This document shows positions 1 through 64,000 of a stretch of 64,000 nucleotides of DNA, piece by piece (position 1 is the stretch's first letter; every line of letters starts with the position of its first letter). The notes beneath the pieces were generated by a model. The model made no database searches and was not told the DNA's origin. It saw only the letters and a list, made by a program, of their open reading frames with translations. Both the position numbers and the translations under genes were made by a program. Source of the DNA: Lacinutrix sp. Hel_I_90 (GTDB lineage: Bacteria > Bacteroidota > Bacteroidia > Flavobacteriales > Flavobacteriaceae); assembly GCF_000934685.1 (NCBI RefSeq), contig NZ_JYNQ01000001.1, positions 1,910,501-1,974,500 of the forward strand, given 5' to 3'.

Positions 1-456
1 TAATACTTTCCAAAGAATCCCTCCCAACAAAGTTACCGGATCAATAATGGCCGAGATAACGACAGTTGTGACATAAAGCAACAAACCTAACAACAAGGCT
101 ATTAAAGGCTTTTGTTTCGTCCAAAATCCCAATAAAATATAAATGGAACATACGATAAAGTTGGCGATCAGTAGGGTAAAATCGTCGTATCGAAAAAAAC
201 TTATAAACCCAAACAACATAACAACACCTGCAATTACAAAAAGTGTGTTTCTCGCAGAATTTATTTTTTCTGCTGCATCCCTATTTTGATTTTTAGCCAT
301 GGCGCGTCTGGCATAAAATTTAGCGACATCTTGCTCTGTGCCTTTTTCGGGATATCCACATTCTGGACAAAAGGCTGTTTCTTGCGTAATCGCATGCTCG
401 CAATGGGTACATTTTGGCGTTGTAGGTTCTAATAGTAGTTCTGCAGGGATTTCCAT
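1..456 (-). CDS. Zinc-ribbon membrane protein (C-terminus cut by window edge)
   Basis: The reading frame runs leftward off the window and its stop is not seen. The N-terminus carries two CxxC pairs about 13 residues apart (KCTHC and FCPEC), a zinc-ribbon knuckle. A charged linker rich in Ala, Lys and Asn follows, then at least three hydrophobic stretches that look like membrane helices. I placed the start at the ATG at 456; an in-frame TTG lies 30 bases upstream and a stop just before it. Proteins of this layout are usually small membrane proteins of unknown role with a cytosolic zinc ribbon. I cannot name a function. Confidence 0.75.
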   Translation of the reverse strand, partial: MEIPAELLLEPTTPKCTHCEHAITQETAFCPECGYPEKGTEQDVAKFYARRAMAKNQNRDAAEKINSARNTLFVIAGVVMLFGFISFFRYDDFTLLIANFIVCSIYILLGFWTKQKPLIALLLGLLLYVTTVVISAIIDPVTLLGGILWKVL

Positions 457-522
457 AAACTCGGTTTTATCTATTTGGGATTTCAATATAGTATTTTCTT
501 AGGTAATACTCCTGTAGAAATA

Positions 523-550
523 AAAAAGCATCCTGAAAAGGATGCTTTTT
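523..550 (-). terminator. Rho-independent terminator downstream of nrdA
   Basis: An 11-base stem (AAAAAGCATCC / GGATGCTTTTT) with a 6-base loop is flanked by A and T runs, so it works on either strand. It lies 130 bases beyond the nrdA stop. A second small palindrome (CGCTTT-AATT-AAAGCG, 572-587) with a T run lies between. Confidence 0.75.
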
Positions 551-682
551 GGTAATAACACTTAATTTAAGCGCTTTAATTAAAGCGTTTTTTATTTGCC
601 TCACTCTCGCTTGGCTTGGTTTTCTTAACAGAAAAAATCATGATTATATCAGTTTTCATGAGATTTCTACCGTCGCAGGAAT

Positions 683-3160
683 TTAGCTGCCGCACATTAA
701 ACAGTCGTCTCCTTCTGCTTCTTTTGCTTGTGCGATTAAAGCTTTCATTTCTTCGGCACTCAAGGGCTCCACCTCAAGGTTTTCTGGTTTTTGCTTTGCA
801 AAGGTCTGTGCTGTTTTAGCAGCTTTTTGTTGCTTTTGTGCTATACCGTCATTATTTACTGTCGCTTCCCGAGCTACTGGTTCTGCTTTTCTTTCTTTAG
901 TTAATGTCATTTTCTTAGCATCTACGGCACTCTTAGTACGTAAATAATACATCCCTGTTTTTAAACCACTCTGCCAAGCATAAAAGTGCATGGATGTTAA
1001 TTTTGCCATCGTTGCGCCTTCTAAGAATAAATTAAGCGATTGCGATTGATCTATAAAATAACCACGCTGACGAGACATATCGATAATATCTTTCATGCTC
1101 ATTTCCCAAACTGTTTTATAGAGCGCTTTAATATCTGCAGGTATCCCATCTACTGCTTGAATAGAGCCATTAGCTCTCATGATTTCGTTTTTCAACTCTT
1201 CATTCCAAAGGTCTAATTCTATTAAATCTTCAAGTAAATGTTTGTTCACAACAATAAACTCGCCAGACAATACACGACGCGTATAAATGTTAGATGTATA
1301 AGGCTCGAAACATTCATTATTTCCTAAAATTTGAGAGGTCGAAGCCGTTGGCATTGGTGCAACTAATAACGAGTTACGTACCCCATGCTTTTTAACTTCT
1401 TTTCTTAACTTCTCCCAATCCCAACGACCACTTAAGGTGTCTTCTTGAATGTTCCATAAGTTATGCTGAAATTTCCCTTCGCTTATTGGCGACCCTTTAT
1501 AACTTTCGTAAGGCCCGTCTGCTTTTGCTTCTTCCATACTTGCTGTAACCGCAGCAAAATATAAAGTTTCAAAAATCTCTTGATTTAACGCTTTCGCTTC
1601 GTCACTAGTAAATGGTAAACGCAATTTGATAAAGGCATCTGCTAAACCTTGAACCCCAATACCAACCGGTCTGTGGCGCATATTTGAGTTTTCAGCTTCT
1701 TTTACAGGGTAGTAATTTCTATCAATAACTCTGTTTAAATTCTTGGTTACTCGTTTTGTAATTCTGAATAACTCTTTATGATCAAATTCACCATTTTTTA
1801 TAAACATTGGTAATGCAATAGACGCTAGATTACAAACAGCGACCTCATCTGGAGAGGTATATTCCATAATCTCCGTACATAAATTTGAAGAACGAATGGT
1901 TCCTAAATTTTTCTGATTAGACTTACGGTTTGCTGCATCTTTATACAACATATATGGTGTTCCCGTTTCAATTTGAGATTCTAAAATTTTCTCCCAAAGC
2001 TCACGTGCTTTAATGGTTTTTCTACCTTTGCCTTCCGTTTCGTATTTAATGTATAAGGCATCAAATTCTTCACTGTGTACGTCGCATAATCCTGGGCATT
2101 CGTTAGGGCACATTAAAGTCCATTCTGCATTTTCCTGTACGCGTTTCATGAATAAATCTGGCATCCACATCGCATAGAATAAATCACGCGCACGTAGTTC
2201 TTCAGCACCATGATTTTTCTTTAAATCTAAGAAACTCATAATATCTGCGTGCCAAGGCTCAATATACATTGCAAAACTTCCTTTGCGTTTTCCGCCACCT
2301 TGATCTACGTAACGTGCCGTATCATTAAACACTTTTAGCATGGGTACAATACCATTAGAGGTTCCATTTGTACCTGCAATATAACTCCCAGTCGCACGCA
2401 CATTATGAATAGATAAACCTATCCCTCCTGCAGACTGTGAAATCTTAGCGGTTTGTTTTAATGTATCGTATATTCCATCAATACTATCATCTTTTACTGT
2501 TAAAAGAAAACAAGATGACATTTGTGGTTTAGGTGTTCCCGAATTAAAAAGGGTTGGTGTCGCGTGTGTAAAGTATTTTTTGGACATCAACTCATAGGTT
2601 TCAATAGCAGATTCTAAATCGTTTAAATGAATTCCTAATGAAACGCGCATTAACATGTGTTGTGGACGCTCTGCGATTTGACCGTTTAGTTTTAAAAGGT
2701 AGGAACGTTCTAAGGTTTTAAACCCAAAATAATCGTATCCAAAATCGCGGTTATAAATAATGGTAGAGTCTAAAACCTCTTTATTTTCCTGTATAACGCT
2801 GTACACCTCATCACTTAATAAAGGCGCTTCTTTTCCTGTTCTAGGGTTCACGTAAGTATACAAATCATGCATGACTTCGCTAAATGTTTTCTTTGTGTTC
2901 TTGTGTAAGTTAGATACCGAAATACGCGCTGCTAATCGTGCATAATCAGGGTGTGCTGTTGTCATAGTCGCTGCCGTTTCAGCTGCTAAATTATCTAATT
3001 CGCTGGTTGTTACACCATCGTAGAGTCCTTCAATAACACGCATGGCTACTTTTAAGGGATCGACTAATTCGTTTAATCCGTAGCACAATTTACGAACACG
3101 TGCCGTAATTTTATCGAACATTATTTGTTCTTTTCTCCCATCTCTTTTGATTACATACAT
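683..3160 (-). CDS. nrdA: Ribonucleoside-diphosphate reductase, alpha subunit (class Ia)
   Basis: Large catalytic subunit of aerobic ribonucleotide reductase, which reduces ribonucleoside diphosphates to deoxyribonucleotides together with NrdB. At 825 residues it is full length. The first ~90 residues form an ATP-cone (allosteric activity site). The active-site cysteines are visible: Cys217 (SSCFLL), the thiyl-radical Cys428 in NLCTEI with Glu430, and Cys443 in AVCNLA. The Tyr738-Tyr739 pair in GMYYLRT carries the radical from the small subunit, and the C-terminal CLMC pair (Cys820, Cys823) is the swinging redox pair regenerated by thioredoxin. nrdB lies 218 bases upstream in the same direction, so the two are probably co-transcribed, although the gap is long for an operon. 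Confidence 0.97.
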
Positions 3161-3378
3161 ACTTTACACATTTAATTTTTATCCTTTGCTGAGCCCACGA
3201 TCAGAAAAGCGGTTAGTTGATTATTCTAAAACATAACAACCTGATCAACAGCAGATTATTGTTTAGTTTATTTTTATTGAATATAAAATTGGATACAGAG
3301 GTTTCATCTGAAGCTATGGTGAGCTCCCGGAAACATAAAGCCAATACTACTATTATTTTTCTCGAATTGCTTTCGATA

Positions 3379-4359
3379 TTAAAAATCGAAATCCATATTG
3401 TATTTATCCTCGTCTACTTCTTTATTCATCACGCCTGCTTTTTGGTAATCTCCTACGCGTTTTTCGAAGAAGTTTGTTTTACCTTGAAGCGAAATCATAT
3501 CCATAAAATCAAAAGGATTTGTTGTGTTATACACTTTTTCACAACCTAAATCGTCTAATAAAGAATCGGTAACAAATTCTAAATATTGCGTCATTAAATT
3601 AGCGTTCATTCCAATTAAGCTCACTGGTAAGGACTCTGTAATAAATTCACGCTCTATATTAAGCGCATCAACAATAATTTCTTTAATACGTTCTTTTGGT
3701 ACTTTATTCACTAAATGATTTTCATGTAAGTGTACTGCAAAATCACAATGCATACCTTCGTCTCTAGAGATTAACTCATTGGAGAATGTTAATCCCGGCA
3801 TTAAGCCACGTTTTTTTAACCAGAAAATTGAGCAAAACGATCCCGAAAAGAAAATACCTTCTACCGCTGCAAAAGCAATTAAACGCTCTGAAAAGCTGGG
3901 AGAGTCAATCCATTTAAGTGCCCAATCTGCTTTCTTTTTAATTGCCGGGAAGGTTTCAATCGCATTAAATAGGTTGTCTTTTTCTTTATCGTCTTTTACA
4001 TAAGTATCAATTAACAACGAGTAAGTCTCACTATGCACATTTTCCATCATAATCTGGAAACCATAGAAAAATTTCGCCTCACTGTATTGTACTTCATTCA
4101 CAAAGTTTTCAGCTAAATTCTCGTTTACAATACCGTCACTCGCTGCAAAAAAGGCTAAAACGTGTTTAATAAAATAGCGTTCGTCGTCTGTTAACTTATT
4201 AGACCAATCTGTTATATCCTGGTGTAAATCAATTTCCTCAGCAGTCCAGATACTTGCCATCGATTTCTTATACCATTCCCACAAATCGTGGTGTTGAATA
4301 GGAAATATTACAAATCTATCTTTATTTTCTGCTAATATTGGCTCGACTACTTGCGACAT
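3379..4359 (-). CDS. nrdB: Ribonucleoside-diphosphate reductase, beta subunit
   Basis: Radical-generating small subunit of class Ia ribonucleotide reductase, 326 residues. The iron ligands can be lined up with the E. coli protein: Asp44 (EEID), Glu106 and His109 (ENVH), Glu167 (AVEG), Glu201 and His204 (EGMH). Tyr113 occupies the position of the stable tyrosyl radical, seven residues after Glu106 as in E. coli (Glu115/Tyr122). This indicates a classical di-iron tyrosyl-radical enzyme rather than a class Ic or radical-free variant. It is the first gene of the nrdB-nrdA pair. The upstream sequence has only a near-match promoter box (AATCTTTG, 4419-4426 on the minus strand). Confidence 0.97.
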
Positions 4360-4853
4360 AATTTTTTGGGTTTTTCTATAATTAATTTAGGCTAAAAAAT
4401 GCTCTTTCTTGGGACTAACAAAGATTGGAAATAATCTATGATTTTAATAGGGGGTTTACCCTAAATCTTTTTAAAGTTTTTAACATCAATTGTTGAAATG
4501 TACACCTACAAGTCGGTTTCACTGCCGTTATAGCGCTTTCATATTTTAACAACCTTTTAAACAGTTTTAAAATAAAAAATGTGATTGCTTGTGATATTCA
4601 CTTCTTACAACAACCCATAGCTATAAAAATAACATAACTATTTAAAAATGAGAAATTTATTAACCGATCACATATACTTAAAAAGAGGCGTCTTAATTGG
4701 CTCTAAAATTAGAAGACAACAAAAAAAACACCAACCCTATTTGTTGGTTTATTAGTTTATTGCCAAAGGATTATTCTTTCTTTTTATAGCAATAGCCAAC
4801 TTAAAAGTGTGCAAAAAATACAACCTTTAAAGCATGATTTATAAGGCGGTTCA
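4360..4853. other. Gene-free stretch upstream of nrdB
   Basis: This should hold the nrdB promoter, but no exact TAnnTTTG box is present. A 36-codon open frame (4648-4758, plus strand) starts with ATG and ends beside a small inverted repeat (CCAAC / GTTGG, about 4731-4746). It has a basic, low-complexity C-terminus and I do not call it a gene. Confidence 0.4.
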
Positions 4854-5032
4854 ATGACTCCGCATTTTAGTTCCAATGCAGTACATTCTATTAAACGCTA
4901 CCTTAATAATAATGAGCAGTTGAATCCTATGAATTACCTCAATTGATTGCAGAAATTTTAATGATTTCTACTGAAAAAGAAATTGCTGTTGCAGAAGCAT
5001 TAGAAATCATGAATTTATACAGACTACCATAA
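4854..5032 (+). pseudogene. Frameshifted relic of a small unknown gene
   Basis: Translation from the ATG at 4854 gives about 25 residues of ordinary-looking protein (MTPHFSSNAVHSIKRYL...). Moving one frame near 4926-4930 then continues with ELPQLIAEILMISTEKEIAV and ends ...EALEIMNLYRLP before a TAA at 5030-5032. Together they read as one ~60-residue helical protein broken by a single indel. I do not recognise the family. It could also be chance, since AT-rich intergenic DNA can give short frames. Confidence 0.35.
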
Positions 5033-5161
5033 ATAGCAGCACCATTATTATAAACTATCTATCGCCTATTGGTATAAAAACAAATAATTATCGGCACGCG
5101 TACGACACTTGTTTTTTCAAAAAAAAAGAAATTTTTAAATTGCGGGCTGCTTAAACCTTAA

Positions 5162-5728
5162 TTATTTCATGGTCTCTGCAACTTTCTCCAATTCGTTGTA
5201 CCAATCTTCACCAAATTTTCTAATAAGTGCTTCTTTTACAAACTTATAAATGGGCACTTGCAATTCTTTTCCTAAAGAACAAGCATCATCACAGATATCC
5301 CATTTGTCATAATTCACGGCTGAAAATTCACTATACTCTTTAACACGAACAGGGTATAAATGACAAGAAATCGGTTTTTTCCAGGTAATCTGACCTTGAT
5401 TATACGCCTCTTCTATACCGCAAAGTGCCGTTTTTCTTTTATCGTAAATGACATAAGCACAATCTGCTCCATTTATTAGCGGTGTTTCTAACTCACCAAA
5501 AGCCGTTTTTATAGACGTGCCTTGAGCCTCAATCACGGCAATACCGGCCTTGCGTAAATATGGTTTTACTTTGGGATAAATAGCTTCAAGCGTTTCGGCC
5601 TCCTCTTCTGTTAAAGGCGCACCGGCGTCACCGTCTATACAACAAGCTCCTTTGCATGCGGAAAGGTTGCACAAAAAATCGTTTTCTATAATAGCTTCAG
5701 AAACTATTGTTTTTCCAAGTTGAAACAT
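5162..5728 (-). CDS. DUF3109 family protein (Cys-rich, probably metal-binding)
   Basis: The protein has many cysteines near the N-terminus (LCNLSACKGACC) and more further on (DC, LCG, SCHLYP, ICDDACSLG), the spacing typical of the DUF3109/YkgJ-like group thought to bind a zinc or iron-sulfur site. The biochemical role is unknown. The open frame extends to an ATG at 5776, but I chose the ATG at 5728: the upstream extension overlaps a good promoter box (TATATTTG, 5753-5760 on the minus strand), and the short form begins MFQLGKTIVSEAI as I recall for relatives. It is divergent from marC. Confidence 0.85.
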   Translation of the reverse strand: MFQLGKTIVSEAIIENDFLCNLSACKGACCIDGDAGAPLTEEEAETLEAIYPKVKPYLRKAGIAVIEAQGTSIKTAFGELETPLINGADCAYVIYDKRKTALCGIEEAYNQGQITWKKPISCHLYPVRVKEYSEFSAVNYDKWDICDDACSLGKELQVPIYKFVKEALIRKFGEDWYNELEKVAETMK

Positions 5729-5752
5729 GGGTTTTACATCTCTAATTCGATG

Positions 5753-5760
5753 CAAATATA
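5753..5760 (-). promoter_or_regulatory. Promoter -7 box for the DUF3109 gene
   Basis: TATATTTG on the minus strand matches the flavobacterial TAnnTTTG box and lies 25 bases before the chosen start. No well-spaced -33 TTG was found. Confidence 0.55.
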
Positions 5761-5807
5761 CGTCGAAAACTTTCAAAATTATAACACAAATAAACTCATA
5801 AAATTTA

Positions 5808-5838
5808 TTTGTAAATCACTTATTTAGAAGTACTTTTG
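5808..5838 (+). promoter_or_regulatory. Promoter of marC
   Basis: TTTG (5808-5811), a 19-base spacer and TACTTTTG (5831-5838) give a full match to the flavobacterial sigma consensus, 25 bases before the marC ATG. Confidence 0.75.
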
Positions 5839-5862
5839 CCGAAAATTTAAAACCTTACGGTT

Positions 5863-6444
5863 ATGACCTTTAATTTTAAAGAAATTCTTACAGTATTTAT
5901 GGTGCTGTTTGCTGTTATTGACATTATTGGAAATGTTCCAATTATCATAGACCTGCGCAAAAAAGCGGGGCACATACAAAGTGAAAAAGCATCCGTTATT
6001 GCTGGTGTTATTTTAATTGCGTTTTTATTCTTAGGTAAGAGTATTTTAAACCTTATTGGCATCGATGTTAGCTCGTTTGCCGTTGCAGGTTCTCTTATCC
6101 TCTTTTTTATAGCCTTAGAAATGATTTTAGGCATTACGCTATATAAAGAAGAGGCTACAAACCCAATGACTGCTTCTGTATTTCCATTGGCATTTCCATT
6201 AATTGCTGGTCCAGGAAGTTTAACCACTTTACTTTCACTAAGAGCAGAATATGCTACAGAAAATATTATTGCTGCAGTATTAATGAACGTGATTGTTATC
6301 TATATTGTTTTAAAAACCTCTAACAGGATTGAAAAATTAATAGGCCAAAATGGTATTAATATTATCAGAAAAGTATTTGGTGTGGTTTTACTTGCCATCT
6401 CTGTAAAATTATTTGCAGCTAACATTAAAATTCTTTTTGCTTAA
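5863..6444 (+). CDS. MarC family integral membrane protein
   Basis: 193 residues with about six hydrophobic helices, typical of the MarC/UPF0056 family. Conserved stretches include FAVIDIIGNVPI near the N-terminus and FPLAFPLIAGPGSLTTL in the middle, which is the family signature. MarC proteins sit in the inner membrane; despite the name, a role in multiple antibiotic resistance has not held up in E. coli and the true function is unknown. It has its own promoter just upstream and is followed after 9 bases by a small membrane protein and then a flavoprotein, so the three probably form an operon. Confidence 0.92.
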   Translation: MTFNFKEILTVFMVLFAVIDIIGNVPIIIDLRKKAGHIQSEKASVIAGVILIAFLFLGKSILNLIGIDVSSFAVAGSLILFFIALEMILGITLYKEEATNPMTASVFPLAFPLIAGPGSLTTLLSLRAEYATENIIAAVLMNVIVIYIVLKTSNRIEKLIGQNGINIIRKVFGVVLLAISVKLFAANIKILFA

Positions 6445-6453
6445 CTTTGTATT

Positions 6454-6654
6454 ATGAAACTATTTACACTCATTTTAAGCGGTATTGCGATTGTATTAAT
6501 TATATATAACGCAACTAAAATAAATTTTGATATGCTTTTTCAAGGCGAAAGTGTGGTTGCTTTAATCACCATTTTCGCGTCACTTTGTGCTATTTTATTG
6601 CTTCAAATCTTACGGATTTCAAAAAAAATTGAAAAGAAAAGCAAAGGCAAATGA
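6454..6654 (+). CDS. Small two-helix membrane protein, function unknown
   Basis: 66 residues: an N-terminal hydrophobic helix, a short loop, a second helix (VALITIFASLCAILLLQIL) and a Lys-rich tail (KKIEKKSKGK), which predicts two membrane spans with a basic cytosolic end. It begins 9 bases after marC and its stop overlaps the ATG of the next gene (ATGA), so translation is likely coupled. I do not recognise a family. Confidence 0.75.
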   Translation: MKLFTLILSGIAIVLIIYNATKINFDMLFQGESVVALITIFASLCAILLLQILRISKKIEKKSKGK

Positions 6655-7256
6655 TGCTTGACACATTAATTATAGGAGGTGGAGCCGCTGGTTTATCATG
6701 CGCTTTAATTTTAGGCTCTGGTTTACAAAAACCATTTGCACAAGGCAAAAAAGTAGCGATTCTCAGCCATCAAAAAACGTCTCACTTACAAAATGCGTTA
6801 TTTAATAATGTTTTGGGTTTAAAACCTGGCACATTAGGAAAAGACTTACTGGAGAGTGGTAAAGAACAATTGGCAGAATTATATCCTGAGGTTCTTCAAA
6901 TTGAAAAAGAAAAGGCGACTGCTATACTTCAAACCTCTGATGGTTTTTTAGTGACGACGAACAAGAAGGAATACCTTTCAAAACGCGTGGTTATTGCAGT
7001 AGGTTACACGAATCTACTAAGCATTAAAGGCTTAGAAAACTATATTAAGCCACATCCAAAAGCAGCACTTGAAAAAAATCGCATTTGGCTAGAAAACGTC
7101 GATCATCTTATTAAAGAGAATCTCTATGTTGCGGGTACTTTAGCTGGTTGGCGCAGTCAGTTTGCTATCGCTTCAGGCAGTGGTGCTCATGTTGCCACAG
7201 ATATTTTAACGCTGTGGAACAACGGCAAGCAGACCAAAGTTCACGATAAGTTATAA
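6651..7256 (+). CDS. Short FAD-dependent oxidoreductase, thioredoxin-reductase-like
   Basis: 201 residues. The N-terminus has the dinucleotide-binding fold signature GGGAAGLSCA, and the C-terminus has a second FAD-contact region (ENLYVAGTLAG followed by AIASGSGAHVA) as in thioredoxin-reductase-type flavoproteins. The NAD(P)H-binding insert domain and the CxxC redox pair of true thioredoxin reductase (over 300 residues) are absent, so it resembles the short single-domain family members. The substrate is unknown. It overlaps the preceding small gene by four bases and its 3' end overlaps the convergent gene by six bases. Confidence 0.82.
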   Translation: MMLDTLIIGGGAAGLSCALILGSGLQKPFAQGKKVAILSHQKTSHLQNALFNNVLGLKPGTLGKDLLESGKEQLAELYPEVLQIEKEKATAILQTSDGFLVTTNKKEYLSKRVVIAVGYTNLLSIKGLENYIKPHPKAALEKNRIWLENVDHLIKENLYVAGTLAGWRSQFAIASGSGAHVATDILTLWNNGKQTKVHDKL

Positions 7257-7535
7257 CACCTTAACCAGAACGAAAATTAAATAACTGGACCCAAAGGCAA
7301 CCCAACAAAAGTTATGAAGTTGTTTTGTAAACAAAAACCATTTAAGCTGTCTCCTAAATACTTTTGACCTCGTGATTTTTAACTGCTTTTTGATGTCTGC
7401 GGTTTTTACTACGATATGGTTTACCAAAATACCGCGATTAAGAAAAGTTAAGGCACTGGTATCAAAAAGTCTTAGGAGTATTCCGCTCAATAAAAAAACA
7501 CTAGTAATAACGATTAAGCACTCATCAGTCTTCAC
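7251..7535 (-). CDS. Small membrane protein, function unknown
   Basis: 94 residues with an N-terminal hydrophobic helix (CLIVITSVFLLSGILL), a basic middle (KKQLKITRSKVFRRQLKW) and a C-terminal helix (CWVAFGSSYLIFVLV). Its first codons overlap the last codons of the S41 protease gene by 11 bases, so it is probably the last gene of that leftward transcription unit. No family recognised. Confidence 0.65.
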   Translation of the reverse strand: MKTDECLIVITSVFLLSGILLRLFDTSALTFLNRGILVNHIVVKTADIKKQLKITRSKVFRRQLKWFLFTKQLHNFCWVAFGSSYLIFVLVKVL

Positions 7536-9117
7536 ACTCGCCGTTGCTTAAATTAATCACCTCCTTAACCATGGCATCTTTTTGGTTTAAAACTTCTTCA
7601 TAAGCTCCAAAACCATAAAGTTGATTGGCTAACGCAGCCTTTAGATATTGCTTAATCTCTTCTTTATAGGCGACAAAAACTACCGTCGTTTTTCGTTTTA
7701 TATTCAAATAATCCTGAAACGCTTCGATCGCTTCATTACTTACCTGATAATTTGAAATAAACGCCTCCCGAGACAAATCATTAAAGACTGAACGGTCGTT
7801 TTCCAGCATTTCAAAAGCGAAGTTACTAATGTAACCACGGCGTCTTAAAAAGGATACTGTTTCATTTTGCATCCCTTCATCTAAGGGCACAAAAACATCT
7901 GGAATGATGCCACCACCGCCATAAACCACTTTCCCTTTTGGAGTAGTAAACTTTAGAGAGTCATCCACTTCTATTTTTTCTTGATCGAGTAATTCACCAC
8001 TATCTAAACGCGCATAAAAATCATCAAAATAATCATTACTGCCTTTTTCATAAGCCCGTTGAATGGAGCGCCCTGTTGGGGTATAATATCTTGAAACGGT
8101 TAATCTCACGGCACTTCCATCGCCCAATTGCATTTCGCGTTGCACCAAGCCTTTACCATACGAACGGCGACCCACAATGGTCCCTTTATCATTGTCTTGC
8201 AAAGCTCCTGCTACAATCTCACTGGCTGAGGCAGAATTTTCATCGATCAAAACGTACACGTGCCCGTCTTCAAAAGAACCTCTTTTTGTAGCAAAACTTT
8301 TTTCTATGACCCCTCTTTTATTTTTTGTAAATAAAATAAGCTTATCTTTTTCCAAAAATTCGTCTACAATTTGTTCAGCAATACCTAAAAACCCACCAGG
8401 ATTATTGCGTAAATCTAAAGCTAATGAACAGGCCCCTTTCTTTTCTAATTTGGTTAATTCGCGCTTAAATTCTTTATACGTAGATTCGGCAAAACGGTTT
8501 ATTTTTATGTACCCCAATGTTTTGGTTAGCATATACCCGGCATCCACACTTCGAATGGGAATATCCTCTCTTTGAACCTCAAATATTAAAGCCTTCGCTT
8601 CACCTCTTCTAATGACTTCTAAAATAACCTTACTATCTCTAGGGCCTTTTAACCGTTTAATCAAATCACCATTACTTAAATCACGACCAAAAAGCGAATC
8701 ACCATCAGCAGAGATAATACGATCACCCCCTTTTAAACCAGCACGTTCGCTAGGCCCTTTTTCAATGGTCCTAATAACGGTTATGGTATCTTTATAGGTA
8801 TAAAAACTAATGCCAATACCAACAAAATCGCCTTTCATATTTTCTGTAACACCCTGTAATTCGTCTTTTGGAATATACACCGAATGCGGATCTAAATTAT
8901 GCAGAATCCCGTTGACCGTAACATCAACAATACTATCCGTATTCACGTCTTCAACATATTCATGATCTATATAATCGATAAGTCGATTAAGTTTATCTTT
9001 TTTACTATTTGAAGTAAACAGGCGATCTGAAGTATCATTAAAATCAAGATTTCCACCAATAAAAATACCTACCGCAATTGCAGCTCCCATAATCAAAGGC
9101 CAGTATTTTTTGTTCAT
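7525..9117 (-). CDS. S41 family C-terminal processing protease (CtpA/Prc type)
   Basis: 530 residues. An N-terminal membrane anchor (residues ~6-22) is followed by a PDZ domain at ~95-175 and the S41 protease core. The catalytic dyad is visible: Ser297 in NSASASEI and Lys322 in SYGKG, 25 residues apart exactly as in E. coli Prc (Ser452/Lys477). The enzyme should sit on the periplasmic side and cut proteins from their C-termini. It is longer after the catalytic core than the minimal CtpA, with an extra ~150 residue helical tail as common in Bacteroidetes. It begins 3 bases after the dCMP deaminase stop. Confidence 0.93.
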   Translation of the reverse strand: MNKKYWPLIMGAAIAVGIFIGGNLDFNDTSDRLFTSNSKKDKLNRLIDYIDHEYVEDVNTDSIVDVTVNGILHNLDPHSVYIPKDELQGVTENMKGDFVGIGISFYTYKDTITVIRTIEKGPSERAGLKGGDRIISADGDSLFGRDLSNGDLIKRLKGPRDSKVILEVIRRGEAKALIFEVQREDIPIRSVDAGYMLTKTLGYIKINRFAESTYKEFKRELTKLEKKGACSLALDLRNNPGGFLGIAEQIVDEFLEKDKLILFTKNKRGVIEKSFATKRGSFEDGHVYVLIDENSASASEIVAGALQDNDKGTIVGRRSYGKGLVQREMQLGDGSAVRLTVSRYYTPTGRSIQRAYEKGSNDYFDDFYARLDSGELLDQEKIEVDDSLKFTTPKGKVVYGGGGIIPDVFVPLDEGMQNETVSFLRRRGYISNFAFEMLENDRSVFNDLSREAFISNYQVSNEAIEAFQDYLNIKRKTTVVFVAYKEEIKQYLKAALANQLYGFGAYEEVLNQKDAMVKEVINLSNGECED

Positions 9118-9120
9118 TTT

Positions 9121-9552
9121 TTAAGCGTTTAAATCGTCAATTTGTTGCAATTCTATGCCTGCTTTTTCTAAGAAACGCAAACCAGAATCATCCTTATAAC
9201 CGTCTTTATATACCACACGAATGATGCCAGCTTGATGAATTAACTTACTACACTCTTTACATGGTGACAACGTAATGTATAATGTTGCACCCTTACAGGA
9301 CTGTGTAGAGGACGCCACTTTTGAAATTGCATTCGCCTCAGCATGAAGCACATACCATTTGGTATCTCCATTTTCGTCTTCACAAGGGTTTTCAAACCCT
9401 GTTGGTGTGCCATTAAAGCCATCAGAAATAATCATTCGCCCTTTAACTATAAGTGCGCCAACTTGTTTGCGATTACAATGAGATAGTTTCCCCCATTCTT
9501 TAGCGATTCGTAAATAGGCTTTATCGTATTTAAGTTGTTTTGTTTTTGGCAT
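9121..9552 (-). CDS. dCMP deaminase (deoxycytidylate deaminase)
   Basis: Zinc-dependent deaminase of 143 residues that converts dCMP to dUMP, feeding thymidylate synthesis. The zinc site is complete: His70-Ala-Glu72 (HAEANAI) and Cys98-xx-Cys101 (PCKEC). The N-terminal nucleotide-contact residues (GFNGTPTGFENP) are those of the dCMP deaminase/ComEB branch rather than tRNA adenosine deaminase. It lies directly before the S41 protease gene in the same transcription unit. Confidence 0.93.
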   Translation of the reverse strand: MPKTKQLKYDKAYLRIAKEWGKLSHCNRKQVGALIVKGRMIISDGFNGTPTGFENPCEDENGDTKWYVLHAEANAISKVASSTQSCKGATLYITLSPCKECSKLIHQAGIIRVVYKDGYKDDSGLRFLEKAGIELQQIDDLNA

Positions 9553-9754
9553 GTTTTATAATATGTTGGGCGTGCTTTTGTCTGGAAAAAGTCAAAAGCC
9601 AAGCTTGCGGCAGTCGCTTTTTTTGAGAAAAACAAAAAAGAGCTTCAACAAATGCCTTAATCCTTCACGCAACCTCTAATGATAACGAAGATAAGTCGTT
9701 AGTATTTTAATTACAATGAAATAAAAAAGATTTGTGAAAAGTTTAAGTAAACAC

Positions 9755-10342
9755 TTAAAAAATATTATTGCGTATTAACATCGGGATCACTAAGCCTATC
9801 ACTACAGCAGAGATTACCATAACCCAGTCCCGTTTAGAGAATCTAAATATGGTCTGCATCAAATAGCCTAAAAACAAGACAATAAAGACGATAACAATTT
9901 GGGCAATCTCGATACCCAATGCGAATTTTAAAAGCAGCCATAATTTATTTTCTCCTGCAGAGAGATGCATTTTAAGTTCTCTTGCAAAACCCAAGCCGTG
10001 AATAAGTCCGAAAAACAATGTAGAAATAAACAAAACCCCCACCTTCTCTTTTTGAGCCCCTTTACCCGAGGTGAAAACATTAAAAATCGCTACGATTAAA
10101 ATAGTTACGGGTATTAAAAACTCTACTATACTCGCTTTAATACTTACCGCACCATAGGTTGCTAATACTAAAGATAGGGTATGACCAACAGTAAACATCG
10201 TTACTAATAAAAACACCCGTTTCCAATCTTTAAATAAATAAGGTACAGTTAAAACAATTAAAAACAGAATGTGATCGTAAGCATTTATATCTAAAACATG
10301 ATCGATACCATATTTTACATCAAACCAGAATTCTTGGAGCAT
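9755..10342 (-). CDS. HupE/UreJ family membrane protein
   Basis: 195 residues with about six hydrophobic helices. The motif HTLSLVLA, the FFGLIHGLGFA motif in the middle and the N-terminal GIDHVLDINAYDHILF are typical of the HupE/UreJ group, some members of which carry nickel or cobalt. No hydrogenase, urease or other nickel enzyme is in the window, so the substrate cannot be inferred. The 200-base gap to the dCMP deaminase holds no gene I can support. Confidence 0.85.
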   Translation of the reverse strand: MLQEFWFDVKYGIDHVLDINAYDHILFLIVLTVPYLFKDWKRVFLLVTMFTVGHTLSLVLATYGAVSIKASIVEFLIPVTILIVAIFNVFTSGKGAQKEKVGVLFISTLFFGLIHGLGFARELKMHLSAGENKLWLLLKFALGIEIAQIVIVFIVLFLGYLMQTIFRFSKRDWVMVISAVVIGLVIPMLIRNNIF

Positions 10343-10384
10343 AAGTAATAATTTTTGGGTGTTGGTAAATATATAAAAAAAGAG

Positions 10385-10412
10385 AAAAGCTCCAATATAA
10401 ATTGAAGCTTTT
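10385..10412 (-). terminator. Terminator after tRNA-Leu
   Basis: An inverted repeat (AAAAGCTCCAAT / ATTGAAGCTTTT, one mismatch, 4-base loop) lies immediately beyond the tRNA 3' end, followed on the minus strand by a pyrimidine and T run. Confidence 0.6.
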
Positions 10413-10414
10413 TG

Positions 10415-10494
10415 TACTCAAGGCGGGAATCGAACCCGCACTCCGAAGAATCGGATTTTGAATCCGACGCGTCTACCAATTCCGCCACTTGAGC
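10415..10494 (-). tRNA. tRNA-Leu (CAA)
   Basis: An 80-nt cloverleaf can be folded on the minus strand: acceptor arm GCTCAAG / CTTGAGT (first pair G-T), D arm with GGTAGACGC, anticodon stem TCGGA / TCCGA with loop TTCAAAA giving anticodon CAA, a class II extra arm (TTCTTCGGAGT), and T arm GCGGG-TTCGATT-CCCGC. The discriminator is A and the CCA end is not encoded. The long extra arm and the anticodon agree on leucine (UUG codons). Confidence 0.95.
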
Positions 10495-10505
10495 AATTGA
10501 GAGTA

Positions 10506-10513
10506 CAAAAATA
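10506..10513 (-). promoter_or_regulatory. Promoter -7 box for tRNA-Leu
   Basis: TATTTTTG on the minus strand matches TAnnTTTG and lies 12 bases before the mature tRNA 5' end. Confidence 0.55.
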
Positions 10514-10577
10514 TATCTTTTTTCTGTAAATGCCTTAAAAATAGTAGTGATTATGCTTTATAGATGAAAAAAAATTC

Positions 10578-10585
10578 TAAATTTG
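10578..10585 (+). promoter_or_regulatory. Promoter -7 box for prs
   Basis: TAAATTTG matches TAnnTTTG, 52 bases before the prs start. The leader contains a small inverted repeat (GGTGTT / AACACT). Confidence 0.5.
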
Positions 10586-10637
10586 CACCTCATTAAAAAT
10601 CAGGCGGTGTTAAACACTGCTAAACAACATTTTAACG

Positions 10638-11579
10638 ATGCCAAATACTAAGCCAGACGCTAAAATTTTTTCGATTACTCAAAGTAAAGTTTTAGCTGAA
10701 AAAATCGCAGCTGCCTATGGCACCAGTTTAGGTAACGTTATCACCTCTACTTATAGCGATGGAGAGTTTCAACCCTCTTACGAAGAATCTATACGTGGTA
10801 CACGAATTTTCATTATTGGATCTACCAATCCGAGTTCAGAAAATTTAATGGAGATGTTATTAATGATTGATGCTGCTAAACGTGCCTCTGCGAGACATAT
10901 TACAGCAGTATTGCCTTATTTTGGTTGGGCGAGACAAGACCGTAAAGACAAACCTAGAGTCCCAATCGCTGCTAAATTAGTAGCTAAAATGCTGGAAGCA
11001 GCGGGTGCAACTCGAATTATTACTATGGACTTGCATGCAGACCAGATACAAGGCTTTTTTGAAAAACCAGTAGACCATTTATTTGCATCAACTGTGTTTT
11101 TACCGTATTTAAAATCGTTAAACCTTAACAATTTGACGATTGCCTCTCCAGATATGGGAGGAAGCAAAAGAGCTTATGCCTATTCTAAAGCCCTTGAAAG
11201 CGATGTAGTGATTTGTTATAAACAGCGTGCTAAAGCAAATGTGATTTCTCATATGGAACTTATTGGCGACGTTACTGGTAAAAATGTGGTTTTAGTAGAC
11301 GATATGGTAGATACGGCTGGTACATTAACAAAAGCTGCCGATTTAATGATGGAGCGCGGTGCGCTAAGTGTAAGAGCGATTTGTACGCACCCTATTTTAT
11401 CTGGTAATGCTTATGAAAAATTAGAAAACTCTAAATTAGAAGAATTGATTGTTACAGATTCAATTCCTCTAAAACAAGAAAGTAAAAAAATTAAAGTGAT
11501 TAGCTGTGCCGATTTATTTGCTGAAGTGATGCATAATGTGCACTACAACAAATCGATTAGCTCTAAATTTTTAATGTAG
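10638..11579 (+). CDS. prs: Ribose-phosphate pyrophosphokinase
   Basis: Makes PRPP from ribose 5-phosphate and ATP for nucleotide, histidine and tryptophan synthesis. 313 residues, the normal class I length. The ATP-site segment YFGWARQDRKDK and the PRPP-binding loop VLVDDMVDTAGT are both intact, as are the Mg-binding His and Asp in MDLHADQIQGFF. It is followed by the L25 gene after 84 bases with no terminator between them, an arrangement common in Flavobacteriaceae (prs, L25/Ctc, pth). Confidence 0.97.
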   Translation: MPNTKPDAKIFSITQSKVLAEKIAAAYGTSLGNVITSTYSDGEFQPSYEESIRGTRIFIIGSTNPSSENLMEMLLMIDAAKRASARHITAVLPYFGWARQDRKDKPRVPIAAKLVAKMLEAAGATRIITMDLHADQIQGFFEKPVDHLFASTVFLPYLKSLNLNNLTIASPDMGGSKRAYAYSKALESDVVICYKQRAKANVISHMELIGDVTGKNVVLVDDMVDTAGTLTKAADLMMERGALSVRAICTHPILSGNAYEKLENSKLEELIVTDSIPLKQESKKIKVISCADLFAEVMHNVHYNKSISSKFLM

Positions 11580-11663
11580 TGGTAGCATAACCTTAACACA
11601 GGAAAGACCATTTACAGACAATCAATAACAAGTATATAAATAAATTAAATATAAATAAAAACA

Positions 11664-12311
11664 ATGAAATCAATTACAATCAACGGATCTCAAAGAGAAA
11701 GCGTGGGCGGCAAAGCAACAAAAGCCTTACGTAATGCTGGTCAGGTTCCTTGCGTATTATACGGAGGAGACAAAGCAGTGCATTTCTCGGCACCTGAATT
11801 AGCATTCTCTAAATTGGTATACACAGCTAATGCGCATACAGTTGTAATAGAATTAGCAAACGGCGAAACATTCAATGCTATTTTACAAGACATTCAATTT
11901 CACCCAGTAACAGACAGAATCTTACACGTAGACTTCTACCAAACCTTTGAAGACAAAGCAGTAAGTATGACTATTCCAGTAAACTTTATTGGAAATCCAC
12001 GTGGTGTTAAAAATGGTGGTGTTTTGCGTAAAAACAAACGTAGCTTAAGAGTAAAAGCTTTGCCAGGAAATTTACCAGATTATATTGATGCTGAAATTTC
12101 TGAGCTTAAAATTGGAAACAAACTATACATCACTTCTTTAGCAAGCGATGATTTCACATTCTTACACCCTGATAACACAGTGGTATGTTTAGTAAGACGT
12201 TCTAGACAAGCAATTACTGAAGATATTGAAGATGAAGAAGCTGAAGATGAAGATGAAGCAGGAGATGTTCCAGCAACAGAAACTGATGATGCAGCAGCAG
12301 TAAAAGAATAA
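11664..12311 (+). CDS. 50S ribosomal protein L25/general stress protein Ctc
   Basis: 215 residues. The N-terminal ~90 residues are the L25 5S-rRNA-binding domain ([20 protein letters not shown], then [12 protein letters not shown]). A C-terminal TL5/Ctc beta domain follows ([23 protein letters not shown]), with a long acidic tail rich in Glu and Asp from about residue 185. The acidic tail is usual in this group. It binds 5S rRNA in the large ribosomal subunit. Confidence 0.95.
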
Positions 12312-12334
12312 AGGTCACCTTTTTAAATACTATA

Positions 12335-12368
12335 AAGCATTCTGTTTATTCAGGATGCTTTTTTTATT
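12335..12368 (+). terminator. Terminator after the L25 gene
   Basis: Stem AAGCATtCTG / CAGgATGCTT with a TTTATT loop and a run of eight T. Confidence 0.85.
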
Positions 12369-12379
12369 TTTACTGAAAA

Positions 12380-13027
12380 ATGATTCCGTTTATGTTTAAA
12401 TCTATTATTAAGCTTTTCAGAAAAAACAAAACAAAACCCCTTTTAGAAGCACAAGATCCCATGAAAAAATTTCTTATTATCGGCTTAGGAAACATTGGCG
12501 AAAAGTACGAAAACACCCGCCATAACATCGGTTTTAAAATTTTAGATTATTTTGCCAAAAAAGAAACACTCACCTTCGAAACACAAAAGCTTGGGGAGGT
12601 AGCCACGTATAAATTTAAAGGAAGAACCTTTATATTACTCAAACCAAATACCTATATGAATTTGAGCGGTAAAGCAATTTTATACTGGATGACTAAAGAA
12701 AAGATTCTATTAGAAAATATGCTTGTCATTACAGACGATTTAAACTTACCCTTTGGCAGCATTCGTGTAAAAACGAAAGGTAGTGCTGGCGGTCATAATG
12801 GCTTAAAAGATACTCAAGACAAATTAAATACTTCAAATTATAATCGGTTTCGATTTGGTATTAGTGACGCCTTTTCTAAGGGAAGTCAAGTGGATTATGT
12901 GTTGGGTGAATGGACACCAGAGGAAGATAAGGTACTAAACGAAAGATTAGACCAGGCGGTTGCGTTAATAAAATCCTTTGGTTTAGCAGGAATAAATACC
13001 ACGATGAATCTCTTTAATGGAAAATAA
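12380..13027 (+). CDS. pth: Peptidyl-tRNA hydrolase
   Basis: Cleaves peptidyl-tRNA released by stalled ribosomes. The core begins at MKKFLIIGLGNIG (residue 28); the catalytic His lies in NTRHNIGF and the substrate-contact Asn and Asp in KPNTYMNLSG and ITDDLNLPFG. A ~27-residue basic N-terminal extension precedes the core, as I recall for flavobacterial homologues. The start is uncertain: ATGs at 12380, 12392 and 12461 are all possible. It is separated from the L25 gene by a terminator, so it has its own transcript or relies on read-through. Confidence 0.94.
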   Translation: MIPFMFKSIIKLFRKNKTKPLLEAQDPMKKFLIIGLGNIGEKYENTRHNIGFKILDYFAKKETLTFETQKLGEVATYKFKGRTFILLKPNTYMNLSGKAILYWMTKEKILLENMLVITDDLNLPFGSIRVKTKGSAGGHNGLKDTQDKLNTSNYNRFRFGISDAFSKGSQVDYVLGEWTPEEDKVLNERLDQAVALIKSFGLAGINTTMNLFNGK

Positions 13028-13030
13028 AAA

Positions 13031-13057
13031 GGAAGCGCATAGCGCTTCCTTTTTTTA
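13031..13057. terminator. Bidirectional terminator between pth and the metallopeptidase
   Basis: Perfect 8-base stem GGAAGCGC / GCGCTTCC with a 3-base loop, an A-rich stretch before and eight T after, placed between two convergent genes. Confidence 0.9.
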
Positions 13058-13083
13058 TTTATACTAGAGGTATAGTGACCAGT

Positions 13084-16000
13084 TTAGTTTACTATAATCT
13101 TTTTGGTCTGACTATTCACTCCGTCTGAAACTTGTAATACATAGAGTCCTGATTGTACAGCTCCTAAATTAATAGTCTCATTAAAATCAGGATTATTCTC
13201 GTAGCGTTTATCATAAACACTACGCCCTCTCATATCAAAAACTGAAATTTGAATACCGTTAGTAGACGTATTGGCTAATTGTATATTAAAGGAACCGTTA
13301 TTTGGATTTGGATATAGTTTGAAATTTGAAATAGTACTCTCAAACTCATCAACAGATAAAGAACCTTGAACACATAGTTCTAAATCAAAGCTATTCCAAT
13401 TTCCGCCATCTGCGTCGGCATCATCAACAACGGTTAAAATCCAATCACCCCCAGACATTTCACCATATAATAATGATAGATCACCTTCTGGTAAATAACT
13501 TCCTGTAAAAGGAGCAACCCCTCCAGTAATAGGACCTCCGGTAGATTCCTGATCAAAAATAGTTGCGGTATAATTATCACCATTTCCACCATTATCTGAA
13601 GTCAACTCCACTATCGTTCCATTAGGACTCGTTAAAGTAATATCTAAATCGGCATCCCAAGTATGTGTAATATCTATAGTCACATTAACATCTGTAACTG
13701 GAAAATTATCTGCCACGTTAATAACTGAAGTATACGAATTTCCTGCACCACTAGCAGATATAGCAACGGGAAGATCTGTTGCAGAAAATGTACTACAGGT
13801 TAAATTTGCTGTTGTAAAACTAAACGCACTTGATGGGCTAGCCGTTGCACATTGATTTGAAGCAGTTACTCTCCAGTAATATTGTGAATTAGCGTTAAGT
13901 GATGTTGTCGTATATGATGTCGTCTGAACGGTAGCCGACTCAACAATAGTAGAAAACCCTGCATCACTTGCTACCTCAACAAAATAGTCTTCCGCATTCA
14001 CATCACCATTCCATATTAAATCACCATCTGCAGAAATATCAATCGCACCATTAGAAGGAGATATTAAGGTCACCGTGTTAATTGTGCTACTGAAAACGTT
14101 TAGAGTAGCATCTGCAGATTTTGTTAGAGTTCCTGAGGTTCCTTCAATAGTAAAATCATATGAACCTACTGCTAAACTTCCTGTTCCAGACACCGTGACA
14201 GTTCCTGAAGTTCCATCTGCAGAAGCCGAGGTCGGATTAATGACTGCAGTAGCCCCTGTTGGTAATCCAACCACAGAAAAGTTTGTGGTATCACTAAAGC
14301 CTAAAAAAGTATTATAGGTAAAATTATAAATAGCGTCTGCTGGTTGGCACACATCAATTACTGGGTTAGAAACAGTAATCACAAATTCTGATTCTTGAAT
14401 AGAGAAATTTGCAGCGTTTACCGAATAAAAAATATTATTATTCCCTTCAACAATAACTCTTGCCAACGAAGTGTCTCCTCCAGTAAGCGGCACTGTAACA
14501 TCCTGCGTACCATCATTAGGCACACCAGAAGCCATCGTAAACGGAAATGTTAGACCACCGTCAATAGACAGTAATATATTTACTGTTGGTGTATTCACCG
14601 CACCTCCAGCTGTTCCTGCCACATCCCAAGTTACGGTTTGTGTAGAGCCAGCATCCCAAGTGACGTTAGTCGTTTGAGAGGTCACTGTGAACGGTCCTGA
14701 TGCACCATCTACCGTAACTAACATTTCATCAAAATCAGATTGTGGTGTTTGTCCAACGCCTCCAGCTTCAGAACGATCTCTAACCGTTAGTGCGAAATTT
14801 AAATCTCTTCCCACAGTCGACACAGTTTCCCATGATGAATTATCCAGCGTTTCCACGGGGGTAATTTCTGTTAGTTGCCCGTTTAACACTCTATCTAATA
14901 TAGGCATGTATCTGTTTGGTGACGTACTTGGTGGTCTAGAACGCCATAAAGCACCTGTCGTTTTAGTAGGTCCAAAATTTCCATTCGTAGTAACACCATC
15001 ATCTATTTGTTCCCAGCAATACGTTAACACATCTCCCCCATCCGCATCGGTCGCAGAGGCCTTTAAAATAAAGGCTGTACCATTTGGAATAGTATAATTA
15101 GAACCTGCATTGGCTACTGGCGGATTGTTTGTAATGTTTGTGGTTACAGCACAGTTATTTGGCGACGTAGCTACATTAGTTAAAATTTGATCGATACTGT
15201 GATAATGAAAATAAGGATCACTATGATCTTGAACATCATTTCCTCCTGTAATACCAGCATAACCCATAATGGTTGTTCCACTTCCTGGTTCTGCATTCAC
15301 TCCAGTTCCTTCAGAATTAAAAGAGAAGGTATGGTTCGCACCCATTTGGTGACCTACCTCGTGAGGCACATAGTCAATATCAAAAAAGTCAGACATATAA
15401 GGCCCGCCATTATTATCCGTAAATTCGTGTGCTGAAAAACCACTACCTTTACCACTTGCACAAACACAGCCAATACAACCAGCGTTACCATTATTACTTG
15501 CAAAAGCGAATAAGTGCCCTATGTCATAATCTGCTGCTCCAACAGTAGCGGTAAGGTTTGCTTGTAAATCACCATTCAAATCGGTTCCATAAGGATCAGG
15601 AACTGAAGGGGAGTAAATTAAGTCTATTGCTGGATCATCAAGGGTATCAACCAAAACAAAAGTAATGGCCATATCCACTTCAAAGACCTCATTCATTCTA
15701 TTTAAAGTAGAAACCACTTGAGCTAAAGCATCTGCTCTATTATCACCATTTCCTGCATTGCCATCATCCCAAAAATTAGTATATTCTTGAGTAACAGAGA
15801 TGGCTATTCTAAAGGTTCTTAATAATTGATCATTAGCATCTCTTGAAGTGGAAAGACTTCCTTTTCTTTTAGAAATATCTACATCGTCTGTTAGACATTC
15901 AAAAGTTTCAGATGAATTTAATTGGGCTGTCCGGTTATAAATTAAATACTGATCATTTGACACTTTGGTTACCGGTTGAATAAAAACAGTTTCTTTACCT

Positions 16001-16419
16001 GGCTCAGAAATCATAGCTTTTAAACCTAATGGTGTGATACTAAATCTAATTCGTGTTCCAGAGCCATCGGTTCTTGAGCCCAAATACGTTTTAATTTCTG
16101 GGTGTTCGTTATCATTAGATGAGAATATTGAAGTCTCAACAATTCTAAATTGTTGTAATTTTCCATCAACATTAGGGAAATTAACAATGGTATTTGATTT
16201 TCCATTTGAATTTGATCGTAACGGTGCACCAAACAATTGTTGTTTAAGACTTTGAATATTCAATTGAAGAATTTCTGAATTGTCAGCATCTAAATTTTTT
16301 AGAGAAACACCAGCTTTTCCTTCTTGAAAAGAAGTGGTACTCCATAACTCATTTTGACTATAGGCATTAATAGAAAAAATAAAAATACTTAAGAGTAAGT
16401 AATGTAATTTTAGTTTCAT
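13084..16419 (-). CDS. Secreted reprolysin-like metallopeptidase with type IX sorting tail
   Basis: 1111 residues from the ATG at 16419; the open frame goes on upstream, but this start gives a clean signal peptide (KLHYLLLSIFIFSINAYSQ). The zinc site HEVGHQMGANH is complete (His353, His357, His363) and belongs to the metzincin/reprolysin-like clan. Beyond it are PKD/cadherin-like beta segments, a fibronectin-type-III-like unit (~790-880), and a proprotein-convertase P-domain (~900-1030, with HTWDADLDITLTSP and DWILTVVDDADADGG). The last ~75 residues (KLYPNPNNGSFNI ... GLYVLQV ... KIIVN) are a type A C-terminal sorting domain for the type IX secretion system. It is probably exported to the cell surface or medium to digest protein. 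Terminator-flanked and alone in its transcript. Confidence 0.94.
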   Translation of the reverse strand: MKLKLHYLLLSIFIFSINAYSQNELWSTTSFQEGKAGVSLKNLDADNSEILQLNIQSLKQQLFGAPLRSNSNGKSNTIVNFPNVDGKLQQFRIVETSIFSSNDNEHPEIKTYLGSRTDGSGTRIRFSITPLGLKAMISEPGKETVFIQPVTKVSNDQYLIYNRTAQLNSSETFECLTDDVDISKRKGSLSTSRDANDQLLRTFRIAISVTQEYTNFWDDGNAGNGDNRADALAQVVSTLNRMNEVFEVDMAITFVLVDTLDDPAIDLIYSPSVPDPYGTDLNGDLQANLTATVGAADYDIGHLFAFASNNGNAGCIGCVCASGKGSGFSAHEFTDNNGGPYMSDFFDIDYVPHEVGHQMGANHTFSFNSEGTGVNAEPGSGTTIMGYAGITGGNDVQDHSDPYFHYHSIDQILTNVATSPNNCAVTTNITNNPPVANAGSNYTIPNGTAFILKASATDADGGDVLTYCWEQIDDGVTTNGNFGPTKTTGALWRSRPPSTSPNRYMPILDRVLNGQLTEITPVETLDNSSWETVSTVGRDLNFALTVRDRSEAGGVGQTPQSDFDEMLVTVDGASGPFTVTSQTTNVTWDAGSTQTVTWDVAGTAGGAVNTPTVNILLSIDGGLTFPFTMASGVPNDGTQDVTVPLTGGDTSLARVIVEGNNNIFYSVNAANFSIQESEFVITVSNPVIDVCQPADAIYNFTYNTFLGFSDTTNFSVVGLPTGATAVINPTSASADGTSGTVTVSGTGSLAVGSYDFTIEGTSGTLTKSADATLNVFSSTINTVTLISPSNGAIDISADGDLIWNGDVNAEDYFVEVASDAGFSTIVESATVQTTSYTTTSLNANSQYYWRVTASNQCATASPSSAFSFTTANLTCSTFSATDLPVAISASGAGNSYTSVINVADNFPVTDVNVTIDITHTWDADLDITLTSPNGTIVELTSDNGGNGDNYTATIFDQESTGGPITGGVAPFTGSYLPEGDLSLLYGEMSGGDWILTVVDDADADGGNWNSFDLELCVQGSLSVDEFESTISNFKLYPNPNNGSFNIQLANTSTNGIQISVFDMRGRSVYDKRYENNPDFNETINLGAVQSGLYVLQVSDGVNSQTKKIIVN

Positions 16420-16874
16420 ATATCTAGGTAATTGATTAATTAAATTCAAAATAACTAATAAATTTCATAAAAACATAGAAATAAGTCAAAAAACTAGCTG
16501 CTGTGAAAAACCTATAAAACCAACAGGATAAGACGGTTTAAAGAATATAGCCCACACTGTCTTTTAATCGAAAAATTATGCGTTTAGTCTTATTTATTTG
16601 CATAGTGCAGATTTAATTTTGTCTAACTACACCTCAAAAAACAAAAAAGCCAATTTATTTTAAAGCAATAAAGAATACTGCCTTTACAATTTTACTATTA
16701 ACTACTACAAATCATAATTGGATTAACAAGTCTGCTGTGACTATAGGTCAAATAGTGATGTAAAAAACATACAACTTAAAAAATCAGATTTAAATATTTT
16801 AACCATCAGTTTTTTTGCAAATTTTATATAGAAGCAATACAACCCTGCTTTTTAAAGAATAAAAAACTAAATGT

Positions 16875-16882
16875 TATATTTG
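16875..16882 (+). promoter_or_regulatory. Promoter-like -7 box upstream of ribF
   Basis: TATATTTG matches the consensus. A transcript from here would begin inside the hairpin at 16883-16917. A second match, TATTTTTG (16917-16924), lies closer to ribF. Confidence 0.4.
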
Positions 16883-16917
16883 AAAGCCAATTCAGTTTAA
16901 TTCAGTTGGCTTTTTTT
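16883..16917 (+). terminator. Terminator-like hairpin just before ribF
   Basis: Stem AAAGCCAA / TTGGCTTT, 15-base loop and a run of seven T. No plus-strand gene lies upstream, so it either ends an unseen transcript from the gene-free region or acts as a leader element. Confidence 0.5.
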
Positions 16918-16942
16918 ATTTTTGTATCTAAACTTTTAATAT

Positions 16943-17860
16943 TTGGAATCAACAGCGTCTAAAAAAAAGCATACAGTTGTCACCATTGGTACTTTTGATG
17001 GCGTACATATTGGACACCAGAAAATAATAGAACGTCTCATTCAGGTTGGTAAAACCAAAGATTTGGAGCCCACAATCTTGACGTTTTTTCCACATCCACG
17101 AATGGTATTACAGAAAGATGCCAATATTAAGCTCATCAATACTATAGCCGAGAAAGAAACGATACTTAAGGGTTTTGGGCTAGAGAACTTGGTGATTAAA
17201 AAATTTACTCAGGAATTTTCGCGCTTAACCGCAGAAGAGTTTGTAGCGACCATTTTAGTCAATCAACTCAAAGCAAAACACATTATTATAGGTTACGACC
17301 ATCATTTTGGCAGAAATCGTTCAGCTAATATTGATGATTTAATCACTTTTGGAAAACACTATGGCTTTGAAGTCGAAGCCATAAGCGCTCAAGATATCGA
17401 TGAAGTTGCTGTGAGTTCTACTAAAATAAGAAAAGCATTAGCTCAGGGCGATATTGCCACAGCTAATAGCTTTTTAGGCTATGCTTTTTTTCTTACTGGA
17501 TTAGTTGTAAAAGGCAAAGGCTTAGGGCGCACCTTAAGCTTCCCTACTGCTAATTTACAGATTGAAGAAGCCTATAAACTCATCCCGAAACAAGGTGTTT
17601 ATATTGTGAAATCAATAATTAACGGTATACTTGTTTTTGGAATGATGAATATTGGAAATAACCCAACCGTAAATGGTATTGAAGAAACAGTAGAAGTGCA
17701 TTTCTTTAATTTTGACGCCTCTCTTTATGGTAAACCTTTAAAAGTTGAATTACTCCACAGACTAAGAGATGAACATAAATTTAACTCTGTAGATGCCCTA
17801 AAACAACAACTACAGCAAGACCAACTGAATGCTTTAAAATTTATTGAAACGCATGCTTAA
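16943..17860 (+). CDS. ribF: Bifunctional riboflavin kinase/FAD synthetase
   Basis: Makes FMN and then FAD from riboflavin. 305 residues. The N-terminal nucleotidyltransferase half has GTFDGVHIGHQK and HHFGRNRS; the C-terminal flavokinase half has GKGLGRTLSFPTANLQ, with the PTAN motif that binds ATP and Mg. The start is TTG: an in-frame TAA lies two codons upstream (16937-16939) and there is no ATG before the conserved core, so this choice is nearly forced. Its 3' end overlaps the HTTM gene by eight bases. Confidence 0.95.
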   Translation: MESTASKKKHTVVTIGTFDGVHIGHQKIIERLIQVGKTKDLEPTILTFFPHPRMVLQKDANIKLINTIAEKETILKGFGLENLVIKKFTQEFSRLTAEEFVATILVNQLKAKHIIIGYDHHFGRNRSANIDDLITFGKHYGFEVEAISAQDIDEVAVSSTKIRKALAQGDIATANSFLGYAFFLTGLVVKGKGLGRTLSFPTANLQIEEAYKLIPKQGVYIVKSIINGILVFGMMNIGNNPTVNGIEETVEVHFFNFDASLYGKPLKVELLHRLRDEHKFNSVDALKQQLQQDQLNALKFIETHA

Positions 17861-19163
17861 TAAGTTCCTTTTTAAACAAATAGACAATAGTGGATTAATC
17901 GTCTTTAGAATTGTTTTTGGTTTGCTCTGTTTTTTAGAATCTGTTGGTGCTATTTTCACTGGATGGGTTTCACGCACATTAGTACAACCTAAATTCACCT
18001 TTTCCTTTATTGGTTTTGAGTTTTTACAACCCTTACCGGGAAACTGGATGTATGTATATTATGTAATCATGGGGATGTTTGGGCTCTTAATTATGGTTGG
18101 TTACAAATACAGATTTAGCATTATTGCGTTTGGTTTGATGTGGGCTTCGGTGTATTTAATGCAAAAAGCGTCGTATAACAATCATTATTATTTTTTAATG
18201 TTATTGTGTTTAATTATGGCTTTTCTACCGGCAAGCAAGTATGCTTCCATTGATGCTAAATTAAGACCAAGTATTAAGCGTTTCTCTATGCCACAATGGT
18301 GTAGGTGGGTTTTTGTCTTACAGTTGCTAATTCTTTACACCTACGCATCTATCGCCAAACTATATCCCGATTGGTTAGACCTAAGCGTACCCAAGTTATT
18401 GATGAAAAGCAAAGCTAACTTACCTTTTATAGGTGACTTTTTACAGCATGAGTTTATGCCCTATTTGGTCGCTTATGGCGGCATTTTATTTGATGGTTTA
18501 ATTATACCCTTACTCCTATTTAAACGTACTAGAAAATATGCTTTTATTGTTTCCATTTTCTTTCACATGTTTAACTCAATTGTGTTTCAAGTTGGTGTGT
18601 TTCCTTACTTATCTTTAGCTTTTTCGCTATTCTTTTTTGAACCTAAAACCATTAGAAACCTCTTTTTAAAACGCAAATCATTATATACAGAAGGTGAAGT
18701 TATCGTTCCTAACTACAAAACCCCTTTATTAGTTTTTGCTAGTATTTATTTTGTTATTCAAGTGTTATTACCCATACGCCATCACTTTATTCCCGATGAT
18801 GTCCTCTGGACCGAAGAAGGCCACAGACTCTCTTGGCGTATGATGTTGCGTTCTAAAAGTAGTTATACCAGTTACAAAGTGGTCGATAAAGCAACAGGGG
18901 AAATAATACCTATAAATTTAGAACATTATTTAACCAGAAAACAAATAAGACTAGCTAGTACAAAGCCCGATGTTATTTGGCAATTTGCTCAGTATTTAAA
19001 GGAAGACTTTAAAAAGAAAGATAAGGATATACAGGTGTTTGTTAATGCCAACGTGAGTGTTAATAATAAACCTCATCACCAACTTATTGATCCCAAAGTA
19101 GACCTGGCAAATGTAGAATGGAACGTTTTTAAACACAACGATTGGATACGCCCTTCAAAATAG
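17853..19163 (+). CDS. HTTM-domain membrane protein (vitamin-K-dependent carboxylase-like)
   Basis: 436 residues with about eight hydrophobic segments in the first 300 (for example FRIVFGLLCFLESVGAIF and NHYYFLMLLCLIMAFLPA), a pattern of the HTTM (horizontally transferred transmembrane) domain related to gamma-glutamyl carboxylase, and a ~140-residue soluble C-terminal part (EEGHRLSWRMMLRSKSSYTSY). The conserved NHYYF and KLYPDWL segments support the call. The bacterial function is not known and may not be carboxylation. It starts inside the last codons of ribF, so the two are translationally coupled. Confidence 0.85.
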   Translation: MLNKFLFKQIDNSGLIVFRIVFGLLCFLESVGAIFTGWVSRTLVQPKFTFSFIGFEFLQPLPGNWMYVYYVIMGMFGLLIMVGYKYRFSIIAFGLMWASVYLMQKASYNNHYYFLMLLCLIMAFLPASKYASIDAKLRPSIKRFSMPQWCRWVFVLQLLILYTYASIAKLYPDWLDLSVPKLLMKSKANLPFIGDFLQHEFMPYLVAYGGILFDGLIIPLLLFKRTRKYAFIVSIFFHMFNSIVFQVGVFPYLSLAFSLFFFEPKTIRNLFLKRKSLYTEGEVIVPNYKTPLLVFASIYFVIQVLLPIRHHFIPDDVLWTEEGHRLSWRMMLRSKSSYTSYKVVDKATGEIIPINLEHYLTRKQIRLASTKPDVIWQFAQYLKEDFKKKDKDIQVFVNANVSVNNKPHHQLIDPKVDLANVEWNVFKHNDWIRPSK

Positions 19164-19230
19164 ACATGTTTTTTATTTTAAAGCATACGAAATCTTACTA
19201 CTTTTACCACTTAAAATCGAAGTTTCAGTT

Positions 19231-19333
19231 TGCGCTAAGGATAGAAGTCCTTCGACTGTGTTCAGTACAAGCTTATCTTTTTTTCTTTTTCCATAAAAAG
19301 ATACAGCATATAACCTGACCTTTAGTTAGCGCA
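19231..19333 (+). repeat. Nested inverted repeats in the serS leader
   Basis: An outer pair TGCGCTAA (19231-19238) / TTAGCGCA (19326-19333) encloses an inner T-rich pair TATCTTTTT (19274-19282) / AAAAAGATA (19295-19303). Between them lies a sequence (CCTTCGACTGTGTTCAG, about 19249-19265) resembling a short element scattered in flavobacterial intergenic DNA. Together they could fold into a leader structure 13 bases before the serS ATG, or mark an inserted mobile palindrome. Confidence 0.45.
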
Positions 19334-19346
19334 CAAAATAAAATTT

Positions 19347-20618
19347 ATGTTACAAGTACCCTTTATTAGAGAAAACAAAGCCGCAGTAATCGCTGGTTTG
19401 GCTAGAAGAAATTTTGATGCTACCACCATTGTAAACGAAGTGCTAGTAGTAGACGACTCGCGTCGCACACTGCAAACTGACTTAGACAACACCAAAGCAG
19501 AATTGAACGCGCTCTCTAAAGAAATAGGTGACTTGTATAAAGCTGGAAAAGCCCAGGAGGCCAATGCCTTAAAAGAAAAGACAACTGCTTTAAAAGACAG
19601 TGATAAAGTTTTAAAAGAACAATTGCAAGTCAAGGAAGACGATTTGAAACAATTATTATATAAAATACCCAACGTACCGCACCCCTCTGTTCCTGCTGGA
19701 AATAACGAGGCAGACAACGAGGAGATTTTTAATGAAGGAGAAGTGCCTAAACTTTATGAAGGTGCTGAACCGCATTGGGAACTGGCAAAAAAATATGATA
19801 TTATTGATTTTGAATTGGGTAATAAAATTTCTGGTGCTGGTTTCCCTGTTTATAAAGGTAAGGGCGCTCGTTTACAGCGGGCTTTAATCGCTTATTTTTT
19901 AGATAAGAATACAGCTGCTGGCTATACGGAATACCAGTTACCACTTTTAGTAAATGAAGCTTCTTGCTATGGCACAGGCCAACTACCAGATAAAGAAGGA
20001 CAAATGTATCATGACTCTCGTGACGATTTATATTTAATTCCTACTGCTGAAGTCCCTGGAACCAACGTTTTTAGAGATGTACTACTGGCTGAAAGTGATT
20101 TCCCCATTAGCATCACTGGCTATACGCCTTGTTTTAGGCGTGAAGCCGGAAGTTATGGCGCACACGTTCGTGGCTTAAACAGACTTCATCAATTTGATAA
20201 AGTTGAAATTATTCGTGTTGAGCATCCTGAGAATTCTTATGAAGCGTTTGATGGCATGATTGAACATGTAAAAGGGATTTTACGCGAATTAAAACTGCCC
20301 TATCGCATTTTACGTTTATGTGGTGGAGATACCGGTTTTCCTTCTGCTATGACCTATGATTTCGAAGTGTTTTCTACAGCTCAAGATCGCTGGCTGGAAA
20401 TTTCTAGCGTGTCGAATTTTGAATCTTACCAAGCCAATCGCTTGCGCTTACGTTTTAAAAATAGCGCCGGTAAAAATGAACTCGCGCATACCTTAAATGG
20501 TAGCTCGCTTGCCTTACCTCGTGTACTTGCCGGTATTTTAGAAAACTACCAAACAGAAAAAGGAATTGTTATTCCAGAGGTTTTAGTACCCTATACGGGC
20601 TTTTCAATAATTGACTAA
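19347..20618 (+). CDS. serS: Serine--tRNA ligase
   Basis: Class II aminoacyl-tRNA synthetase charging tRNA-Ser. 423 residues. The N-terminal ~110 residues form the long antiparallel coiled coil that grips the extra arm of tRNA-Ser (rich in Lys, Glu and Leu). The catalytic core shows motif 2 (FRREAGSYG) and motif 3 (LNGSSLALPR), and the serine pocket TAEVP. It follows the HTTM gene by 184 bases with an unusual inverted-repeat leader. Confidence 0.97.
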   Translation: MLQVPFIRENKAAVIAGLARRNFDATTIVNEVLVVDDSRRTLQTDLDNTKAELNALSKEIGDLYKAGKAQEANALKEKTTALKDSDKVLKEQLQVKEDDLKQLLYKIPNVPHPSVPAGNNEADNEEIFNEGEVPKLYEGAEPHWELAKKYDIIDFELGNKISGAGFPVYKGKGARLQRALIAYFLDKNTAAGYTEYQLPLLVNEASCYGTGQLPDKEGQMYHDSRDDLYLIPTAEVPGTNVFRDVLLAESDFPISITGYTPCFRREAGSYGAHVRGLNRLHQFDKVEIIRVEHPENSYEAFDGMIEHVKGILRELKLPYRILRLCGGDTGFPSAMTYDFEVFSTAQDRWLEISSVSNFESYQANRLRLRFKNSAGKNELAHTLNGSSLALPRVLAGILENYQTEKGIVIPEVLVPYTGFSIID

Positions 20619-20763
20619 TTTTCTACTGAATTTTGCTCAAATTATTGGTTTTCATCGATAAAGTGTTAAAAAAACACGTTGTTTGACGATTTTTTATTGT
20701 TTTCTTTTGTTATTTGGTTATTTATTCTCACTTTTAAATCCCCAAGTTTTAAAATACATAACC

Positions 20764-20889
20764 ATGAAAAACATTAAACGCCTATTCCTACTTGCTACCC
20801 TTATTATTATTGCAATAGTTGTTTTTGAGTCTGACTTCAAAGCCTTTAAAGCAGAAAATAATACCATAGTTTTAGTAAATCACGAATAA
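20764..20889 (+). CDS. 41-residue single-span membrane peptide
   Basis: The ATG at 20764 opens a 41-residue protein: two Lys and an Arg, one strong hydrophobic helix (LFLLATLIIIAIVVF), then a short polar tail. The frame is open further upstream, but that part has no suitable start context. A strong terminator lies 90 bases downstream. Its character fits a small membrane-regulating peptide or orphan gene; no homologue recognised, and chance is possible. Confidence 0.45.
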   Translation: MKNIKRLFLLATLIIIAIVVFESDFKAFKAENNTIVLVNHE

Positions 20890-20978
20890 TACGACTTTAG
20901 TTTAAAGATAAGCCTTAATCGAGTAATTGAATCATTTTAAATATTATGATTAATAGCACATTTATTTAGATTGGCTAG

Positions 20979-21007
20979 TGCCTGAATTTATTTTCAGGCA
21001 TTTTTTT
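20979..21007 (+). terminator. Terminator downstream of serS and the small peptide gene
   Basis: Perfect 8-base stem TGCCTGAA / TTCAGGCA, 6-base loop, run of seven T. Confidence 0.88.
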
Positions 21008-21150
21008 TGAATTTTCTATTTTTATTTCGTAAGAAAAATGAGGTGCTTTTATTCTAAAACAACAACTAAAAACAAGAGATTAGCATCATTACTCGTTCTA
21101 TTTCGATGAAATAGATAGCAAAAAAGAGCGTTTTATTACTGTCCACTTAA

Positions 21151-21181
21151 TTGTTAAGTGGTATGACATTTGCTATATTTA
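21151..21181 (+). promoter_or_regulatory. Promoter of the TPR protein gene
   Basis: TTG (21151-21153), 20-base spacer and TATATTTA (21174-21181), one base off TAnnTTTG. This argues against an upstream TTG translation start at 21151. Confidence 0.5.
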
Positions 21182-21195
21182 CACTTATGATAAAG

Positions 21196-22974
21196 ATGCG
21201 TTTTTTATTACTGTTTTTCATTCTATTCAGCTTTACTTCGTTTGCTCAGGACGATGATTTTGTAGCGAAAGAATATTTTCAAAATGGTGCCTTTGAAAAA
21301 GCTTTAGTCCTTTATAAAAAGCTCTACTCTAAAAATAGTAAAAACCGTAATTACCTGTTACAACTCGTTAAAACGCATCAGCAATTAGAACAGTATGCCG
21401 AGGCACAACTTTTATTGGAGGAAGAATTAGCACGTTATCCCTATCCACCACTATATATTGAATTAGGGTATAACTATGCCGTACAAAAAGATACAATCTC
21501 TGCAAAAATAAACTATGATAAAGCCATTGATTTTATAGATGAAAAACCAAATTTCGCCTATGCGGTTGGTATTGCTTTTGAAAACTTATCATTGCTCGAT
21601 CAAGCGATTACAACCTATGAAAAAGCGATGCGTTTAAACCCTGAGCTCAATTTTAATATGCGTTTAGCGCGTATTTATGGTGAGAAAGGTGATGTAGAAA
21701 ATATGTTTAATAGCTATTTGGAATTTTCTGAAAGCAATGAGTCCTACATTAATACCATAAAACGTGAGTTTAGTACTTTTATTGGCGAGAGTGACGAAAA
21801 TGAAAACAATGCTATTTTAAGAAAAATGCTGCTTAAGAAAATTCAAACGGCTCCTAATCTATTATGGAATGAATTACTAAGTTGGCTTTTTATACAGCAA
21901 AAAGACTACAAAAAAGCATTTGTTCAGGAAAAAGCCATTTTTAAACGTCAGTTAGAAAGTCTGGATCGTATTGAAGAACTAGCAAACATAGCCTATAACC
22001 AAAATCAAAATGACATTGCAACCTCTGTTTTTCAATTCATAATCGAAAACACTCAAGACATCGACGATAAAATTCGGGCGCATTACAATATTATAACTAT
22101 TGAAACTAAAAAAGCAACAACTAAGGACTATGTGGCACTCAATGAAAAATATTTAAGTCTTCTGGATCTTTATGGCAGAAACAGACGTACCTTAGATTTA
22201 CAAATTGCTTATGCTCATTTTTTGGCCTTCAATCTTAATAGAATAGAAGAAGCCATTACTTTTTTGAAAGAGAGTTTACCTCTTGGTCTTAGTGATTTTC
22301 AACTGGCACAAGTAAAACTAGAACTTGGTGATATTCTAGTCTTAGAAGAAAAGTTTAACGAGGCCTTAATTTACTACACACAAATTCAACATAGCTTAAA
22401 AAATAGTACCATCTCTCAATTAGCACGCTTTAAAGTGGCAAAAACAAGTTATTATAAAGGCGATTTTAAATGGGCAGAGTCACAATTAAAAGTATTAAAA
22501 AAATCAACCTCGCAACTTACTGCCAATGATGCTTTAGATTTAAAACTATTAATTAGTGATAATAAGGCTGAAGACTCTTTACAAACGGCACTTAAAATTT
22601 ATGCGAAAGCCGATTTATTAGCTTTTCAAAATAAAAAAGAAGAAGCCATCACCTTGCTTTCTACCATTTTAAAAGCCTATAAAACCGAAGTTATTGTGCC
22701 GCAAACCTTATTAAAACAAGCGCAGCTATTAGAAGAAAAAGGAGCATACAACAAAGCTAAGGACAACTACGAGTTACTCATTCGAGATTTTAAAGACAGT
22801 ATTTTAATGGACGATGCATTGTATGCCTTAGCCGAAATCTATACCAATAAATTAGGGCTTCCTGAAAAAGCAAAACCGCTCTACGAAACCATACTTTTTG
22901 AGTATGCAGACAGTATTTATTTTGTTGAAGCGCGAAAGAAATTTAGAGCCTTACGCGGTGATGCGTTGAATTAG
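21196..22974 (+). CDS. Secreted tetratricopeptide-repeat protein
   Basis: About 592 residues. The ATG at 21196 gives a clean signal peptide (MRFLLLFFILFSFTSFAQ); an ATG at 21187 would be almost leaderless given the promoter just upstream. The rest is helical and built of many TPR-like units, for example FAYAVGIAFENLSLLDQAIT and LYALAEIYTNKLGLPEKAKP near the C-terminus. It is expected to act in the periplasm or at the outer membrane as a scaffold. The partner is unknown. Alone in its transcript, followed by the DUF4286 gene with its own promoter. Confidence 0.85.
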   Translation: MRFLLLFFILFSFTSFAQDDDFVAKEYFQNGAFEKALVLYKKLYSKNSKNRNYLLQLVKTHQQLEQYAEAQLLLEEELARYPYPPLYIELGYNYAVQKDTISAKINYDKAIDFIDEKPNFAYAVGIAFENLSLLDQAITTYEKAMRLNPELNFNMRLARIYGEKGDVENMFNSYLEFSESNESYINTIKREFSTFIGESDENENNAILRKMLLKKIQTAPNLLWNELLSWLFIQQKDYKKAFVQEKAIFKRQLESLDRIEELANIAYNQNQNDIATSVFQFIIENTQDIDDKIRAHYNIITIETKKATTKDYVALNEKYLSLLDLYGRNRRTLDLQIAYAHFLAFNLNRIEEAITFLKESLPLGLSDFQLAQVKLELGDILVLEEKFNEALIYYTQIQHSLKNSTISQLARFKVAKTSYYKGDFKWAESQLKVLKKSTSQLTANDALDLKLLISDNKAEDSLQTALKIYAKADLLAFQNKKEEAITLLSTILKAYKTEVIVPQTLLKQAQLLEEKGAYNKAKDNYELLIRDFKDSILMDDALYALAEIYTNKLGLPEKAKPLYETILFEYADSIYFVEARKKFRALRGDALN

Positions 22975-23021
22975 TAAACAGTTTCATTCTTTAGTTTACA
23001 GTCATTCTGAAAGCAAAAACT

Positions 23022-23029
23022 TACCTTTG
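23022..23029 (+). promoter_or_regulatory. Promoter -7 box for the DUF4286 gene
   Basis: TACCTTTG matches TAnnTTTG, 54 bases before the start. Confidence 0.5.
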
Positions 23030-23083
23030 TAACTAGTCGACAAACCAATTTATAACTTAAATGTTAACCTTCTATTTTAAAAT

Positions 23084-23413
23084 ATGATTATATATAACGT
23101 TACCGTAAATATAGACGATAGTGTACACGATGCGTGGTTACTTTGGATTAAAGAACACATTCCAAAAGTACTCGCCACAGGCAAGTTTAAAGAAGCAAAA
23201 TTGACTAAAGTTTTAGTAGATGAAGATTTAGGTGGTCAAACCTACTCCATTCAGTACAGAGCACATTCTCGGGAAACTTTAGAGGCTTATTATAAAGAAG
23301 ATGCTGAAAGACTGCGTGGCGACGGACTCAAAAAGTTCGCAGATAAAATGCTCGCTTTTAGAACCGAGCTTGAAGTCATTGATGAATATTTGGTAGATTT
23401 TAAACAGCACTAA
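23084..23413 (+). CDS. DUF4286 family protein
   Basis: 109 residues. The N-terminal MIIYNVTVNIDDSVHDAWLLWI and the central GGQTYSIQYRAHSRETLEAYY are hallmark segments of DUF4286, a small Bacteroidetes family with a ferredoxin-like (dimeric alpha/beta barrel) appearance and no known function. It lies ~95 bases upstream of ksgA in the same direction, a linkage common in this group of bacteria. Confidence 0.9.
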   Translation: MIIYNVTVNIDDSVHDAWLLWIKEHIPKVLATGKFKEAKLTKVLVDEDLGGQTYSIQYRAHSRETLEAYYKEDAERLRGDGLKKFADKMLAFRTELEVIDEYLVDFKQH

Positions 23414-23507
23414 CCTAATTTAATATTCAGCTAATAATTCAAAAAAAGATAGCTTTAAAATCTAGGAACGTTCAAAATTCAGAAATTTCTAAAAAGACCA
23501 CACTATT

Positions 23508-24308
23508 ATGAGTAAATACAAGAACAAACCAGAAGTTAAAGCAAAAAAATTCTTAGGACAGCACTTTTTAGAAGATGAAACCATCGCAGAGCAAATTGCA
23601 GATACTTTAAGTTTAAAAGGCTATGAAAATATATTAGAAATTGGTCCAGGAATGGGTGTTCTCACTAAATATTTACTTAAAAAACCGATAACAACTTACG
23701 TTATTGAAATTGATACTGAAAGTGTTACCTATCTTAAAAGCAATTACTTAAATCTCGCACCAAGAATAATTGAAAAAGATTTTTTAAAATACGATTTAAG
23801 CGAGACGTTTAAGGACGAGCCTTTTGCTATTATAGGTAATTTTCCTTATAATATTTCAACACAAATTGTCTTTAAAACACTAGAATTGCGCGATCAGATT
23901 CCAGAATTTTCTGGGATGTTTCAAAAAGAAGTAGCGGCTCGTATCTGTTCAAAAGAAGGCAGTAAAGTCTATGGCATTTTATCAGTTTTAACCCAAGCGT
24001 TTTATGAGGCTGAGTATCTCTTTACGGTCCCGCCAACCGTTTTCAATCCGCCGCCAAAAGTAGATTCAGGTGTATTAAGACTCACCCGTAAAGCAGATTA
24101 TAGCTTGCCATGCGATGAAAAACTCTTTTTCAAAGTTGTAAAAGCGGCCTTCCAGCAGCGCAGAAAAACCTTGCGTAACAGCTTAAAAACATTCGATTTG
24201 AGTGATAATTTAAAAGCAAATGTTATCTTTGACAAACGGCCAGAGCAACTAGATGTTCAGGCGTTTATAGCGCTCACAACCGCAATAGAAAACGATAGTA
24301 AAAATTAG
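23508..24308 (+). CDS. rsmA: 16S rRNA dimethyladenosine transferase (KsgA)
   Basis: Dimethylates two adjacent adenines near the 3' end of 16S rRNA. 266 residues. The N-terminal [11 protein letters not shown], the S-adenosylmethionine loop [10 protein letters not shown], and the catalytic NFPYNIS motif are all present. It is followed after 7 bases by mgtE, a tight pair probably co-transcribed. Confidence 0.97.
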
Positions 24309-24315
24309 ATTTTAG

Positions 24316-25686
24316 GTGGAAGAACAGAACGAAAATATTAAATTTACAATAAGCGATGCACTTATTGATCAAGTAGAAGAATTAGTAAATTCTAAAAACA
24401 ATAATGCGATCATAGAATTACTAAATGAATACCATCATGCTGATATTGCTGAAATTCTAGAAGATTTAAATCCAGAGCAGTCCACGTACATCATTAAGCT
24501 TTTAGACAGTGGAAAAACGTCTGAAATCCTTATGGAAATGGATGAAGATGATCGTGAAAAAATCCTCGATTTATTATCTATAAAAGAGATTGCAGAAGAA
24601 ATTGAAGAGCTTGATACCGATGATGCGGCAGATATGATCTCTGAGCTTTCCGAAGAAAGACAAGCAGCTGTTATTGCTCAAATTGAAGATCAAGATCACA
24701 AAGCAGAAATTCAGGAATTACTAGCCTACGATGAAGATACCGCTGGTGGACTAATGGCAAAAGAACTCGTAAGAGTTAATGAAAACTGGACCGTAACCGA
24801 GTGTGTAAAAGAAATGCGCGCACAAGCTGAAAACGTCACCAGAGTACATTCAATTTATGTGGTCGATGATGACGAAAAGCTCATTGGTCGTCTCTCGTTA
24901 AAAGACTTGCTCATGGCCTCACCAAGAGCTCATATATCTACCGTTTACATCCCAAAAGTAGATTATGTTACTGTTGATGAAGATGTAGTAGACGTCGCTA
25001 AAGTAATGCAGAAATACGATTTGGAAGCGATACCTGTAGTGGATGAGTATAAAACATTAGTGGGGCGAATTACCATAGATGATATTGTAGACGTTATAAA
25101 AGAAGAAGCAGAAAAAGATTACCAACTCGCAGCAGGTATCACCAAGGGTGTGGAGGCAGATGATAGTATCTTACAGTTAACGAGAGCGCGTTTACCTTGG
25201 CTCTTTTTAGGCTTAATTGGTGGTATTGGTGCCTTTTTAATTATGGAGGGTTTTCAGGAAGCCTTTGATTCTTATGCCCTTTTATTCTTTTTTACCCCGT
25301 TAATTGCAGCAATGGCTGGAAATGTTGGCGTGCAATCTAGCGCCATTATTGTTCAAGGCTTAGCTAATGACGATGTTAAAGGAAGCATCAATGGCCGCTT
25401 AATTAAAGAAATGCTTTTAGCGGCTTTAAACGGTACTATTTTAGCACTATTTTTATTCGTTTTTGTATGGGTTGTAAAAGGTGAATTTTTAACCGCACTC
25501 GCCATTTCGGTGTCTTTAGTTGCTGTTATTATCGTTGCAGGACTCATAGGCACATTTGTGCCGTTATTTTTAGACAAAAAAGGAATAGACCCAGCAATTG
25601 CCACCGGACCTTTTATTACCACCAGTAACGATATTTTTGGAATTTTAATTTACTTCTGGATCGCTAAACTTATTATAGGTATTTAA
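24316..25686 (+). CDS. mgtE: MgtE family magnesium transporter
   Basis: 456 residues, start codon GTG. The acidic N-terminal MgtE superhelical domain (~20-130, EILEDLNPEQSTYIIKLL) is followed by two CBS domains (~140-260, with LIGRLSLKDLL and LVGRITIDDIV) that sense Mg, and five membrane helices from ~290 containing the pore segment MAGNVGVQSSAI. Inner membrane Mg channel gated by intracellular Mg. Confidence 0.96.
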   Translation: MEEQNENIKFTISDALIDQVEELVNSKNNNAIIELLNEYHHADIAEILEDLNPEQSTYIIKLLDSGKTSEILMEMDEDDREKILDLLSIKEIAEEIEELDTDDAADMISELSEERQAAVIAQIEDQDHKAEIQELLAYDEDTAGGLMAKELVRVNENWTVTECVKEMRAQAENVTRVHSIYVVDDDEKLIGRLSLKDLLMASPRAHISTVYIPKVDYVTVDEDVVDVAKVMQKYDLEAIPVVDEYKTLVGRITIDDIVDVIKEEAEKDYQLAAGITKGVEADDSILQLTRARLPWLFLGLIGGIGAFLIMEGFQEAFDSYALLFFFTPLIAAMAGNVGVQSSAIIVQGLANDDVKGSINGRLIKEMLLAALNGTILALFLFVFVWVVKGEFLTALAISVSLVAVIIVAGLIGTFVPLFLDKKGIDPAIATGPFITTSNDIFGILIYFWIAKLIIGI

Positions 25687-25888
25687 TTTTTGGGCTACTT
25701 GCTTGTCGGCAAACAGCCTGTCTTTTACGCAGACCTAAAAAGTATTCATCACAAAGCTTCAGGACAGGATTGCAAAATTCCTGCCGTCTGTTAGCACTTT
25801 TAACTCTAACTATAGGGCAACAAAAAACGGATACCACTTCCATCACTAACGCAAAACTTCGTAACTTTCAGCTTTGGCCATTTTTATT

Positions 25889-26254
25889 ATGAAAGCGATT
25901 AATTTACAAGAAAAGCATGCCGGGTTTACAAAACAGTGGCATCCCCATCGCATTGCAACAGTAGATAACATGCAGGTGCTTATAGCAAAACTACTAGGCG
26001 CGTTTGTTTGGTATAGTCCTTCCAATGAAGATGAATTATTTCAAGTTCTAAAAGAGACGCTTTACATGCAGTTTCGAGACCGAACAAAAATAGTTAAAGA
26101 AGGTTAAACTATTGTCGTACCAAAAGGTGTAGCACATAATCCTATGACCAAAAATGAGGAGGAAGAACATAATCTCTTAATCGAAAAACTAACAACAGCA
26201 TATACTGGACACCAAAAAAACGAAAAAACACAAAGCAAATATCTCCAAATTTAA
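25889..26254 (+). pseudogene. Cupin-domain protein broken by a nonsense codon
   Basis: From the ATG at 25889 the frame gives a typical small cupin (KAINLQEKHAGFTKQWHPHR, ... NEDELFQVLKETLYMQF). A TAA at 26105-26107 (codon 73) stops it where relatives have a Glu in KEGE. Reading through in the same frame restores the rest (TIVVPKGVAHNPMTKNEEEE ... KTQSKYLQI) to a normal stop at 26254, so one substitution separates it from an intact 121-residue protein. The first metal-site histidine pair also looks lost: WYSPSNEDE, where I recall family members having W-H-S-H. The gene is probably decayed, unless read-through occurs. Confidence 0.8.
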
Positions 26255-26263
26255 TTATTTTAA

Positions 26264-26294
26264 GACCTCTCAGGTTTTAAAAACCGGTGAGGTC
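26264..26294. repeat. Long imperfect palindrome
   Basis: GACCTCTCAGGTTTT / AACCGGTGAGGTC, 31 bases, forms a near-perfect hairpin with no T run. It resembles a palindrome scattered through flavobacterial intergenic DNA rather than a terminator. Confidence 0.6.
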
Positions 26295-26331
26295 CAATTA
26301 ATAAACAATCCCATATTCGCAAAACGTACAC

Positions 26332-27270
26332 ATGAAAATATTACACTTAGATACAAACCACCCACTACTAATAGATCAGCTTAGTGCTTTAGGCTTCGAA
26401 AATCACGAGAATTATTCAGATTCAAAAGAAGCGGTTCAAAGTATTATTCATGACTATGATGGTTTTATCATCCGTAGTCGTTTCAGTATTGATGTAGACT
26501 TTATAGATGCAGCAAAAACACTAAAATTTATTGGACGTGTTGGTGCAGGCTTAGAGAATATAGATTGTGCATATGCAGAACAAAAAGGCATCACGTTAAT
26601 TGCAGCCCCAGAAGGTAATCGCAATGCTGTTGGCGAACATAGTTTAGCCTTGTTACTCTCATTATTTAATAAGTTGAACAAAGCAGACCGTGAGGTCAGA
26701 CAAGGTAAATGGCTCCGCGAAGCCAACCGCGGACAGGAACTCGATGGAAAAACGGTAGGACTCATTGGTTACGGAAATATGGGAAAAGCCTTTGCTAAAA
26801 AATTACGCGGCTTTGATGTTCAAGTGTTATGTTATGATATAAAACCCAATGTTAGTGACGAAAACGCGAAGCAAGTGACCTTACAAGAGCTACAGCAAAA
26901 AGCAGAAGTGTTGAGTTTGCATACGCCAGAAACACCAAATAGTGTTGGTATGGTAAATACCAATTTCATCAACGCCTTTAAAAACCCGTTTTGGTTAATA
27001 AATACCGCCCGTGGTAAAAGTGTGATCACTTCAGACTTAGTTTTAGCCCTAAAATCAGGTAAAATTTTAGGCGCAGGACTCGATGTTTTAGAATATGAAA
27101 AAGCATCCTTTGAAAATTTGTTCAGTGGTGAAACCCTGCCTGACGCTTTACAATATTTAATACATTCAGAAAACGTTATATTAACACCACACGTTGCAGG
27201 CTGGACCGTTGAAAGTAAAGCAAAATTAGCACAAACTATCGTCGATAAAGTTAAAGCAAAATTTTGCTAA
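26332..27270 (+). CDS. 2-hydroxyacid dehydrogenase (NAD-dependent)
   Basis: 312 residues. The substrate-binding Arg and gate lie in GRVGAGLENID, the Rossmann loop is GLIGYGNMGKAFAKKL, and the catalytic region shows INTARGKSV with the general-acid His in TPHVAGWT. This is the D-isomer 2-hydroxyacid dehydrogenase family, closest in look to phosphoglycerate dehydrogenase-like enzymes without the C-terminal ACT domain. The exact substrate cannot be told from sequence. Confidence 0.92.
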   Translation: MKILHLDTNHPLLIDQLSALGFENHENYSDSKEAVQSIIHDYDGFIIRSRFSIDVDFIDAAKTLKFIGRVGAGLENIDCAYAEQKGITLIAAPEGNRNAVGEHSLALLLSLFNKLNKADREVRQGKWLREANRGQELDGKTVGLIGYGNMGKAFAKKLRGFDVQVLCYDIKPNVSDENAKQVTLQELQQKAEVLSLHTPETPNSVGMVNTNFINAFKNPFWLINTARGKSVITSDLVLALKSGKILGAGLDVLEYEKASFENLFSGETLPDALQYLIHSENVILTPHVAGWTVESKAKLAQTIVDKVKAKFC

Positions 27271-27299
27271 CTTTATAGCATCTATAAATTCTAACAGTT

Positions 27300-27758
27300 A
27301 TGACTTCAAACGCCAAAACTCCAGAAGAATATATTTCTCAACTTCCTGAAGACAGAAAAGCACCGGTTTCAAAGCTGCATGAGGTTATAAAAAAGAACAT
27401 GCCAAATGGATTAGAGTCCGGAATGGCTTATGGCATGTTAGCCTATTATGTCCCAAAAGCTATATACCCAGAAGGATACCATTGCAAACCGTATCCACCT
27501 TTACCCTTTATAAATGTAGCCTCACAAAAAAACTTTATTGCATTATACCATTCTGGCTTGTATGCTAAAAAAGAGCTCTACGATTGGTTTGTAGCAGAAT
27601 ACCCAAAACACTCTAAATACAAGTTAGACATGGGGAAGAGCTGCGTTCGCTTTAAGAAAACAGAGGCAATACCGTACGAATTAATTGAAGCATTACTTTG
27701 TAAAATGAGTGTTGAAGAATGGATAACACTTTATAAAAAAACGAAACTTAATAAATAG
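27300..27758 (+). CDS. DUF1801 domain protein
   Basis: 152 residues. The segments TPEEYISQLPEDRKAPVSKLHEVIKKNMP and MAYGMLAYYVPK are typical of DUF1801 (YdhG/YjbR-like fold). Function unknown. 29 bases after the dehydrogenase and 37 before the VOC protein, so the three may be one operon. Confidence 0.88.
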   Translation: MTSNAKTPEEYISQLPEDRKAPVSKLHEVIKKNMPNGLESGMAYGMLAYYVPKAIYPEGYHCKPYPPLPFINVASQKNFIALYHSGLYAKKELYDWFVAEYPKHSKYKLDMGKSCVRFKKTEAIPYELIEALLCKMSVEEWITLYKKTKLNK

Positions 27759-27795
27759 CTTTCCGTCTTCAGGGAAATGAAAAAAAACATTTTAT

Positions 27796-28182
27796 ATGAA
27801 AAAACGTGTCACAGGTATTGGTGGATTATTCTTTAAAACCAAAGACCCAAAACAAACAAAAGAATGGTATAACAAGCATTTAGGATTTAATACCGATGAT
27901 TACGGTTGTACCTTTTGGTGGAAAGACAAAGACGGTAAGGATTGCTCCACCCAGTGGTCACCCTTTAAAGAAGACACAGAATATTATGCCCCTTCTAAAA
28001 AAGATTTTATGTTTAACTATCGTGTGGAAAATCTTAAAGAATTATTAGCGGTATTACAAGAGGAAGGCGTTACTATTGTAGGCGAAATGGAAGTATATGA
28101 TTATGGAAAATTTGGTTGGATTTTAGACAATGATGGTAACAAAATTGAACTTTGGGAGCCAGTAGACCAAGCTTTTTTGTAA
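27796..28182 (+). CDS. VOC family protein (glyoxalase/bleomycin-resistance-like)
   Basis: 128 residues with two beta-alpha-beta-beta-beta halves: GIGGLFFKTKDPKQTKEWYN at the start and the C-terminal GKFGWILDNDGNKIELWEP, which provides the typical final Glu metal ligand. Usually metal-dependent dioxygenases, isomerases or antibiotic-binding proteins; the role here cannot be assigned. Confidence 0.9.
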   Translation: MKKRVTGIGGLFFKTKDPKQTKEWYNKHLGFNTDDYGCTFWWKDKDGKDCSTQWSPFKEDTEYYAPSKKDFMFNYRVENLKELLAVLQEEGVTIVGEMEVYDYGKFGWILDNDGNKIELWEPVDQAFL

Positions 28183-28208
28183 AAGGAATCAAAATTTTAT
28201 TAACTTTA
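28176..28208 (+). promoter_or_regulatory. Promoter of the TM2 protein gene
   Basis: TTTG (28176-28179), a 21-base spacer and TAACTTTA (28201-28208), one base off the consensus. Confidence 0.45.
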
Positions 28209-28238
28209 TCCCTCAACCAATAAAAACAAAAATTAAAA

Positions 28239-28652
28239 ATGTCTGACGAAAAAAACTTAAATGATAATCTTGACGATATGTTAGGTGACGCTAAAGAAGG
28301 CGCAAAAAAAGCGGCTGATAAAGCAGGAGAATTTGCTGATGATGCAAAAAAAACAGCAAATGAGTTTTCAAATAGTGCTAAAGAAACCTTTGGCAACTCA
28401 GCAGAAAACAAAAAGATATTAGCTGGAATTACAGCCATATTATTAGGCTGGCTTGGTGTTCATAAATTTATTTTGGGCTATCAAAAGGAAGGCATCATAA
28501 TGGCAGCAATTGGTGTTTTGGGTTGGTTCTTGTGTGGTATTCCAACAGCCTTAGTTTCTGTAATCGGACTTGTTGAAGGTATTATGTATCTCACAAAAAC
28601 GGACGCAGAATTTTACAACACCTATCAAGTTGGCCGTAAACCTTGGTTCTAA
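28239..28652 (+). CDS. TM2 domain protein
   Basis: 137 residues. The first ~65 are a highly charged Ala/Lys/Asp-rich helix resembling late-embryogenesis-type repeats (KKAADKAGEFADDAKKTANE). The rest is a TM2 domain with two hydrophobic helices (ILAGITAILLGWLGVHKFIL and the FLCGIPTALVSVIGLVEGIM hairpin). Inner membrane; function unknown. Followed by a strong terminator. Confidence 0.87.
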   Translation: MSDEKNLNDNLDDMLGDAKEGAKKAADKAGEFADDAKKTANEFSNSAKETFGNSAENKKILAGITAILLGWLGVHKFILGYQKEGIIMAAIGVLGWFLCGIPTALVSVIGLVEGIMYLTKTDAEFYNTYQVGRKPWF

Positions 28653-28660
28653 AATCTTAG

Positions 28661-28692
28661 AAGTCCAGATAACAGTTTATCTGGACTTTTTT
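28661..28692 (+). terminator. Terminator after the TM2 gene
   Basis: Perfect 12-base stem AAGTCCAGATAA / TTATCTGGACTT, 4-base loop and T run. Confidence 0.92.
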
Positions 28693-28833
28693 AAAATAAA
28701 CCATCAAAGTCAAAACCTTGTTTATACTACTAATCAGGATCTACTAAATGCATCCAATCCTGCAGTTAATGCTGTTTTTGTTAAAAATTAAGTGGATTGG
28801 TTTAAAGACTAAGTCGCTTTTCATTCCTTAATC

Positions 28834-29859
28834 TTATAAACCATAATTAAGTGGCAGGGCATCACCCATACGCTGATTTCCCATAAAACCACCAAACAAC
28901 ACTTTATCAACAGGTGCATGGTTCCCAAAGACATCAATTTGAAAGCGTTTGACTTCACTTTCTATTGCAGATTGTCTGCCTTTACAAAGAATATTTAATT
29001 TTATCGGAATTTCTACTTCAGTAATTTCAGAGCTATCACTTTTAAATACTCTTATTTGAGATTCAGGCTTAATTTGATAAGCCCCTTTAAAAATTTTAAA
29101 TTTTTCTTCCTTTAACCTGTTATTTGCTACCGCACGCATAAAGTGCAATGCAGACCCTGTAAATGCTTCTTTTCTGTTTTTTAAAGCTTTCCTATGCTTA
29201 TTAGAAGGTAAATCTTCAAAAAAAGTAGTGCCTGAGTAGGAAACAGAAGCAACAGTTTTATAGGTCTTTTCAAGGTCTAAAGTAGATTCAGTATCCATAT
29301 TATACACGATACTAAAATTATTTAAATCGTATCTAACTTTATAATCTAAAGCTGTATTATTAATCACTAATGGTGCTTTTGATGAAGCCACAAGTTGTTT
29401 GGTGTCCCTGTCAAAATTTAATACAAGTACGTCTTCATTTAAAATAGTACAGGCTTGTCCAAATTCTGACCGTCCTAAAAATTCTCGCTTAAATTGAATT
29501 AATTTAAATGGTCGGGACCATTCATCTTTACTATCTAATACAACCTCTTCTAAAGCGTTTACATCTGGTTTTAATGATAAATTATAAACCTTGTCAAAAT
29601 CTATAGTATTAAATATAATGCTTTCATAGCCCACAAAAGAAATCACCAATGGAGACCTTATTTCATTCTTTAAGGATAACGAAAATTCACCATCAAAATT
29701 AGTGGTTGTTCCATACGAGGTGTTATCAAAATATACTGAAGCCCCTACAATCGGTTCGTTCGTATTTCTGTCTTTTAATTTCCCGGTTAATGTTTGAGAG
29801 AAGACGACATTCAAGCTAAGAAATAAGATGGCCTGTAATAGCCTTTTTTTTAACCTCAT
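28834..29859 (-). CDS. Secreted carboxypeptidase-like regulatory domain protein
   Basis: 341 residues from the ATG at 29859; the frame reaches a TTG further upstream, but that would overlap the previous gene and lacks a signal. The signal peptide (KKRLLQAILFLSLNVVFSQT) leads into a CarboxypepD_reg-like beta-sandwich (GKLKDRNTNEPIVGASVYFD ... VISFVGYE). The remaining ~240 residues have no family I recognise. Such domains often sit at the outer membrane or form receptor N-terminal modules. It starts 27 bases after the stop of the acyltransferase gene. Confidence 0.8.
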   Translation of the reverse strand: MRLKKRLLQAILFLSLNVVFSQTLTGKLKDRNTNEPIVGASVYFDNTSYGTTTNFDGEFSLSLKNEIRSPLVISFVGYESIIFNTIDFDKVYNLSLKPDVNALEEVVLDSKDEWSRPFKLIQFKREFLGRSEFGQACTILNEDVLVLNFDRDTKQLVASSKAPLVINNTALDYKVRYDLNNFSIVYNMDTESTLDLEKTYKTVASVSYSGTTFFEDLPSNKHRKALKNRKEAFTGSALHFMRAVANNRLKEEKFKIFKGAYQIKPESQIRVFKSDSSEITEVEIPIKLNILCKGRQSAIESEVKRFQIDVFGNHAPVDKVLFGGFMGNQRMGDALPLNYGL

Positions 29860-29885
29860 AGGAATCAAGTGGCATTTTTTAAAAA

Positions 29886-31706
29886 TCAATCTTCAATAAC
29901 ACCATTAGCATTAGGATCTTTACTTTCAAATTCGGCTTGAAACTCTTCCATTACCGGACGTACTGTACTCTCTGGTAAATCTGCGATTTTAATATACATT
30001 AAGCCATCAACCGCATTATTAAATAAAGGATCCACATTAAATGCGACTAATCGTGCATTCTGTTTGATATATTTTTTCAACAATACCGGAAGTCTTAATG
30101 CACCAGGTTCTATTTCATCGATAATTTTATCGAACTTATTCAAATCGGCTTCTGTAGCATCAAAAACGAAGTCTTTATCGGCATCTTTAAGTTTTACCTT
30201 AAATTCTTTTTTAGGACGCACATATTGCGCAATATAAGGATCGTAATAATGAGATTTCATAAACTCAATCATTAAAGATTTTGAGAAATTTGAAAACTGA
30301 TTGCTTATACTTACACCACCAATTAAAAACTTATGCTCTGGATGACGCAAAGTAGTATGTACAATGCCTTTCCAAAGTAAAAATAAAGGCATTGGTTTTT
30401 GCTGGTATTCTTTAATAATAAATGCACGACCAAGCTCTATAGATTCGCTCATCATTTTATGCAACTCTGGCTCAAAACGGAATAAATCCTGAAGATAAAA
30501 TCCATCAATTCCAAAAGCTTCAAAAATCTTAGACCCTAGTCCCATTCTATAAGCTCCAGCAATCAATTTTTTTTCATTATCCCATAAAAACATATGGTAA
30601 TAGTACGTGTCAAAAGTATCTAAGTCTATAGCTTCATTAGTGCCTTCTCCAACTTCTCTAAACGTAATTTCACGTAATCTTCCTATTTCACGAAGAATGT
30701 TAGGGATTTCTTTTGCTGGTGCTAAATAGACTTCATAATTTTTACTTATTAATAAACGACGGTCATTTTTTAGAAGTGCTTTTACCTCATTAATCATGAT
30801 TTTAGAGTCTACGGGCGTCACAATTTTCTTGGGAATTTTATAAGCCTTTAGACTAGAAGAAATACTGCTAATTCTTTTCTCTTTAGGTTCAAAAGCATTA
30901 GATAACATGTAGGTTTTTCTTCTAATAAAATCAGAAAACTCTTCCAGTGTCTTATGCTCGTCTTGATCATTAACCGAAATAGCCTTTCCTACTCTAACCT
31001 TAATAGTTCTGCGCTTTTGTGTTAACAACTCTGAAGGTAATTTGGCGGTTCTAAACGTATCGTTAATTTTTGAAAGCTTATAAAACAGATTACTGTTTTT
31101 AGCATGAAAATAAATAGGAACAATAGGTACATTTGCTTTTTGAGCCAATTTCATAGCCGCTTCTTCCCAAGGCTTATCGACCATTAATTTGCCGTCTTTG
31201 TAGGTTGAAACCTCACCTGCAGGAAAAATACCGAGTGGATGCCCTTCGCGAATATGTAAAATTGCATTTTTAAAACCAAGCACACTCGACTTCGCATCTT
31301 TACGATCTTCAAACGGGTTAACAGGCATAATAAATGGCTTCATCGGCTCTATACGATGCAACAAAAAATTAGCAATGATTTTAAAATCCGGACGCTGTTC
31401 CAGCATTAATTTCAATAACAAAATCCCATCAATACCACCCAAAGGATGATTAGAAACCGTTATGTAAGCCCCTTCTTTTGGTAAGCGTTTTAAGTCTTCT
31501 TCAGGAATTTCGAACTTTATTTGAAACTCCTCTAAAATAGCATCAAGAAATTCTATTTCGCTTAAGTGCTTATTGCGATTGTAAATTTCATTGAGTTTAG
31601 AAATTTTTAAGACTTTCATCAATAACCATCCAGCAAAAGTTCCAAAAACACCATATTTATCAAGGTGTATTGCCTTCGAAACCTCTTTTGCTGTTACTAA
31701 TCCCAT
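29886..31706 (-). CDS. Bifunctional acyltransferase, OlsF-like (PlsC + GNAT)
   Basis: 606 residues in two halves. Residues ~60-260 are a PlsC-like acyltransferase with SNHPLGGIDG (His87-x5-Asp93) and FPAGEVST (~161-168). Residues ~300-550 are a GNAT-type N-acyltransferase of the OlsB/hemolysin-like class (FREVGEGTNEAID, GRAFIIKEYQQKPMPLFLLW). This two-domain layout matches OlsF, which acylates amino acids such as ornithine (N-acyl) and then adds a second fatty acid (O-acyl) to form amino-acid lipids; a glycine or other aminolipid is also possible. The catalytic motif is H-x5-D rather than the textbook H-x4-D. Membrane-associated. Confidence 0.85.
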   Translation of the reverse strand: MGLVTAKEVSKAIHLDKYGVFGTFAGWLLMKVLKISKLNEIYNRNKHLSEIEFLDAILEEFQIKFEIPEEDLKRLPKEGAYITVSNHPLGGIDGILLLKLMLEQRPDFKIIANFLLHRIEPMKPFIMPVNPFEDRKDAKSSVLGFKNAILHIREGHPLGIFPAGEVSTYKDGKLMVDKPWEEAAMKLAQKANVPIVPIYFHAKNSNLFYKLSKINDTFRTAKLPSELLTQKRRTIKVRVGKAISVNDQDEHKTLEEFSDFIRRKTYMLSNAFEPKEKRISSISSSLKAYKIPKKIVTPVDSKIMINEVKALLKNDRRLLISKNYEVYLAPAKEIPNILREIGRLREITFREVGEGTNEAIDLDTFDTYYYHMFLWDNEKKLIAGAYRMGLGSKIFEAFGIDGFYLQDLFRFEPELHKMMSESIELGRAFIIKEYQQKPMPLFLLWKGIVHTTLRHPEHKFLIGGVSISNQFSNFSKSLMIEFMKSHYYDPYIAQYVRPKKEFKVKLKDADKDFVFDATEADLNKFDKIIDEIEPGALRLPVLLKKYIKQNARLVAFNVDPLFNNAVDGLMYIKIADLPESTVRPVMEEFQAEFESKDPNANGVIED

Positions 31707-31729
31707 AGTTTATTTTTAGTTAGTTGCTA

Positions 31730-31760
31730 CAAATGTAAGCAATAGATTATTCAGTTACAA
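31730..31760 (-). promoter_or_regulatory. Promoter of the OlsF-like gene
   Basis: On the minus strand TTG (31760-31758), a 20-base spacer and TACATTTG (31737-31730), 24 bases before the start. It overlaps the end of the aspartate kinase gene, so the acyltransferase can be transcribed separately. Confidence 0.6.
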
Positions 31761-32997
31761 TTTGAACTGTTTCTTGAAATAATTGTTTTAATAAAACCGT
31801 TTTACCCTGTTGTAATGTTTTAATCGATAGGTCATCAAAATGCCTGATGGTATATAAGGAAACATTATTCTGGCAAGTTACTTTAAACTTTGCTTTTAAA
31901 TGTAACAACAAAGGCTCCAAATTATTGTAAGCATTTTCAAAACACACCGAAAAACTAATGGCAGAATTTTGAATCACATCTACTTTCATTTTATACAAGG
32001 CTAATAAAGTGAAAATCTCGCTAATATTTTCTTCAACGATATATGAAAAATCCAAAGTGGATAAGGATAACAACACTTGATTTTGTTTTAAAATAAAACA
32101 AGGTACTTTTGGCTCAATCCCTTTTGTTTTATTAACTGTTGTTCCTCTATCTTCTGGATTTAAAAATGATTTTACGTGCAACGGGATTTCCTTGCGCTGC
32201 AACGGTTGTAATGTTTTCGGGTGAATAACAGAAGCCCCATAAAAGGCTAATTCAATCGCTTCAGTATAGGAAATAGTATTTAATAACTTCGCATTACTAA
32301 AATGTCGCGGATCTCCATTTAAAACACCAGGAACGTCTTTCCATATCGTAACACTTTCAGCATTTAAACAGTATGCAAAAATAGCAGCGGTATAATCACT
32401 GCCTTCCCGCCCTAAAGTGGTCGTAAAGTTATTACTGTCACTTGCTAAAAACCCTTGTGTTATATATAATGTTGCGGGCGCTACTGCTTTTGAAATATGT
32501 GCTTGCGTAGCTTCCCAATCTACATTCGCTCGTCGATAATAATTGTCGGTTTTAATACATTTTCTAACGTCTAACCAGTTATTTTTTAAATGCATTTCAT
32601 TTAAATAGTGACTAATTATTGTAGATGATACTAACTCGCCACAACCAATCACTTGATCATAAATAAAGTTATAATCTGGCGATTTATTACTATTTAAAAA
32701 CAGCTGTAGTTCTTCAAAAAGCAATGCTACGGCTTGATAAACGGGATGTTGGTCGGTTTCAAACAGGTCATTTATAATAGTAGTATGATAAGTTTTAACC
32801 TCGAGTAATTCGTGAGCCAGATTTTCTTTGTCATTTAAATATTTATCAATAACAAGTTCTAGTGCATTCGTGGTTTTTCCCATTGCTGAAACAACGATAA
32901 GCGTATCTTTATACCCTACTTTTTCTAGTACACGAATAACGTTTTTCACCCCATATGCATCTTTTACAGAGGCACCACCAAACTTGAATACTCTCAT
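31747..32997 (-). CDS. Aspartate kinase
   Basis: First enzyme of lysine, methionine and threonine synthesis: phosphorylates aspartate. 416 residues. The N-terminal KFGGASVKDA nucleotide-site motif and the catalytic core (GFLASDSNNFTTTLGREGSDYTAAIFAYC) are clear. The C-terminal ~120 residues have the length of a tandem ACT regulatory region but little sequence identity to the usual pattern. Homologues of this short monofunctional class occur in Bacteroidetes. It overlaps the GNAT stop by one base. Confidence 0.9.
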   Translation of the reverse strand: MRVFKFGGASVKDAYGVKNVIRVLEKVGYKDTLIVVSAMGKTTNALELVIDKYLNDKENLAHELLEVKTYHTTIINDLFETDQHPVYQAVALLFEELQLFLNSNKSPDYNFIYDQVIGCGELVSSTIISHYLNEMHLKNNWLDVRKCIKTDNYYRRANVDWEATQAHISKAVAPATLYITQGFLASDSNNFTTTLGREGSDYTAAIFAYCLNAESVTIWKDVPGVLNGDPRHFSNAKLLNTISYTEAIELAFYGASVIHPKTLQPLQRKEIPLHVKSFLNPEDRGTTVNKTKGIEPKVPCFILKQNQVLLSLSTLDFSYIVEENISEIFTLLALYKMKVDVIQNSAISFSVCFENAYNNLEPLLLHLKAKFKVTCQNNVSLYTIRHFDDLSIKTLQQGKTVLLKQLFQETVQIVTE

Positions 32998-33476
32998 TAA
33001 ATATTGTTCAAATAATTTATTATACCGGCTTCATTTAATTGTACAACATCCCAATCACGCATCACATTCGCTCCTTTTTTTTCGTAAAAAGTAATGGCCG
33101 ATTCGTTCCAGTCTATCACTTCCCAAGAAATACGTTTAACGCCTAATGCCTGTCCGTATTTTACAACTTCATCAAGCAACGCAGTACCCAAACCACTGCC
33201 TCGCATTTTATGACTCACTATTAAATCTTCAAGATGTAAAACCTCTCCTTTCCAAGTAGAATAGCGTTTGTATACTAGGGCGATTCCAACAATTGCCTGT
33301 TCTTTTTCGGCTACAAAACAAGTAAATTTTGGCAACGCACCAAAGCCATCCCGTTTTAAATCTTCAACAGAAATAGCCACGGCTTCTGGTTCTTTTTCAT
33401 AGACTGCAAGCTCCACAATTAGATCATGAACACTTTGCATATCTGCTGCATTAGCTAAACGAATAGTAAAAGGCAT
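32997..33476 (-). CDS. GNAT family N-acetyltransferase
   Basis: 159 residues with the GNAT core: FTIRLANAADMQSVHDLI at the start, the acetyl-CoA loop HKMRGSGLGTALLDEVV (~94-110) and WNESAITFYEKKGA near the end. Substrate unknown. Its stop overlaps the aspartate kinase start by one base, so translation is coupled. Confidence 0.92.
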   Translation of the reverse strand: MPFTIRLANAADMQSVHDLIVELAVYEKEPEAVAISVEDLKRDGFGALPKFTCFVAEKEQAIVGIALVYKRYSTWKGEVLHLEDLIVSHKMRGSGLGTALLDEVVKYGQALGVKRISWEVIDWNESAITFYEKKGANVMRDWDVVQLNEAGIINYLNNI

Positions 33477-33493
33477 ACATTTAAATTTAGTTT

Positions 33494-33501
33494 CAAATAT
33501 A
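33494..33501 (-). promoter_or_regulatory. Promoter -7 box for the GNAT gene
   Basis: TATATTTG on the minus strand matches TAnnTTTG, 18 bases before the ATG. Confidence 0.55.
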
Positions 33502-33544
33502 GTTTAAACTTCAATAGTTTCAGTTTTAATAATTAACGAAAACG

Positions 33545-33574
33545 TTGTAGGTCGCTAAAAAAGTCAGATATTTG
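33545..33574 (+). promoter_or_regulatory. Promoter of fbp
   Basis: TTG (33545-33547), 19-base spacer and GATATTTG (33567-33574), one base off the consensus. It places transcription start after the alternative TTG start at 33572, supporting the ATG at 33596. Confidence 0.45.
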
Positions 33575-33595
33575 CAAAAAATAAGTCTCATTTTT

Positions 33596-34600
33596 ATGTC
33601 AAGAAAAAACCAAACTTTAGGAGAATTTATCATTGAAAATCAATCGTCTTTTAAATATACTTCCGGAGAACTATCACGATTAATCAACTCCATTCGCCTC
33701 GCAGCAAAAGTAGTAAATCACGAAGTGAATAAAGCAGGTTTAGTAGATATTATTGGCACTGCAGGAGACACCAATATTCAAGGTGAAGACCAGCAAAAAC
33801 TAGATGTTTACGCTAATGACAAATTCATTCAAACCTTAACCAATAGAAATATAGTTTGTGGTATTGCCAGTGAAGAAGAGGACAACTTTATTTCAATAAA
33901 CAGTCAGGATAAAAATAACCAAAATAAATATGTGGTTTTAATCGACCCATTAGATGGCTCCTCTAACATTGATGTTAATGTGTCTGTGGGTACCATTTTT
34001 TCAATTTACAGACGGGTAACTCCAGTAGGAACACCAGTAACTTTAGAAGATTTTTTACAAAAAGGAAATCAACAAGTTGCTGCAGGCTATGTGGTCTACG
34101 GCACGTCTACCATGCTCGTATACACTACAGGTTATGGCGTTAACGGTTTTACTTTAAATCCGGCTTTAGGTACTTTTTATTTATCGCACCCAAAGATGCG
34201 ATTTCCTGAAGATGGCAACATTTATTCAGTAAACGAAGGCAATTACAACCACTTTCCACAAGGTGTAAAAGACTATATTAAATATTGCCAAAAAGAGGAA
34301 GAAGACCGGCCTTATACGTCAAGGTACATTGGCAGTTTAGTGTCAGATTTTCATAGAAACATGATAAAAGGAGGGATTTATATGTATCCTAAAAGCTCTA
34401 AAAATTCTGATGGGAAATTGCGTTTGTTATATGAATGTAACCCTATGGCGTTTATTGCAGAACAAGCTAATGGTAAAGCAAGTGACGGTTTTACTCGAAT
34501 TTTAGATATTGACCCTACAGAACTACATCAACGTGTTCCATTTTTCTGCGGAAGTAAAAATATGGTACTGAAAGCTGAAGAATTTATGCAAAAAGCTTAA
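33596..34600 (+). CDS. fbp: Class 1 fructose-1,6-bisphosphatase
   Basis: Gluconeogenic phosphatase, 334 residues from the ATG at 33596. The metal-binding site [17 protein letters not shown] and the active-site EEDN region, together with the C-terminal [11 protein letters not shown], identify the class 1 (pig-liver type) enzyme. A TTG start 24 bases upstream would overlap the promoter. Alone in its transcript. Confidence 0.96.
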
Positions 34601-34700
34601 AATCGTTTACAATACGATTTGCTCTTTTTTCGTGACGCTCACACGACCGCATAACCACTTATTAAAGTGCAGCTCTAAAAAAAGCAAAAACATACATATA

Positions 34701-34730
34701 AAAAAAGCAAGCGATTACGCTTGCTTTTTT
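34701..34730. terminator. Bidirectional terminator between fbp and the TerB-like gene
   Basis: Perfect stem AAAAAAGCAAGCG / CGCTTGCTTTTTT with a 4-base loop, between convergent genes. Confidence 0.92.
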
Positions 34731-34749
34731 TATATACTCTAATAGGAAA

Positions 34750-35181
34750 TTATCTATTCATTTGTTTAATTTCTTCTGTAAACGTCTCTAAATCAACACC
34801 GTTACCTACTAAAATTAATGCTTTATCAACAACGTACTTTACATTCTCTGGGTTAAAGCCCAGACCAACACCAATTTTTCTTAATAAAACCTCCTCTTGA
34901 TTGCCTTTAATATGGTCTACATAAACCATACGCGCTAAGTCATATAAGCGCTCTAAACGGCTATCGTAAGACGTTGGAGGATTAATAGGGTGTGATTGGT
35001 AATCCTTTAAAATAATCTTATAATCGCCCTCACTAATATCTAAATTACGTGCCAAACGGTCTAAAAACTTTTTTTCCTCTTCGCTAATAATTCCATCATC
35101 CATGGCAACTCTAACAATTGAAGCAAAATGATCTTCATTACGCTTTTTAAATCCGCTATCAAATAAATCTGAAAATGACAT
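34750..35181 (-). CDS. TerB-like small cytosolic protein
   Basis: 143 residues from the ATG at 35181; a TTG 27 bases upstream overlaps the promoter box. The helical pattern with HFASIVRVAMDDGIISEEEKKFLDRLARNLDI resembles the TerB fold (seven helices with a conserved acidic metal patch). I know relatives that are annotated as tellurite-resistance TerB family, which need not mean tellurite resistance. Role unknown. Confidence 0.78.
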   Translation of the reverse strand: MSFSDLFDSGFKKRNEDHFASIVRVAMDDGIISEEEKKFLDRLARNLDISEGDYKIILKDYQSHPINPPTSYDSRLERLYDLARMVYVDHIKGNQEEVLLRKIGVGLGFNPENVKYVVDKALILVGNGVDLETFTEEIKQMNR

Positions 35182-35205
35182 ATATTTTTTAATTTTTAAG
35201 TGGCG

Positions 35206-35213
35206 CAAAGATA
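35206..35213 (-). promoter_or_regulatory. Promoter -7 box for the TerB-like gene
   Basis: TATCTTTG on the minus strand matches TAnnTTTG, 25 bases before the start. Confidence 0.5.
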
Positions 35214-35510
35214 GTTAAACTTCAAATCTTTTAAAATTAAAAGTTTCTTTTTTTGGGCATTCCTTTTACTTCTTTCAAAGAGGTGTAAAATACCGCCTTA
35301 TCCGCAGTCGCTCTTTGCGAGGCCCTTCAACAATGCTCCAACCACTAAAGCATCTACTCCTCTGGTTACTACTTAAATTCTAGAGGTGTTGTAGAGACCA
35401 AAACAGGAACTCGTAGAGAAGACCATATTTGCCCTCTTTTATAACGTCTGTAAATTATATTCTTTCCGATGGCTATCCTGCTCAATGAGAAATTTTGTAA
35501 ATTTACTTTT

Positions 35511-35930
35511 ATGGATAAAGCAACTAAAGAAAGATTAATTCGGTTAGCCGAAGAAGACATTCCAATTCATAAATATTTTGGTTTAAAAGTAGAGCTTATT
35601 GAAAAAGAGTTCATTCGAATTAAAGTTCCCTTTCGCAAAGACTTTGTTGGCGATATTCGCACGAATCGTTGGCACGGTGGTATTATGGCCACAATTATGG
35701 ACTCTGTTGGTGGTGCTATTGGGATTGCCAATTTTGAATCACCCGATGATAAGCTTTCAACTATTGATTTGCGAATAGACTATCTGCGGTTTGCTGAGGG
35801 CGAAGACCTTATTTTCGAGGGCAAGTTAGTGCGAATGGGTAATCGCATTATGGTGACAAAAATGAAAGCATTTCAACAAGGTGTTTTAGTTGCTGAAGGC
35901 AAAGGCGTTTATAATTTTCTTCGGTCGTAA
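35511..35930 (+). CDS. PaaI family thioesterase (hotdog fold)
   Basis: 139 residues from the ATG at 35511; the frame extends upstream but relatives begin near here. The segment NRWHGGIMATIMDSVGGAIGI (~60) holds the conserved HGG and catalytic Asp of the 4HBT/PaaI hotdog thioesterases, and FEGKLVRMGNRIMVTKMKAF is the second half. It should hydrolyse an acyl-CoA; the substrate is not evident. Confidence 0.88.
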   Translation: MDKATKERLIRLAEEDIPIHKYFGLKVELIEKEFIRIKVPFRKDFVGDIRTNRWHGGIMATIMDSVGGAIGIANFESPDDKLSTIDLRIDYLRFAEGEDLIFEGKLVRMGNRIMVTKMKAFQQGVLVAEGKGVYNFLRS

Positions 35931-36038
35931 GTTGTTGTTTTTAGCTTGCACCCCACAACAGGGGCATTAAAGAATTAAATAACACTGTTGAACACACATC
36001 AAATGCTTGATTTTTTTTAGTTTGATTGGTATAACACT

Positions 36039-36046
36039 TATATTTG
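36039..36046 (+). promoter_or_regulatory. Promoter -7 box for mfd
   Basis: TATATTTG matches TAnnTTTG, 19 bases before the GTG start. It overlaps an in-frame TTG at 36044, making that an unlikely start. Confidence 0.5.
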
Positions 36047-36064
36047 CTATTCAATACAAAATAC

Positions 36065-39000
36065 GTGAGCAAAACACTAATCTCGCAAACTTATTTAAAG
36101 TCTTTGCAACTGCAAAAACTGCAGACTGCTATTACCCAAACGGAAACAAAATCGCATGTAAAAGGTCTGGTTGGCTCTGCATTATCCTTTGTCATCGCCG
36201 AGAGTTTTAAAAATGCCCAAAAACCATTTTTGCTTGTTTTTAACGACAAAGAAGAAGCGGCCTTTTACCTCAACGATTTAGAACAACTCCTCAATACAAA
36301 GGATGTCCTGTTCTATCCTGGAAGTTACCGCAGACCTTACCAAATAGAAGAAACAGACAACGCCAATGTCTTGTTGCGCGCCGAGGTTTTAAACCGAATC
36401 AACTCCCAAAAAAAACCCGCAATTATAGTGACGTATCCAGATGCGTTATTTGAGAAAGTAGTCACCAGAAAAGAACTGGAAAGGAATACGCTAAAAATAA
36501 ATGTTGGTGATAACCTAAGTATCGATTTTGTTAACGAAATTTTATTCGAGTACAAATTTAAACGTGTTGATTTCGTTACAGAACCTGGGGAATTTTCAGT
36601 ACGTGGTGGTATTGTTGATGTCTTTTCTTTCTCACACGATGAGCCTTACCGTATCGAGTTTTTTGGCGATGAAGTGGATAGTATTAGAACCTTCGATGTT
36701 GAAACACAGCTCTCAAACGAGCAAATAAAGAAAATCGGGATTATTCCTAATGTAGAAAATAAATTTCTTGAAGAATCACGTGCCAGTTTCCTAAAATATA
36801 TTGCATCGAAAACAGTTGTTTTCACTAAAAACATCGATTTACTCTTTTCCAGAATCGATGACTTTTTTGAAAAAGCGGAACAGGCCTTTAAAAGCCTTTC
36901 AACCGAGGTGAAACATGCTGAGCCCATTGAATTATTTTGTAATACAACCTTACTAAAAAAACAATTATTAGATTTTAATGTCGTTGAGTTTGGTAGTGAA
37001 GCCTGGCTGAGCTCAAAAGAAAACATTAGCTTCAATACCACACCTCAACCTTCCTTTAATAAGCAATTTGACTTATTAATTGATGATTTAAATAGGAATC
37101 ATAATAAGGGTTATAAAAACTATATTGCTTGTATTAGCGAACAACAAGCCAAACGGTTTCATGATATTTTTGATGATGTAGAGCAAGACGTGCATTATGA
37201 AACCATCATCATTTCGCTATTTCAAGGTTTTATAGATCACGATTATAAATTGGTGTGTTACACAGACCATCAAATCTTTGAACGCTACCATAAATTTCAT
37301 TTAAAAAATGGCTATGCAAAAAAGCAAGCCATAACTTTAAAAGAACTTACAAATTTAGACATTGGGGACTATGTTACACACATCGATCATGGTATTGGTC
37401 GGTTTGGCGGCCTGCAAAAAATAGATGTAGAAGGCAAAAAACAAGAAGCTATTAAGCTTGTTTATGGTGAACGTGATGTGTTGTATTTAAGTATTCATTC
37501 ACTACATAAAATCACCAAGTTTAATGGTAAAGACGGTAAGCCGCCTAAAATTTATAAACTAGGTAGTAAAGCATGGAAAGTCCTTAAAGAAAAAACAAAG
37601 TCAAGAGTCAAGCACATTGCTTTTAACTTAATAAAACTTTACGCGAAACGTAAGCTTGAAAAAGGCTACCAATACAAGCAAGACACGTATTTACAACACG
37701 AATTAGAAGCTTCTTTTATTTACGAAGACACACCAGATCAAATTACAGCAACTGCAGATATTAAAACAGACATGGAAAGTGAGCGTCCTATGGATCGCTT
37801 AATTTGTGGTGATGTTGGTTTTGGCAAAACAGAAGTTGCTATACGTGCCGCTTTTAAAGCTGTCGATAATGGTAAGCAGGTCGCCGTTTTAGTACCCACA
37901 ACCATTTTAGCGTTTCAGCACCATAAAACGTTTAGTGAGCGACTAAAGGAGTTTCCGGTAACTGTAGATTATGTGAATCGTTTTCGTACGGCGAAAGAAA
38001 AACGAGAAACCTTAGAGAAGTTAGAAAAAGGACATGTTGATATTATTATTGGGACGCATCAACTAGTTAATAAAAATGTAAAATTTAATGACTTAGGATT
38101 GCTTATTGTTGATGAAGAACAAAAATTTGGAGTTGCCGTAAAAGAGAAACTCAAAACACTAAAAGACAATGTAGACGTTTTGACCTTAACAGCGACGCCT
38201 ATTCCAAGAACACTTCAGTTTAGTTTAATGGCTGCAAGAGATTTATCGGTGATTACCACAGCACCACCAAATCGTTATCCTATAGAAAGTCATGTGATTC
38301 GTTTTAGTGAAGAAACCATTCGGGATGCGGTAAGCTATGAGATAGCGCGCGGCGGGCAGATATTTTTCATCCATAACCGTATTGAAAACATTAAAGAAGT
38401 CGCTGGTATGATTCAACGATTAGTACCAGATGCAAAAATCGGGATTGGGCATGGGCAACTAGATGGAAAAAAATTAGAAGAACTCATGTTATCTTTTATG
38501 GAAGGTGCTTTTGACGTTTTGGTGAGTACTACTATTATTGAAAGCGGACTTGATGTACCAAATGCAAATACTATTTTCATAAATAATGCAAATAATTTTG
38601 GCTTGAGTGATTTGCACCAAATGCGTGGTCGTGTAGGCCGAAGCAATAAAAAAGCCTTTTGTTATTTTATTACACCAGAATATTCTGCAATGACTAACGA
38701 CGCCAGGAAACGTATTCAGGCATTAGAGCAGTTTACAGCATTAGGGAGTGGTTTCAATATCGCCATGAAAGATTTAGAAATTCGTGGTGCTGGTGATTTA
38801 TTGGGTGGAGAGCAAAGTGGTTTCATTAATGAAATAGGTTTTGATACCTATCAGAAAATTTTAAATGAAGCCATTGAAGAGCTTAAAGAATCTGAGTTTA
38901 AAGATTTATATCCTGAAGATATTGAAACAAAAGAGTATGTAAAAGACATGACCATCGATACTGATTTCGAATTACTATTTCCAGACGATTATGTCAATAA

Positions 39001-39403
39001 CATTACCGAAAGACTTAACCTATACACACAACTTAACAATTTTAAAACCGAAGCTGAACTTGAGAAATTTGAAACAGAACTTATTGATCGTTTTGGCGAA
39101 TTACCAGTTCCAGTAGAAGATTTATTAAATAGCGTACGTCTTAAATGGGTAGCCACAAAATTGGGTCTGGAAAAAGTAATCATGAAAAAAGGAAAGCTCG
39201 TAGGTTACTTCATTAACGACCAAAAAAGTGGTTTTTATCAAAGCACAAACTTTACTAAACTCCTACAATACATACAAAAAAATCCAACTTTGGGTAAGAT
39301 GAAAGAAAAGCAAACCAGAAATGGTTTACGATTATTACTTACCTTTGAACATATAAAAACAGTAAAACAAGCCTTAAAAGCCCTACAGCCTATTTTGGCT
39401 TAA
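36065..39403 (+). CDS. mfd: Transcription-repair coupling factor
   Basis: Displaces RNA polymerase stalled at DNA damage and recruits UvrAB. 1112 residues from a GTG start at 36065. The N-terminal UvrB-like module comes first (FYPGSYRRPYQIEETDNANV), then the polymerase-interacting domain (TNLDIGDYVTHIDHGIGRF), and the RecG-like motor with Walker A GDVGFGKTE, the DEEQ box (VDEEQKFG), TATPIPRTLQFS and the GRVGRSNKKAFCY helicase motif. The C-terminal TRCF domain contains LYTQLNNFKTEAELEKFE. Full length. Confidence 0.97.
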   Translation: MSKTLISQTYLKSLQLQKLQTAITQTETKSHVKGLVGSALSFVIAESFKNAQKPFLLVFNDKEEAAFYLNDLEQLLNTKDVLFYPGSYRRPYQIEETDNANVLLRAEVLNRINSQKKPAIIVTYPDALFEKVVTRKELERNTLKINVGDNLSIDFVNEILFEYKFKRVDFVTEPGEFSVRGGIVDVFSFSHDEPYRIEFFGDEVDSIRTFDVETQLSNEQIKKIGIIPNVENKFLEESRASFLKYIASKTVVFTKNIDLLFSRIDDFFEKAEQAFKSLSTEVKHAEPIELFCNTTLLKKQLLDFNVVEFGSEAWLSSKENISFNTTPQPSFNKQFDLLIDDLNRNHNKGYKNYIACISEQQAKRFHDIFDDVEQDVHYETIIISLFQGFIDHDYKLVCYTDHQIFERYHKFHLKNGYAKKQAITLKELTNLDIGDYVTHIDHGIGRFGGLQKIDVEGKKQEAIKLVYGERDVLYLSIHSLHKITKFNGKDGKPPKIYKLGSKAWKVLKEKTKSRVKHIAFNLIKLYAKRKLEKGYQYKQDTYLQHELEASFIYEDTPDQITATADIKTDMESERPMDRLICGDVGFGKTEVAIRAAFKAVDNGKQVAVLVPTTILAFQHHKTFSERLKEFPVTVDYVNRFRTAKEKRETLEKLEKGHVDIIIGTHQLVNKNVKFNDLGLLIVDEEQKFGVAVKEKLKTLKDNVDVLTLTATPIPRTLQFSLMAARDLSVITTAPPNRYPIESHVIRFSEETIRDAVSYEIARGGQIFFIHNRIENIKEVAGMIQRLVPDAKIGIGHGQLDGKKLEELMLSFMEGAFDVLVSTTIIESGLDVPNANTIFINNANNFGLSDLHQMRGRVGRSNKKAFCYFITPEYSAMTNDARKRIQALEQFTALGSGFNIAMKDLEIRGAGDLLGGEQSGFINEIGFDTYQKILNEAIEELKESEFKDLYPEDIETKEYVKDMTIDTDFELLFPDDYVNNITERLNLYTQLNNFKTEAELEKFETELIDRFGELPVPVEDLLNSVRLKWVATKLGLEKVIMKKGKLVGYFINDQKSGFYQSTNFTKLLQYIQKNPTLGKMKEKQTRNGLRLLLTFEHIKTVKQALKALQPILA

Positions 39404-39432
39404 TTTTTGTCTAAGCAGAACAAAAACCAGTA

Positions 39433-40791
39433 ATGATGACTAAAAGATTACTTTTCCTATTCGCTATTTTACCAGCCATGTTATTAGCCCAACATAGCGT
39501 AAAAGGCACCTTTACACCAGCAGAGCAGTTTAACTTTGCTTTTTTATATCGTGTAACAGCAGAAACGTCTCTTTTTGTTACTAATGCCGAAGTGAATGAA
39601 AAAGGGGCGTTTGAACTAAAATTAGATTCCACTAAAGCTGTTATTCCTGGCACCTATCGCATAGTTTATGCGCAACCGCAAGAGGACTATAATTTTGATC
39701 TCATTTTAAACGGAAAAGAAGATGTTGAACTTCAATTTGATTTAGAAAAAGGAGTCACTTTTGTTAAATCTCAGGAAAATAAATTATATAAATCGTATAA
39801 CAGAAGTATCGCCTTAGTGAATAGAAGCATCCGTAATTATTATGGTTCTCAAAAAGAAGATAAGAAAGGGTTTAAAGATATTTTTGATATTCTAAAACGC
39901 ACACAACAAGAGTTTGAAAAAGCATCTGAAGGGATGATTGTTCAAAATTTTATTAAAGCTTGTAAACCCTATATACCTTCAAAACATGAAGATGTATCAA
40001 CGTTTTCAAATAATGTAAAAGCGAATTACTTTAAGAATATTGATTTCAGCAACAAACAACTTCAAAATTCTAATTTTTTAATTAGTAACGCTGTTAATTA
40101 TGTCTTTGGGTTTGTTAATGAAAATAGTAAAGAGGCATCTTACATGGAAAATGTAGATACAGTGGTTAAAGAAATAGGAAATAACCCAAAGGTTAAGAAA
40201 ACCATTTTAAAGATTTTATGGAATAAGTTTGTCAATGCTAAAAATGAAACCTTAGCCAATTATGTTGCTTCTAACTATTTATTAGCTATTGCCAAGGCAA
40301 CAGCTGATAAAGAATTAGCAGACAATCTCATCTATTTTGAAATGGCTTCTTTAGGTAAGACTGCTCCAGATTTCGCTATTGAAATAAAAGACAAGGAAAA
40401 TAAGGTCGCTCTTAAAAAATTAAGTGAATTAGATACTGCATCACACTATTTAGTGATTTTCTGGAATACAACGTGTTCGCACTGTTTAGACGAAATGCCT
40501 AAATTAAGAGACTACACTAAAACATTGGAAGAAGGCCAACTTCAGGTTGTTGCAGTGGCACTAGATACAGATTCGGAGCGCTGGAGAAATATGACCTACG
40601 ACTACCCTGATTTTTACCATGTTTTTGGTGAAGGAAAATGGGAAAATGAAATAGGAAATAGATATAATGCCCAAGGTACACCAAGCTATTTTATTTTAGA
40701 TAAAGATAAAACGATAGTAGCTAAACCTTATGATTTTACTGAATTCAAGCCTTATTTTGAGAACTTATTAAAATCAAACAAAGAAAATTAA
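39433..40791 (+). CDS. Secreted thioredoxin-like protein (TlpA type)
   Basis: 452 residues: signal peptide (TKRLLFLFAILPAMLLAQ), a DUF4369-like beta domain (~20-115), a helical linker and a C-terminal thioredoxin fold with the redox pair WNTTCSHC (~360) and cis-Pro region QGTPSYFILD. Periplasmic disulfide reductase or thiol-disulfide handling protein, as common in Bacteroidetes. It starts 29 bases after mfd and is followed by a small secreted protein after 18 bases. Confidence 0.88.
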   Translation: MMTKRLLFLFAILPAMLLAQHSVKGTFTPAEQFNFAFLYRVTAETSLFVTNAEVNEKGAFELKLDSTKAVIPGTYRIVYAQPQEDYNFDLILNGKEDVELQFDLEKGVTFVKSQENKLYKSYNRSIALVNRSIRNYYGSQKEDKKGFKDIFDILKRTQQEFEKASEGMIVQNFIKACKPYIPSKHEDVSTFSNNVKANYFKNIDFSNKQLQNSNFLISNAVNYVFGFVNENSKEASYMENVDTVVKEIGNNPKVKKTILKILWNKFVNAKNETLANYVASNYLLAIAKATADKELADNLIYFEMASLGKTAPDFAIEIKDKENKVALKKLSELDTASHYLVIFWNTTCSHCLDEMPKLRDYTKTLEEGQLQVVAVALDTDSERWRNMTYDYPDFYHVFGEGKWENEIGNRYNAQGTPSYFILDKDKTIVAKPYDFTEFKPYFENLLKSNKEN

Positions 40792-40809
40792 TTTCAAAAT
40801 TTAGATATC

Positions 40810-41214
40810 ATGAAAAAAATTTCAAATTTAGTACTGCCTGTTTTAGGTTTAATAATGATCATGCTAACAACAACAGTTGCTTCTGCTCAATCTAATTCCG
40901 ATGACTTTGTTATTAGTATTAGTAAAGCAGGACAGAATATAAAACTTAAATGCGTTACGGGTTGCGCCTGGACAGATTTAGAATTTAATGCAACAACATA
41001 TAATAAAAGCGTCCAAAGTGTAGATGAATATGGCATGGTTAGTGCAAACGCCGCACCTAAGGCGGTAGATAAAAACTTAACAGACTTTCAATTTACAGTT
41101 GCGATAGATAACAAAGAATTTGTTTTAAACGGACTTAAAGGCACCTCTTGGAAAACCTTACGTTTTAAGGAGTCTGAAATGTTTAATAAAGACGGTATTC
41201 TTCCTAAAGATTAA
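40810..41214 (+). CDS. Small secreted protein, function unknown
   Basis: 134 residues with a signal peptide (LVLPVLGLIMIMLTTTVASAQ) and a beta-rich body with one cysteine pair (CVTGCAW) that could form a disulfide. Probably in one operon with the thioredoxin-like protein 18 bases upstream, so a disulfide-related role is imaginable but unproven. No family recognised. Confidence 0.8.
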   Translation: MKKISNLVLPVLGLIMIMLTTTVASAQSNSDDFVISISKAGQNIKLKCVTGCAWTDLEFNATTYNKSVQSVDEYGMVSANAAPKAVDKNLTDFQFTVAIDNKEFVLNGLKGTSWKTLRFKESEMFNKDGILPKD

Positions 41215-41226
41215 AATAATTAGCAC

Positions 41227-41257
41227 AAAAAAAGCGCCGTTGACCGGCGCTTTTTTT
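41227..41257 (+). terminator. Terminator after the small secreted protein
   Basis: AAGCGCCG / CGGCGCTT-type stem (AGCGCCG-TTGAC-CGGCGC) with A run before and seven T after. Confidence 0.92.
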
Positions 41258-41338
41258 ATGGAAAAATGTTAGATATAAAAAATTAAAATCGCAAGATACG
41301 CCACCCATTCACCTCTTAACCTTGGGTTTGTACCTGTT

Positions 41339-41698
41339 TTAAAAATGATAAAATGCATTCTCTAAATGCTCAATCGTGTACTTTTTGCCTTCCTTAACAA
41401 TGGCAATAATATCAAAACGCACCTCAACATCTAAACCATTTACGTTAACATATTCATCAACAGCTTTTACCAAGCGTTGCATTTGTTTTGGTTTTACAAA
41501 ATCTTGTGGATTACCGAAGTCTATCGTTGACCGTGTTTTAACTTCTACAATAGCTAGTATACCTTCTATCTGCGCGATAATATCAACCTCTGCTTTATCA
41601 AAACGATAATTACGTGCCATAATCTCGTAGCCATTTTTAATTAAAAAATCGACGGCGAGTTGCTCTCCTTTTTTACCCAGTTCGTTGTGTTTTGCCAT
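41339..41698 (-). CDS. YraN/UPF0102 family protein
   Basis: 119 residues from the ATG at 41698; another ATG lies 27 bases upstream but the extension contains a hairpin sequence (CCTGCATCTGCAGG). The pattern ELGKKGEQLAVDFLIKNGYEI followed by KAEVDIIAQ and VEVKTRS is the restriction-endonuclease-like core of YraN, with the E...D...E-x-K residues. Predicted nuclease-fold protein; role unknown. Confidence 0.9.
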   Translation of the reverse strand: MAKHNELGKKGEQLAVDFLIKNGYEIMARNYRFDKAEVDIIAQIEGILAIVEVKTRSTIDFGNPQDFVKPKQMQRLVKAVDEYVNVNGLDVEVRFDIIAIVKEGKKYTIEHLENAFYHF

Positions 41699-41755
41699 AA
41701 ATTCCTGCAGATGCAGGAACCTCATCCTACACTCTCTTATTTCAATGTCTTTCTA

Positions 41756-42772
41756 TTATTCAAAAACAATACTAGTCTTTTCCTTTTCAACCTTCAACGT
41801 AATGGTTCGCCCCAAAATCATGGCACGATTATCGTCTTCATGACCTGCAGGCATATTAAAAGCGATTGGAAAATCATATTCCGCTAAAGCATCTAAAACA
41901 AGTTGCTCGACGCTGGTGCCCCAAAGTGTGGTATTCTTTCTTAGTTTTGTCATATCACCAACAAGAACACCTTTACAGTTTTTAAAATAGCCAGCGCGTT
42001 TCAAGCTTTGTAACATCCGGTCGATATGGTATTTGTATTCCCCTATTTCTTCAATAAACAGGATTTTACCATCCAAATTAATACTCGTGTCTGAGCCCAA
42101 CATTGTATGTAACATCGTTAAATTACCGCCTACTAACTGTCCTCTAGTGTTTCCTTCTCTGTTATAGGTTGAACCCGTCAACGTATAGCGCAACGGGATT
42201 CCAAAAATTGCCGATTTAAAGGTCGCAACACTTTCTTTAATATCCGATAAATCGTCCGTTAAACTCACACACATTATGGCGTGTAACGATTCAACACCTT
42301 TAGTATGCACTTGATTGTGTAAGGCTGTAATATCACTATACCCGATAATCCATTTCGGATTTTGCAAAAATTTTGAGTAGTCTAATTTGTCTAAAATTCT
42401 AACCGTACCATAACCACCACGGGCGCTCCAAATGGCTTTTATATTTGGATTGTCTAATGCGTTTTGGAAATCTTCACAACGTTCGGCATCGGTACCAGCA
42501 AAATGATCGGCTTTACTAAAGATGTGTGGTCCAACTACCACCTTTAAATCCCAACTTTCCAATAATTTTTTAGCTCTTAAAACCTCATCATTTCGGTTTT
42601 TTAAAATACCTGAAGGTGCAACAATAGCTACGGTATCACCCGCTTTTAAATATGGAGGTTGTATCAAAGTCGTAGTGTTTTTTTGTGAATTAAATTCTTG
42701 AGCCAATGCCAAGTTTCTTCCGAAGAAAAAAACCAGACAAAACAAATAAATAGAAACTGCATTTTTAATCAT
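41756..42772 (-). CDS. S66 family LD-carboxypeptidase
   Basis: 338 residues from the ATG at 42772, giving a signal peptide (NAVSIYLFCLVFFFGRNLALAQ). The serine protease triad is visible: nucleophile Ser in IGYSDITAL, Glu in EEIGEYKYH and His in AGHEDDNRA. Clears the terminal D-Ala from peptidoglycan tetrapeptides (LdcA type) during wall recycling; a periplasmic location is suggested by the signal. 57 bases upstream of yraN in the same direction. Confidence 0.92.
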   Translation of the reverse strand: MIKNAVSIYLFCLVFFFGRNLALAQEFNSQKNTTTLIQPPYLKAGDTVAIVAPSGILKNRNDEVLRAKKLLESWDLKVVVGPHIFSKADHFAGTDAERCEDFQNALDNPNIKAIWSARGGYGTVRILDKLDYSKFLQNPKWIIGYSDITALHNQVHTKGVESLHAIMCVSLTDDLSDIKESVATFKSAIFGIPLRYTLTGSTYNREGNTRGQLVGGNLTMLHTMLGSDTSINLDGKILFIEEIGEYKYHIDRMLQSLKRAGYFKNCKGVLVGDMTKLRKNTTLWGTSVEQLVLDALAEYDFPIAFNMPAGHEDDNRAMILGRTITLKVEKEKTSIVFE

Positions 42773-42843
42773 ACCGTAAAAATACACATTTTATTAAACG
42801 GATAATAATATCATTATTATTCGATTTAAAAACCAAAGTAAGA

Positions 42844-42861
42844 AGCCGCTAAAAGGCGGCT
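42844..42861. repeat. Small inverted repeat before the LD-carboxypeptidase
   Basis: AGCCGC / GCGGCT with a 6-base loop. No T run, so it is not a clear terminator; it may lie in a leader. Confidence 0.35.
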
Positions 42862-43028
42862 AAATAAAAAACAGTAAATAGATCGTATCTCAACAGGTTA
42901 CTTATACGCTAATAAACCGATAATTATGAGATCGTTAATAATTAAATCACCTATTAAAGCTTTTAGCCTAAAGAGATAATAGAATTGGTATAAAATCCTT
43001 AATTTTACGACTTCAAAAGATTCATATA

Positions 43029-45089
43029 ATGTCGAAAAGATATACGATTACTGCTGCCTTACCATACACCAACGGACCAATACATATTGGCCATTTGGCA
43101 GGTGTTTACGTGCCTGCAGATATTTACGCACGCTATAAAAGATTAACAGGAAACGATGTGGCTTTCATTTGTGGAAGTGATGAACACGGCGTTCCTATTA
43201 CTATTAAAGCTAAAAAGGAAGGAGTAACGCCTCAAGTGATCGTAGACCGCTACCATAAGATTATAAAGGATTCTTTTGTTGACTTCGGAATTACTTTTGA
43301 TAATTATTCGCGTACCTCTGCAAAAATTCATCATGACACGGCTTCAGAATTTTTTAAAACCTTATACGACAAGGGCGAATTTATTGAAGAGGTCTCAGAA
43401 CAATTGTATGATGCTCAGGCCAATCAGTTTTTAGCAGATCGCTTTGTCGTTGGCACCTGCCCTAAGTGCGGGAATGAAGAAAGTTATGGTGATCAATGTG
43501 AAAAATGTGGAACGAGCCACAATGCAATGGATTTAATTAATCCTAAATCGGCAATCACAGGAAATGTGCCAACATTAAAAGAAACAAAACACTGGTTTTT
43601 GCCATTAAATAAGCATGAGCAGTTTTTAAAAGATTGGATTCTTAAAGGTCATAAGAAAGATTGGAAATCTAATGTCTACGGACAAGTAAAATCATGGATC
43701 GATGATGGTTTAAGACCCAGAGCGGTAACACGTGATTTAGATTGGGGCATCCCCGTACCTGTACCAGGTGGCGAAGGCAAAGTGTTGTATGTTTGGTTTG
43801 ATGCGCCTATTGGTTACATCTCAGCAACTAAAGAATGGGCTGCGCGTGTTGGTAAAGATTGGAAACCCTATTGGAAAGATGAAAACACGAAGCTAGTACA
43901 CTTTATAGGTAAAGATAATATTGTATTTCACTGTATTATTTTCCCAGCGATGTTAAAAGCTGAGGGATCCTATATTCTACCAGATAATGTGCCTGCAAAT
44001 GAATTTTTAAATCTAGAAGGCAATAAATTATCAACCTCTAAAAATTGGGCCGTTTGGTTACCAGAATACCTTATAGATTTTCCAAATCAACAAGATGTCT
44101 TGCGTTATGCACTAACGGCAAATGCTCCAGAAACTAAGGATAACGACTTTACTTGGAAAGATTTTCAGGCGAGAAATAATAATGAGTTGGTGGCCATTTT
44201 TGGAAACTTTATTAATCGTGTTGTTGTGTTAACTAACAAATATTATGAAGGTCATGTTCCTGAACCCTCCACCTACTCATCAATAGATGAAGAAACTCTG
44301 GCGGCAGTTAAAGCCTACCCTTCTGTTATTGAAAGCTCCCTAGAACGTTACCGTTTTAGAGAAGCGTCTCAGGAATTAATGAATTTAGCAAGACTTGGAA
44401 ACAAGTATTTGGCAGACGAAGAACCATGGAAATTAGTAAAAACAGATGAAGCGCGTACACAAACCATTATGTATGTTGCGCTTCAAATAGCCTCTGCTTT
44501 GGCAACCTTAAGCGAGCCGTTTTTACCCTTTACCTCTAATAAGTTAAAAAACATGCTTTGTCATGCGGCACTGGATGCAGAAGCGACTTGGGAAGATCTT
44601 GCTACAAAACAAGTCCTGTTACCTGCTGGTCACAAAATAGGTCAAGGCGAACTCCTCTTTAGTAAAATTGAAGACGAGCAAATACAAACACAACTGGATA
44701 AATTAGAAGCCAGTAAATTAGCAAATGAAGCCGCCAATAAAGTACTAGAACCTCAAAAAGAGACGATTACTTTTGATGATTTTACAAAACTAGATCTGCG
44801 TGTAGGTACTATTCTGGAAGCTGAAAAAATGCCAAAAACCAAAAAACTTTTAGTGTTAAAAGTAGACACAGGTATTGATGTACGCACCATTGTGTCTGGT
44901 ATTGCTGAAAGCTTTTCACCAGAAGAAGTAGTCGGTAAAAAAGTAACTGTATTAGTGAATTTGGCACCAAGAGCACTACGTGGCGTAGAAAGCCAAGGCA
45001 TGATTTTAATGACCGAGACTGCAGAAGGCAAATTGGTATTTGTAAACCCAGATGATGCTAATGTTACTAATGGATTACATATTAGCTAA
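43029..45089 (+). CDS. metG: Methionine--tRNA ligase with fused tRNA-binding domain
   Basis: Class I synthetase, 686 residues. The HIGH-box is [11 protein letters not shown] and the KMSKS-box appears as KLSTSKN. The zinc knuckle CPKCGNEES...CEKCG sits at ~147-165, so this is the zinc-containing, E. coli-like group. The last ~110 residues are an OB-fold tRNA-binding domain ([19 protein letters not shown]), found fused in many bacteria. Confidence 0.97.
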
Positions 45090-45090
45090 T

Positions 45091-46506
45091 ATGAAACGCC
45101 TCTTACTAGTGTTTGTTTTCATCGTAAGTTTTGAAGCCACTTCGCAAGAGGTATGGATTGGCTGTGATATTAATTCGCAAACCACCCAGTTTACACCCAA
45201 CGAAGTATTACCCATTGCAAACAAAACGACAAACGAATTCGCTCTTATTTTCAAAAATAGAAAATATATATTTGGCTATTTATATGATGATCAAAACAGA
45301 TTAAAACAAACGATTAGTTCTATAGCAATTCCTAAAAAAGCAGATTTTCTAATAGGAACAATCTATAAAGATGACACGTATTCTTTATACTTTAGCAATA
45401 CATCCAAAACAAAATTTAGTCTTGTTACGATAAATTTTAAAACTAAAAATTTTAAAACTATAGAACGCATAGGCCTTGATTTAAAAAAGGAAAAAGTTAT
45501 AGACTTCCTTGTTGATGACAACGAAATAAACATTTTAACGGCCACTAAAAAGAGTTCAATATTAAAAACCTATCAATTAAATACTGATGGTTATGTAGGT
45601 TCTCAGACATTCGATTTATCTCACGAAAAAATTATGAGTGATAAAGGTTGGGAGTATAATATAGCTGACCTCATCTTTGGAAACCCTAATTTCTCAAGTG
45701 TGAAAACTATTGAAAACGGGGTTCCAAATGCTCTTGAAAAAACCAATGCTTTCACGAAAATATATTACAAAAAGGGACAATTGAAGTTAACTAACAACCT
45801 TTTTAATAAATACACTTACATTATTAATCTCAATTTAAAAGAGGCTTCCCATTCATTAGACGTATTTGAAAATGACGACTATAACGAAAAGTTCTATGGG
45901 GCAAATTCTAATTCTTATATCTTCAAAGATTATTTTTTCAATATCTATTCTAATAATAAGAAATTAAATTTCAATGTTTATAATTTAAGCTCAAAAGCAC
46001 TAATTAAATCTTATGAAATCGACAAAGACCAACCCATTGCATTTAAAAATACTCCAATAATTCAAGAAGGTGGTGAGTTTGATAGTTATCGAGAACTAGA
46101 AAAAACATCTAAATTCTTAAGAAAAATTTCTGGTTCTAAGATAGGCATCACGGCGTACGAAAATGATAACGCTTTAATTGTTACTCTTGGCGCTAGTGAG
46201 AAAAGACAGTCCAATAAAATAATAATTGGCACCCTTATAGGCGGAATAGGAGTTGGTATTCTACTTTCAGCATTCGACTCCTATTCCACTACTAAATCTA
46301 CACGAATTAATTGTTTATTTACTTCAGATTTTGAGCACATACCTGGTAATATTCCTTTAAATTCTTTTGATATAATTAACCATTTTATTGAAGAAAAAAA
46401 ACTACAAGACGCTCCATTGCAATCTGTTTTTATTCACAATGACAACTACATATGGGGTGGTTTTAGCAAAAAGACGGGTGTTTACACGCTTTATAGATTT
46501 AAATAA
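45091..46506 (+). CDS. Secreted protein of unknown function
   Basis: 471 residues starting one base after the metG stop. The signal peptide is KRLLLVFVFIVSFEATSQ. The body is rich in Lys, Asn and beta-type residues (propeller-like spacing of FxLYF/ILTATK segments), with a glycine-rich hydrophobic segment (IIIGTLIGGIGVGILLSAF) around residue 380 that could be a membrane segment. No family recognised; the direct abutment suggests co-transcription with metG. Confidence 0.72.
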   Translation: MKRLLLVFVFIVSFEATSQEVWIGCDINSQTTQFTPNEVLPIANKTTNEFALIFKNRKYIFGYLYDDQNRLKQTISSIAIPKKADFLIGTIYKDDTYSLYFSNTSKTKFSLVTINFKTKNFKTIERIGLDLKKEKVIDFLVDDNEINILTATKKSSILKTYQLNTDGYVGSQTFDLSHEKIMSDKGWEYNIADLIFGNPNFSSVKTIENGVPNALEKTNAFTKIYYKKGQLKLTNNLFNKYTYIINLNLKEASHSLDVFENDDYNEKFYGANSNSYIFKDYFFNIYSNNKKLNFNVYNLSSKALIKSYEIDKDQPIAFKNTPIIQEGGEFDSYRELEKTSKFLRKISGSKIGITAYENDNALIVTLGASEKRQSNKIIIGTLIGGIGVGILLSAFDSYSTTKSTRINCLFTSDFEHIPGNIPLNSFDIINHFIEEKKLQDAPLQSVFIHNDNYIWGGFSKKTGVYTLYRFK

Positions 46507-46758
46507 GATTATTTCAAAAAGCCTCCAGTACTCCCTTAATATAAGTCGCAGACAGGTAATTAACCTAATTGTTATTATCTTAATGCATTAAATATCAATT
46601 TTTTATAATGGCTTAGTGTTTTCCTGATGCTATTGAGCACATATAGACGTCGTATAACACACACTTAGTTAAAGTTTTGGTAATTGGATTTTATTTAATA
46701 AAACCTCAGTTTAAAGACTGTACTTTTAACTAAACTAATATAACATTAATTCAAAATC

Positions 46759-47229
46759 ATGAAAAAAATAATAACCATTTTAGTGGTTGCACTGCTGTTT
46801 AGCTGTGGTGCTTCAAAGACAGTAAGACAGTCAAAAAACACCATTAAAGGACAATGGGTACTCAACGCCATCAATTACAGTGAAGCGGGTACTTACAACG
46901 TCACCATATTCAATGATGCTTCAAAGCAATGCTTTGAGCAAAGTAAATGGCAATTTATCCCAAATAATAACACAGGGATATACAGCATTGCAAACACAAA
47001 TTGTACAACTGGAGATAGAAATTTTAATTTCACTATTCAAGAGATAGACGAAACTACAGGCTTGTATCATTTCTTATTAAAACCAACCGATGCTAAAGGC
47101 AATAGTGAAACCAATCAAGGTTTTAGATTAAAACTATCTCAACTTTCAGAGATGAGTATGCAGTGGCAACAAACTGTATCTGTAGATGGAAAACCATTTA
47201 CAATTAATATGAACTTTTCAAAACTATAA
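46759..47229 (+). CDS. Lipocalin-like lipoprotein
   Basis: 156 residues. The lipobox LLFSC at ~17 makes it a lipoprotein, so it is anchored in a membrane. The rest is a beta barrel with the KGQWVLNAINY start motif of lipocalin-like domains common in Flavobacteriaceae. Ligand unknown. Four bases separate it from the OmpA-type gene. Confidence 0.82.
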   Translation: MKKIITILVVALLFSCGASKTVRQSKNTIKGQWVLNAINYSEAGTYNVTIFNDASKQCFEQSKWQFIPNNNTGIYSIANTNCTTGDRNFNFTIQEIDETTGLYHFLLKPTDAKGNSETNQGFRLKLSQLSEMSMQWQQTVSVDGKPFTINMNFSKL

Positions 47230-47233
47230 AAAC

Positions 47234-47941
47234 ATGAAATTAATAATAAAAAAATCAATCATAGCTTTATCTGCTTTACTTTTAATAGTTAGCATGTCGA
47301 GTTGTACCGCAATAAAAAACGCAAACAACAAACAAAAAGGTGCCGTAATTGGTGCGACTGGTGGAGCCGTTTTAGGAGCCATCATAGGTAATAATGTAGG
47401 CAAAGGTGGTAATGGCGAATTAGGTGCTGTTATTGGCGGTGTAGTAGGTGGAGGTGCTGGTGTATTAATTGGTGCAAAAATGGACAAACAAGCTCAAAAA
47501 ATTGAAGAAGAAATCCCTGGAGCTCAAGTTGAACGTATAGATGATGCCATCGTTATTACTTTTGATGAAAACAGTGGTGTGTTTTTTGACACTGCTAAGT
47601 ATAATGTTAATGCTGCTTCACAGGAATCACTTAACAAATTGGTAGGTATTTTTAAAGAGTACCCTGACACTAACATTTTAGTTGTAGGACATACAGATAG
47701 CGTTGGTTCAGACGAAGCAAACATGACCTTATCTAAAAACAGAGCCTATGCCGTTACAAGCTATCTTACAAACAAAGGCTTAAGTGCTTCAAGATTTACT
47801 ACGAATTGGTTTGGAGAATCTCAGCCAATGCATGACAACAGCACAGCTGAAGGTCGCGCAAAAAACAGACGTGTAAACGTGGCTATTTTGCCAAATGAAA
47901 AAATGATTGAAGATGCCAAAGCGCAGTCTGGAGAAAATTAG
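47234..47941 (+). CDS. OmpA-family lipoprotein with glycine zipper
   Basis: 235 residues. The N-terminal signal ends in a lipobox-like MSSC. A glycine-zipper stretch follows (VIGATGGAVLGAIIG and AVIGGVVGGGAGVLIG), which can insert in or pack against membrane. The C-terminal ~110 residues are an OmpA peptidoglycan-binding domain with the conserved GHTDSVGSDEANMTLSKNRA. It should tether the outer membrane to the cell wall. Confidence 0.93.
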   Translation: MKLIIKKSIIALSALLLIVSMSSCTAIKNANNKQKGAVIGATGGAVLGAIIGNNVGKGGNGELGAVIGGVVGGGAGVLIGAKMDKQAQKIEEEIPGAQVERIDDAIVITFDENSGVFFDTAKYNVNAASQESLNKLVGIFKEYPDTNILVVGHTDSVGSDEANMTLSKNRAYAVTSYLTNKGLSASRFTTNWFGESQPMHDNSTAEGRAKNRRVNVAILPNEKMIEDAKAQSGEN

Positions 47942-47990
47942 AAATCTTTTAGTTTTTCTTCGGAAAATTAAACAGAGTTAAATATATTAC

Positions 47991-48025
47991 AAGACCTTAT
48001 TAAGTTAAAAATAAGGTCTTTTTTT
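47991..48025 (+). terminator. Terminator between the OmpA-type gene and tex
   Basis: Stem AAGACCTTATT / AATAAGGTCTT, loop ~8 bases, T run of seven ending at the tex ATG. The tex start sits directly on the T run. Confidence 0.85.
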
Positions 48026-50146
48026 ATGCTTTTAAAATACATACAATTACACACCCAATTATCTGATACTTCGATTAAAAATACCGTTGCTTTATTAAAC
48101 GAAGATTGCACCATCCCCTTTATTTCGCGCTATAGAAAAGAAGCGACAGGCAATCTAGATGAAGTACAAGTTGGAGATATCGTTAAATACAAAGAACAGT
48201 TTGAGGTGCTGGAAAAACGTAAAGCTACTATTTTAAAAGCTTTAGAAGATCAAGGTGATATAACTGAAGCACTAAAAAGCAACATTGAATCGGCCGCTGA
48301 TTTAACGACGCTTGAAGATCTCTACCTACCCTTTAAAAAGAAACGAAAAACGAAAGCCGAAACGGCTCGTAAAAATGGGTTAGAACCTTTAGCGAAACTA
48401 ATCCTCTCGCAAAATACTAATGACCTCGAGTCTATAAGCTTTAAATATATAAAAGGAGAAGTAACAACAACGGATGACGCATTAGAAGGTGCAAGACATA
48501 TTATTGCAGAGTGGATTAACGAGCGTACAGATATTAGAAACAACCTTAGAAATCAATTAGAACGGCATGCGCAAATAACAACTAAAGTTGTTAAAACAAA
48601 AGCTGAAGACGAAAAAGCTCAAAAATTTAGAGATTATTTTGATTGGACCGAAAGCCTAAGTAGAATACCTTCTCATAGATTATTAGCCATTTTAAGAGCT
48701 GAAAACGAAGGGTTCATTAGGGTGAAAATTGAAATTGATGACATTAAGGCTTTAGAAAATATAGACCGAAAAATCATTAATTCTAATAATGCCTGTGCAG
48801 ATCAATTAGAACTGGCTATTAGTGATGCTTACAAACGTTTATTGTTTCCTTCTTTAAGTAATGAAGCCTTACAAAATGCAAAAGAAAAAGCAGATGCCTC
48901 TGCGATAACCGTATTTTCTAAAAATTTAAAACAGTTGCTTTTAGGTTCTCCTTTAGGTGAAAAGCGCATATTGGCCATCGACCCTGGCTTTAGAACAGGC
49001 TGTAAAGTGGTTTGTTTAGATGCACAAGGCGCACTATTACATAACGAAACCATTTATCCGCACCCACCAAAAAGCGACAGTATTGGTGCTATTAAAAAAC
49101 TCGCGTCTTTGTGTGAGGCCTATAAAATAGAAGCCATTGCTATAGGAAACGGCACGGCTTCTCGTGAAACCGAGGCAATCGTTAAAAAAGTACCGTTTAA
49201 AAATGAGGTTCAAGTGTTTATAGTTAGTGAAGCCGGCGCAAGTATTTATTCGGCATCAAAAATAGCACGCGATGAGTTTCCTAATTACGATGTAACCGTT
49301 CGCGGCTCGGTGTCTATTGGTCGTCGTTTACAAGATCCATTAGCAGAATTGGTTAAAATTGATGCCAAATCTATTGGTGTTGGACAATACCAACACGATG
49401 TTGACCAGACGAAATTACAAAAATCACTAGATGTCGTCGTTGAGAATTGTGTGAATGCAGTGGGTGTAAATATTAATACAGCGAGTACCTCTCTTTTGAG
49501 TTATGTCTCTGGTATTGGGCCAAAACTGGCCGAAAACATCTTTAATTATCGCAACGAAAATGGGAGTTTCAAATCTAGAAACGATATTAAAAAAGTATCC
49601 CGCTTAGGCGGAAAAGCCTTCGAGCAAGGGGCCGCTTTTATGAGAATAAAAGAGGCTAAAAATCCATTAGATGATTCTGCTGTGCATCCTGAAAGTTATA
49701 AGATCGTGGAAAAAATGGCTAAAGATGAAGGCGTTTCGGTTTCTGATTTGATTGGAAATAAAACCATTCTTCAAAAGATTGATTTAAAAAAATACAGTAC
49801 AGCTACCGTTGGTTTACTAACATTAGAAGACATCATCAAAGAACTTGAAAAACCAGGTTTAGATATTCGTGAAGCAGCCAAAGTATTTGCCTTTGATCAA
49901 AACATAAAAACCATCACCGACTTACATACGGGACAATTACTGCCTGGCATCGTGAATAATATTACTAATTTTGGCTGTTTTGTTGATATTGGCATCAAAG
50001 AAAGTGGCTTAATTCATGTCTCTAATCTTTCTGATAGTTTTGTTAAAGATGTAAACGAACATGTAAGCTTACAACAACAAATACTTGTAAAAGTGTTGGA
50101 GGTCGATGTGCCTAGAAAACGCATTCAATTAAAGTTGGAGCAATAG
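48026..50146 (+). CDS. tex: Tex family RNA-binding protein
   Basis: 706 residues. The N-terminal Tex helical part (TIPFISRYRKEATGNLDEVQ), a YqgF nuclease-fold domain (~315-430, RILAIDPGFRTGCKVV), a helix-hairpin-helix region (~480-560) and a C-terminal S1 domain (~630-704, PGIVNNITNFGCFVDIGIKESGLIH). Tex binds RNA and nucleic acid and affects transcription in other bacteria. Its stop abuts the next start directly. Confidence 0.96.
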   Translation: MLLKYIQLHTQLSDTSIKNTVALLNEDCTIPFISRYRKEATGNLDEVQVGDIVKYKEQFEVLEKRKATILKALEDQGDITEALKSNIESAADLTTLEDLYLPFKKKRKTKAETARKNGLEPLAKLILSQNTNDLESISFKYIKGEVTTTDDALEGARHIIAEWINERTDIRNNLRNQLERHAQITTKVVKTKAEDEKAQKFRDYFDWTESLSRIPSHRLLAILRAENEGFIRVKIEIDDIKALENIDRKIINSNNACADQLELAISDAYKRLLFPSLSNEALQNAKEKADASAITVFSKNLKQLLLGSPLGEKRILAIDPGFRTGCKVVCLDAQGALLHNETIYPHPPKSDSIGAIKKLASLCEAYKIEAIAIGNGTASRETEAIVKKVPFKNEVQVFIVSEAGASIYSASKIARDEFPNYDVTVRGSVSIGRRLQDPLAELVKIDAKSIGVGQYQHDVDQTKLQKSLDVVVENCVNAVGVNINTASTSLLSYVSGIGPKLAENIFNYRNENGSFKSRNDIKKVSRLGGKAFEQGAAFMRIKEAKNPLDDSAVHPESYKIVEKMAKDEGVSVSDLIGNKTILQKIDLKKYSTATVGLLTLEDIIKELEKPGLDIREAAKVFAFDQNIKTITDLHTGQLLPGIVNNITNFGCFVDIGIKESGLIHVSNLSDSFVKDVNEHVSLQQQILVKVLEVDVPRKRIQLKLEQ

Positions 50147-51052
50147 ATGCTAAAGATCGCTTATCATCCTGCGTACGCTCATCCTCTACCAAAAGGACAT
50201 CGCTTTCCAATGTTAAAATACGAATTGCTCCCACAGCAACTCATTCGTGAAGGCACCTGTACAGATGACAACTTTTTCGAACCAGAATACATGCGTAATG
50301 AAACGCCAATTTTAGCCGTTCATACGTCAGAGTATTTTTACGATTTACTCAATATTACTTTAGATAAAAAAGTGGCGCGAAAAATTGGGTTTCCTTTAAG
50401 TGAAGATTTGGTAGCACGTGAAATCACTATTGCCGATGGCACGATTAAAGCGAGTGAATTTGCCTTAGAACATGGTATAGCCATGAATATTGCCGGTGGC
50501 ACTCACCATGCCTTTACCAATAGAGGAGAAGCGTTCTGTATGCTTAATGACCAAGCCATTGGTGCGAGATATCTTCAAAATAAAGGGTTAGCCCAACAAA
50601 TTTTAATTGTGGATTTAGATGTGCATCAAGGGAATGGGACTGCCGAAATCTTTACCAATGATTTATCTGTTTATACTTTTTCAATGCATGGGAAAAATAA
50701 TTACCCCTTTAAAAAGGAACAGAGCGATTTAGACATTGCTCTAGAAAATAATATGGATGATGACGCCTACCTCTCTATATTACGAGAAACACTTCCAAAA
50801 TTAATACGAGATATAAAACCAGATTTCATCTACTACTTATGCGGTGTCGATGTTATTAATACCGATAAATTAGGCAAATTGGGTTTAACTGTCGCTGGTT
50901 GTAAAGCCAGAGATGAATTTGTTTTACACCTTTGTAAAACTGAAAACATTCCAGTGATGTGTAGTATGGGTGGCGGTTATTCTCCAGATATTAAAACCAT
51001 TGTTGAGGCACATGCCAATACCTTTCGTTTAGCGCAAGACCTCTTTTTTTAA
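50147..51052 (+). CDS. Histone-deacetylase-family protein
   Basis: 301 residues, starting directly after the tex stop. The motif NIAGGTHHAF holds the catalytic His-His pair, and DLDVHQGNGTA and CGVDVINTD hold the zinc-binding Asp/His. The fold is the arginase/deacetylase superfamily; bacterial relatives deacetylate acetoin-utilisation proteins or polyamines, so no particular substrate is claimed. Confidence 0.92.
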   Translation: MLKIAYHPAYAHPLPKGHRFPMLKYELLPQQLIREGTCTDDNFFEPEYMRNETPILAVHTSEYFYDLLNITLDKKVARKIGFPLSEDLVAREITIADGTIKASEFALEHGIAMNIAGGTHHAFTNRGEAFCMLNDQAIGARYLQNKGLAQQILIVDLDVHQGNGTAEIFTNDLSVYTFSMHGKNNYPFKKEQSDLDIALENNMDDDAYLSILRETLPKLIRDIKPDFIYYLCGVDVINTDKLGKLGLTVAGCKARDEFVLHLCKTENIPVMCSMGGGYSPDIKTIVEAHANTFRLAQDLFF

Positions 51053-51132
51053 AATCGCATCAATTATCCAACTATACGCTATTTCGCCCGATTATTACAT
51101 TTCATCTTGAAAAAGAAGCACTTCGTCGTATA

Positions 51133-51161
51133 TTTGACTAAGTAAAACGATAATACCTTTG
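51133..51161 (+). promoter_or_regulatory. Promoter of putative sRNA, copy 1
   Basis: TTTG (51133-51136), 17-base spacer, TACCTTTG (51154-51161): one of the best promoter matches in the window, with no protein gene downstream. Confidence 0.75.
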
Positions 51162-51165
51162 CTTT

Positions 51166-51291
51166 TAAATAAGACATTACAGCATACTACTACTTATGGT
51201 ATAATAAATAATTAGTGAATCCCTAAAACTGATTATAGTTTAGTTGATTAATAGCGATAAAAACCACTTGACACCCCTCAAGTGGTTTTTT
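51166..51291 (+). ncRNA. Putative small RNA, copy 1 (~125 nt)
   Basis: Inferred transcript from just after the promoter to a terminator. It has no open frame of use. It contains possible short hairpins, including CTAAAACT...AGTTTAG near 51222-51242. Existence is inferred from the promoter-terminator pair and the near-identical second copy; it is not shown by any homology I can name. Confidence 0.5.
51260..51291 (+). terminator. Terminator of putative sRNA, copy 1
   Basis: Stem AAAACCACTTGA / TCAAGTGGTTTT, loop CACCCC, run of six T. Confidence 0.9.
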
Positions 51292-51599
51292 AGTTTTGTT
51301 CATTTATCTATATAGCTTGCATAACTTGCATAAAAACAGATTATTCCTAAAAGCGATGGTTATCCAAAATTGTGGTCAAATGTATGTTGGAAAAATTCAA
51401 TATTATTAGTCGAATGCTTCGATGCTTGCGCATGACTCTGATGCTTACTAAGGCAAGTGTTACAAGTTTCACATAAAGAAATCAGCACATACGTTTCACT
51501 TAGCCTATAGACCACTCAAAATTAGAATAATGATCCAACCATACGCTATTTCGCCCGATTATTACATTTCATCTTGAAAAAGAAGCACTTCGTCGTATA

Positions 51600-51628
51600 T
51601 TTGACTAAGCAAAACGATAATACCTTTG
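51600..51628 (+). promoter_or_regulatory. Promoter of putative sRNA, copy 2
   Basis: TTTG (51600-51603), 17-base spacer, TACCTTTG (51621-51628), identical boxes to copy 1. Confidence 0.75.
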
Positions 51629-51632
51629 CTTT

Positions 51633-51758
51633 TAAACAAGACATTACAGCATACTACTACTTATGGTATAATAAATAATTAGTGAATCCCTAAAACTGAT
51701 TATAGTTTAGTTGATTAATAGCGATAAAAACCACTTGACACCCCTCAAGTGGTTTTTT
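51633..51758 (+). ncRNA. Putative small RNA, copy 2 (~125 nt)
   Basis: Same inferred transcript as copy 1, differing by one base within the RNA (C at 51637). It ends 17 bases before the stop codon of the convergent membrane protein gene. Confidence 0.5.
51727..51758 (+). terminator. Terminator of putative sRNA, copy 2
   Basis: Same hairpin as copy 1 with six T; it may also stop transcription from the convergent gene. Confidence 0.9.
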
Positions 51759-51774
51759 GATTTTGTACATTTAT

Positions 51775-52152
51775 TTATAAGGCTTGCATAAAAAGCAGCC
51801 CCATCGCAATTGCTAGAAAAGGGAGTGCATAAAGGAAAACCAGATTATATTGTGGTGTTTTTATTTTATTAAACTTCGCGTTCATCACCTTTCTGGTTTG
51901 TCCGCTGTAACCCATCCAGTTTTTATAATGAACCCCTATAGAAAGTAAAACAAATAGAAACCATGCTTTACCACTAGATAGGGTATCTACATACATCTGA
52001 CTTGCAAATGCCGCAAAAAAACAACCTAAGAGAAACAATAAGCTTATTTGAAGCACAGAAGTATAAACTAAAGCTATAGTGTTTGCTTTTTGCTTAAAGC
52101 GCCCTTTATAATGCCCGAAAATAAAGAGGTATATTTTATCGAATACTGTCAT
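51775..52152 (-). CDS. Small multi-span membrane protein
   Basis: 125 residues with three strong hydrophobic segments (VYTSVLQISLLFLLGCFFAAF, AWFLFVLLSIGVHYKNW, VFLYALPFLAIAMGLLFM) and a basic loop. Lone gene between a terminator and the sRNA repeats. No family recognised. Its last codons are repeated as a relic in direct repeat A, copy 1. Confidence 0.7.
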   Translation of the reverse strand: MTVFDKIYLFIFGHYKGRFKQKANTIALVYTSVLQISLLFLLGCFFAAFASQMYVDTLSSGKAWFLFVLLSIGVHYKNWMGYSGQTRKVMNAKFNKIKTPQYNLVFLYALPFLAIAMGLLFMQAL

Positions 52153-52163
52153 GGCTTAAAAGT

Positions 52164-52196
52164 AAAAAACCTGCTAGAATAACTAGCAGGTTTTTT
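52164..52196 (-). terminator. Terminator after the DUF5689 gene
   Basis: ACCTGCTAG / CTAGCAGGT stem with A and T runs on both sides, facing the minus-strand transcript. Confidence 0.9.
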
Positions 52197-52218
52197 CGAA
52201 TATAATTTTTGTATTGTT

Positions 52219-53667
52219 TTATTGTGCGTCAATGCTTATTTCATCTAACTCATACGTTCCATCAAATCCTGATTGGCCACTACCTGTATATTTAAAAGCA
52301 ATATGAATGATTCCAGAACCACAAGAAAGGTCTACGTTCTCAGAATCAAACCAAGCTCCAAAAAAATCTGAGTCTTGTACAATGTAAGCTGCTGGTAAAA
52401 TACCCCAAGTAGCAGATGCTATATTAGCCTCGGTACCGTCCCAGTCTGTTGAGAATAATAATTCCATCTCACTACCATCTGCAAAACTATTTGAAGTCTT
52501 AAAGTTAATTGTTACACCACTATTGGCATCTAAATCCACAGCAGGAGTAATTAACCAAGCTATTGAACTCGCGTCATTAGAATTGAAGGATCCAACTCTA
52601 GCAGAACGTCCTAATGAAGAATTAGTTCCAGTTTGTGTATACGCTTCCCATCCTTCTGTACCTGCTTCAATAAAGTTAGTCCAACCGTTGCCAGTGATTA
52701 ATGTATTATTGGTTTGCGATTCAAAATCGTCATTAAACAAATTTGTAGTTCCTGTTACTGCAGCTATACCACAATCTAATTCTATAGGATCGCAACGTTC
52801 TGGATTATTAAAATTCACATCATCTGTACTATTAATAACAATCACATTAAAGTCGTCTCCAAAATCTCTGCTCAAAATCCCTTCAATTGAACCTCTTAAT
52901 TGCGGAACTGGCTGCGATTTAAAATCTGCGAAAGTACTTGTTTGTATTAAAATAGTAGCATTCGTCTCACAGTTTTCTAATGTTCTAAAACCGTCAAATT
53001 GATCAGACACTTCTCCTGCATAAGTTAAGTCCAACTCTGTTCTATTAATTTGCATGTCGTTTAATTTAATAAACGTATTTAAATCTTCTGTAGTAAAATC
53101 ATTAATAGTAACTTCTTTAGGTATTATAGTAGCAACTTCTTGATCTCTAATAACAAAATCTTTATATTCAAATGGCTCCAGCTGATCTAAACCATTTCCA
53201 TCTGCTTTCCCAATAGAAAAAACGCCGTTAGATAAACCGATAGCTAAACCGTTTAGCTTCACGTACACTTTTCTTCCAAAGTTATAATAGTTAGCTAAAT
53301 CTCTTTCGTTAATTTCTATTTTTAAACCACGTCTTTCATCTCCGTTAGCATCATTCTCATCAGTTGAATTTTGAATGATTACTTCTTCGAAGAAATTCCC
53401 TGTTGCGTCACTAGACACCACATAGCCTTCAATATATAGCGGTGCATCAAATTCAGTTGAGAATACACCTACTTGATCTCCATCAGCAACGGCATCATTA
53501 TATCTTGCTATTACTGCTGCAAAAGTAGTTTTTGTTCCTAAACTAGAAACATCTACTGCTGGCACTAATACTTCTGGTGTAGCATAATCGTCATTTTCTA
53601 CACAAGATGTTATAAAAAGCATAGCTACTAAACCTAGTATTAATGCAAAAAATTTATTTGTTTTCAT
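52219..53667 (-). CDS. DUF5689 surface lipoprotein with C-terminal jelly-roll domain
   Basis: 482 residues. The signal ends in a lipobox (FITSC), so the mature protein is anchored to a membrane, most likely the outer membrane as in SusD-type partners. Residues ~35-290 are DUF5689 (OB-like beta units, LYIEGYVVSSDATGNFFEEV). After a cysteine (LDCG) the C-terminal ~170 residues form a choice-of-anchor J-like jelly-roll (FNDDFESQTNN ... GWTNFIEAGTEGWEAY). It lies 39 bases after the TonB receptor gene in the same operon, a pairing typical of Flavobacteriaceae. Confidence 0.88.
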   Translation of the reverse strand: MKTNKFFALILGLVAMLFITSCVENDDYATPEVLVPAVDVSSLGTKTTFAAVIARYNDAVADGDQVGVFSTEFDAPLYIEGYVVSSDATGNFFEEVIIQNSTDENDANGDERRGLKIEINERDLANYYNFGRKVYVKLNGLAIGLSNGVFSIGKADGNGLDQLEPFEYKDFVIRDQEVATIIPKEVTINDFTTEDLNTFIKLNDMQINRTELDLTYAGEVSDQFDGFRTLENCETNATILIQTSTFADFKSQPVPQLRGSIEGILSRDFGDDFNVIVINSTDDVNFNNPERCDPIELDCGIAAVTGTTNLFNDDFESQTNNTLITGNGWTNFIEAGTEGWEAYTQTGTNSSLGRSARVGSFNSNDASSIAWLITPAVDLDANSGVTINFKTSNSFADGSEMELLFSTDWDGTEANIASATWGILPAAYIVQDSDFFGAWFDSENVDLSCGSGIIHIAFKYTGSGQSGFDGTYELDEISIDAQ

Positions 53668-53705
53668 AATTTTATGTTTTAATATAATATTTTCTTTTTC
53701 TTTTT

Positions 53706-56531
53706 TTAAAATCTGTAATATACGTTTACAAAGTAATTAGCACCTCGTCCATAAAAATATCTAGAACCGAATACTTGTTTAGGGTTTTGAGCATCTTCTT
53801 TTATCGCTCTGTAGTCTGCTGTACGCCCTTGCTCGTAACCACCTGTTCTGTATACTTTATCCAGAATATTACCAACACTAGCAAAGAAACCTACGAACTT
53901 ATCACCAATTTTCCAAGATTTTCCACCTACTAAATTTACAACCATGTAGTCGTCAAATTTTTCCTGCTTCAACAATTCTCTTGCAAATTCAGGATCATAG
54001 TCTGTGTATGGCAAACCGTCTGTATCTTGATAAAACCGTGTAGAACGCGCTAACGGACTAATGTCTACATACGTATTTGTAAAGTAGTTAGCCGTTGCAC
54101 CAAACCACCAATAATCGGGATCACGATATTCGAAACCTACAGAATAAGCCCCTTGTGGTCCGCCTGCTACTCTGTAATCTTTAAGTGACGTTTGGTAAAC
54201 TGCACCTGATCTTACCTCTTCGTTTTGATTTTCATCTACGCCTAAGAAATCTTCTGAGGTGGATGTAAAATAGACTAGTGGGTTATTGTCATAAGTATAT
54301 TGACCTAAAGAAGCTGCCGCCTTTAATTTAATTGTTGGTGTTACTTGCGCTTCAATTCCTAATTCTGCACCTATGTGTTTCTTATCAGTATTGGCTAAGG
54401 TTTCTTGTATAAAACCTGTTGTTGAACCTTGAGTAAAGAAAAATGACACCTCATTTGCATCTTCAATTTTAGTATAGAAACCCGTTAATCTGGCTTTTAC
54501 TATTGGAGAACGAAAAATATAACTCACGTCTAGCGAAGTTGTTTTTTCTTCAGTTAAATCAACACCTTCAATAGTATTACCAAAGAACTTACCTACATAA
54601 TCTTGCGCTTCTCTAGAGTTTGTATAGGTGTTTCTCAGTGTTGGTGCTTCAGTTAAATATCCTGCATCAACATCTATTAAATGTTTTCCAGAAATTTTAT
54701 ATGTAAATCCTGCCTTAGCACCTATCCCTGTGAACTCCAATTTATCTCCTTTTCCAGAAGAATTGTCTACACGTATACTTCCATCAGCATTTCGTAACAC
54801 TTGGTTTTCATTTTTAAATAAACCGTCTCTTTGATAATCTGTTTTTGTTACACTACCTCCTAAATAAAAGTCTATTTTATTATATTTAAATTGAGCCTGT
54901 GCGAAACCAGATAATTCATTGGCATCTATTCTGTAATTATATCTAAATTTATCGCCTTCCTGAATAATCCGATCTGGATTTAATAGATCGAACTGTTTCT
55001 GGCTAAAAGCATCAACGTTAGAAGCACCAACAGTACTTCCTAACAAATCAATGACTTCTGCAAAATTATCAGACGTTAATTTGCTGTAATTTGCTGTAGC
55101 ATTTAAAACGATATTGTCATTTAGTTCTGTTCTAAAGATGGTGTTTAAAGTAAGTGTTTTATCATCTGTTCTATCTTCATATAATGCATAAGCGGCGGTA
55201 TCACCCCCTAAGTTTTTATTAGCGTTCGCTTGAAATAATGCTAACCAATTTAATTGCCCATCATTTAGAAATTCTTGTTCTGCTCCGTAAGCACCAGCAA
55301 AATTTGGCCCATCGTCATCGGCCAAATAATAACTTGGTAAGTTTTGGTAATAAGCAGGGCTTGGATTTGCACCTGCGGCATTATCAATACGACTGTTACC
55401 TATTTTACCAAATTGGTATCCAATGTTCGTGTTTAAAGAAGTCTTAGAGGAGATGTCCCAACTATGATTTAACATCAAGATTGGCTCTTCTACTTCTTTA
55501 ATTCGTGAATTTCTTTTTTCACCATCTAAATAGCCCCAAAATTCATTATACTTAATCCCTTTTAAATCTATAACCTCTTGTGTGTTTGCTGAAGATTTAC
55601 CACGACGGTTAGGTGTATATATTGAAGTGAAGTTTAAGCTATGTTTATCGTTAATCTTCTTTTCAACAGACGCAAAAAATGAATTAGAATCATATAAGGT
55701 TGCATCCTGATACCCTTCATCTCCCCAACGGCGACCCATCATTATAGTGTATGCCCAACCATCTTCCATTAAACCAGAGGCATAACTTGCCATTAAACGG
55801 TTGGTATAACTACGGTTTGAAGAAGAATAGGTGATACGTCCACCTTCTCTATAATCTGAAGCTTTCGTATTAATATTAGTCGTTCCTAAAACCCCGCCAA
55901 AACCGTAATCTGAAGGCTTTAACCCTACTGTTAGTTCTTGGTTACGTACCACATCATTCAATCCGCCCCAGTTACTCCATTGTGGTCTTCCGGTATCGAA
56001 CTTATTCATTTCAATTCCGTTTATTAAAACAGAACCGTTATCTGAATCTAACCCTCTTACTCTAAAGAAAGAAGAACTAAATTCGAAAGCAGCAGTACGT
56101 TGAAAAATATCTTGTGAAGAAGATAATAATCCAGAGATATTGTCTGAACCACTGGTATCATCATTTAATTCGTCGTCTGATAAGGTAATGGTAAATAAAT
56201 CAGCTTGACTTCCTCTGTCTATTTCGAGAGTCATATCCTGAATGTCTACGGTTTTGCCTTCGTTTACCACAATAGGATAGCGTTTAGGTAAAAATCCCGG
56301 TTTTGAGATTTTAAGCATTTGCTCGCCAAAGGGCACGGGTTGAGAAAATTTAAACTGACCCAAGCCATCGGTTTTTTCAGTTTGTCCTGTTTCTTCAACA
56401 GTAATGGTAACGTCTGGAATTGGCTCATTTGTAACAGCGTCTTTAACACTTCCTTTTACAACAGTATCTTGAGCGAAAGCTGTAAAGATTGAGCAGATTC
56501 CGAATAAAAAAATAAAAAAACTTTTTTTCAT
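53706..56531 (-). CDS. TonB-dependent outer membrane receptor
   Basis: 941 residues from the ATG at 56531; the frame extends upstream but only this start gives a signal peptide (KKSFFIFLFGICSIFTAFAQ). A carboxypeptidase-like regulatory domain (~20-105, KGSVKDAVTNEPIPDVTITV) is followed by a plug domain (~150-240, FFRVRGLDSDNGSVLINGIEM) and a ~22-strand barrel ending in the aromatic YFVNVYYRF. It imports a ligand with energy from TonB-ExbBD. The ligand is not readable from sequence; the neighbours suggest nucleic-acid or phosphate scavenging. Confidence 0.93.
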   Translation of the reverse strand: MKKSFFIFLFGICSIFTAFAQDTVVKGSVKDAVTNEPIPDVTITVEETGQTEKTDGLGQFKFSQPVPFGEQMLKISKPGFLPKRYPIVVNEGKTVDIQDMTLEIDRGSQADLFTITLSDDELNDDTSGSDNISGLLSSSQDIFQRTAAFEFSSSFFRVRGLDSDNGSVLINGIEMNKFDTGRPQWSNWGGLNDVVRNQELTVGLKPSDYGFGGVLGTTNINTKASDYREGGRITYSSSNRSYTNRLMASYASGLMEDGWAYTIMMGRRWGDEGYQDATLYDSNSFFASVEKKINDKHSLNFTSIYTPNRRGKSSANTQEVIDLKGIKYNEFWGYLDGEKRNSRIKEVEEPILMLNHSWDISSKTSLNTNIGYQFGKIGNSRIDNAAGANPSPAYYQNLPSYYLADDDGPNFAGAYGAEQEFLNDGQLNWLALFQANANKNLGGDTAAYALYEDRTDDKTLTLNTIFRTELNDNIVLNATANYSKLTSDNFAEVIDLLGSTVGASNVDAFSQKQFDLLNPDRIIQEGDKFRYNYRIDANELSGFAQAQFKYNKIDFYLGGSVTKTDYQRDGLFKNENQVLRNADGSIRVDNSSGKGDKLEFTGIGAKAGFTYKISGKHLIDVDAGYLTEAPTLRNTYTNSREAQDYVGKFFGNTIEGVDLTEEKTTSLDVSYIFRSPIVKARLTGFYTKIEDANEVSFFFTQGSTTGFIQETLANTDKKHIGAELGIEAQVTPTIKLKAAASLGQYTYDNNPLVYFTSTSEDFLGVDENQNEEVRSGAVYQTSLKDYRVAGGPQGAYSVGFEYRDPDYWWFGATANYFTNTYVDISPLARSTRFYQDTDGLPYTDYDPEFARELLKQEKFDDYMVVNLVGGKSWKIGDKFVGFFASVGNILDKVYRTGGYEQGRTADYRAIKEDAQNPKQVFGSRYFYGRGANYFVNVYYRF

Positions 56532-56591
56532 GTCTGAAATTATAGTTAATAATAGTTTTGTGTGCCGTAAGTATTTAATATTTAAGGCGTG

Positions 56592-56599
56592 CAAAGTTA
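56592..56599 (-). promoter_or_regulatory. Promoter -7 box for the TonB receptor operon
   Basis: TAACTTTG on the minus strand matches TAnnTTTG, 61 bases before the chosen start. Confidence 0.55.
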
Positions 56600-56619
56600 C
56601 ATTTTTTATAATAAATATT

Positions 56620-56627
56620 TACTTTTG
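56620..56627 (+). promoter_or_regulatory. Promoter -7 box for the secreted endonuclease
   Basis: TACTTTTG matches TAnnTTTG, 48 bases before the ATG. The two divergent boxes are only ~20 bases apart, so a shared regulator is possible. Confidence 0.55.
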
Positions 56628-56674
56628 GCAAGCCTTTTGAATTAGAGGTAACAAAAACATAACTTACAAACTAA

Positions 56675-57730
56675 ATGAAACACCTAAACACTTGGCTTGC
56701 AGCCCTTTTAATAGTTGTCTTTTTTAATGCAAACGCACAAGAAAAAAAGACCTTTAAAATTCATACTGTAGCTTTTTACAATCTTGAAAACCTATTTGAC
56801 ACTATAAATGATCCAACAAAAAACGATGAGGCGAGCCCGATGATGGAAATAAAAGCCGACCGTGAGGACATCTATAAAAAGAAAGTACATAACATGGCGC
56901 GCGTCATTTCAGATATTGGCTATGAAACTGCTGGAAACGCTCCTGCTCTTATTGGCATCTGTGAAGTTGAAAATGTTAATGTCGTTGAAGATGTTGCTAA
57001 TGATCCTTTGCTACTGGCTAAAGATTATGGCATTGTGCATTTTGAATCACCAGACCGGCGTGGTATTGATGTCGGCTTAATGTATCAAAAGGCCTTGTTT
57101 CAACCCATTTCTAAAAGTTCACATACCTTAAAAATATATGACGATCAAACCAGAAAGCGGGTCTATACCAGAGACCAATTATTAGTCTCTGGAAAATTAG
57201 ATGGTGAATTAATTCACGTCATTGTTAGTCACTGGCCGTCAAGAAGTGGCGGAGAAGCCAGAAGTCGTTCTAAACGTGTTGCCGCTGCAAAATTAAACAA
57301 ACGAATTATTGATTCGTTACAGGTTATCGACCCTTATGCTAAAATTATTACCATGGGTGATTTAAATGATGACCCAACAAACGAAAGTGTAAAAGACGTT
57401 TTACAAGCAAAAAATAAGAAGAGTAAAGTTAAATTAAAAGGCATATATAATCCTTATATAGATCTATTTAAAAAGAAAGGCTTAGGCACAACGGCCTACA
57501 GAGATGCTTGGAGCTTATTTGACCAGATCATGTTTACTAAACCTTTAATTGATGAAGGTTATGAGTCTTTTAAATTTTATCAAGCAGGCATTTATAATAA
57601 ATACTATCTCGTAAATAAACAAGGCCGTTATAAAGGGTATCCTTTAAGAAGCTTTGCTGACGGTGGTTTCACAGATGGGTTTAGTGATCACTTTCCTGTT
57701 TATATTTATTTGATTAAAGAGGTGAAGTAA
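56675..57730 (+). CDS. Secreted endonuclease/exonuclease/phosphatase family protein
   Basis: 351 residues. The signal peptide is KHLNTWLAALLIVVFFNANAQ. The EEP (DNase I-like) fold shows FYNLENLFD (Asn for metal), ICEVEN (Glu), HVIVSHWPSRSGG (His) and the catalytic MGDLNDDP (Asp/Asn), with FSDHFPVYIY (Asp-His) at the end. Predicted to hydrolyse nucleic acid or a phosphodiester outside the cell. Divergent from a TonB receptor and DUF5689 lipoprotein; this combination recurs in Flavobacteriaceae. Confidence 0.9.
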   Translation: MKHLNTWLAALLIVVFFNANAQEKKTFKIHTVAFYNLENLFDTINDPTKNDEASPMMEIKADREDIYKKKVHNMARVISDIGYETAGNAPALIGICEVENVNVVEDVANDPLLLAKDYGIVHFESPDRRGIDVGLMYQKALFQPISKSSHTLKIYDDQTRKRVYTRDQLLVSGKLDGELIHVIVSHWPSRSGGEARSRSKRVAAAKLNKRIIDSLQVIDPYAKIITMGDLNDDPTNESVKDVLQAKNKKSKVKLKGIYNPYIDLFKKKGLGTTAYRDAWSLFDQIMFTKPLIDEGYESFKFYQAGIYNKYYLVNKQGRYKGYPLRSFADGGFTDGFSDHFPVYIYLIKEVK

Positions 57731-57752
57731 TTAAAACTACACAGACTTAAAT

Positions 57753-57787
57753 AAAAAAAGCGATTCAAGTTTGAATCGTTTTTTTTT
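57753..57787 (+). terminator. Terminator after the endonuclease gene
   Basis: Perfect stem CGATTCAA / TTGAATCG with a 2-base loop, long A run before and T run after. Confidence 0.9.
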
Positions 57788-57854
57788 ATTGACTTAGCAT
57801 AGGTTATCCACTTTACAGAACTGTTTGATAGGCTTTACGTGACTGTAAAACAAT

Positions 57855-58260
57855 AAAAACTCCTACAGTTCTGTAAAAGCTTTCTCTTAACCTTTATTGC
57901 TCTACACGGCACGAAGTTACAAATTGCGCACAGCACTCTGCCTAGAACTGGATTTATTTGATTAAGGAAGTAAAAGAGACCAATTCTGATGAGTAACGAT
58001 ATACTCCTATAAAATAAAAAAGAGACTGCCTAAAAAGACTTTTAAATTTACTTTGTCAGGTTGCCCTTGTCGAAACCAATATTGACCACCAGTAGGTTAA
58101 AATATTTCGACAGGCTCAATATGACAATGAACTCGTCTTTTTAGACCGCCGCTTATTTATTACAGATATTCTATAATCCATTGCTAGGATTATAAATTAA
58201 ACCATTGACGCCATGATTACTTAATAATCACTAAAGCTAAAGCGATGGTATAAAAAATAG
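57855..58260. repeat. Direct repeat B, copy 1 (~405 bp)
   Basis: Matches 59503-59907 (offset ~1648) with scattered substitutions and small indels. It begins near CTGTAAAAGC and ends at AAAAAATAG. It contains a relic of the end of the endonuclease gene (57949-57996, reads WIYLIKEVKETNSDE) and, at its right end, a minus-strand relic of the 4-TM gene 3' end (58190-58260) with a TAA where the intact gene has TTA. Confidence 0.9.
58027..58150. repeat. Inverted-repeat (MITE-like) element inside direct repeat B, copy 1
   Basis: Outer arms CTAAAAAGAC (58030-58039) / GTCTTTTTAG (58135-58144) and inner arms TGTCGAAA (58068-58075) / TTTCGACA (58105-58112), with an intervening GGTTGCCC / GGCTCAA pair. 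About 115 bases, no coding frame; looks like a dispersed palindromic element. Same element at 59674-59797. Confidence 0.6.
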
Positions 58261-58422
58261 GCACTATTAAAATAAACACTATTACGGTACGAAGTTGCAA
58301 GCTTCGCACAGCTGGCTGTGTATTTCTGCTATGATGTTATAGCTTTTGCTGAATAGGTTAGGTAGTAAATAAACCTGTTTTCCAGTGCTCTGGCGTTTTA
58401 AGAATATTGTTTTGTTTTGATT
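58261..58422. other. Non-coding DNA between repeat B copy 1 and yoeB
   Basis: No gene. It contains another partial copy (GTACGAAGTTGCAAGCTTCGCACAGC-like, about 58287-58312) of a short palindromic sequence that also occurs in both copies of repeat B (near 57909 and 59557). Confidence 0.4.
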
Positions 58423-58683
58423 TTATTTTCCATAATGATAACGGCAAGCTGCTATGAATATTTGATCATTATCATATTTATAGACCAACCGATGTTCTGA
58501 TGTTATCCGTCTTGACCAATAGCCTTGCAGATCACCTTTTAAAGCTTCGGGTTTCCCTATACCTTCAAAAGGTGTTCGCATACAACTTTTAATGAGTTCA
58601 TTAATTCGTTTTACTATTTTCTTATCGACTTTCTGCCAATACAAATAATCTTCCCAGGAAGAAGTAGACCAGGTTAACTTCAT
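58423..58683 (-). CDS. yoeB: YoeB-family toxin (ribosome-dependent mRNA endonuclease)
   Basis: 86 residues. The catalytic residues line up with E. coli YoeB at the same numbers: Glu46 in GKPEALKG, Arg65 in EHRLVY and His83 in CRYHY. The family cuts mRNA at the ribosomal A site. Intact, no truncation. Its ATG directly follows the antitoxin stop. It is the downstream partner of yefM, so it is probably held in check by it. Confidence 0.95.
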   Translation of the reverse strand: MKLTWSTSSWEDYLYWQKVDKKIVKRINELIKSCMRTPFEGIGKPEALKGDLQGYWSRRITSEHRLVYKYDNDQIFIAACRYHYGK

Positions 58684-58932
58684 TTATTCAATTAAGTCTT
58701 TTTGAACTCCCTTACCCGCTTCCAGTTCTTTGATAGATTTTAATAAAATATCTCTATTCTTTCCTGTTAACAAATAGGTCGTTTCCTTTAACGAGTTGTA
58801 CTCATCCAAAGATATTAAAACAAGATCTTTACCGCTTTTACGTTTGATGACGATATCGCTCACATCGTTGACTACTTTGTCTAACCAATGCTTCAAATTT
58901 GAACGAAAGTCTGTATAATTTACTGTTTCCAT
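58684..58932 (-). CDS. yefM: YefM/Phd-family antitoxin
   Basis: 82 residues. The N-terminal METVNYTDFRSNLKHWLDKV and RKSGKDLVLISLDEYNSLKET are the Phd/YefM DNA-binding and dimer part; the C-terminal acidic tail should wrap the toxin. It comes first in the operon, as usual, and should repress its own promoter. Confidence 0.94.
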   Translation of the reverse strand: METVNYTDFRSNLKHWLDKVVNDVSDIVIKRKSGKDLVLISLDEYNSLKETTYLLTGKNRDILLKSIKELEAGKGVQKDLIE

Positions 58933-58936
58933 AACA

Positions 58937-58944
58937 CAAAGATA
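58937..58944 (-). promoter_or_regulatory. Promoter -7 box of yefM-yoeB
   Basis: TATCTTTG on the minus strand matches TAnnTTTG, 5 bases before the ATG. A palindrome (ACTTAATTAAGT, 58954-58965) lies just beyond and could be the YefM operator. Confidence 0.55.
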
Positions 58945-58965
58945 TATAAACGCACTTAATTAAGT

Positions 58966-59502
58966 ACTTTTAATTTAATATTTAACTCAACGGATAGAAC
59001 TCATTTACAGCTTGGTATAAACTTTCAAGATTATTCTGTTTGTAGCTTTCCGTTGATAATATATATTTATGGACGAAACTCTATAAGGTTTTGACCTTTA
59101 AAAAAATTATAGTTTTCCTTTTTATTGAAACTTAGTATATGAATTTAAATACTGACCTCTTAACTTATATAATAATAAAAATCACACATGAGCATCGGAA
59201 ATCTCACTCCAAATTAAATGGATCGAAACCATTTAAAAACTGAAATATTATGGAGAATTGATTTTATAAAATTCCTATCATTGTAAATTAATAATAGGTC
59301 ACAGAATAAGTTGTAAACTTTTTTAGGACGAGACAGGTTTCCTTATTTTTCCATATTTTCTACTTGATGGCATCGATTACAAAATCCGCGCTATCGGGTT
59401 TTTCTTACTCGTAACGCCACTCGTTAAAAACGAGCGGTAGCCGTTAATTTGACATACTAGCGCCATCAGGGGGCAGTAATACCTGTAAATAAATAATATA
59501 AA
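58966..59502. other. Non-coding DNA right of the toxin-antitoxin pair
   Basis: No gene seen. The right part (about 59365-59480) contains fragments that resemble palindromic flavobacterial intergenic repeats, including ATTACAAAATCCGCGC and an inverted pair CTCGTT / AACGAG around 59424-59443. Confidence 0.4.
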
Positions 59503-59907
59503 AAAAGCTCTTACATCTCTGTAAAAGCTTTCTCTTAATATTTATTGCTCTACACGGCACGAAGTTCAAACGTCGCACAGCACTCTGACTAGAACTGGAT
59601 TTATTTGATTAAGGAAGTGAAAGAGACCAATTCTGATGAGTAACGACATACTCCTATAAAATAAAAAAGAGACTGCCTAAAAAGACTTTTAAATTTACTT
59701 TATCAGGTTGCCCTTGTCGAAACCAATATTGATCACCAGTAGGTTAAAATATTTCGACAGGCTCAATATGACAATGAACTCGTCTTTTTAGACCGCCGCT
59801 TATTTATTACAGCTATTCTATCATCCATTGCTAGGATTACAAATTAAACCATTGACTCCATGGTAACTTAATAATCACTAATGCTAAAGCGATGGTATAA
59901 AAAATAG
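59503..59907. repeat. Direct repeat B, copy 2 (~405 bp)
   Basis: Second copy of the repeat at 57855. Its right end is the true 3' end of the 4-TM gene (59837 onward), which shows the repeat was copied from this convergent intergenic region. It also carries the endonuclease-end relic at 59597-59644 and the palindromic element at 59674-59797. Confidence 0.9.
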
Positions 59908-60271
59908 CGAGTGGTTTTAGTTTACCGGCAGATGTTAGTTTCTTTTTATGTTTAGAATAACCAATGGTAATTAAGGCCACTGCAATAATCATGGTTAACG
60001 GATGTTCTACCGCATTAGAGCGTAAAGCATCATTACCCATAACGTCTTTCATTGTGCTCTCTCCAAAATAATCTGCAGCAAACCACAAGACAATTCCTAT
60101 TAATAACTGAATGTGTGATACGATTAAGGTGAATAACGCAATCCTGAAATCTTTAGGGTCATATTCTTTTTTACCAAAGTGTTTTATAAGCGCATTTGCA
60201 GCCGCAATAATCATCATTAAAAAGACTAAATAAGCCCAATACGAGTGCAGCATTTTTACTGTTGAAAGCAT
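59837..60271 (-). CDS. Four-span membrane protein, function unknown
   Basis: 144 residues with four hydrophobic helices (SYWAYLVFLMMIIAAANALI, IALFTLIVSHIQLLIGIVLWFAA, HPLTMIIAVALITIGYS, FYTIALALVIIKLPW). Histidines lie at helix ends (HSYWAY, SHIQL, EHPL, SKHK), the kind of layout that could bind haem, so a cytochrome-b-like role is possible but only inferred. Promoter TACATTTG at 60300-60307. Confidence 0.78.
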   Translation of the reverse strand: MLSTVKMLHSYWAYLVFLMMIIAAANALIKHFGKKEYDPKDFRIALFTLIVSHIQLLIGIVLWFAADYFGESTMKDVMGNDALRSNAVEHPLTMIIAVALITIGYSKHKKKLTSAGKLKPLAIFYTIALALVIIKLPWSQWFNL

Positions 60272-60299
60272 AGTTTTTATTTTATAATTAGTTTAGAAA

Positions 60300-60307
60300 C
60301 AAATGTA
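60300..60307 (-). promoter_or_regulatory. Promoter -7 box for the four-span protein
   Basis: TACATTTG on the minus strand matches TAnnTTTG, 29 bases before the ATG. Confidence 0.55.
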
Positions 60308-60322
60308 GTAATTATTAGGCAT

Positions 60323-60353
60323 AAAAAAACCGCTTCATAAATGAAGCGGTTTT
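60323..60353 (-). terminator. Terminator after the TonB receptor gene
   Basis: AAAACCGCTTCAT / ATGAAGCGGTTTT stem, 2-base loop, T run in the minus-strand direction, 23 bases beyond the receptor stop. Confidence 0.9.
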
Positions 60354-60375
60354 ATGACTAAATAATTTTTAGTGA

Positions 60376-63009
60376 TTAGAAATTATAACGCATACTAACG
60401 TTCCATGTTCTTCCATAACCTAATCTTACACCATTACTAACATTTACTCCTTTATAAGTTACATCTCCTTCTTCTGCATGTATATTAGTTCTCGAATTTT
60501 CAATATAAACTTCGTCAAAAAGGTTATTGATATTAACTCTAAACTGTAAAGAATTTTGAGCTTCCTTTCCTAACAACCACTTGTAAGACATACCAAAGTC
60601 TACAGTATCATAAGATGGTAGTTTAATAGCACCTCTGTTATCCTCTTCTTCAAACTCATCCGCTCCAAAAGTAGCATTACCATATAAATTATCATATTGA
60701 TTCCAGTTAGCATCTAACTTAAAGCGTGGTAATATTTCGTAATCTGCATTTACTCCAGCTGTAAATTGTGCTGCTTGGCCAATTTTAACACCATCAATAT
60801 AGCTCTCATTTCCAGTTGATATTACATTACCATCCTCATCACTTCTAGTCACCGTTACATTTCCATCATATTCCCAATTTCCTACAGAAACATATCCATT
60901 TACATTTAATTTATCAAATGGTTTAGTAAACACTTCTAATTCGATTCCTGAGTGAACCTGTGTTAAAGGACTTGTTTGATCAAAAGCATCAAAAAGACCA
61001 TCAGAAGGATTAAATGCCGGGTCTGTAGAAGGAACAGAAGTATTAATTGGCAATCCATTTGCTCCCAATGTATCCTCGGCACTGTATTCTATTCTATCAT
61101 CCCAGATAGTATAATACAGGTTTAAGTTCGCCGAAATTCTATCACCCAAAAATTTATAACCAGCTTCAAATCCAGTAATCTTTTGATTAGTATCTGCAAG
61201 AGGATTTAATTGATTTCCACCTCTATCATCTACGAATAAATCACTATGGTAAGGTTGTCTTGAATAATATCCTGCGTTTACAAAAACAATATTACTTTCA
61301 TTTATATTATAAGCACCACCCAATTTAACATTGAATCCTGGATTTGTAACTTTTTCAGAATCTTCAGATTGACCTTCATTAGCTGCGTTTAAGAATTCTG
61401 TTCTTACGTGTGATTGAGAAGAGGCAGATCCTTGAAAGAATGCAGAAAACTCATCATTAGAATACTCTAATTGACCAAATACGCCTGCGTAATTGATTTG
61501 TTCTTCGTAGTCGTAACCAAAACGCTGTGCATGATCATCGTTTGGATTAAAAGTAACATCCCAAGGATTGACACCTCCGTAAGCATCTGTTAATTCATAT
61601 GAACCTCCATTGTATACACTAAATGCTGAAACAGAATCTACAGTTATAAATTCTCTAACATCTCTAAAGTGAACCCCATTATATAAACGTACATCTGCTC
61701 CAAAATTTAAACTTAAATTCTCATTTAAATCTGTGCTAAAATTACTTACCAAACCATACCAATCATGGTTATTGTTTGACCCTCTTGCATATGTAGGAAC
61801 AGAGCGATCACTACCTGTTCTAGTAGAAGCAAAACTACCTCTACCCAAAGAGCCATATAGTACTGTAGAAAGCGATGATTTTTCGCTAAGATCCCAATCC
61901 CAACTTAAATTGGCAACTGGTTTGTGATAAATGTTTCTACCTCTTGGATAATTTCCACTTTGTAAAGTATTAGGACTATTTACACCCGTGAATGCATCAT
62001 TATACTTTCGTCCTTCTCTTAACAATGTTTCCAAGTCAAAAAAGCCAGCTGTTGCGTGCCATTGTGGTGCTCCAGTAAGTAAAAAGTTAAAAATGTTCTT
62101 CTCATTCGGTTTATATCCAACAGATAAAAAATATGTTTGGCCTTGACCGTCTGTATCCTCCACATAACCATCACCTTGCCAATGACCTAACATTCCAGAG
62201 AATGCCCATCCATTTTCCATAATACCAGTTGAGTAAGATGCTGTTGTTTTAATATAGTTATCATTACCAACCAATGTTTGAAATGAACCGCCTTGTCTTC
62301 TGTCGATAGTTTTAGTTACTATGTTAACCGTACCACCAACTGAAGATATTGCTAACTTAGAAGATCCAAGACCACGTTGTACTTGGACTGCTTGAGCCAC
62401 ATCTAAAACACCCGACCAATTAGACCAAAACATTCTTCCATCTTCAGGACTATTAATTGGTTGACCATTAAGCATAAATGCCGTATTAGATTGATCAAAA
62501 CCTCTCAAGAATAATTGCCCTTCTCCAAAACCACCACCTTGAACAGATTGTACTGAAGGGGTTGATTTCAATATTTCTGGTAAATCTGAATTACCTGTTT
62601 TTTCTTGAATTTGCTTAGACTTAATAGTAGAAACGGCTATTGGCGTTTTTCTTCCTTCTGCTACATCAATAACTCCTTTTCCAATAATAATAATCTCTTC
62701 TAAAGAATTATTAGACTCAAGAGTCAATCTTCCAAGATTAGCATCTCCATTAAAAGGAACCGTTAGCGAACCGTACCCTACGTAAGAAATTACTATCTCA
62801 CCTGAACTCGATTGTGTTTGTAATGTAAATGTTCCATCAAAATCTGATGTTGTTCCATTAGTTGTTCCTTTTTCCAAGATATTGGCTCCTGGTAAAAGTC
62901 CATTAAATTCAGTCTCTGCTACAATACCTTTTATCGTGCTTTGAGCCATCGTGATTGCAGAGCAGAATAATGCTACTGCTAAAAACAAAAATTTGAATGT
63001 GTTCTTCAT
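60376..63009 (-). CDS. TonB-dependent receptor
   Basis: 877 residues with signal peptide (KNTFKFLFLAVALFCSAITMAQ), carboxypeptidase-like domain (~22-110, KGIVAETEFNGLLPGANILE), plug (~120-230, LFLRGFDQSNTAFMLNGQPI) and a barrel ending in MRYNF. There is no SusD-like partner next to it and its only neighbours are the four-span protein and pgi, so the substrate is open. It has its own promoter (TATTTTTG, 63047-63054). Confidence 0.93.
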   Translation of the reverse strand: MKNTFKFLFLAVALFCSAITMAQSTIKGIVAETEFNGLLPGANILEKGTTNGTTSDFDGTFTLQTQSSSGEIVISYVGYGSLTVPFNGDANLGRLTLESNNSLEEIIIIGKGVIDVAEGRKTPIAVSTIKSKQIQEKTGNSDLPEILKSTPSVQSVQGGGFGEGQLFLRGFDQSNTAFMLNGQPINSPEDGRMFWSNWSGVLDVAQAVQVQRGLGSSKLAISSVGGTVNIVTKTIDRRQGGSFQTLVGNDNYIKTTASYSTGIMENGWAFSGMLGHWQGDGYVEDTDGQGQTYFLSVGYKPNEKNIFNFLLTGAPQWHATAGFFDLETLLREGRKYNDAFTGVNSPNTLQSGNYPRGRNIYHKPVANLSWDWDLSEKSSLSTVLYGSLGRGSFASTRTGSDRSVPTYARGSNNNHDWYGLVSNFSTDLNENLSLNFGADVRLYNGVHFRDVREFITVDSVSAFSVYNGGSYELTDAYGGVNPWDVTFNPNDDHAQRFGYDYEEQINYAGVFGQLEYSNDEFSAFFQGSASSQSHVRTEFLNAANEGQSEDSEKVTNPGFNVKLGGAYNINESNIVFVNAGYYSRQPYHSDLFVDDRGGNQLNPLADTNQKITGFEAGYKFLGDRISANLNLYYTIWDDRIEYSAEDTLGANGLPINTSVPSTDPAFNPSDGLFDAFDQTSPLTQVHSGIELEVFTKPFDKLNVNGYVSVGNWEYDGNVTVTRSDEDGNVISTGNESYIDGVKIGQAAQFTAGVNADYEILPRFKLDANWNQYDNLYGNATFGADEFEEEDNRGAIKLPSYDTVDFGMSYKWLLGKEAQNSLQFRVNINNLFDEVYIENSRTNIHAEEGDVTYKGVNVSNGVRLGYGRTWNVSMRYNF

Positions 63010-63046
63010 TTTATTAGATTAAATTTTTTTTAATTTAAATTTTCGG

Positions 63047-63054
63047 CAAAAATA
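63047..63054 (-). promoter_or_regulatory. Promoter -7 box for the TonB receptor
   Basis: TATTTTTG on the minus strand matches TAnnTTTG, 38 bases before the ATG. Confidence 0.55.
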
Positions 63055-63144
63055 CGCATTATTAAGGTTTATACATTAACTTAATGTTAACATATTACCT
63101 TTTTACAAATGTAATTTATAATTGCCTGAAAATGAATTAACAAA

Positions 63145-63168
63145 AAAAAACCTATTAACAGGTTTTTT
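63145..63168 (-). terminator. Terminator after pgi
   Basis: AAAAAACCT / AGGTTTTTT stem with ATTAAC loop, just beyond the pgi stop and facing the minus strand. Confidence 0.8.
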
Positions 63169-63176
63169 AACAATTT

Positions 63177-64000
63177 TTATCTTATTTTTTTGTAGAATTC
63201 TAAAAGATTTTGAGTTGAGCCATCATGATTCGCAGTTGTGTTAAAGTCGAATTCATTTAATATTTTACTAGCCAATTGTTTGCCCAATTCCACTCCAAAC
63301 TGATCGTAGCTAAAAATGTTCCAGATAATGCCTTGCACGAAAATTTTGTGCTCGTACATGGCAATAAGTGAACCTAGGCTTTCAGGTGTTAATTTTTTTA
63401 TAAAGATGGAATTTGTAGGTTTATTACCTTCAAAAACCTTAAAAGGTAATACTGCTTCTATTTCCTCTTGAGAAAGATTTTGATTTTTTAGCTCCTCTAA
63501 AACCGACTCTTCCGTTTTTCCGTTTAAAAGCGCCTCTGTTTGTGCTAAATAATTTGAAATGAGTTTGTCTTGATGGTCTTTATTTCCATAAAGACTCTCT
63601 GCAAAACCAATAAAATCTGCTGGAATTAATTTTGTACCTTGATGGATTAACTGAAAAAAGGCATGTTGCGCATTTGTCCCAGGTTCTCCCCAAATTAAGG
63701 TGCCTGTTTCGTAATTTACGCGTTGACCATTACGATCAATACTTTTACCATTGCTTTCCATAATACCTTGTTGCAAATAGGTTGCAAACTGGTTTAAGTA
63801 TTGTGAATAAGCAATAACGGCTTCGCTTTCTGCCTTAAAGAAGTTGTTATACCAAACACCTATAAGCGCTAAAACTACTGGAATATTACGCTCAAAATCT
63901 TCATTTTTAAAGTGTGTATCCATTTTGTTTGCACCCTTTAGCAAACTGTCAAAATGATTAAAACCTACAGCTAAGCTAATGGTTAAACCAACCGCACTCC
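63177..64000 (-). CDS. pgi: Glucose-6-phosphate isomerase (N-terminus outside window)
   Basis: Converts glucose 6-phosphate and fructose 6-phosphate. The C-terminal ~274 residues are visible; the gene continues past the window edge (the edge reads [13 protein letters not shown]). Conserved segments are [20 protein letters not shown], the [20 protein letters not shown] active-site region with the catalytic His, and the C-terminal Lys segment [11 protein letters not shown]. Confidence 0.96.

Follow-up and report, generated by a model that had tools for sequence, protein, structure and literature searches.

The twin intergenic units of Lacinutrix sp. Hel_I_90 that are described here, which lie in a window of 64,000 nucleotides of genomic DNA, are, as judged from sequence, one branch of a multi-locus, sRNA-like family whose members have a common 3' motif. 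It had been left open in an earlier note on this DNA to which family the twins belong, and the answer was found through that shared motif. New here is the evidence that the twins belong to a multi-locus family of putative sRNAs that share one candidate seed and match no Rfam family at threshold. To our knowledge, few examples of small-RNA control are known in Bacteroidota. The explanation preferred here, with moderate confidence, is that the twins are tandem sibling sRNA genes of a clade-specific family, in which a common seed would block translation and the copies are kept alike by gene conversion.

The features of the twins and their surroundings are as follows (window positions):

50147 to 51052, + strand: upstream histone-deacetylase-family gene (PF00850, E 3.1e-54)
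51074 to 51291, + strand: copy 1, type D unit, the homogenised core from promoter region to terminator end
51541 to 51758, + strand: copy 2, type D unit
51107 to 51136, + strand: candidate promoter a, TTG-N19-TATATTTG; in copy 2 at 51574-51603
51133 to 51161, + strand: candidate promoter b, TTTG-N17-TACCTTTG; in copy 2 at 51600-51628
51208 to 51236, + strand: 5' hairpin of 9 bp; in copy 2 at 51675-51703
51244 to 51257, + strand: family motif TTGATTAATAGCGA of copy 1, proposed seed
51711 to 51724, + strand: family motif of copy 2
51259 to 51291, + strand: intrinsic terminator of copy 1 (fold)
51726 to 51758, + strand: intrinsic terminator of copy 2 (fold)
51775 to 52152, - strand: downstream convergent 125-aa ORF, no Pfam match

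Direct repeats 467 bases apart had been claimed, and this was borne out by the repeat alignment, in which 51051-51324 and 51518-51791 form direct repeats of 274 nt with 95% identity at that spacing. The count of two T to C differences over 51074-51291 against the sequence 467 bases on is exact, with the differences at 51143 and 51170, and both copies fold into the hairpin of the strong terminator that each was said to have. The assignment of the upstream gene to the histone-deacetylase family agrees with its PF00850 match, and the + strand from 51062 to 51774 is free of ORFs of at least 40 aa, as expected from the claim that no protein frame is present; the - strand between the copies has two ORFs, of 41 and 51 aa. 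In the sister genome G008, which also has two copies, a 186-aa lipoprotein-like ORF without a Pfam match (L082:7292-7852) lies between the copies and is absent between the window twins.

Two candidate promoters can be drawn for the twins, with TAnnTTTG used as the promoter consensus for the boxes, as given in the part of the source available (PMC9723704). In promoter a, TTG at 51107-51109 precedes TATATTTG at 51129-51136 with a spacing of 19 nt in both window copies; its -7 box TATATTTG is kept in 4/4 copies of the two genomes, and its TTG partner is lost in the sister genome. Promoter b is the one put forward earlier, with TTTG at 51133-51136, 17 bases, and TACCTTTG at 51154-51161; it is present as claimed in both window copies, but in both G008 copies TACCTTTG reads TACGTTAG, and the TTTG taken as its upstream element is part of the alternative -7 box TATATTTG. 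Because each candidate promoter loses an element in G008, the candidates for the transcript start remain two, at about 51142 or 51166. Downstream, the 5' hairpin of type D shows one wobble-to-Watson-Crick change in G008 (by eye). The full type D RNA with its terminator has a folding z of -3.3 to -3.9, and without the terminator it folds no better than shuffles (z = 0.13), so that the low folding energy of the unit is due to its terminator. Another type D hairpin, with UGAUUA in the loop, was considered by reading and dropped, as it is broken in the sister genome.

A first DNA search with the twins in 99 genomes, the window genome included, gave long matches in the window genome and in G008, along with a set of short matches, many of which converge just before the terminator. 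Type D was found in 2/13 genus genomes, namely these two, and among 397 sampled family genomes type D matches occurred only in the window genome and in G630, where the match is weak, lacks a terminator unit of the type D kind, and was judged spurious. The cores differ at 3/221 and 15/221 positions within the two genomes and at 24-27/221 between them. Among the core sites, 0 group by copy position and 15 by genome, as opposed to 7 by position and 2 by genome among the flank sites (Fisher p 1e-4). Since core sites group by genome and flank sites by position, an older duplication with later conversion is indicated; the duplication most likely predates the split of the two genomes, and the site patterns support gene conversion that homogenised the twin cores as far as the final terminator base. 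The earlier proposal, a duplication of a small-RNA gene with conversion maintaining the likeness of the copies, thus gains support from the comparison of two genomes. Copy 2 of G008 is preceded by a decayed duplicate of the histone-deacetylase gene's 3' end, which shows the reach of the duplicated segment; the gene itself is 79.9% identical between the window genome and G008. The twins also present a clean case of gene conversion, with a tract that ends at a terminator.

The motif TTGATTAATAGCGA lies directly 5' of each terminator, and units that differ in their 5' parts have it in common. When two mismatches are allowed over 19 bases, it has 50 matches in 13/13 genus genomes (reversed control, 10), and when one is allowed it occurs in 20/199 family genomes (reversed control in 5), in at least 16 of which a terminator stands behind it by reading. 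The exact 13-base core TTGRTTAATAGCG has 74 matches in 13/13 Lacinutrix genomes, as opposed to 5 for the reversed pattern. When identical twins are counted once, 45/73 distinct core matches are followed by a terminator and 28/73 are not, and the same terminator test is passed by 108/3000 random positions and by 117/3000 at similar A+T. In a wider set of loci, 61 of 85 pass a laxer cut-off, with at least one of these (L100) doubtful by eye. Among diverse units, 53/55 have 0-5 nt between GATTAATAGCR and the beginning of the terminator stem (by eye), and 44 modules, picked by the motif, can be aligned. RNAalifold gave no pairs on the mixed 3' modules, probably due to stems being staggered in the alignment. 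A strict module pattern matched 11 of 395 genomes of the order, and as the match was judged real only in the window genome and in G209, the family is clade-bound.

At the Rfam gathering threshold, no family was found at the units in the window and in sets of 20 and 18 loci; the matches that reached it were one tRNA in the window and, in the set of 20, one DUF805b in L044, outside the unit. Matches to ncr1015 (30.8 vs 60), STnc370 (28 vs 54), rimP (30.3 vs 47) and BTnc231 (24.6 vs 80.4) fell below threshold and were rejected, and the weak alignments of the first three each take in the terminator stem. No description of the motif family was found by title and abstract start in searches of an open-licence library, and a full-text search there with the letters of the motif gave no paper of relevance as judged by title.

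Five loci of the window genome hold nine units altogether (1, 1, 2, 3 and 2). Besides the twins, these are (genome positions):

1440346: single family unit, with a diverged sibling ~200 nt behind it
1575542, minus strand: single family unit
2045489 to 2047102: three family units
near 2443000, minus strand: two family units

Two weaker matches to motif and terminator, at 2441038 and 2045160 (minus), were left out of this count. A TAnnTTTG box is present upstream in at least some copies of types A to E (by eye), and UGGUUA stands in a hairpin loop in type A and in one type E unit of the two that this genome has. A longer conserved RNA, designated type F, was recognised among ten matches that had first been taken as antisense leader sites, in which alignment revealed a conserved RNA on the motif strand:

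1237716, minus strand: type F RNA, ~180 nt
Type F loci: L083, L188, L176, L179, L194, L181, L163, L190, L184, L193

Type F was found in 10/13 genus genomes, the other three having been searched with the exact core only, and has no Rfam match at threshold. It carries the exact motif in the loop of a hairpin that is distant from the terminator and a second UUGGUUA before the terminator, is preceded by TGCGTATATA or nearly so, and has an outer stem that covaries by eye. On the opposite strand upstream of type F in L083, repeats of roughly 60 nt (GGCCTCCCAAATGTTAGTATTTGAAAATCACCCATTTTCC...) were observed.

Type A, a sister type of the twins, has stems that covary. With one genome per species (GTDB r220), the exact type A pattern was found in 30 stretches, from Lacinutrix, Olleya, Bizionia, Formosa, Mesoflavibacter, Oceanihabitans and MAGs. 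The unit adjoins an M3-peptidase gene in 30/30 loci and lies between this gene and purE in 28/30, with a sibling unit behind it in 21/30 and a promoter-like box of its own in many. In an alignment of 35 of the 36 distinct sequences (L216 left out), 94.3% of cells are paired, and 7 pairs have changed on both sides, as opposed to at most 3 when the structure is slid. Further pair types show no excess (15 vs 15.6 in shuffles), and the outer helix is weakest, with 85.7% paired and no change on both sides. The patterns used to gather type A contain the motif and the hairpin loop, whose invariance in the alignment is thus by construction; a fairer sign of motif conservation is that 13/13 genus genomes hold a type A unit in which the motif is exact.

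Among the 28 distinct core matches without a terminator, 10 are type F, and 7 are antisense to 5' leaders, at most 100 nt upstream of the ATG of an ORF of at least 100 aa:

Antisense leader sites in the window genome: L093, L094, L097
Antisense leader sites elsewhere: L046, L191, L182, L152

In another 5 (L153 twice, L146, L185 and L148), the opposite strand has a terminator, and the antimotif CGCTATTAATCAA lies just ahead of it or within a hairpin that precedes it; these antimotif RNAs may possibly be sponges. A further 3, among them two orthologues, are probably antisense within coding sequence, and 3 are unassigned. A recheck of 27/28 placed an ORF of at least 100 aa within 100 nt in the antisense direction 8 times (the 7 and L185) and in the sense direction once (L177, where the ATG is inside a longer ORF). 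In the window genome, with up to 2 mismatches and 66/68 matches classified, leaders within 100 nt number 9 antisense and 2 sense (L123, L133). Neither of the two exact matches without a terminator in G008 is a leader, and the leader sites of the window genome therefore lack demonstrated conservation.

One such leader elsewhere belongs to the gene of a 117-aa protein (L182/L152), which has matches in 11/13 genus genomes. The block ACGCTATTAAYYAA before its start is kept in 6/10 orthologues (G006, a weak match, was left out), of which G009 and G011 were found through the block, G002 differs by one mismatch, and the leaders of G004 and G012 are nearly the same; parts of the block are kept in G010, G008 and G000, and none of it in G007. 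More broadly, the pattern GCTATTAAYCA-N(0-30)-ATG, a site being counted once per ATG, has 375 matches in 28 carrier genomes (reversed control 64) and 239 in 52 non-carriers (reversed control 69), where the carriers are related and the p value is not one of independent samples. Among the matches listed, 100 sites from ten genomes, leaders of ORFs of at least 50 aa make up 13/46 in carriers vs 7/54 in non-carriers (p 0.08). In one non-carrier, G110, the site L356 resembles type F by eye, and some non-carriers may hold diverged family members. By a crude hydrophobicity rule, exported-like genes account for 18/26 leader genes vs 34/98 background ORFs (p 0.003). The duplex energy of the D seed at the seven leader sites, which were chosen for the motif and are not independent, ranges from -12.5 to -18.8, as opposed to -13.6 for the best of 72 background starts, with L182 and L152 inside the background range. 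Two other blocks with GCTATTAAYCA, seemingly conserved between genera and without a long ORF, were seen in L325, L331 and L377 and in L332, L334 and L379.

Since copies of the antimotif stand close to start codons in the 5' leaders of other genes, most of them exported-like by the crude rule, the motif is best read as the shared seed of sibling trans-acting sRNAs that act on mRNAs for exported proteins. In the mechanism proposed, the twins would give RNAs of ~125-150 nt from a family that Lacinutrix shares with its close relatives. Every RNA of this family has a 5' part of its own, in most cases with a hairpin, followed by a mostly unpaired UUGRUUAAUAGCG(A) and an intrinsic terminator. This common seed would block the translation of mRNAs, most of them encoding exported proteins, by pairing with their 5' leaders and start regions, and gene conversion would keep tandem copies alike and so raise the dose. 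The family itself, its multi-locus and tandem arrangement, the conserved structure of type A, conversion, and the recurrence of the antimotif in leaders are shown by sequence comparison, from which we infer that the family is probably transcribed, and that it may pair with and repress a regulon for exported proteins.

Such a seed would need to function with neither Hfq nor an RRM_1 protein, as the window genome has 0 matches to the Hfq profile (PF17209; 5/14 control genomes positive) and 0 to the RRM_1 profile (2/14 positive, one a Bacteroides). Chaperones in other bacteria bind next to the sRNA terminator, and the motif abuts the terminator stem in the 53/55 units mentioned above, which would suit a different role for it, as a protein-binding module for an RNA chaperone or regulator, with pairing through the variable 5' parts or with RNAs that titrate the protein. 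Another binder is conceivable where Hfq and RRM_1 are not found, and the UGGUUA in the hairpin loop of type A and one type E unit would also fit; however, such a module does not predict the antimotif in the leaders of other genes, and the exact motif of type F sits in a hairpin loop well away from the terminator, which makes this reading unlikely. That the units are 3' UTRs, in which the terminators of upstream genes carry a conserved 3'-end stability element, is in keeping with copy 1 beginning directly after the histone-deacetylase gene and with L006, L059, L063, L068 and L071, from other genera, which seem to follow a gene with no clear promoter by eye. Still, this is distinctly improbable given the TAnnTTTG boxes upstream in some copies of types A to E, the + strand between the twins with no ORF of at least 40 aa, and the position of type A, which sits between its neighbours and in many loci has a promoter-like box to itself. 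A functionless mobile or repeat element, locally duplicated, would account for tandem copies at several loci and for the gene 3' end carried along in the G008 duplication, but is very improbable where type A synteny is fixed over many species, type A keeps the exact motif in 13/13 genus genomes, and the D core differs at 24-27/221 between genomes whose neighbouring gene is 79.9% identical.

Beyond the reading as sibling sRNAs with a common seed, a wider one can be offered tentatively, and with considerable doubt: an Hfq- and RRM-free regulon of Flavobacteriaceae in which arrays of sibling sRNAs silence mRNAs for exported proteins, type F, with a CGT-type -10 as reported for ECF sigma factors, links the regulon to envelope stress, and antimotif RNAs act as sponges. 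Nine units, a single candidate seed and the leader sites listed above open the post-transcriptional control of marine Flavobacteriaceae to direct testing, and the family raises the question of how seeds work where Hfq and RRM proteins are not found.

Several known systems can be compared with this family, which in the window genome has the marks of sibling sRNAs, namely several loci with a shared unpaired sequence and their own terminators. One such example is the pair NgncR_162/163 of Neisseria, which is reportedly also arranged in tandem. These too are sibling sRNAs, as far as the part of the report available goes, but from a different phylum, whereas the Lacinutrix family comprises several sibling loci with different 5' parts (PMC9973317). 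Rfp18 of Flavobacterium psychrophilum, also an sRNA of Flavobacteriaceae and set beside the motif family by description only, has predicted targets among proteases and a secreted adhesin, and it pairs, in the portion of the account available, through its third stem-loop, unlike the 3'-motif family, and is conserved in Flavobacterium (PMC9723704). The FopS family of Bacteroides thetaiotaomicron, as described in the available part of its report, is made up of numerous paralogous sRNAs that have a seed in common, carry an intrinsic terminator and pair at the start region of mRNAs for outer-membrane proteins (PMC11697453). While the FopS seed lies in a single-stranded 5' end and has the RRM_1 protein RbpB as a partner, the Lacinutrix motif is 3', beside the terminator, behind diverse 5' parts, and no RRM_1 protein was found in the window genome; with the seed at the other end and RRM_1 not found, the family is not a member of FopS so far as that part of the report describes it (PMC11697453). 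What the two have in common, on the same partial account, is their phylum, a seed shared among siblings, which in Lacinutrix is a candidate, and an intrinsic terminator.
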